DNA from: an uncultured Chromatiaceae bacterium
GTDB lineage: Bacteria > Pseudomonadota > Gammaproteobacteria > Enterobacterales > Alteromonadaceae
Length of the DNA: 27,934 bases
Direction of reading: 5' to 3'
NCBI GenBank assembly: GCA_946481195.1
Contig: CAMLNG010000003.1
Span: forward strand, 1-27,934
Shown here: positions 1-27,934 of the stretch, piece after piece
How the letters are laid out: every line of letters starts with the position of its first letter
How positions within the stretch are numbered: the stretch's first letter is position 1
Translations under genes and position numbers: made by a program
Notes under the pieces: model-generated
Told to the model about the DNA's origin: nothing
Database searches by the model: none
The model's input: only the letters and a program-made list of their open reading frames with translations

Positions 1-736
1 GTTCTGCCGTGGCCGGATGTTGTTTGTCGTACGGGCTGTGACTACCAGCAGTTGCCGTGCTGCCAGGCCAGGCGATGACCTGAGCACTACCGGCGCCGGC
101 AGCTTTTAACAGCGGGCTGAAAACGTCTAAGGCGCCTTGCTGCCAGGTCGCGGCGGCATCGGCATAATCAACATCCAGATCGGCGCGGGCATAGAGGCGT
201 TTTGCGCCCAGTGCGGCCAGCTGCTCGTCAAAGTCCTGTGCAGTTTTGCAGAAAAACTCATAGCTGGTGTCACCAAGGCCCAGCACGGCGTATTGCAGCT
301 CCGGCAGTTTTGGCGCTTTTTTGCCAAACAGGAATTTATGGAAACTCACCGCAGATTCCGGCGGTTCACCTTCGCCATAAGTCGAAGTGACGATGATCAG
401 AAATTTTTCTTTGGCCAAGGCATTGGTTTTGTAAGAAGCGATGTCCTGCAACTGTACCGCCACACCCTGCGCTTCAGCAGCAGCTTTGATTTTAGTCGCG
501 ACGCCTTTGGCATTACCGGTTTGCGAGGCATATAAAATAGTCAGTACTGCTGCTTGTTGTGGCGCAGAAGCGACACTGGCGGTACTGCCGCCCGCAGCCA
601 GCTGTGCAGCAGCCGCCAGATAACCGCTGACCCAGGCTTGCTGGATAGGGTTGAGCTGGCTGACCAATTTTTGTAAGTCCTGAACTTGCTGCGCACTAAG
701 CGGGCTCGCTGGTGCGATCAGTGAAGTAAACGGCAT
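1..736 (-). CDS. cysJ: Assimilatory sulfite reductase (NADPH) flavoprotein alpha subunit CysJ, 5' part only
   Basis: This gene starts with ATG at 736 and runs off the left edge, so about 245 codons of a protein that is usually near 600 residues are visible. CysJ passes electrons from NADPH through FAD and FMN to the CysI hemoprotein, which reduces sulfite to sulfide in cysteine synthesis. The visible part is a short helical N-terminal leader (residues 1-62) and then a flavodoxin-type FMN domain. FMN-loop motifs are SQTGNA (71-76), TYGEGEPP (119-126) and GLGDTSYE (153-160). The FAD/NADPH half lies outside the window. AGGTG upstream of the ATG is a plausible ribosome site. The gene diverges from the DUF2884 gene across a 315-bp gap. 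The family call is firm; other flavodoxin-reductase fusions are less likely because of the typical CysJ leader. Confidence 0.93.
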   Translation of the reverse strand, partial: MPFTSLIAPASPLSAQQVQDLQKLVSQLNPIQQAWVSGYLAAAAQLAAGGSTASVASAPQQAAVLTILYASQTGNAKGVATKIKAAAEAQGVAVQLQDIASYKTNALAKEKFLIIVTSTYGEGEPPESAVSFHKFLFGKKAPKLPELQYAVLGLGDTSYEFFCKTAQDFDEQLAALGAKRLYARADLDVDYADAAATWQQGALDVFSPLLKAAGAGSAQVIAWPGSTATAGSHSPYDKQHPATAE

Positions 737-1051
737 AACGACACCTGTACTGTCAAAATTGCCGTTATTTTATCCATATAGACGGCTAAATCAGAAAGAA
801 TTGATCGGCACCACTTATTCGAATTAGTTATATACCAAGACTGTCTGGCAATAGCGGATATTTGCCTAATTATTAGTGAAAAACACTAATAACCTCAATT
901 CCCCGCAATCACTAGCCACTAAATAGATATTTAAAATCAACAAGATAAGTATTGGCACAGCCTTTGCCATAGCAAATCATCTGAAACAGTCAGCATAGGT
1001 TCAGCCGGACCAGGACTGACATTATCACCGACCCGACGAAGGAATGAACTT
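737..1051. other. Divergent intergenic region cysJ / DUF2884 gene
   Basis: No gene was found in these 315 bases. The stretch is AT-rich and must carry the promoters for two divergent genes. Its one clear structure is a perfect inverted repeat (listed separately at 870-892). The ribosome site AAGGAA lies about 8 bases before the ATG at 1052. No CysB site could be identified with confidence. Confidence 0.6.
870..892. repeat. Perfect 9-bp inverted repeat, operator candidate
   Basis: The arms TTATTAGTG and CACTAATAA are separated by five A residues. No T-run follows on either strand, so a terminator is unlikely. The place between divergent cysJ and the DUF2884 gene suggests a regulator binding site, but the regulator is unknown. 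Confidence 0.45.
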
Positions 1052-1867
1052 ATGAAACTGTTAATTGCCGCCACTTTATTCAGTTCTATCGCGATGGCCC
1101 ACGAATCTGAACACAACTGCTCCATGGAATTACATGACGATTTATTGGTGCAACGCGCCGACGTGCAGTTGCTGCGCAACGACGCACCGTTATGGCGTAT
1201 CAGCGACCAGGGTCAACTGTGGATCAACAATCAGGCCGTCGACACCGATGCGCAAACCGCAGTGCTGTTGCAGCAATATCAGGCAGGCCTTCGTACCAAT
1301 GCGGAAGATACTGTGACACTGGTGGCCGACGCGGTGTCGATGGCCTCTGAAGCCCTGACCCGGGTGATGGCACAATTTGAAGTCGACAACGGCGAAGCGC
1401 AGGCCAACATTGACCGCGCGCTGAATAAAATGCGTACCAACCTCGACCAAATTCTGTTGCGCAGCGACAACAGCATCCGAATTAACGGTAGCAAGCTGGC
1501 CGGCATCGACAATGGTTTTGACGATGAAATGTCCAAAGCCATCGAAGAATCCGTGGCTGAAATCACCGGCAATGCCCTGATGCTGGTTGGTAAAGCCATG
1601 AGCAGTGGCGAAGGTAATTTTGAGCAACGGATGGAAGCATTCGGTAAAAAAATGGACAAATTTGGCGAGGAGTTAGAAGCCGACATGAACGCCCGTGGCG
1701 ACCAGCTCGAAACCCGTGGTCAGCAAATCTGCAGTTCACTGCAACAGCTGGATAGTCTGGAAGCGCAAATTCAGGCCAAAGTCCCGGCGATGCAAAAATT
1801 TGATTTGATTCAGGTTTCCGACAAAAAAGATGAAGCTGCCAACGACACCGCAAGCAGCGCTGAATAA
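1052..1867 (+). CDS. DUF2884 family (YggN-like) secreted protein
   Basis: This 271-residue protein has a short signal peptide (residues 1-16, ending at SIAMA/H), so it is probably periplasmic. The body matches the pattern of the DUF2884/YggN family: an N-terminal region with the segment GQLWINNQAVDTDAQTAVL, then a long helical region of polar and acidic residues with repeated conserved Gly/Glu turns. The C-terminal third (about 195-245) is likely coiled coil, and the end is a charged, low-complexity tail. Two Cys residues (in HNCSM and QQICSSL) could form a disulfide. No enzymatic motif is visible and the function of the family is not known to me. It has a good AAGGAA ribosome site and its own terminator, so it is probably monocistronic. 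Confidence 0.85.
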   Translation: MKLLIAATLFSSIAMAHESEHNCSMELHDDLLVQRADVQLLRNDAPLWRISDQGQLWINNQAVDTDAQTAVLLQQYQAGLRTNAEDTVTLVADAVSMASEALTRVMAQFEVDNGEAQANIDRALNKMRTNLDQILLRSDNSIRINGSKLAGIDNGFDDEMSKAIEESVAEITGNALMLVGKAMSSGEGNFEQRMEAFGKKMDKFGEELEADMNARGDQLETRGQQICSSLQQLDSLEAQIQAKVPAMQKFDLIQVSDKKDEAANDTASSAE

Positions 1868-1912
1868 GGTTTATTTCCCACGAGAGTTTGCTGAAACCTC
1901 TCATCACCCGTT

Positions 1913-1938
1913 GCCCCGCTTTTGGCGGGGCTTTTTTT
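1913..1938 (+). terminator. Rho-independent terminator of the DUF2884 gene
   Basis: The stem GCCCCGC/GCGGGGC (7 bp) is followed directly by seven T residues, 45 bases after the stop codon. Confidence 0.92.
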
Positions 1939-1975
1939 ACTGCAGATTAGTGGATAATGACAAGGGGCAACCTGC

Positions 1976-2443
1976 TTAGTCTTGCGGTAATAACCAGCGG
2001 GCTTGCGGTAATGCCACAGTGAGTTGCTGCCGGATGGACTGATATTCGGTATAAGGGATCAAAAACCGGCGCTTTTCTGCGGGCAACGGAGCATCGTGCT
2101 CAATCGTCAGATAAACATAAGCGCGCTGCTGATCAATCACGCCCATTTCAACTTGTGAGATCGCCTGCAACGGCCAACTTTCATTGCCAATGTGCAGCGT
2201 CCTGCCGTTCAGCTTCAGTTGGTCCTGTAGCGATGCGATCTCCGCCGCCAATACCGCGGAATCTTCCCGGCGATGGCGCTGGATCAACCAAATCACCATC
2301 AACCAAGCAGTGAGCACTGCCCCCAAAGACAGCCAGTCTTGTTGTAACCAGCGCTGATAGCCGCTGATGCTAAAAGCCAGTGTTGCCAGCAGCAACAACA
2401 GCCATTTATTCAGGGTAAACTTGGACACTGTGTTGTTCGTCAT
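1976..2443 (-). CDS. Small two-helix membrane protein of unknown function
   Basis: This 155-residue protein is not recognised. Two hydrophobic helices lie near the N terminus (about residues 12-28 and 38-55), followed by a basic stretch (RHRRE), a short helical segment and a soluble C-terminal domain of about 90 residues rich in beta-strand pattern. The layout recalls small PH-like membrane proteins, but I cannot name a family. A GTG codon at 2449 is also in frame. The ATG at 2443 was chosen because AAGAG sits 5 bases before it. It diverges from the RidA-family gene and has no close partner on its strand. Confidence 0.7.
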   Translation of the reverse strand: MTNNTVSKFTLNKWLLLLLATLAFSISGYQRWLQQDWLSLGAVLTAWLMVIWLIQRHRREDSAVLAAEIASLQDQLKLNGRTLHIGNESWPLQAISQVEMGVIDQQRAYVYLTIEHDAPLPAEKRRFLIPYTEYQSIRQQLTVALPQARWLLPQD

Positions 2444-2496
2444 ATCCACTCTTCATGTAGCGAGCAAAAAACTACGTATCTTGTTATTGCAAACGT

Positions 2497-2526
2497 CAGG
2501 TTGCAACTGTCTGGCACCTGTTTTTT
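2497..2526 (+). terminator. Terminator-like hairpin in the gap before the RidA gene
   Basis: CAGGTTGC pairs with GCACCTG (one bulged T), with a 9-base loop and six T residues after it. It sits in a divergent promoter region, where no upstream plus-strand gene needs a terminator. It could be a leader attenuator or chance. Confidence 0.4.
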
Positions 2527-2536
2527 GGGTTTTGTT

Positions 2537-2554
2537 GTTGCAGATGTTGCAGAT
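2537..2554. repeat. Two-copy tandem 9-mer
   Basis: GTTGCAGAT is repeated twice in direct succession, with a partial third copy (GTTGCT) after it. It is a minor local repeat between divergent genes. Confidence 0.6.
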
Positions 2555-2637
2555 GTTGCTGAAACCGGCCACGTAGCAACGCTTGCCAAGCAGATCTCAT
2601 CCTGTTACAACAGCGCAACTTCAATGGAGTACACCAG

Positions 2638-2985
2638 ATGATTCAGCGAATTTTACCAGGAAGTCGTTATTCCGAGGCCGTGATCGCCGGCGGTTTTATC
2701 TTTTGTGCCGGCATGGTGCCTAACGACACCAGCCTGGATATTCAGGGCCAAACCGCCGATGTGCTGGCACAAATTGATGCCTTATTGACCGAATGTGGCG
2801 CCAGCAAAGCGGCTATCGTCGATGCCACTATTTATTTGGCCGATATGGCCGATTACGCAGGTATGAATCAGGCCTGGGATGCCTGGGTTGCTGCGGGTCA
2901 GGCGCCGGCCCGAGCCACAGTCGAAGCCCGTCTGGCTGACCCTGCCTGGAAAATCGAAATCAAAGTCACGGCATTTCGCGGCTAA
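2638..2985 (+). CDS. RidA family protein, YoaB-like subgroup
   Basis: This 115-residue protein has the length of a single RidA (YjgF/UK114) domain. RidA proteins hydrolyse reactive enamine/imine intermediates from PLP enzymes and act as cytosolic trimers. The C-terminal signature APARATVEARLADP followed by KIEIKVTA carries the Arg of the family active site (in PAR-A-T-V-E). The segments DATIYLADMADYAGMNQAWDAW and VAAGQAPAR resemble E. coli YoaB more than RidA itself, so the precise substrate is uncertain. GGAG lies 9 bases before the ATG. It is convergent with the ankyrin gene, 12 bp away. Confidence 0.9.
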   Translation: MIQRILPGSRYSEAVIAGGFIFCAGMVPNDTSLDIQGQTADVLAQIDALLTECGASKAAIVDATIYLADMADYAGMNQAWDAWVAAGQAPARATVEARLADPAWKIEIKVTAFRG

Positions 2986-2988
2986 ATG

Positions 2989-3008
2989 TTCAGCCGCTTA
3001 AGGCTGAA
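2989..3008. repeat. Hairpin between convergent RidA and ankyrin genes
   Basis: TTCAGCC pairs with GGCTGAA around a 6-base loop that holds the ankyrin gene's stop codon. There is no T-run on either side, so it may act as a 3' stabilising structure shared by both messages rather than a classical terminator. Confidence 0.5.
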
Positions 3009-3588
3009 TCGTTGCGTTAGTTGATTCCGCTGTAGCGCTGGCGTCCTGCAACTGAGTCGCCAATGCCTTCAATTTGTCACTTTGGCCAAACTTCTCGGCA
3101 AACTGCGCCGCCGTCATCTGACTTTTGTCAGTGATGGCGTCTGTCGCTGCCGCACTATTCGCTTTGTCGCAATCGATGGCATAAAGCTGTTTTGCAATTC
3201 CCCACTCCGCCTTGATCATGGCACCCATTAAAGCGGTATGGCCTCGTTTGTCACGGAGACAGGCGTCTGCGCCGGCTTTGAGCAACAAATCCACCGCGCT
3301 GGCCTGGCCCTGATAAGCGGCGATCATCAATGCGGTATAGCTGCCGTCATTTTTCAGATCTACCGGGAATCCGGCCTGAATAAACTCCCGAAGCACTGCC
3401 GTTTCGCCACTGCGCGCTGCCGCAAAATAATACTGGCTAAGTTCAGTCAGCGCAGCGGGCTGTGGCGCTACCACCGCCGGTCTTGTCTCAGCCGCCGCCG
3501 TTTGCTCTGCGGGGTGCTGCGGATCTGCCGCAACGTCGGCAAACAACAATACCAGGGTCGCTGCAAACATCTGACGATATCGTTTCAT
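2998..3588 (-). CDS. Secreted ankyrin-repeat protein, AnkB-like, next to catalase
   Basis: This protein has 196 residues from the ATG at 3588. An in-frame upstream start at 3630 is less likely because the signal peptide (KRYRQ then a hydrophobic stretch, ending near ADVAA) begins at 3588. After a Pro/Ala-rich linker there are about three ankyrin repeats. The clearest are in YTALMIAAYQGQASAVDLLL and HTALMGAMIKAEWGIAKQL. It lies 133 bp after a periplasmic catalase gene on the same strand. In Pseudomonas aeruginosa, ankB lies beside katB and is needed for full KatB activity, so a similar helper role in the periplasm is a reasonable inference. The C-terminal tail is low-complexity. Confidence 0.8.
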   Translation of the reverse strand: MKRYRQMFAATLVLLFADVAADPQHPAEQTAAAETRPAVVAPQPAALTELSQYYFAAARSGETAVLREFIQAGFPVDLKNDGSYTALMIAAYQGQASAVDLLLKAGADACLRDKRGHTALMGAMIKAEWGIAKQLYAIDCDKANSAAATDAITDKSQMTAAQFAEKFGQSDKLKALATQLQDASATAESTNATIQP

Positions 3589-3721
3589 CACCTTACCCTT
3601 CTGAATCTTATCAATGCCTGCGAAGCTCAACCTTGTTTGCAGGAAGGAGCCAAAGAGCTTCGCAGGACTTTAACCCTCATCAGGTAACCGGCATGCCTGC
3701 CCACGCCGGCACCTGTGGTAC

Positions 3722-5242
3722 TTACAGCGTGGCTGCCAGTGCTGTGACCTTCTTCATATCGCCCTTGACCGCTTTGGTCAGCGCCGTACCGTAATCAACA
3801 TCAGCTTTGTAAAAATGCGCCAGCATTTTGTGTTTGGTGTTGCTGTCGCGCACCGCGCCTAAATCACCAGCCAGATTGCGCACCAGGTTTTGCTTGGCGG
3901 TTTTATCCAGCGCGCGGTAGAACTCACCGGCCTGACTGAAGTTGTCAGTCTTGGCGATGATTTGCTGCTGCACAGTACCCGACAGTGGCGTGGCCACAGC
4001 GCGGGCAGCGGCCAATGCCGGTTTGGGCTCGATGCTGCTCGGCTCGTAGTTCACATTTGATTTGGTGTTGCCATAGTTCATCGCGCCGTCTTGATTATTG
4101 CTATGCACTGCAACCAAAGGGCGGTTAATTGGCAATTGCTGATGGTTAGCACCGAGGCGATACATCTGGGTATCGCTGTAACTGAAAATCCGGCCCTGCA
4201 GCAGACGGTCTTCCGATGGCTCAATGCCCGGCACTAAATTGGCTGGTGCAAAGGCCGCTTGTTCGGTTTCCTGAAAGAAATTATCCGGCATCCGGTTCAG
4301 CGTCATAGTGCCGACTTTGACTTCTGCCACGCCTGGCCAGACTTTGGTCGCGTCCAGCGGGTTAAAACTGAAATCGTCCAGCTGTTCCGGCTTTAACGTC
4401 TGCACATACAAATCCCACTTCGGGAAATTGCCGGCATTGATTTCTTTGTAGAGATCACGCGTCAGATGGTTAAAGTCCATGCTTTGCACCTTGGCGACCT
4501 GGTCAGCATTCAGACTCTTAATGCCTTGCTGTGATTTCCAGTGGAACTTCACATAAGTCGTGTCGCCTTTGGCATTGATGAATTTAAAGGCATGCACGCC
4601 AAACCCGTCCATTTCACGATAGCTGGCCGGCGTACCGAGGTCTGAATAGACCTGAGTCAACATATGGGTCGATGCCGGGTCTTGTGACATAAAATCAAAA
4701 ACGCGGTTCGGGTCCTGCATATTGTCAACCGGCGACGGTTTCAGTGAATGCACCATGTCCGGGATCTTAATCGCGTCGCGGATGAAAAATACCGGCAGAT
4801 TGTTCCCGACTAAATCCCAATTGCCCTGGTCGGTATAAAACTTGGTGGCAAAACCACGTGGATCGCGCAGCGTTTCCGGGCTGTGATTGCCGTGGATCAC
4901 GGTGGAAAAACGCACAAACACCGGGGTCTTTTTGCCGCTTTGCGCAAACAGGCTGGCAATGGTTAAATCCGGGATGGCGTTGGTCACAATAAATTCGCCA
5001 TGCGCACCAGTGCCACGGGCATGCACCACCCGCTCTGGAATGCGCTCACGGGCAAAACGTTGTAATTTCTGAATTAAATGCACGTCTTGCAGCAAGGTGC
5101 TGCCATTGGGTCCTGCGGTTATAGAGTTCTGGTTATCGCCGACCGGCGCACCATTGTCCTTGGTCAGGTTTTGCGCCTGTACGGCAAAACTGCTACTGAA
5201 GTGGGCTAAAACCGCTAACGCGACGATTGTTTTTTTGTTCAT
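3722..5242 (-). CDS. Periplasmic heme catalase (KatB-like)
   Basis: This 506-residue monofunctional catalase breaks hydrogen peroxide into water and oxygen. Residues 1-23 form a signal peptide (ending VQAQ), so it is predicted to be periplasmic. The active-site signature FARERIPERVVHARGTG is intact, with catalytic His74. The distal Asn is N147 (in DLVGNN). The proximal heme motif RIFSYSDT is at 351-358, with Tyr355 as the expected heme ligand. The length fits small-subunit catalases. The ribosome site GAGGA is 8 bases upstream. The downstream neighbour encodes a secreted ankyrin protein and the upstream neighbour a secreted esterase. Control by OxyR is likely from family knowledge, but I could not mark a clear site. 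A specific katA/katB symbol cannot be settled from sequence alone. Confidence 0.95.
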   Translation of the reverse strand: MNKKTIVALAVLAHFSSSFAVQAQNLTKDNGAPVGDNQNSITAGPNGSTLLQDVHLIQKLQRFARERIPERVVHARGTGAHGEFIVTNAIPDLTIASLFAQSGKKTPVFVRFSTVIHGNHSPETLRDPRGFATKFYTDQGNWDLVGNNLPVFFIRDAIKIPDMVHSLKPSPVDNMQDPNRVFDFMSQDPASTHMLTQVYSDLGTPASYREMDGFGVHAFKFINAKGDTTYVKFHWKSQQGIKSLNADQVAKVQSMDFNHLTRDLYKEINAGNFPKWDLYVQTLKPEQLDDFSFNPLDATKVWPGVAEVKVGTMTLNRMPDNFFQETEQAAFAPANLVPGIEPSEDRLLQGRIFSYSDTQMYRLGANHQQLPINRPLVAVHSNNQDGAMNYGNTKSNVNYEPSSIEPKPALAAARAVATPLSGTVQQQIIAKTDNFSQAGEFYRALDKTAKQNLVRNLAGDLGAVRDSNTKHKMLAHFYKADVDYGTALTKAVKGDMKKVTALAATL

Positions 5243-5348
5243 TGGGTTGTCCTCTGTCTGAGTCAGCTTCTTCCTGCCTGTTCAGCTTAGGGGCACCAAT
5301 TGAATTTAAAAAATGATATAAATGAATACACACAATCGCTAAAAACGA

Positions 5349-6173
5349 TTAATTATTTGCGGTGGTCGTCAGAGGGAAAAAATGCAGCAGCACATCGTCC
5401 AGCAATGGCTGCCAGTTGCGCCAGTTATGGCCAAAACGCACTTCCTGATAGGCAACGTCATAGCCCTTCTTTTGCAATAACTGATGAAATTTCCGGCCGG
5501 CACCAAGGTTGTCGTTCAGGGTGCCAAATGACAGGGACATTTTCAGCGGCAACAAGGGTTGTTGCTGATAGAGCTTGGTCAGGACTGCCAGATGGTCTTT
5601 ATTGCCAGGCGATTGCATCGCCAGATTACCAAATTGATTAGGTAGCAACAGACCAAAACAAGCGGCATTAATAGCGCCAAAAGACAGGCCGAGGATCACC
5701 CGGTCTGTACGTGTTGTCGATGGCTGATATTGTTGTTGCACGGCCGGCAGTAAAGTGTCGCGGAAAAACGCTGCATACTGCTGATTACACATAAATTGCT
5801 GATGACGGCGGTTGACGGATAAATCGGCCGGGTCGCGGGCGTCAACCAGTACCAGCAATAATGGTCGTATCTTGCCTTCAGCACGCAGCTGAACGATGAG
5901 TTCGGGCAGCTGGCCTTCCGCGGCATACCAGGCGCCGTCGGTGGCGTACAGTACAGGGTCGCCGGGCTGATAACCGGGGCTTGGGATCGCCTGATACTGC
6001 AGGTCATACTCTAACTGCGGACTATGGATGCGCTGCCAGCCGGTGGTTGTCGCTGCAGCCGCAGCTGCTGCGGAGTCAGCCACGGCAAGGTGCGGCCACA
6101 ACAGACTCAGCAGCAACAGACTGTTGGCAGACAGTTCAGATTTTACAGGCACCACCGGCGCAATCATCTTCAT
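5349..6173 (-). CDS. Secreted alpha/beta-hydrolase, putative esterase (esterase D/PF00756-like)
   Basis: From the ATG at 6173 this is a 274-residue protein with an N-terminal signal peptide (hydrophobic core LLLLSLLW, ending near AVADS) and then an Ala/Thr-rich linker. The body fits the putative-esterase family. It has the nucleophile elbow GLSFGA (Ser164 in this numbering), a likely acid in GTLNDN (Asp221) and a likely catalytic His249 in FGHNWRNWQ. Substrates could be a siderophore or another ester; none is shown by context. The reading frame stays open up to 6251, but the signal peptide begins at 6173 (or at the ATG at 6167). With this start its first 38 bases overlap the small acidic ORF upstream, which suggests translational coupling. 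The catalase gene follows after 106 bp. Confidence 0.8.
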   Translation of the reverse strand: MKMIAPVVPVKSELSANSLLLLSLLWPHLAVADSAAAAAAATTTGWQRIHSPQLEYDLQYQAIPSPGYQPGDPVLYATDGAWYAAEGQLPELIVQLRAEGKIRPLLLVLVDARDPADLSVNRRHQQFMCNQQYAAFFRDTLLPAVQQQYQPSTTRTDRVILGLSFGAINAACFGLLLPNQFGNLAMQSPGNKDHLAVLTKLYQQQPLLPLKMSLSFGTLNDNLGAGRKFHQLLQKKGYDVAYQEVRFGHNWRNWQPLLDDVLLHFFPLTTTANN

Positions 6174-6288
6174 CCGGCAAGGCTTCGGCAGCCGCTGCGG
6201 CAGCGTCCGCGGCGGCCAGTTTTGCTGCATTGTTCTCTGCTGCAGCATCAAAATCCAGATGATCTAAATCCAGGTCAAAATCGTCCAT
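6136..6288 (-). CDS. Small acidic Ala-rich protein with C-terminal Cys motif
   Basis: This is a 50-codon ORF between ubiK and the esterase gene. The protein begins MDDFDLDLDHLDFDAAAENN, continues as an Ala-rich helix and ends in PDEDDCAGGACKI. A strong ribosome site (AAGGAG) overlaps the ubiK stop codon and lies 5 bases before the ATG at 6288. Another ATG at 6291 is only 2 bases away and less likely. The stop codon lies inside the esterase frame, so the three genes look like one transcript. The two Cys in CxxxxC at the very end could bind a metal or form a disulfide. No signal peptide is visible, so it is likely cytoplasmic. I do not recognise a named family. Confidence 0.72.
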   Translation of the reverse strand: MDDFDLDLDHLDFDAAAENNAAKLAAADAAAAAAEALPDEDDCAGGACKI

Positions 6289-6297
6289 CATGGCTCC

Positions 6298-6558
6298 TTA
6301 TTCAGTTTTTTCAGCGGCCTGAGCAGCCAGCAGTTGTTGTACCTGCAGTTCCAGCGCTTCAAGTTTTTCGCGGGTGCGCAGCAACACCTGGCGCTGCACG
6401 TCAAATTCTTCCCGTGACACAAAATCAAGCGCGCTCAGTTTGGCCTGCAGCACCGCTTTCACTTTGGCTTCAACATCATCGGCGACTTCACGGAATTTCG
6501 GCGGAATAGAGGCGCCGATTTGGCGCGCGATGTCTTCAATTTTTTTCGGATCTAACAT
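6298..6558 (-). CDS. ubiK: Ubiquinone biosynthesis accessory factor UbiK (YqiC)
   Basis: This 86-residue protein has the full BMFP/UbiK pattern. The N-terminal amphipathic part begins [20 protein letters not shown], followed by [31 protein letters not shown]. The C-terminal region (about 53-80) is a heptad coiled coil that drives trimer formation. In E. coli, UbiK works with UbiJ in the soluble Ubi complex that makes ubiquinone aerobically. A strong GAGGAAG ribosome site precedes the ATG. It heads a minus-strand row with the small acidic ORF and the esterase gene, and it is divergent from rep. Confidence 0.95.
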
Positions 6559-6666
6559 GTCAGCTTCCTCAACCTGAGGTCATGATTGAAGCCTCAGTGT
6601 AAGGGCTGTATTTGGCGCTGGCGACTGTTTTTTCAAGGCTGGCCGGTTGAATTAAAATGCCGGATC

Positions 6667-6695
6667 TTCTGATGCTGTCTGCTTTGGGCTACACT
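6667..6695 (+). promoter_or_regulatory. Possible sigma70 promoter of rep
   Basis: The -35-like TTCTGA and -10-like TACACT (6690-6695) are 17 bases apart. The -35 match is weak. The start site would be near 6702, giving a leader of about 97 bases with a small GCGCA/TGCGC hairpin at 6719-6734. Confidence 0.35.
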
Positions 6696-6798
6696 AGCGC
6701 CCTTTTATGCGGCAAGGTGCGCAACCAGCTGCGCGACCCCTGCCTGCAGCAAGCGGCGCCTGACCGGACCACCCGGCTTTTAGTGACTGAAAACTCTG

Positions 6799-8814
6799 AT
6801 GAAACTGAATACGCAACAAAATGACGCGGTGAAATATATCGCCGGCCCTTGTCTGGTTCTGGCGGGCGCCGGCTCGGGTAAAACCCGGGTCATCACCAAT
6901 AAAATTGCTTATCTGATTGAAGAGTGCGAGATGCCGGCCCGGCATATCGCGGCGGTGACTTTTACCAATAAAGCCGCCCGCGAAATGAAAGAGCGGATTG
7001 GGCATACACTCGACCGGACCAAATTACGCGGCCTGACGGTGTCGACCTTCCACACACTGGGCCTTGAGATCATCAAAAAAGAACACAAAGCCATTGGTTA
7101 TAAAGCCAATTTCACGTTGTTCGACGACCAGGACAGCATGGCATTGCTCAAAGAGCTGACCGAAAATGAACTGCTCGGCGACAAAGATTTACTGCGCGCA
7201 CTGCAAAGCAAAATCTCCAGCTGGAAGAATGACTTAATGCTGCCACAACAAGCGCTGGCACGTGCCACAGATGCGCAGTCGATTAGCTTTGCCAATATTT
7301 ACGCGCAATACGCCCAGCAACTGCGTGCCTACAACGCGCTGGATTTTGATGACCTGATCATGGTGCCGACATTGTTGTTTGCCTCCAATGTCGAAGTGCG
7401 GACGCGCTGGCAACAGAAAATCCACTATTTACTGGTCGATGAATATCAGGACACTAACACCAGTCAGTACGAACTGGTGAAATGGCTGGTGGGTGAGCGC
7501 CAGCGCTTTACCGTGGTCGGTGACGATGACCAGTCGATTTATTCCTGGCGCGGCGCTAAACCACAGAATCTGATCTTGCTCGGCAAAGATTTCCCCAATT
7601 TGCGCGTGATCAAACTGGAACAGAATTACCGCTCCTGCGAGCGGATTCTGAAGGCGGCCAATATTCTCATTGCTAATAACCCGCATGAATACGACAAAGC
7701 GCTGTTCAGTGAGCTGGGTTATGGCGTGCCGCTCAAAGTGTTGCCAACCCGCAACGAAGAAGACGAAGCGGAAAAAGTGGTGGCCGAAATCATTTCCCAC
7801 CGTTTTTTGAATCGCAGCCAGTACCGCGACTACGCCATTTTGTACCGCGGCAACCACCAGGCCCGGGTGTTCGAAAAAGCACTGATGACCAACCGTATTC
7901 CGTACAAAATTTCCGGTGGCACGTCGTTTTTTTCCCGCAGCGAAATCAAGGACATCATGGCTTACTTACGCCTTTTGGTGAATCAGGACGACGACAATGC
8001 GCTGCTGCGTATTATCAACACGCCCAAACGCGAAATTGGCGCGGCCACGCTGGAGAAAATCGGCAGCCTCGCCAATCAGCTGCATATCAGCTTATTTGAC
8101 GCCTGTTGTGCGCCGGAACTGTCTGATGAATTATCGGCCAAGAGCCTGGCGGCGGTGCGGCATTTTGCTAACTGGATTGTCGCCATCGCTGACAACGCGG
8201 TGCGGGCAGAACCGGCCGAAGCAGTGCGCGATTTAATTCGCCAGAGCCAATATGAAGCTTATCTGTTTGAAACCAGTGCCAGTACCAAAGCGGCAGAAAT
8301 GGCACTGAAAAACGTCAACGAGCTATTTCGCTGGATCACCGAGATGCTTAAAGGCGACGAAGAACATGAGCCAATGACACTGGCTGAAGTGGTGACCAAA
8401 CTGACCCTGCGGGACATGATGGAGCGGCAGGAACAGCAGGATGACGCCGATCAGGTGCAACTGCTGACCTTACACGCCTCCAAGGGGCTGGAATTTCCAT
8501 ATGTATTTATGGTCGGCATGGAAGAGGGCATTTTGCCGCACCAGACCAGCATTGACGAAGATAATGTCGAGGAAGAACGCCGGCTGGCTTACGTCGGTAT
8601 TACCCGCGCACAACGTGAACTGATTTTTACCTATGCCCGCGAACGGCGGCAATATGGTGAAGTGGTGAAACCGGAGCCGAGCCGTTTTCTTGATGAATTA
8701 CCGCAGGACGATTTGGAATGGGCCAAAGCAGCACCGGTGAAAACTGAAGAACAGCGCCAGCAAACCGGACTCGCGCATTTAGACCGGTTACGCCAGCTGC
8801 TGAAGAAAGACTGA
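6799..8814 (+). CDS. rep: ATP-dependent DNA helicase Rep
   Basis: This 671-residue protein matches E. coli Rep (673) along its whole length. Rep is a 3'-5' superfamily 1A helicase that clears protein blocks ahead of the replication fork and helps restart. The Walker A motif GAGSGKT is at 23-29, motif Ia in [15 protein letters not shown], motif II DEYQD at 214-218, motif III in [13 protein letters not shown], motif IV in QNYRS, motif V in [14 protein letters not shown] and motif VI in YVGITRAQ. Rep rather than UvrD is supported by the start [20 protein letters not shown] and the end [15 protein letters not shown]. The 3' end overlaps the convergent GGDEF gene by 27 bp. Confidence 0.97.
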
Positions 8815-11382
8815 TGCTTCCGGCACAGGCTGTAACTGCTTCACCAGTTCACCTTGCAGATAACAGCAGCCGGCGTCCACCAGTAATTCACGCACGGCCT
8901 GCTCATCGATGCCGTCCGCAATGATGCGGAATTTGTAGTTTTGCGCCAGCGTGATGAGTAAATCCAGCAGTTGGCGTTTTTGGCTCTGACGCAGCAGACT
9001 GCGGCAGAAACTGGCCTCTAACCGAACAAAATCAAACGGATAGCCAGTCAGAAGCCCCAACGGCATCATCTCGGCTCCAAAGTTCTCTAACGTCAGCCGC
9101 ACACCGAGCCGCTTCAGATTATGCAGATAACTCAGCGCTGTATTACTGAGTTTCATCAGTTCAAATTCAGCAAATCCCAGGCTCAGACGGTGCAACACTT
9201 GCGGTTTGCTGCTGAGCAGCTTGTAAAGGCGGTCAAAATGCTGCGGATGAGTCAGATGCTGGACACAAAGCGGCAGACAAATCACAGCCGGTTGTGACTG
9301 GCTACTCAGTAAATCCAGAATTTGTTGCAGCAGCTGCAATTCAATTTGTGGTAACACGCCGGCCTGCGCCGCCTGTTGACAGAAATCCTGTTGCAAGCCT
9401 AATTGCGGATGCTGCCATTGCATGCGGGCGGCATAACCCAACGTATGATGTTTTTCGCTGCAGATAATCGGATCATAAGCGACCGAAAACTGCTGTTCAG
9501 TGACGGCCTGATGCAGCGCCTGCTCGAGCGACAATTCCTGCAGCAGTTGCTGGCGCATCGATTCGGTAAAAATCACAAAGCGGTTACGGCCCAATGCTTT
9601 CGCCTGATACATGGCGGCATCCGCATCACGGAGCATTCCGTCCGCATTGGTGTAGCTGGCATCATAATGTGCAATGCCGATAGAGGCGCCGGAATACAAA
9701 CTCTGTCCCTGCAATTCCATCGGCTGCCGCACTGCCTCGATAATTCGATCTGCAACATCTTCCGCATCCGCGTCCTGCTGCAGCTGTGTCAGCAGAACCA
9801 CAAACTCGTCACCGCCAAGACGCGCCACTAAATCATGTTCACGTACGGTCAGCAGCAGGCGTTTGCTGATCTCAATCAGGAATGCGTCACCGGCATGATG
9901 ACCCAGCGTGTCGTTAATCAGTTTAAACCGGTCTAAATCAATGAATAACAACGCAAATTTCAGGTTTGCTTCACGATTGCGCAGCGCGAACTTTTGTTTC
10001 AACTGCAACATAAACATCTGCCGGTTGGCGAGGCCGGTCAGCGCGTCATGGTTGGCTTCATGGAACAGCTTTTCTTCGGCTTTTTTCCGCTCTTCAACTT
10101 GCAGGCGCAAAAATAAATTGGTCTGGCGCAATTCGCGGGTGCGTTCAAAAATTTTCCGCTCTAAATCTTCCTGATGTAGCTTTTGCTGTTCGATATTCAG
10201 CCGGCGCTGAATGGCCACGGCGATATGTTGCGACACAAACCGCAGAATATTCAGTTCGTTATCACCATAGATATAATCCTGATGATAAGACTGTACCGCA
10301 ATCACCCCCAGGGCTTGCTGTTCAATCAGCAATGGCGCGCCCAGCCAACTGGTGGAAAAAGGCTGCGGACTGCCGGCATTATCCTGCACCAGCCTGATCA
10401 CTTCGCCTTGCGCTACCAACAGGTCTGAAAGTTCTTTATTAATGAGCCGGGCTTCGCCGACTCTGAGCACATACTCGGTAAAGCCTTTACGCAGCGGCCG
10501 TTCTGTCGCTGGCGGACAATACTGGTCGACATAAAAGGGGAAACTAAGTGATTTACCACTTTCGTCCAGTAATGCGATGTAGCAGTTTTCTGCCGGCATC
10601 AGGCTGCTGAGGATTTGATGCACCTGACGGTAAAACGCAGCCATATCGAGCTCAGTCGCTGTGAGCTCTGAAATCTTATACAGCGCCGCCTGTAATTTTT
10701 CAGCATTGCTGCGCTCACGGATCTCGCGTTGCAACGACTGGTTAGTGTTTTGCAGCTGCCGGGTGCGTTCACGTACCGTTTGTTCCAGCAATTCACGGCT
10801 TTTCACCCGATCAATGGCGGTCACTGTATGCACCGCGATTTCGGTTAACAAATCTACATCGTGCTGCGTGTACAAACGGCCTTCTTCATACAATTGCACC
10901 GCCATCACGCCAATCACCAGCTGACCCCGGCGCAGCGGAACCCCTAACCAATGATGGCTGGGCGTACCCTGGGATTCAATTTCACCGGCGTCAATTAACT
11001 GCTGAAACTTCTGTACATCGCACAACAATGGCTCACCAGTGCGGCAGACATAGCCGGTCATACCACGGGCAAAATCAGCAGGATCTATCGAAGCATCGTC
11101 AAGGCAGTCTTTTTCATCGGCATAATATTCAACATTAAACCGGCCTGTTGATGGGTCCAGCAAGACAACAAAAAAGTTGTCAGCTGCCAGATGCTGGTTC
11201 ACAAGATGGTGGATTTGCGGGTAAAACTGCGCCATGTCAGTCAGCGTACTGGCCAGTTCCGAAAGTTTCAGCAACGCCTGCTGCACAGCATAAGCGAGCT
11301 GATATTTCTTCAGTAGTGATGTCAGGCGACGAATTTGGCCGGATTGATACCGGTTCGTGGCGTGTGCTGTTAATTCCTTCAA
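8788..11382 (-). CDS. GAF-GAF-GGDEF diguanylate cyclase with degenerate EAL domain
   Basis: This 864-residue protein has no membrane segment, so it is likely cytosolic. Two GAF domains (about 40-195 and 235-395) are each followed by a coiled-coil linker. A GGDEF domain follows (about 440-605) with intact GGDEF at 523-527 and an inhibitory-site RxxD (REHD, 514-517), so cyclic-di-GMP synthesis is expected. The last part (about 615-860) aligns with EAL domains but lacks the key residues: the EAL position reads LGYAARMQW, the DDFGTGYSS loop reads ENFGAEMMP, and the usual KID reads RLEA. Phosphodiesterase activity is therefore unlikely. The start is TTG: an in-frame stop lies just upstream and AAGAG is 6 bases before it. 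The gene is convergent with rep. Confidence 0.88.
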
Positions 11383-11406
11383 CGGACGCTCTTATTATTC
11401 GTTATT

Positions 11407-11479
11407 GATCCGGTGGTCGGATCTTTATGCAGAACCGGTCCTATTATGCACAAAGATTAAGCAGAAGAAAGAGGACCGG
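11407..11479. repeat. Inverted repeats upstream of the GGDEF gene
   Basis: GATCCG/CGGATC (11407-11423) is a tight repeat. CCGGTCCT/AGGACCGG (11435-11442 and 11472-11479) is a perfect 8-bp repeat with a 29-base spacer. Both lie in the upstream region of the TTG-started gene and may form leader structure or a binding site. Confidence 0.4.
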
Positions 11480-11630
11480 GGCAATTTGTCGCGGGATTTT
11501 TAGACGTTTTAGTTATTGTTGAAGACTTGTATGCAATAACACGGTTTTTAGTAAATCAGCTGCAACAATCAAGAAGACAGAGGCCCAGAGTTCCATGACA
11601 GGCAGGCGGCAATACAGAACTTTTGCCAAT

Positions 11631-11655
11631 AAAAAAAGGCCGCCCGCAGGCAGCC
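11631..11655 (-). terminator. Rho-independent terminator of the cytochrome c5 gene
   Basis: Read on the minus strand, GGCTGCC pairs with GGCGGCC (one G-U pair) across a short loop and is followed by seven T residues, 20 bases after the cytochrome stop codon. Confidence 0.9.
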
Positions 11656-11674
11656 TGTTTTGCATCTAACTGCG

Positions 11675-12073
11675 TCAGATACCGTCAGTCATAAACTTGA
11701 TAGCGTTGAGGATGTCATCATCAGAGCAGTCACCACAGGTCCCACGTGGTGGCATAGAACGGATACCTTCAAGCGCGTGTTTGTGTAATGTTTCTAAACC
11801 TTGCGCCAAGCGTGGTTTCCAGGCTGCAGCATCACCTTTTTTCGGTGCATCCAGTGCGCCGGTCGCATGACAGGCAAAACAAGCGCCCTGATAAACCTGC
11901 TCACCAGTCCGTGGACCCGTTGGTTTTGCCGCCACAGGCTCAGAACCTGCCAGATAAACCTGCCCGACTGGGGCAATGCGCGCTTTTAACTCTTCCAGGC
12001 TTTTGTCTTCAGCCGGTGTTTGCGCCAGCACTGCAAAACTCAGCATGGCCACAGCAACAGTGATTTTTTTCAT
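11675..12073 (-). CDS. Cytochrome c5 family monoheme protein
   Basis: This 132-residue exported cytochrome has a signal peptide (about residues 1-18), a linker of about 35 residues, then one c-type heme domain. The heme site is CFACH (Cys65, Cys68, His69). The likely axial Met is Met107 in SMPPRG. The extra Cys pair (Cys113, Cys116 in CGDC) is typical of cytochrome c5 and forms a disulfide in known members. It would carry electrons in the periplasm towards terminal oxidases. It has its own good promoter and terminator, so it is monocistronic. It is divergent from polA. Confidence 0.92.
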   Translation of the reverse strand: MKKITVAVAMLSFAVLAQTPAEDKSLEELKARIAPVGQVYLAGSEPVAAKPTGPRTGEQVYQGACFACHATGALDAPKKGDAAAWKPRLAQGLETLHKHALEGIRSMPPRGTCGDCSDDDILNAIKFMTDGI

Positions 12074-12117
12074 TGATCGGGGTCCCCGGGGATTAAATGC
12101 CTTACAAATTTCAGGGC

Positions 12118-12146
12118 ATTATAGCGTTGCGCCGGCAAATTGTGAA
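12118..12146 (-). promoter_or_regulatory. Sigma70 promoter of the cytochrome c5 gene
   Basis: On the minus strand, TTCACA (-35, five of six consensus bases) and TATAAT (-10, perfect) are separated by 17 bases. The start site is expected near 12111, giving a 38-base leader. Confidence 0.8.
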
Positions 12147-12374
12147 AGCCCCGCAACCGAACATCTGTCGCATGACTGTGATCTTAAACAAAAAACCGGA
12201 TCAAGGTTCGGATCTCTGCGGATCCTTAATCGAACGCATCGAAAACTGACTCCCAAATCAAGCAAATTTTTTTTGTTTTTTCCGCTTTGCATTCGCTGTG
12301 GTTGTGGTAGTCTGTTTTCCCGTTGGCTGATTTGTGTCGCAAATTTCGATACAGCCTTTTTGACAGTCAATGGC

Positions 12375-12394
12375 GTGGAAAAACTGTTTTCCAC
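12375..12394. repeat. Perfect inverted repeat GTGGAAAA-N4-TTTTCCAC
   Basis: Two 8-bp arms flank ACTG. TTTTCCACA (12387-12395) differs by one base from the DnaA box TTATCCACA. It could be an operator, or a DnaA-type site for polA or for the divergent gene. Confidence 0.5.
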
Positions 12395-12418
12395 ACACAG
12401 GAAGTAAAGAATAATAAC

Positions 12419-12449
12419 AAGGGTCTGGTGGTTTCCCCCTTCGTTTTTT
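12419..12449 (+). terminator. Terminator-like hairpin upstream of polA
   Basis: AAGGG pairs with CCCTT across a 13-base loop, then CG and six T residues. The short stem makes it weak. No upstream plus-strand gene is visible, so it may end a short transcript or attenuate polA. Confidence 0.35.
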
Positions 12450-12521
12450 CTTAATAAACACACACTTATCACAATACTGTCGGATTTATTCGACGGTTTG
12501 GTTTCGCATATCTAAAATCTC

Positions 12522-12586
12522 TTCACAGACATATTCACAAGATATCCACAGCGCCGATGTAGTGGTTATCACTGGTTGTCTGTGAA
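12522..12586. repeat. Nested inverted repeats in the polA leader
   Basis: Outer arms TTCACAGACA (12522-12531) and TGTCTGTGAA (12577-12586) match perfectly over 10 bp. Inside them, GATATCCAC (12541-12549) and GTGGTTATC (12562-12570) match in 8 of 9. The whole can fold as one long interrupted stem 42 bases before the polA start codon. No T-run follows. Confidence 0.6.
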
Positions 12587-12628
12587 TGCTTATGGCATTC
12601 TTGGCAAAATTTCTCCGGAGCTCCTGCT

Positions 12629-15415
12629 ATGCCGCAGATCCCTGCTGATCCACTGATCCTGGTCGATGGTTCATCATATTTATTTCGTGCTTATCATTCG
12701 CCGCCACACCTGACGAACTCCCGTGGCGAAGCAACAGGCGCCATTTATGGTGTGGTCAACATGCTGAAAAGTTTGTTGCGCCAATACAATCCAAGCCAGA
12801 TGGCGGTCGTCTTTGACGCGAAAGGTCCGACATTTCGTAACGAGATGTATGCCGATTACAAAGCACATCGCCCGCCGATGCCCGATGATTTACGCAGTCA
12901 AATCGAGCCTTTGCATCAAATCATCCGCGCGATGGGATTACCGCTTTTGTGTATTTCCGGGGTGGAAGCGGACGATGTGATTGGGACCCTGGCAACTGAA
13001 GCCAGTGCTCAGGGCCGGCACGTGTTGATCTCGACCGGTGACAAAGACATGGCCCAGCTGGTCAATGCACATGTCACCCTGATTAACACCATGACCGACA
13101 CTATTTTGGACCCGGCAGGTGTCAGAGAAAAATTTGGTGTCGGTCCTGATCTCATCATCGATTTCCTCGCCCTGATGGGCGATAAAGCCGACAATATTCC
13201 CGGACTGCCAGGTGTCGGCGAAAAAACGGCGCAGGCGCTGCTGCAAGGAATTGGCAGTATTGCAGATTTGTATCAACGGCTAGATGACATAGCCACATTG
13301 AATTTCCGCGGCAGTAAAACCATTGCGGACAAATTGCGCGAACACAAGGCGCAATTGGAGCTGTCGTATCAGCTGGCGACAATCAAAATCGATGTCGATT
13401 TACCGCAGGCGTTCCATCAACTACATATTCAGCCTGCAGATCTGACACAGTTGGCTGATCTCTTTGCACATTGTGAATTTAAACGCTGGCACAGCGAAAT
13501 ACTGACGCAGCAAAAAAATACTGGAACTGTCGCACCTGCAACCACTGATGAAGTTGTCAGTGCCGTCGCTGAAGCCCCGGCAGAAACCGCTTCGGGCATT
13601 GACCGCAGTCAATATCAGACCGTACTGAATGACGCAGACTTCCGCCAACTGCTCTCAACATTACAAAACGCAGCTCTGGTTGCATTTGATACCGAAACTA
13701 CCAGCCTGGATTATATGCAGGCGGAACTGGTCGGCATGTCGTTTGCGACTGCGCCGGGTCAGGCCTGGTATCTGCCTGTCGGCCATGATTATTTAGGTGC
13801 GCCAGAGCAATTGCCGCTGGCCGAAGTCCTGAAGTCGCTGAAGCCCTGGCTCGAAGATACAAAGGCGGCCAAAGTCGGGCAGAACCTCAAATATGACAAA
13901 AGTGTACTGGCCCGCTATGACATTGAGTTAAAAGGGATAGAGTTCGATACGATGCTCGAATCTTACACTCTTAACAGCGTCGCCGGCCGCCATGATATGG
14001 ACAGTCTGTCTGAACGCCATTTGCAGCATCAGCCAATTGCGTTTGAAGATATCGCCGGCAAGGGCAGCAAACAGCTGACGTTTAATCAGATTGAGCTGGA
14101 AAAAGCTGCCGAATATGCCGCCGAAGATGCTGATGTGACCTTACAGCTACATTTAACCATGTGGCCACTGCTGCAACAGGCGGCAGGCCCGGCCAAGGTG
14201 TTCCGCGACATCGAAATGCCGCTGCTCAGCGTGTTATCACGACTGGAGCGAAATGGTGTACTGATTGATGCAGCACTGCTCGGTAAACAAAGCGAATATC
14301 TGGCAGGGCGGATCAGCGAGTTAGAAACGCAGGCGCATCAGCTTGCCGGTAAAGTGTTTAATCTGTCTTCGCCGAAGCAATTGCAGGAAATTTTGTTTGA
14401 TGAACAAAAACTGCCGGTACTGAAAAAAACGCCAACCGGCGTGCCGTCGACTGCGGAAGATGTATTAGTTGAACTGGCGCAACAATACGAGCTGCCACGG
14501 GTGATCATCGAACATCGTAGTCTGACCAAACTGAAATCCACTTATACCGACAAGCTACCGAACAGCATCAATGCTCAGACTGGCCGCGTACATACCTCTT
14601 ATCATCAGGCTGTCGCTGCAACGGGGCGTCTGAGTTCAACAGAGCCGAATTTACAGAATATTCCAATCCGCACTGAAGAAGGCCGGCGCATCCGTCAGGC
14701 GTTTATCGCGCCTGCCGGCAAGAAAATTCTGGCATTAGACTATTCACAAATTGAACTGCGCATCATGGCGCATTTGTCGCAGGACAAAGCACTGCTGGAT
14801 GCCTTTGCACATGGTCGCGATATTCACCGCGCCACCGCAGCAGAGGTTTTTGGTGTCAGCCTGGATCAGGTCAGTAGTGAACAACGTCGTCGCGCCAAAG
14901 CGGTTAACTTTGGTCTGATTTATGGCATGTCAGCTTTTGGTCTGGCACAGCAACTCGATATCAGCCGCGGCGAAGCGCAACATTATGTCGACACCTATTT
15001 TGCCCGCTTCCCAGGTGTACTGGCTTACATGGAACGGACCAGACAACAGGCGCATGAATTGGGTTATGTCGAAACCCTGTTTGGGCGCCGGCTTTATCTG
15101 CCTGAGATCCAAAGCAAGAACATGGGCCGGCGCAAAGGCGCTGAGCGTGCCGCAATCAACGCCCCAATGCAGGGGACAGCGGCAGACATCATCAAACGCG
15201 CCATGCTCAGTGTGGATGCGTACCTGCAGCAGCAGGATCCGGCCGGGATCCTGATGATTATGCAGGTTCACGATGAATTAGTGTTTGAAGTCAGCGAAGC
15301 TGAATTAGCAAGACATCAGACGGCACTTGTGCAACTGATGCAGGACGCGGTGCAACTGGACGTGCCGCTGCTGGTTGAGGCAGGCTCAGGTGATAACTGG
15401 GATCAGGCGCATTAG
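12629..15415 (+). CDS. polA: DNA polymerase I
   Basis: This 928-residue protein is the same length as E. coli Pol I. It removes RNA primers and fills gaps in lagging-strand synthesis and repair. The N-terminal 5'-3' nuclease (about 1-300) has the usual acidic pattern ([28 protein letters not shown]) and a helix-hairpin-helix in LPGVGEKTA. The 3'-5' proofreading domain keeps its metal ligands Asp354 and Glu356 ([10 protein letters not shown]), so it appears active. The polymerase domain has motif [10 protein letters not shown] (Asp704), the finger-helix motif B around [20 protein letters not shown], and motif C with His881-Asp882-Glu883. GGAG precedes the ATG by about 9 bases. It is followed by spf, as in E. 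coli. Confidence 0.98.
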
Positions 15416-15522
15416 AGAAGTCAGCAGAATTTTGAAATATTTCAGGTAGCTGCTGAACTTTTCATGGGACTCTGACTCAGAGTAACTGTGAACATGTCCC
15501 GTTCCTGGTACGACACCCATTT
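15416..15522 (+). other. polA 3' region with paired segments
   Basis: The sequence between the polA stop and its terminator can form hairpins: CAGCAG with CTGCTG (about 15423-15455), and CTCTGA with TCAGAG inside a GGGAC/GTCCC enclosure (about 15465-15502). There is no coding frame. It may be simply a structured 3' UTR. Confidence 0.35.
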
Positions 15523-15551
15523 AACCCTGGCAATTTGCCGGGGTTTTTTTT
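15523..15551 (+). terminator. Rho-independent terminator of polA
   Basis: AACCCTGGC pairs with GCCGGGGTT (one U-G pair), loop AATTT, then a run of T residues. It lies 107 bases after the stop codon. Confidence 0.88.
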
Positions 15552-15664
15552 ACCTTTTTCATTGAATCACGGTCGGGAAAACTGCGGCTCGCAATGCCGG
15601 TTCTGCCACTATCAGTCAGATTTCTCCCCGCTGTTGCGCCACTCAGCTCTTTTTGCGCTAAAAG

Positions 15665-15690
15665 GTTGTTTAATTACGAAATTAATCAAC
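15665..15690. repeat. AT-rich inverted repeat upstream of spf
   Basis: GTTGTTTAATT and AATTAATCAAC form 11-bp arms with one mismatch around ACGA. The centre lies about 94 bases before the Spot 42 start site. It could be a regulator site; it does not resemble the CRP consensus known to control E. coli spf. Confidence 0.45.
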
Positions 15691-15736
15691 AAGGCGAAAA
15701 AAAGAACAAAAATTGTAGTTTTATTACGGAAACAGC

Positions 15737-15764
15737 TTGCTTTTTAAACCGCGTTGCGTAGAAT
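15737..15764 (+). promoter_or_regulatory. Promoter of spf (Spot 42)
   Basis: TTGCTT (-35) and TAGAAT (-10, 15759-15764) are 16 bases apart, and the -10 box ends 7 bases before the conserved RNA start G at 15772. Confidence 0.75.
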
Positions 15765-15771
15765 CGAAAAC

Positions 15772-15889
15772 GTAGGGTACAGAGGTAAGATGTTCTATCT
15801 TTCCGTAGTTTCAGACGTTAGTCGTTGATTCTACATAGAAAGTAGGCTTATTTAGCCGCCCCACTGCTTGCAGTGGGGCGTTTTTTTTT
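15772..15889 (+). ncRNA. spf: Spot 42 small RNA
   Basis: The first 32 bases (from GTAGGGTACAGAGG through CTATCTTTC) are the same as I recall for E. coli Spot 42. The end again matches, with TTTAGCCGCCCC leading into a perfect 10-bp terminator stem (CGCCCCACTG/CAGTGGGGCG, loop CTTG, 15857-15880) and nine T residues. The middle is different and makes the RNA about 118 rather than 109 nt. In E. coli, Spot 42 is an Hfq-dependent RNA, repressed by cAMP-CRP, that limits expression of secondary carbon-use genes by base pairing. Its place between polA and engB is the same as in E. coli, which confirms the call. Confidence 0.96.
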
Positions 15890-15930
15890 GTCTTTTTCTG
15901 AAAATTAATTAGATTTTTTAGAGTAAATAC

Positions 15931-15958
15931 TTCAAACAATCAAAAATTGCTGTATAAT
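15931..15958 (+). promoter_or_regulatory. Promoter of the candidate small RNA after Spot 42
   Basis: A perfect TATAAT (15953-15958) is preceded 16 bases upstream by TTCAAA, in an AT-rich stretch. The start site is expected at about 15964-15966. Confidence 0.65.
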
Positions 15959-15964
15959 GGCGCT

Positions 15965-16057
15965 GTCTTCTTCGTAAGACACCCTGTTGATTTGAAATTT
16001 ATTGAATAGCTTCTCCCCGTTTGCTATGCCGGCAGTTCTCTGAACTGCCGGTTTTTT
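15965..16057 (+). ncRNA. Candidate Hfq-type small RNA downstream of Spot 42
   Basis: An unannotated unit of about 93 nt has all the parts of a small RNA gene. It has a TATAAT promoter and a 5' hairpin (TGTCTT/AAGACA, 15964-15981). A single-stranded AU-rich stretch (GAAATTTATTGAA) follows, then a C-rich patch (CTTCTCCCC) that could pair with ribosome sites. It ends in a strong terminator: CCGGCAGTT/AACTGCCGG, loop CTCTG, six T residues (16029-16057). No coding frame with a ribosome site is present. It is convergent with engB, which has its own terminator, so the unit does not serve engB. I cannot match it to a named RNA family. Some Vibrionaceae are reported to carry a further small RNA gene downstream of spf; homology is untested. 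Confidence 0.68.
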
Positions 16058-16121
16058 CTTTTTGGAGGTCAGCAAATAATTTGGGGCGTGGACAGGGTCA
16101 CAGGAAAAACAGATTACAGTA

Positions 16122-16151
16122 GAAAAACATCAGGCCGGATCGGCCCGATGT
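16122..16151 (-). terminator. Rho-independent terminator of engB
   Basis: Read on the minus strand, a 10-bp stem (ACATCGGGCC with GGCCTGATGT, one G-U pair) has a 5-base loop and is followed by five T residues, 21 bases after the stop codon. Confidence 0.85.
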
Positions 16152-16172
16152 TGTCAGAATTTTACAGCAAAC

Positions 16173-16805
16173 CTACTCGTCTGAGTGCTCAACAGCGGTT
16201 TCGCCGCTAAACCATCGATCCAGCACTTGCTCCAGTTCGGCCAACCCAATTTTGTTTAATGAGCTGAATGCTTCGACCGTCACATCCCCCATAAAAGCCA
16301 AAGACGCTTCGCGCACTTCGAGCACTGTCTTTTTGCGGGGACCAGGGCTGAGTTTATCGGCCTTAGTCAGCAAAATAAGCACAGACAAACCAGATTGTAC
16401 CGCCCAGTGCACCAGCTGCTGATCCAAGTCCTTTAACGGATGGCGGATATCCATCAGCACCACAATGCCTTTGAGGCTTTGGCGCTTCATCAGATATTCG
16501 CTAAGCGACTTCTGCCACTTTTCTTTGACTTCCAATGGCACTTTGGCAAAACCATAACCGGGTAAATCAATCAGTCTTTTGTTCTCTGCCAGATGAAAAG
16601 TGTTGATGAGCTGGGTGCGGCCTGGTGTTTTACTGGTTCTGGCTAAACTATTTTGCCGGGTCAGCGTATTCAGTGCACTGGACTTGCCGGCATTTGAGCG
16701 TCCGGCGAACGCCACTTCAATGCCAGAATCGTCCGGCAAAGCCCGAATATCGGGGGCGCTGGTCAGAAATCGCGTTTGCTGGTAGTTAAATATTGCTTTG
16801 TACAC
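16173..16805 (-). CDS. engB: Ribosome biogenesis GTP-binding protein EngB (YihA/YsxC)
   Basis: This 210-residue TRAFAC GTPase is needed for large ribosomal subunit assembly. The P-loop GRSNAGKS is at 35-42, followed by SALNTLT. G2 is in [13 protein letters not shown]3 is DLPG at 80-83 and G4 is TKAD at 147-150. The segment [14 protein letters not shown] is typical of the family. The frame extends to a TTG at 16823, but the GTG at 16805 has GGAG 6 bases before it. That start also gives an N terminus ([20 protein letters not shown]) like that of E. coli EngB, so it was chosen. The gene lies opposite polA and spf, as in E. coli. Confidence 0.95.
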
Positions 16806-16977
16806 TTCATACTCCGGACTCAAATTTGGCTATAGTTTAGCGGAAATCAATAATCTGCATAAGTATTGGGATTTTCTATCAGCAGGTTTCGTGTAAAATA
16901 GGCATAAAAAATAGGGTTATTATCTTCTAAGCCTGTTGCAAGTTGGGCAGGGTCACGCAGAACAGAGACAATTAAAC

Positions 16978-17604
16978 ATGAGAAAAATTGCAATTCCATT
17001 CATGCTTTTATTAGGGCTGGCCGGTCAGGCAGCTGCGGTTGATGGCAATGTTGAAGCAGGTAAAGCGAAATCAGCCACCTGTGCCGCTTGTCACGGACCT
17101 GATGGTAACAGCCCGACCGACATGTACCCAAAAATCGCCGGCCAACATGCCGGTTATATCTATAAACAGTTAAAAGACTTCAAACAAGGTGCTGCGACTG
17201 GCGGTAAAGAAGGTCGTAACAACGCAGTAATGGCCGGCATGGTTGCCGCTTTGTCTGATCAGGATATGAAAGATCTGGCTGTTTACTTCTCCAGCCAAAC
17301 GATGAAATCAGGCACCACCCCGGAAGATGTGGTGGAAGCCGGTCAGAAATTATTCCGCGCTGGTGATATGCAACGTGGCATTCCAGCCTGTATTGCTTGC
17401 CACGGTCCACGTGGTGTAGGCCACAGTCTGGCGGGTTTCCCGAAAATTTCGTTCCAGCATGCCGCTTATATCAAAACGCAGCTGGAAGCCTTCCGTGCCG
17501 GCACCCGCGCCAATGACCTCAATGGCATGATGCGCGACACTGCGCACAAGCTGACAGATAAAGACATCGAAGTGCTGTCAAAATATCTGGGTGGCCTGCA
17601 CTAA
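16978..17604 (+). CDS. Diheme cytochrome c4
   Basis: This 208-residue protein has a signal peptide (about 1-20, ending QAAA/VD) and two similar c-type heme domains joined by a short linker. The heme sites are CAACH (Cys35-His39) and CIACH (Cys138-His142). The likely axial Met residues lie in AVMAGMVAALSDQD and in NGMMRDTAHKLTDKD. Cytochrome c4 is a periplasmic electron carrier to cbb3-type or other oxidases. The ATG at 16978 is preferred over one at 16936 because the signal peptide starts there. A terminator follows directly. This gene sits between engB and yihI, where E. coli has only csrC. Confidence 0.93.
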   Translation: MRKIAIPFMLLLGLAGQAAAVDGNVEAGKAKSATCAACHGPDGNSPTDMYPKIAGQHAGYIYKQLKDFKQGAATGGKEGRNNAVMAGMVAALSDQDMKDLAVYFSSQTMKSGTTPEDVVEAGQKLFRAGDMQRGIPACIACHGPRGVGHSLAGFPKISFQHAAYIKTQLEAFRAGTRANDLNGMMRDTAHKLTDKDIEVLSKYLGGLH

Positions 17605-17625
17605 TCCCTGTCAGCATCAGGAAGA

Positions 17626-17649
17626 AACCGGAGTCCGCTCCGGTTTTTT
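17626..17649 (+). terminator. Rho-independent terminator of the cytochrome c4 gene
   Basis: AACCGGAG pairs with CTCCGGTT across loop TCCG, with T residues running on from the stem. It starts 21 bases after the stop codon. Confidence 0.92.
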
Positions 17650-17666
17650 ATTTTCCACCATCTGAA

Positions 17667-17688
17667 TTTGTGAGATATATCTCACAAA
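17667..17688 (+). promoter_or_regulatory. UvrY/GacA-type operator upstream of the csrC-like RNA
   Basis: This is a perfect 22-bp palindrome with core TGTGAG-N6-CTCACA. The known GacA/UvrY/VarA site is TGTAAG-N6-CTTACA, and the E. coli csrB site also starts TGTGAG, so core and spacing fit. A further half site TGTGAG follows at 17692-17697. Its centre is about 178 bases before the predicted RNA start, close to the upstream position known for E. coli csrB. T-rich tracts lie between it and the promoter. Confidence 0.75.
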
Positions 17689-17820
17689 GCATGTGAGAAA
17701 TAAACCCAAAACAGACCAGAAAAAACCGACAGCTTGTCGCATTTAACCGAGCAAATAACTGAATTTATTTGACATTAATTTTTGGTTCATTTTTTTTCTG
17801 ATTTTTTTTTAATCATGGTA

Positions 17821-17848
17821 TTGCCATTCCGGTCAATCAGAGTAAATT
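17821..17848 (+). promoter_or_regulatory. Promoter of the csrC-like RNA
   Basis: TTGCCA (-35) and TAAATT (-10, 17843-17848) are 16 bases apart. The expected start is at about 17856, at the base of the first hairpin. Confidence 0.6.
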
Positions 17849-17855
17849 AAACCCC

Positions 17856-18151
17856 GTTACTTTTAGTAACAACTCGACAAAACGGAAGTTTTGCATGGAA
17901 AGCAGGCGTGCTTTAGTACATTTGGAATGGCATCGTCACTGGTGTCTGCGTTCTTAACGCAAGCCCCCACGGAAGACGAAAAAAGTATTAGGACGATCGC
18001 GAATAACTATTTTTGCATGGAAGCGACGCAACAATATACGGAAACTGACCAGACAGGGTGTCTGCCACAGTTAGGATGACATAACAAAATTCAGTGCTGC
18101 TTGCACAAACTTTCAGACGGCGATAGCTACTTGTTATCGCCGTTTTGTTTT
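17856..18151 (+). ncRNA. csrC: CsrB/CsrC-family regulatory RNA (CsrA/RsmA sponge)
   Basis: This ~296-nt unit has the layout of a CsrB/CsrC RNA, which binds and titrates the translational regulator CsrA. Eight GGA motifs start at 17884, 17897, 17924, 17971, 17991, 18019, 18040 and 18074; three are ACGGA and two are TTAGGA. The first lies in the loop of a 6-bp hairpin (CAAAAC-GGAA-GTTTTG) and another in a short CAT/ATG stem. Further hairpins are GTTAC/GTAAC at the 5' end, TGCGTT/AACGCA, CAGACAGGGTGTCTG and GTGC/GCAC. A terminator closes the unit. Its place between engB and yihI is that of E. coli csrC, and a UvrY-type box lies upstream. It has fewer GGA motifs than E. coli csrC, so csrB or another Csr RNA name is possible. 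Confidence 0.75.
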
Positions 18152-18152
18152 T
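18117..18152 (+). terminator. Terminator of the csrC-like RNA
   Basis: ACGGCGATA pairs perfectly with TATCGCCGT, followed by TTTG and five T residues. Confidence 0.85.
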
Positions 18153-18198
18153 CTGCGCGCTCATTTGCGCACTTCAATGCACAGTGACGGATAAAGCC

Positions 18199-18228
18199 TT
18201 GGGCTTTCCGGCAAAATCTGGTTAAAAT
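18199..18228 (+). promoter_or_regulatory. Likely promoter of yihI-DUF2489
   Basis: TTGGGC (-35) and TAAAAT (-10, 18223-18228) are 18 bases apart. The start would be near 18236, about 20 bases before the yihI ATG. Confidence 0.55.
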
Positions 18229-18255
18229 ACGCGCCCTTTTCTACAGGTACAGACC

Positions 18256-18825
18256 ATGACACGCATCAAAAAGTCCCGCACAACAGGCCCTATCGGCAGC
18301 CGTCACAAACCCGCAGCTGAAGCACGGCAAACGCGCGAGCGTCCGGTCGAGACCAAGAAAAAAGGTGCTGGTTTAAAATCCGGCAGCCGCAATGCACCTG
18401 TGCAGGAAAAACCACAGCATAGCGGTCAGACCAATAAAGACCCACGCCATGGCAGCAAAAAGCCAATCGCGCTGCATGCCAATGAGACTGAGCAGCAATT
18501 ATTGCAACAGATGTCAGACTTCAAACCTAAAGCGCAGCTGGCCAAAGTCAAAATTGCACCTTTAGCACCAGAGCAGGAACTTGCCGCGCTGGAACAGGAT
18601 GAAAAACTGCTGGCATTGGTTGAACGCGTCGAAAACGGTGAAATCCTGACCGGCAAAGATGCAAAGTATTTCAACAGCAAAACCGCTCGTCATGCTGAGT
18701 TGCTGACCTTGTTGGGACTGGATGATGAGGAAATGTCTGACGAAACCGAACAGCAAGATGAAGAGCTGGATCCGCTGGCACAATTTGAACGTACTGACTG
18801 GCGTAAAGACTTATTAGGCGAGTAA
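18256..18825 (+). CDS. yihI: Der GTPase-activating protein YihI
   Basis: This 189-residue, highly charged protein matches YihI, which stimulates the GTPase Der and so modulates late 50S ribosome assembly. The N-terminal half is basic and disordered (MTRIKKSRTTGPIGSRHKP; later KDPRHGSKKPIAL, the most conserved block). The C-terminal half is acidic and helical (LAALEQDEKLLALVERVENGEILTGKDAKYFNSK), ending in an acidic tract and LAQFERTDWRKDLLGE. It lies downstream of the csrC-like RNA and 4 bp before a DUF2489 gene, so the two are probably one operon. The neighbouring ribosome assembly gene engB fits this role. Confidence 0.93.
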   Translation: MTRIKKSRTTGPIGSRHKPAAEARQTRERPVETKKKGAGLKSGSRNAPVQEKPQHSGQTNKDPRHGSKKPIALHANETEQQLLQQMSDFKPKAQLAKVKIAPLAPEQELAALEQDEKLLALVERVENGEILTGKDAKYFNSKTARHAELLTLLGLDDEEMSDETEQQDEELDPLAQFERTDWRKDLLGE

Positions 18826-18829
18826 CTGC

Positions 18830-19300
18830 ATGACGATTTGGTGGGGTTTGCTGGCGCTGGGTGTGTTGATTGTCAGCGCTTTGGCTTTTTATCTGGGCCG
18901 TTTATTGTCGCAGCTGCAAAAACAAAAACTGCAGCATCAACGAGCACTGGCAGAACAACAACGCAAACAGGCCGAACATCAGCAGTATCTGCTCGACAGT
19001 ATTGTGTTAATAGGTCAGGCGACGCTGGAAGACCAGTGCGAGTTATCCGAGGCCGGACTACGGATTTGGGTGTTGCTGGAAAACCTGCAACCTGAGCTCG
19101 CTCAGGCTTGTCGTTACCCGGGATTGTTTGCGATGTATGATTGCGTGAAAGCGATGCCGACGCACGACGCCCGCAAAGCGCTCGACAAAAAAGAACTGCG
19201 GCATTTGGACCACATCCGCCAGCAGACAGAGATACAGCTGGCAGAATCCATCAAGCAGGACATCCGCCAGCTGCTGGAAATCCTCAAGCCCGTGCACTAA
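18830..19300 (+). CDS. DUF2489 domain membrane-anchored protein
   Basis: This 156-residue protein has one N-terminal membrane helix (about 4-24), then a long Gln-rich coiled coil (about 27-55) and a helical cytoplasmic domain. The segment LIGQATLEDQCELSEAGLRIWVLLENL and the motif GLFAMYDCVKAMPTHDARKALDKKELRHLD fit the DUF2489 family, found next to yihI and hemN in Shewanella and Vibrio-like genomes. No function is known to me. It begins 4 bases after the yihI stop, so translation is probably coupled. Confidence 0.85.
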   Translation: MTIWWGLLALGVLIVSALAFYLGRLLSQLQKQKLQHQRALAEQQRKQAEHQQYLLDSIVLIGQATLEDQCELSEAGLRIWVLLENLQPELAQACRYPGLFAMYDCVKAMPTHDARKALDKKELRHLDHIRQQTEIQLAESIKQDIRQLLEILKPVH

Positions 19301-19332
19301 AACCCATGCATGAGTTCCTATGCACTAAAACG

Positions 19333-19357
19333 AAAAGCCGCATCACTGCGGCTTTTT
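19333..19357. terminator. Bidirectional terminator between DUF2489 and amidohydrolase genes
   Basis: AAAAGCCGCA pairs perfectly with TGCGGCTTTT across loop TCAC. Runs of T on the plus strand and of A (T on the minus strand) flank it, so it can serve both convergent genes. Confidence 0.9.
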
Positions 19358-19369
19358 GGTTCTTATCTC

Positions 19370-20650
19370 TTACTGCTTGTAGACCTTGCCGGCTTTCATG
19401 ACAAAACTGACTTTGCCCATCACGCTGATATCCTGCAGCGGGTTGCCCGGCACGGCCACAATATCGGCGATTTTGCCGGCTTTCAGGCTGCCCAGGCTTT
19501 GTTCCATTTGCAGCAGCTTTGCCGCTTCGATAGTCGCACTTAACAGAGCCTGATGCGCCGACATGCCGCCTTCGGTCATATAAACAAATTCGCGCCAGTT
19601 GTCGCCGTGCATACCGACGCCCGCATCAGTGCCAAAAGCGATTTTCACGCCGGCTTTTTGCGCTTTGCTGAAAGTGGCCTGAATTAAAGGCCCGATAGTG
19701 GCCGCTTTTAATCGCACCATCTCCGGGAAATACCCCGGCTCTTTGGCTTTCTCCGCGACAAATTTACCGGCGCTGATGGTCGGGACAAAATAAGTGCCGT
19801 GCTGTTTCATCAGCTTGATGGTGTTGTCGTCCATAAAAGTGCCGTGTTCAATCGAGGTCACACCGGCTTTAATCGCCCGCTCCATACCTTCTTTGCCATG
19901 GGCGTGTACGGCAATGGTAAAGCCATAGTCTTTGGCAGTGCTGACAATAGCGGCCAGCTCTTCGTCGGTGAACTGGGCGTTCATGCCACTTTTGGCGACG
20001 CTGAGTACCCCACCTGTCGCGGTAATTTTAATCAGGTCCGCGCCTTCTTTGTAGCGTTGCCGGACTGCTTTACGCGCATCGTCCGGGCCGTTAATCACCC
20101 CATCATCCGGACCCGGGTCACCCATCCGCAGATAAGCCACGCCATTGGTCGGATCGGCGTGCCCGCCGGTCGTCGCAATAGATTTGCCGGCGGTGAAGAT
20201 ACGTGGGCCTTTGGTATAACCAGCATTGATGGCCTTACGCAGTGCTGTACTGATCAGGTGGCTGTCGCCTAACTCCCGTACTGTGGTAAAGCCAGCCAGC
20301 AACGTTTTTTCTGCATAAGTGGCGCCACGCAGTGCCACGTCCGCTTCATTCATCGTAAAGCCTTCGCTATAAGCTCCCGGGCTGCTTTGGTAAGAAAAAT
20401 GCGTATGCATATCCATCAGGCCCGGCAGCACCGTTTGTTTGGATAAATCAATCAGGGTGTCCGTGGCAGCAGGCTGGCGATACCCGGCTTCAATGGCTTT
20501 GATCTGGTCATTTTCAATCACCAGCGTCTGTTTTTGCAGAATTTGTTCGCCTTCCGCCGTGATCACAGTGCCGGCGTGGATCAAAGTCGCCGCCTGGCCC
20601 GCCAGCGGTAACAGTCCGGCCAGCAGCATTGCAGTGGTTATTTTGTTCAT
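19370..20650 (-). CDS. Secreted metal-dependent amidohydrolase (Xaa-Pro dipeptidase / imidazolonepropionase-like)
   Basis: This 426-residue protein has a signal peptide (about 1-21, ending GQAAT). The TIM-barrel amidohydrolase metal residues are all present: HTH in MDMHTHF (His82, His84), a likely carboxylated Lys208 in LIKITATGG, His249 in IAVHAHG, His269 in IEHGT and Asp342 in FGTDAG, so two metals are likely. It resembles the group that includes Xaa-Pro dipeptidases (Caulobacter Cc2672 and Sgx9260 types) that cleave prolyl or arginyl dipeptides. A peptide-salvage role in the periplasm is an inference. It is absent from this position in E. coli and interrupts the yihI-DUF2489-hemN block. 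A GAGGC/GCCTC hairpin lies 18 bases before the ATG. The ribosome site is GGGAA. Confidence 0.85.
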
Positions 20651-20699
20651 GGTTGTTCCCGGGTTATGAGGCTTTGCCTCTTATTCAAAGTCCAATCTG

Positions 20700-20740
20700 T
20701 TGTGTTGGATCAATATGCACTTCAACACAGTCTTTATACT
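20700..20740 (+). promoter_or_regulatory. FNR/Anr-type box and -10 of hemN
   Basis: TTGTG-TTGG-ATCAA (20700-20713) matches the FNR consensus TTGAT-N4-ATCAA in 8 of 10 bases. A -10 box TATACT is at 20735-20740. The start site would be near 20747, putting the box centre at about -41, the standard class II activator position. Confidence 0.65.
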
Positions 20741-20769
20741 GATGCCATTTCCGACGTGGCAGATGCGAT

Positions 20770-22131
20770 ATGATGACGACATTTTGGGACGAAGCCCTGA
20801 TCAAAAAATACAACGTCAAAGGCCCCCGTTATACCTCTTACCCCACCGCGTTGTTGCTGCGCAGCGGCTTTGCGCCTGAACGCGCATTACAGATGCTGGC
20901 CGACACCGGACCCGCACTGAGCCTTTACTTACACGTGCCATTTTGCCGTGAACTTTGTTATTACTGCGGCTGTAACAAGGTCATCAGCCGCGACCAGAGC
21001 AAAGCTGACCGTTACCTCGACGCGCTCGCCACTGAAATGGCGTTGTATCAAGATGCCTGCGCAGCAAAACAAGTGCACCAACTGCATTTTGGCGGCGGCA
21101 CCCCGACTTATCTGGATGAAGCACAGCTACGCCGCCTGATGCAGCTATTGCGGCAGCATTTTCAGTTCCTGCCGGACGCTGAGCTTAGCATCGAAATTGA
21201 CCCACGCAGTTGTGACGTCGAAAAGCTGCGTTTATTACGGGAACTGGGCTTTAGCCGCGTCAGCTTTGGCGTGCAGGATTTTGATCCACAGGTGCAGCAG
21301 GCTATAAACCGTATTCAGCCCTACAGCATGGTGGAAACGCTGGTCCAGGCGGCACGGGAGCTCAATTTCCGCTCGGTGAATCTGGATTTGGTCTACGGTC
21401 TGCCGCATCAGGCGGCGGAAAGCTTTGGCCAGACACTGGCCCAAGTAGTGACTCTCGACCCGGACCGGATTTCGCTGTTCAGCTACGCGCATTTACCGGA
21501 ACGTTTCGCCGCGCAGCGCAAAATTCCCGATGCGGCGTTACCGGGCGCCAGCGAAAAACTCGCATTGCTGGCGCTGGCGCTGGAAACACTGCAACAAGCC
21601 GGTTTTGTTGCCATTGGCATGGACCATTTCGCCAAAGCCACAGATCCGCTTTGCCAGGCCCAGCAAGCCAGAACGCTGACACGGAACTTTCAGGGTTACA
21701 GTGTCGATAGCTGCGATGCGTTATTGGGCCTGGGGGTTTCGGCCATCAGTCAGGTCGGCAATTTGATCTGGCAACAACAAAAAGAGCTGAAACACTATTA
21801 TCAGGCACTGGAGCAACAGCAGATCCTCGCCATTGATAAAGGCCTGACGTTAAGCCGCGACGACCAAATCCGCGCTGATTTGATCGCCCGTATCATGTGC
21901 AATTTTGTGCTGGATACCAAAGCGCTGGCGCAGCAATGGCAGATTGATTTTCAGCAGTATTTTGCCACGTCACTGACACAGCTGCAGCCATGCGTCAGCG
22001 ACGACTTAGTGCGTTGGCAGGGCGATTTACTGGAAGTGACAGACCGCGGCCGGCCCTGGGTACGGATCATCGCCGCAGCTTTTGATGCCTATTTAGTGGC
22101 GCAGCAGCAGAGTTATTCCAAAGTGATTTAA
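20770..22131 (+). CDS. hemN: Oxygen-independent coproporphyrinogen III oxidase
   Basis: This 453-residue radical SAM enzyme converts coproporphyrinogen III to protoporphyrinogen IX without oxygen, in heme synthesis. The 4Fe-4S motif is CxxxCxxC (Cys59, Cys63, Cys66, within YLHVPFCRELCYYCGC), with the extra Cys68 seen in true HemN. The SAM-binding GGGTP is at 108-112. The start FWDEALIKKYNVKGPRYTSYPTA is typical of HemN rather than of HemW. An FNR-type site upstream fits use when oxygen is low. A second ATG follows directly (20773). It ends convergent with DUF1285, 21 bp apart. Heme supply fits with the cytochromes c4, c5 and catalase nearby. Confidence 0.97.
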   Translation: MMTTFWDEALIKKYNVKGPRYTSYPTALLLRSGFAPERALQMLADTGPALSLYLHVPFCRELCYYCGCNKVISRDQSKADRYLDALATEMALYQDACAAKQVHQLHFGGGTPTYLDEAQLRRLMQLLRQHFQFLPDAELSIEIDPRSCDVEKLRLLRELGFSRVSFGVQDFDPQVQQAINRIQPYSMVETLVQAARELNFRSVNLDLVYGLPHQAAESFGQTLAQVVTLDPDRISLFSYAHLPERFAAQRKIPDAALPGASEKLALLALALETLQQAGFVAIGMDHFAKATDPLCQAQQARTLTRNFQGYSVDSCDALLGLGVSAISQVGNLIWQQQKELKHYYQALEQQQILAIDKGLTLSRDDQIRADLIARIMCNFVLDTKALAQQWQIDFQQYFATSLTQLQPCVSDDLVRWQGDLLEVTDRGRPWVRIIAAAFDAYLVAQQQSYSKVI

Positions 22132-22152
22132 CAGAGCGCTGAAACAACAGTA

Positions 22153-22680
22153 TCAGCCGAGCCGGAAACTATAGCCGCCACTTCGCAACACATAGTGGCG
22201 CTCGCCATCCACAATTTGCTCCTGCGCCTGTTCTGCCAGCGCGTAATACAAAGTCCGGCTGAATTTGGCGCGAAGCCCCCGTTTGAGTTGCAGATACGGC
22301 AGTAACTGCCCGTCTCCCGCTTCAGGTTGCAACAAAACCGGCAAGTCCGGCCCGGCGATAAAGTTCTGTTGCAGATTCGTGGTCAGCTGCAAACGGCCAT
22401 CGTCAAGCCAGACCGCATCGACCAGCACAAAAGGCGCATCGTCGACTGCTATCTGGACTTGCTCCGCCGGCGTTGTCAGCAGATAACGTCCATCAACACA
22501 ACTCAGCACCGCCGCAAACAATCGCACTAACTCAGGCCGCTGAATAGGGCTGCCATGGAAATACCAACTGCCGTCGCGGTCAATCCGAATGGGCACGGCG
22601 CCACAAAAAGCCGGTTGCCATTGTTCCAATGGATAGTCGGCTAAATCACCTAACTGACGTTGTAACGAAAACAGATCCAT
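22153..22680 (-). CDS. DUF1285 family protein
   Basis: From the ATG at 22680 this is a 175-residue protein. An in-frame start at 22728 would add 16 basic residues and is less likely. The segment IRIDRDGSWYFHGSPIQRPELVRLFAAVL, then DGRYLLTTPAEQVQIAVDDAPFVLV, is the pattern of DUF1285, a small cytoplasmic beta-rich family of unknown role. The C terminus (RTLYYALAEQAQ through RSGGYSFRLG) is also typical. It diverges from mscS across 88 bp. Confidence 0.85.
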   Translation of the reverse strand: MDLFSLQRQLGDLADYPLEQWQPAFCGAVPIRIDRDGSWYFHGSPIQRPELVRLFAAVLSCVDGRYLLTTPAEQVQIAVDDAPFVLVDAVWLDDGRLQLTTNLQQNFIAGPDLPVLLQPEAGDGQLLPYLQLKRGLRAKFSRTLYYALAEQAQEQIVDGERHYVLRSGGYSFRLG

Positions 22681-22768
22681 GCGTGACCTAAATTTGCACC
22701 GGCGAAATAAGGTCAATAATGTTAGCATATTGTTTTGAGCCGTTTATTCACCCTACCAGAGGTTTCCT

Positions 22769-23617
22769 ATGCAACCCGAAGTGCAGGTCATCGAACAAAG
22801 CTTAACTTTTCTGCAGAAAAATCAGGATCTGATCATTAGTTTCAGCCTGAAACTGCTGGTCGCCGTCATCATCTTTTATATCGGTCGCTGGGTCGCGCTT
22901 GGTGTTTCCCGGCTGATTGGTAAAGCCTTACTGCTGCGTCATGTTGACCGCGCAGTAGTGTCTTTCCTGTCCAGTATCGTTTATGCCGCTGTCTTGATTG
23001 CCTTTGCACTGATTGCGTTGTCGCATCTGGGCATTCAGACCGCATCCTTCCTGGCGATTCTCGGCGCAGCCGGCCTCGCTGTGGCGTTGGCGCTGCAGGG
23101 CTCGTTGTCCAATTTTGCCTCCGGTGTTTTAATCATCGTGTTCCGGCCGTTTAAATCCGGTGATTTGGTTGAAGTGGCCGGTATCAGCGGTGTGGTGGAG
23201 CGGATTGATATTTTCCAGACCATTTTTAAAACTGGCGATAACAAAAAAATCATTGTGCCGAATTCGCAAATTACCGGTGGCGCTATCGTCAACTATTCCG
23301 CGGAAAAACGCCGCCGTATCGATTTAACTATTGGCATCAGTTACGACTCTGATTTACGCCAGGCAAAACAAATCCTGCATGACATTCTGCAGGCCGACAG
23401 CCGTGTGCTGAAGGAGCCGGCACCGGTGATTGCCGTGGGCGCTCTGGCAGATTCGTCGGTGCAGTTGGTCGTGCGGCCCTGGGTCGAAGCGACCGATTAC
23501 TGGGCTGTGTACTGGGATACGCTGGAGCAGGTCAAACTGCAGTTTGATGCCGCCGGTATCGAAATCCCTTTTCCACAAATGTCTTTACACATGAAACCTC
23601 ACAAGGATGACGTATGA
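22769..23617 (+). CDS. mscS: Small-conductance mechanosensitive channel MscS
   Basis: This 282-residue inner membrane protein has the E. coli MscS length (286). It opens under membrane tension in hypo-osmotic shock. Three membrane helices lie at about 22-48, 64-86 and 92-127. The third has the Gly/Ala-packed pore pattern ILGAAGLAVALALQGSLSN followed by FRPFKSGD. The cytoplasmic vestibule domain contains VPNSQITGGAIVNYS, ISYDSDLRQAKQIL and FDAAGIEIPFPQ. AGAGG precedes the ATG. Its stop overlaps the ATG of the DUF481 gene by 4 bases, so the two are co-translated. Confidence 0.96.
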   Translation: MQPEVQVIEQSLTFLQKNQDLIISFSLKLLVAVIIFYIGRWVALGVSRLIGKALLLRHVDRAVVSFLSSIVYAAVLIAFALIALSHLGIQTASFLAILGAAGLAVALALQGSLSNFASGVLIIVFRPFKSGDLVEVAGISGVVERIDIFQTIFKTGDNKKIIVPNSQITGGAIVNYSAEKRRRIDLTIGISYDSDLRQAKQILHDILQADSRVLKEPAPVIAVGALADSSVQLVVRPWVEATDYWAVYWDTLEQVKLQFDAAGIEIPFPQMSLHMKPHKDDV

Positions 23618-24354
23618 AATATCCACTTTTGCTGGCAACTCTGGCCGCCACTACTCTGTCGGTTCAGGCCGCTGATGAGACTAAACTGGGCTGGGCAACT
23701 TCAGCGGAACTCGGCGCTATCACCACGTCCGGCAATACCAAAGGCACTTCGGTCACCGGCAAAATCGACGCCAAACAGGAGATGGTGCAGTGGAGCAATG
23801 AATATGTGCTCAGTGCCTTTTTTAAAGAAGATGAAAAAACCGACGTCAACGGTAACCGTTACAGCGAAAAATCCGCCGAACGTTATTTTGCTTCTGGCAA
23901 AGCCGGTTACAAGCTGGACACTGATCATGCCAAGCTGTTTATCTTTGGCTCTCATACCGAAGACGATTTTGGTGCCTACACCCGCTACAGCCTGATCTCC
24001 GCCGGCTACGGCGACCGTTTGTATCAGGGTGATGGCATCAGTATTGACGCCGAAATCGGTCCTGGTTACTACACCGGCAAAACTGCCGGCGATATCACGG
24101 AAAAAGGCGCTTTGGTGCGCACGGCCGGCAGCCTGGACTGGGTGATTTCCGACAGCGCCACCTTTCGCCAGTTACTGAGCCTCGAAGCCAGTTCTGACAA
24201 CAAAAGAACACAGTCTGAAACTTCAGTCAGCGCCCGTATCAACGGCAGCATGCAAATGAAAGCTGCTTTTACTGTGCAGCATGACTCCGACGTGCCTGTC
24301 GGCAAAAAGAACACCGATACCCAGACCTCACTGACGCTGGTTTATTCGTTCTGA
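23614..24354 (+). CDS. DUF481 (YdiY-like) outer-membrane beta-barrel protein
   Basis: This 246-residue protein has a clear signal peptide (1-19, ending VQAADE). Alternating strand patterns run through the rest, and the last residue is Phe after Tyr-Ser (VYSF), as expected for a barrel inserted by the BAM machinery. The segment GWATSAELGAITTSGNTKGTSVTGKIDA is the start of the DUF481 signature, and SAGYGDRLYQGDGISIDAEIGPGYYTG also fits. Its function is unknown; DUF481 proteins in other bacteria are often salt- or stress-responsive. It starts within the mscS stop (ATGA overlap), so it may act with mscS in osmotic response; this is inference. Confidence 0.9.
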   Translation: MKYPLLLATLAATTLSVQAADETKLGWATSAELGAITTSGNTKGTSVTGKIDAKQEMVQWSNEYVLSAFFKEDEKTDVNGNRYSEKSAERYFASGKAGYKLDTDHAKLFIFGSHTEDDFGAYTRYSLISAGYGDRLYQGDGISIDAEIGPGYYTGKTAGDITEKGALVRTAGSLDWVISDSATFRQLLSLEASSDNKRTQSETSVSARINGSMQMKAAFTVQHDSDVPVGKKNTDTQTSLTLVYSF

Positions 24355-24465
24355 TGATGACGGGACAGCACGGTCAGCCGCTGTTGTCCCGATTTGCCCT
24401 TCTAACTGCTTCGTCTATGCTTAATCGATACATGTAACACCCGGTTTAATTGGGCTGTTTTAGCC

Positions 24466-24477
24466 GCCGGATCCGGC
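24466..24477. repeat. 12-bp perfect palindrome before the PAS-GGDEF-EAL gene
   Basis: GCCGGATCCGGC lies 50 bases before the ATG at 24527 in a GC-rich patch. It may be an operator or leader hairpin. Confidence 0.35.
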
Positions 24478-24526
24478 CCGGCTTTACCACTAAGTCGCAG
24501 GGTGCATACAACAGGGAAGATGACAG

Positions 24527-27500
24527 ATGCCGTTTATTGCACCGCACACTGAAGCCTTTTCGCGCCGCACCGAGCCTCTGCTGCTGTCTATGCTGCTGTT
24601 ATATATCGTTACCGCCTTGCTGTGGTGGCTGACGCAACAACCAGAATCCACTTCCGCCTGGTTATCCGTAAGCCAGCACGCGTTGCTACGCCTGACTCTC
24701 AACTGGTTACTCGGCAGCTGTGCGCTGCTGTTTCCCATTCTGCTTTACACACAGCTGCTGGCAAAAAACCGCTTTGCCCGGCAGATGCAGCAAAAACTGG
24801 CCAGCACTTTTGATGAAGCGGCAGTCGGCATCGCTCACGTTGCGTTGTCTGGTCATTTTATTCAGGTTAATCAACGTTTTGCTCAGATGTTGCAATACGA
24901 CCCGTCTGACCTGACAGGCAGTACTTTTCAGGATTTGACCCATCCGGACGACCTGGCTGACGACTTACAAATGTGCAATGAACTGGTGCGGGGCGAACGT
25001 GAAAGTTTTGAGATGGAAAAACGTTATCGCCGCCGCGACGGCCAGTTTGTCTGGGCGCATTTGTCCGTGTCTTATCACCGCAGTAGTGACACTTCACAAT
25101 GTTATTTTGTTTCAGTCATTGAAGATATTCATGCCCGCAAGCAGGCGCTGCTTGCACTGCAGGCCAGTATGGCGCAAGTGCAGTTATTATTGGATTCAAC
25201 CGGCGATGCCATTATCGGCGTCAATCAGCAAGCCGAAATCACCTTCGTTAATCAGGCCGCCCAGCAACAACTGGGTTACACCAATCCCAGTCAGTTAATC
25301 GGGTTACCGGTGCAAACTCTGGTCAGCAAACAAAAAGCCGCTCTGGCGCTGTGGCGGGAGATCCACAAAGCGCTGGAACAGCCGCAACAAATCAGCGGCG
25401 AAGCCGACTTGTTTATCAACCTGCATGGCGAAACCTTACCGACCGCTTACCGGGCCATCCCGGTCCCCAAATCGCAGGATGGCACAGTGCTGGTGATCTG
25501 CTGGCAAAACATTCGCGAACGCAAGCAACAGCAAATGAAACAGCAGGCGCAAAGTTACCTGCTGCACCGGCTGCTGGATGACGCAGCGCTGCCTGATTTG
25601 CTGACTGAACTGGTGAAATTTATAGAACAACAGCTGCCTCACCTGCGTGGCTCCATTTTATTGGCCGACAAACAGAATCAGGTCATGCGGGTGCTGGCCG
25701 GGCCAAGCCTGCCGGCCGATTACAATGAAAAGGTGGATAAATTACCAATCCGCTATGGTAACGGATCTTGTGGCACCGCTGCCGCGACCGGTCAGCCGGT
25801 GTATGTCGCCGACGTCCACAACGACATGCTGTGGCTGAATTTTCAGGAACTGATTGCGCCTTATGACTGGCTGCAGGCCTGTTGGTCAACACCCTTTTTT
25901 GACACTGATCGCCAGCTGCTTGGCACCTTTGGGATTTATCTGGCGGAAAAACGCGACCCGACGCCGGACGAACGGGACCTCATCCAGTTCACCGCCAGTC
26001 TGGCGGCATTTTTAGTGGAGCGCAGTGATGCAAAAGGCCGGCTGGAGCTGTTTTCCAAAGCCATTGAACAGAGCCCGGTCGGGGTGCTGATCTGCGGTAT
26101 TCAGGGTGATGTCCAGTATTTTAACCAGCGTTTTATCCAGCTCAGCCAGATTCCGGCCAGTCAGCTGGATGAACTGCCACAGCTGAAAGATGTATTGCCC
26201 AGCGACCAGCAAGCCTGGCTGGAAAGTGTATTTGCCCAATTACAAAACGGTCAGCATAAGGTCAGCCGGCAGGATCAAAAGATTCTCTCTACGCAACCGC
26301 CACAGCAGCAATGGCTGGAGAGTTCATTGTATGCCATTGTCGACCGGAACAACCAAATCAGCCATGTCCTGCTTGAGCTCGAAGATATCACGATGCAGAA
26401 ACAGGCCGAACAGCATTGGATGGAAAGCGAACTGCGTTTTCGCACTTTACTGGACAATACACCGGAGATCTCGGTGCAAGGCTATGAGGCCGATGGCACC
26501 ACTTTTTACTGGAACAAAGCCAGTGAAGTGTTATACGGCTACAGCAAAGAAGAAGCCGTCGGCAAAAGCCTGCTGGATCTGATTATCCCACCGCCTATGC
26601 GTACTGACGTACAGGCAGCTGTGCAGCACATGGCGGACAGCGGCATACCGATCCCAGCCGGTGAACTAATCCTGCAGCGCAAAGGCGGTGAACCTGTGCA
26701 TGTGTTCTCCGGTCATGCCGTGGTGCAGCTACCGGGGCGGCAGTCACAAATCTTCTGCATGGACATCGACCTTTCGGTCCGTAAACAGCAGGAAGCCAAT
26801 CTTCGCCTGGCAGATGCAGTGTTTAACAGCAGTCGCGAAGGCATTCTGATCACCGACACTGAAAAAGTCATTATTTCAGTCAATCCGGCCTTAGTGAGTC
26901 TGTTTGGCTACAGTGAAGCTGAACTGCTGGGCCAAACACCGTCCGTGCTGCGCTCCGGCCAACACAGTGATGAATTTTATCAGCAGATGTGGCAACAGCT
27001 GACCGAACAAAATTACTGGCAGGGCGAGGTCATCAATAAACACAAAAATGGCACTGTGCTGCCAGTGCAGCTCAGCATCAGTGCAGTGTTTAACGAAGCC
27101 CGGCAAATCAGCCACTATGCTGCTGTATTTACCGATTTATCCGAGATCCGCGCAACAGAAGCGGAAATGATGTTCCTCAGCGAGCACGACGAGCTGACCC
27201 ATCTGCCAAACCGGCAACTGTTTTTGCAAATTGCCGATCAGGCCATCAAAACCGCGCGGCGGGACCAGCTGCACACTGCAGTGCTGGTGCTGGATCTGGA
27301 CCACTTTAAAGATGTGAATGACTCCTATGGACATCAATATGGTGATGAATTATTGCTGCAGGTTGCCAGCCGGCTGAAGCAAAAAGTCCGGGACACTGAT
27401 GTGCTGGCGCGGCTGGGTGGCGACGAATTTGCCATATTACTAACAGCACTGCCGGATACCGGTGACGCGGCTATTGTTGCCAATAAACTTTTACAACACA

Positions 27501-27934
27501 TGGGGCAACCCTGGATCCTCAGCGACAATGTGGAAGTCAGTCTCGGTGCCAGTATCGGTATCGCCCTATTCCCTGAGCACGGAGACAACACCACAGCGCT
27601 GCTGCAGGGTGCTGACGCGGCTTTATATAAAGCCAAGGCCGCTGGACGCAATACTTTTACTTTTTACTCAGACGCTTACACTCAGGCAGCGCGCGATCGG
27701 CTGACGATAGAAGCGCAATTACGTAAAGCGATAAAAGCCAATCATCTGCGGGTCTATTACCAGCCACAAATTGATATTTTCAGCGGCCGGATCATTGGGG
27801 CTGAAGCACTGGTGCGTTGGTTTGACCCCGAACAGGGCATGATATCGCCGATGCGCTTTATTCCGGTTGCGGAAGCCTGTGGCCTCATCAACGATGTCGG
27901 TGAATTTGTGCTGACTGAAACCTGCCGGCAAGGC
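24527..27934 (+). CDS. Membrane-bound PAS/GAF sensor with GGDEF and EAL domains, 5' part
   Basis: An open frame of 1136 codons runs off the right edge. Two membrane helices (about 18-36 and 57-79) lie near the N terminus. They are followed by PAS domains (about 90-205 and 215-330), a GAF domain (about 348-490), three more PAS domains (about 505-625, 635-755, 760-880) and a GGDEF domain (about 885-1045). GGDEF is intact at 964-968, with RDTD (I site) before it. An EAL domain begins near 1060, with EALVRW at 1093-1098. Both cyclic-di-GMP synthesis and hydrolysis are possible in principle; the rest of the EAL domain is outside the window. GGGAAG precedes the ATG by 8 bases. The ligand of the PAS and GAF domains is unknown. 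Confidence 0.93.
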   Translation, partial: MPFIAPHTEAFSRRTEPLLLSMLLLYIVTALLWWLTQQPESTSAWLSVSQHALLRLTLNWLLGSCALLFPILLYTQLLAKNRFARQMQQKLASTFDEAAVGIAHVALSGHFIQVNQRFAQMLQYDPSDLTGSTFQDLTHPDDLADDLQMCNELVRGERESFEMEKRYRRRDGQFVWAHLSVSYHRSSDTSQCYFVSVIEDIHARKQALLALQASMAQVQLLLDSTGDAIIGVNQQAEITFVNQAAQQQLGYTNPSQLIGLPVQTLVSKQKAALALWREIHKALEQPQQISGEADLFINLHGETLPTAYRAIPVPKSQDGTVLVICWQNIRERKQQQMKQQAQSYLLHRLLDDAALPDLLTELVKFIEQQLPHLRGSILLADKQNQVMRVLAGPSLPADYNEKVDKLPIRYGNGSCGTAAATGQPVYVADVHNDMLWLNFQELIAPYDWLQACWSTPFFDTDRQLLGTFGIYLAEKRDPTPDERDLIQFTASLAAFLVERSDAKGRLELFSKAIEQSPVGVLICGIQGDVQYFNQRFIQLSQIPASQLDELPQLKDVLPSDQQAWLESVFAQLQNGQHKVSRQDQKILSTQPPQQQWLESSLYAIVDRNNQISHVLLELEDITMQKQAEQHWMESELRFRTLLDNTPEISVQGYEADGTTFYWNKASEVLYGYSKEEAVGKSLLDLIIPPPMRTDVQAAVQHMADSGIPIPAGELILQRKGGEPVHVFSGHAVVQLPGRQSQIFCMDIDLSVRKQQEANLRLADAVFNSSREGILITDTEKVIISVNPALVSLFGYSEAELLGQTPSVLRSGQHSDEFYQQMWQQLTEQNYWQGEVINKHKNGTVLPVQLSISAVFNEARQISHYAAVFTDLSEIRATEAEMMFLSEHDELTHLPNRQLFLQIADQAIKTARRDQLHTAVLVLDLDHFKDVNDSYGHQYGDELLLQVASRLKQKVRDTDVLARLGGDEFAILLTALPDTGDAAIVANKLLQHMGQPWILSDNVEVSLGASIGIALFPEHGDNTTALLQGADAALYKAKAAGRNTFTFYSDAYTQAARDRLTIEAQLRKAIKANHLRVYYQPQIDIFSGRIIGAEALVRWFDPEQGMISPMRFIPVAEACGLINDVGEFVLTETCRQG

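Follow-up and report, generated by a model that had tools for sequence, protein, structure and literature searches.

Comparative analysis indicates that positions 15917-16058 of the window (the whole 27,934-nucleotide stretch of DNA under analysis, from contig CAMLNG010000003.1 of an uncultured Chromatiaceae bacterium) hold a real, stand-alone small RNA (sRNA) gene. The explanation that we favor is that 15965-16058 would be the gene of a regulatory RNA of ~93 nt that belongs to a family unlisted so far and lies between polA (usually after spf) and engB. This RNA would act by predicted pairing with ribosome-binding sites and would share its regulator with the gene of a DUF1302 protein. Taken as a whole, we hold this explanation to be reasonably probable, and it is only jointly with the whole that the unlisted status of the family carries this grade.

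Architecture of the Gene

The sequence itself shows the box, the promoter, three hairpins, and two unpaired segments that hardly vary (Table 1). Its engB, 98-99% identical to that of a Rheinheimera MAG (L001) and that of R. texasensis (L002), places the window in a Rheinheimera or a close relative. An earlier, sequence-only reading had described a TATAAT with a TTCAAA 16 bases upstream, a 5′ hairpin at the predicted start, and an open AU-rich stretch, and all of these are borne out: the promoter matches the consensus at 10 of 12 positions and is conserved in relatives, the hairpin is backed by the fold and by paired changes, and the AU-rich stretch is open in the fold. The C-rich patch of that reading, CTTCTCCCC, is present at 16010-16018, to which we can add that it sits inside the loop of hairpin 2, a placement unnoticed earlier; the mean unpaired probability of the loop UUCUCCCC is 0.99. 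The terminator stands as a stem followed by T residues, giving the RNA a U tail, but the stem has 11 pairs and not the 9 first described, and the 20-bp box was missing from the description altogether. For the putative Hfq dependence proposed in that reading, this U tail is the one feature seen.

We infer the start of the RNA at 15965 from the -10 element and the conserved GTC hairpin. From there to 16058 the fold reaches -27.0 kcal/mol versus -13.8 ± 2.6 for shuffled sequences (z -5.0; 0 of 200 as good). The terminator scan found 7 sites versus 2.7 expected; the promoter scan taken alone is at chance level, with 2 found versus 2.3 expected. Of the features of a bacterial trans-acting sRNA, its own promoter and terminator, a non-coding transcript, a conserved unpaired seed, and a conserved secondary structure are found here, and pairing with a target is predicted. 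The neighbor spf has a terminator of its own and engB a terminator-like stem, and conservation, covariation, and synteny agree with the earlier claim of a small RNA gene apart from spf and engB.

Table 1. Features of the sRNA locus and its neighbors in the window
Feature	Position	Strand	Evidence
20-bp box TTTAGAGTAAATACTTCAAA, imperfect dyad TTTAGAGT-AAAT-ACTTCAAA over the -35	15917..15936	+	conservation, recurrence at DUF1302
-35-like TTCAAA	15931..15936	+	promoter match, conservation
-10 TATAAT	15953..15958	+	letter of the window shared, position by position, by 91-100% of 45 aligned sequences
Small RNA, about 93 nt	15965..16058	+	fold, conservation, covariance model R1 (window 86.3 bits)
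5′ hairpin GTCTTCTTCGTAAGAC, GTCTT-CTTCGT-AAGAC	15965..15980	+	fold, paired changes
Open AU-rich stretch	15981..16005	+	near-invariant ACACCCTGTTGATTTGA (from 15979); CCCUGUUGAU, mean unpaired probability 0.86
Hairpin 2, ATAGC-UUCUCCCCGUUU-GCTAT, C-rich loop (putative seed)	16006..16027	+	fold, conservation
Rho-independent terminator	16028..16058 (stem 16028-16052)	+	terminator scan, paired changes
spf (Spot 42), separate neighbor with its own terminator	15773..15888	+	RF00021 match, terminator
engB, convergent neighbor	16173..16823	-	own terminator-like stem 16126-16152 (- strand)

Conservation and Paired Changes in Relatives

A search with engB yielded 80 loci, of which 47 belong to Rheinheimera, Arsukibacterium, Alishewanella, or close MAGs without a placement. 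The gap count leaves out L015, L023, and L079, because these three of the 47 stop short of the gap or break off within it. The sRNA is present in all 44 related loci with an intact gap, and the promoter, hairpins, and C-rich patch, whose conservation the sequence-only reading had made the touchstone of its proposal, are kept throughout. The segment TTCTCCCC occurs in 45 of 45 group a gaps (the 44 loci and the window). When these sequences are aligned, conservation climbs past the spf terminator and drops to background right after the sRNA terminator, with near-complete conservation of the box, the -10 element, the stem of hairpin 1, ACACCCTGTTGATTTGA, and hairpin 2.

Among the 31 distinct close sequences, in an alignment that was fitted to the structure, 95.6% of cells are paired versus 87.2% in shuffles, and 47 cells carry double changes versus 13.7 in shuffles (0 of 500 as many), while structures slid along the alignment pair at only 31-42%. 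Changes on both sides are seen in two of the six pairs of hairpin 1 (six of six in the wider set) and in six of the eight terminator pairs. The wider covariance model, R2, was built on 47 sequences, in which 93.5% of cells are paired and 14 of 19 pairs show double changes. Hairpin 2 is almost invariant, so that covariation says little about it and its support comes from folding.

Distribution across Genomes

The covariance-model search of related polA-engB gaps that had been suggested as a check was run, and it reaches more distant genomes, mostly beside engB. At the family level, model R1 matched 78 of 295 genomes (E up to 0.1). Synteny with engB or polA provides a test independent of the covariance search: the 28 newly fetched strong loci (L103-L130), many from species in the first engB set, adjoin polA or engB, and 36 of the 40 weak places fetched have engB at most 3.1 kb away, among them all 33 with E up to 0.0021. 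At the order level 51 of 394 genomes match (E up to 0.05); among 27 new loci, 12 are beside polA or engB and 10 look like chance, and five (L178, L179, L180, L182, L184) have the sRNA hairpins with neither polA nor engB within 1.5 kb. A Spot 42 search of 197 genomes of the order matched 85 of them at 87 places, and a TTAGCTTCTCCCC-type hairpin occurs in 18 of the 40 gaps looked at, which came from the weaker part of that list.

Outside this range, 28 of the 33 other engB loci (Pantoea, Idiomarina, Glaciecola, Methylomonas, and others) were searched with R1, and none matched at E up to 0.001. A class-level search with R3 matched 9 of 303 genomes (E up to 0.01), and of its eight new places, counted without G001 and G008, none has polA or engB within 1.5 kb. 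Given these negatives, the family is seen in one order only, in the samples searched. Places off polA/engB and lacking the box (L166-168 and L170; L181, 185, 186, 190, 191, and 193-197; and, with R3, L356-362 and 364) were set aside as terminator or chance matches. Separately, we note that G008, G034, G037, and G081 each have two sRNA copies, separated by 2-22 kb and both on the strand that faces engB; polA was seen in G081 alone, next to the far copy (L177).

Comparison with Known Small RNAs

No family in Rfam 15 matches the window at its gathering score. The best match over the sRNA is RsaOG (21.7 bits, E 0.75), and as none fits, any Rfam family was rejected as its identity. Our literature search, whose coverage excluded most subscription papers and the Alteromonas Te101 tables, found no report of the sRNA. 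Alteromonas Te101 has 127 chromosomal sRNAs (PMC5864184), among which members of the family may already stand unnamed. The sRNAs described for related bacteria (CsrB/CsrC, Alteromonas Aln1a-c, and Pseudoalteromonas Pf1-3) carry GGA motifs and bind CsrA (PMC5864184, PMC11882849), whereas the window sRNA has no GGA anywhere and multiple GGA motifs mark the CsrB/CsrC type. ErsA of Pseudomonas aeruginosa shares the polA-engB gap and, by description, a stem-loop, an unstructured U-rich domain, and further stem-loops; it is 132 nt and sigma-22 driven according to PMC8575079, PMC5819304, and PMC8545128, in contrast with the sigma-70-like promoter and different box of the window sRNA. This comparison is one of descriptions, and the R3 class search gave no new member beside polA/engB.

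By place, the nearest published RNA is VSsrna24 of Aliivibrio salmonicida, an sRNA of ~60 nt located 262 nt downstream of spf and reported there as limited to Vibrionaceae (PMC3295665). It makes the precedent cited in the sequence-only reading, a second sRNA gene downstream of spf in Vibrionaceae, a real one. The window sRNA may belong to the VSsrna24 family, which would make it a known RNA with a wider range, a reading that we consider a genuine possibility while leaning against it. Both are sRNAs in their own right between spf and engB, in the same intergenic region and order, and both have a C-rich stretch (PMC3295665). At the level of sequence, where the comparison consists of an 18-nt RACE oligo, the oligo implies CCAUUUCCCCACCUUAGC for VSsrna24 and some members of the present family, such as L179, have UAGCUUUCCCCAUAGCUA, with UUUCCCCA then UAGC in common, but this part of VSsrna24 might just as well form a terminator stem (CCCCACC). 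Against a common family, the length (~60 versus about 93 nt), the distance after spf (262 versus about 76 nt in the window), and the reported Vibrionaceae-only range all differ. Searched with up to one mismatch in 394 genomes of the order, a 17-nt core of the oligo matches once (L228), a match that was rejected since neither polA nor engB is near, and the 18-nt form has none in 12 genomes of one family.

A Promoter Box Shared with DUF1302

We favor an sRNA family of its own, and its promoter offers a lead to its control. Groups a, b, and d have the box TTTAGAGYAAATACTTYAAA with its first base 48-51 nt ahead of the start of the RNA. In group a (Rheinheimera and kin) it is found with at most one mismatch in 45 of 45 loci including the window, in group b with at most four in 16 of 16 (L132, cut by a contig end, is left out), and in group d with at most five at the expected place in 17 of 21. 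In the spf loci of group e, 17 of 18 have it with at most five mismatches and 16 of 18 with at most three; group c has none in 15 (best, six or more mismatches). In six genomes, the box pattern with up to three mismatches occurs at 27 places versus 16 for the reversed control pattern. Six of the 27 are the sRNA genes, six precede DUF1302 genes, three lie upstream of what we take to be a ybgC-tolQ type operon, and 12 are non-recurrent; of the 21 outside sRNA genes, 16 were inspected. The box is probably, judging from its conservation and recurrence, the operator of a regulator. The third setting lies between this operon and a presumed ruvB in three of six genomes (L306, L308, L324), where the box is followed by a conserved CGAGAAAA.

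At DUF1302, the box stands 321-369 bp upstream of the gene, once per genome, in all six genomes (one of the six proteins was tested against PF06980, this domain was found for G027 in the second set below, and the other members were judged by similarity). A second set of 28 genomes, again including G027, held DUF1302 in 27, at 30 places, of which 29 remained after the fragment L413 was dropped. In this set the box, with at most five mismatches, occurs at -309 to -369 in 17 of 29 loci: 8 of 10 in group d, where the two misses are second copies, 7 of 8 in group e, 2 of 7 in group b, and 0 of 4 in group c. The sRNA of group c is without the box, and four genomes of this group are correspondingly without it at DUF1302 also; group b, with the DUF1302 box absent in five of seven, breaks the pattern. 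Two other blocks recur in the DUF1302 leaders of the six genomes (L310, L309, L307, L318, L314, L305). One, present in all six, is GCCTTGC then AAATGATGTAAT, roughly 100 nt ahead of the start; the other, present in five, is an inverted repeat of the AAATC-AACA-GATTT type, about 150 nt ahead of the start. They are possibly promoter and operator.

Predicted Pairing at Ribosome-Binding Sites

The ribosome-binding site of DUF1302 reads GGGGAGA, complementary to the sRNA loop, in 19 of the 29 loci (7 of 7 in group b, 4 of 4 in c, 7 of 10 in d, 1 of 8 in e) and also in the five group a loci printed. Group e lacks GGGGAGA in seven of eight loci; its sites are mostly GGAGA + AAG or similar, with up to 11 nt complementary to UUUAGCUUCUC, the 11-nt run being that of G468, a length reached by 1 of 100 shuffles. 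Loop and site differ together in G008, where UUUCCCCAUA in the loop faces UAUGGGGAAA at the start of DUF1302 and 10 bases match, a length that 6 of 100 shuffles reach. In six genomes (five of group a, and G088) a leader segment of the AAATCAACAG type at about -150 is perfectly complementary to the open sRNA segment over 9-11 nt (shuffles as long, 0-12 of 100); this complementarity is absent in the other 24 of 30 genomes.

Searched across four genomes, the pattern GGGGAGAN{4,8}ATG occurs at 45 places, mildly above the 32 of its reversal, and 30 of the 45 were fetched. The DUF1302 start carries it in four of four genomes (in G221 by coordinates, the start being read separately). GGGGAGA also stands at the start of what we take to be a lipase-like lipoprotein in three of four genomes and of a presumed E1-beta-like dehydrogenase in two fetched, a third place of the same form being unfetched; the latter protein matches Pfam Transket_pyr, and the first 80 residues of the former have no Pfam match. 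Their duplexes were matched by 32, 16, and 1 of 300 shuffles (lipase-like) and by 74 and 28 of 300 (E1-beta-like). Neither gene has a convincing box nearby, the best score being 13.9, for an opposite-strand site in L345; the background has a median of 9.7 and single values up to 24.6, includes the true copy L363, and comes from a matrix of seven boxes only. A same-letter control motif occurs at 19 places and has one recurrent gene in three of four genomes, so recurrence alone is weak evidence.

At the DUF1302 start, duplex energies clearly beat shuffles in three of six genomes (at least as good, of 300: G003 5, G104 2, G221 7, versus G027 43, G001 112, and G004 113), and in 22 of 30 genomes more than 5 of 100 shuffles had a complementary run as long as the longest one observed. 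With these mixed results, we hold blocking of the ribosome-binding site as the likely mechanism, as predicted from the loop, and DUF1302 as the best candidate target, unproved. The trans-acting RNA with a C-rich seed for ribosome sites proposed in the sequence-only reading is thus plausible, with consistent candidate targets, while the pairing stays a prediction whose energies are clear in three of six genomes.

Any UCUCCCC loop pairs with G-rich ribosome-binding sites, and the loop might instead bind a protein, the G-rich DUF1302 site being kept only for strong translation. The uneven advantage of the duplexes over shuffles, the recurrence of the control motif, and the modest excess of 45 places over 32 would fit this alternative, but a constant, unpaired loop complementary to the start of a gene with the same box, and the joint change of loop and site in G008, speak for a seed; we regard protein binding as unlikely, if worth keeping in mind.

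Under the seed reading, a regulator would bind the 20-bp box over the -35, the RNA would be stabilized by its 5′ and 3′ hairpins, and the exposed loop would pair with GGGGAGA-type Shine-Dalgarno sequences and stop translation, with the open CCCUGUUGAUUU segment as a possible second contact or chaperone site. Since DUF1302 has both a box about 320 bp upstream and a complementary ribosome site in many genomes, RNA and target would be co-controlled. A stronger form of this proposal, that sRNA and DUF1302 form one regulon under the regulator of a TTTAGAG-N4-TACTTYAAA box, with the sRNA blocking the DUF1302 ribosome-binding site in a feed-forward loop that several groups retain, that one group lacks as a unit, and that is encoded beside Spot 42, is one that we offer tentatively and think rather doubtful as a complete account.

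Spot 42 and the polA-engB Gap

Spot 42 is the classical sugar-control sRNA and among the best-studied in bacteria. In the window its match to RF00021, at 15762-15887, scores 50.0 bits (E 1.7e-8) and falls short of the gathering score of 80, which is why the window shows no Rfam match; default annotation would overlook the Spot 42 of this clade. It resembles the new sRNA as an adjoining small RNA of similar size on the same strand, but it is a separate gene, and R2 scores over spf places are weak (up to 20.9 bits, E 0.058). The position directly after spf on the same strand would also suit a piece of the spf transcript, whether its 3′ part, an attenuator, or a product of its processing. We reject such read-through as very improbable, because spf has its own strong terminator, the sRNA has its own conserved promoter and box, and the sRNA is kept where spf was not found, in L041 and in G008 (two copies, no RF00021 match). 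That the stretch encodes a short peptide deserves next to no credence: no point in its favor was found in the window's RNA (start codons across relatives were outside the comparison), each of its three frames has a stop codon, no + strand ORF of 40 aa or more is listed inside it, and the stem changes preserve pairing.

The gap and its surroundings hold other candidates. A conserved element of the GTGCAATTGGAATAGTGCTTTC type, followed by a terminator, lies some 250-300 nt after spf in L261, L263, L266, and L294-L297, and a GTGCAATTGGAATAGTGCTTTC-like element follows the sRNA in L274 and L287, perhaps another small RNA of the gap. Its equation with VSsrna24 was withdrawn; the family of G349, with only 12 genomes, hardly resembles Vibrionaceae. 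In L271, L272, L286, and L289, spf has RyhB a few kb away, and a CsrB-type RNA is seen in L271 and L272.

Implications

These findings describe a conserved sRNA family without an Rfam match adjoining the well-studied Spot 42, and the covariance models make this family annotatable. The shared box offers a direct route to the regulator of the sRNA, and the DUF1302 start provides a concrete target for a test. With Spot 42, VSsrna24, ErsA, and the new sRNA, the polA-engB gap appears as a recurrent home of small RNAs, so that their common versus separate origin becomes testable.
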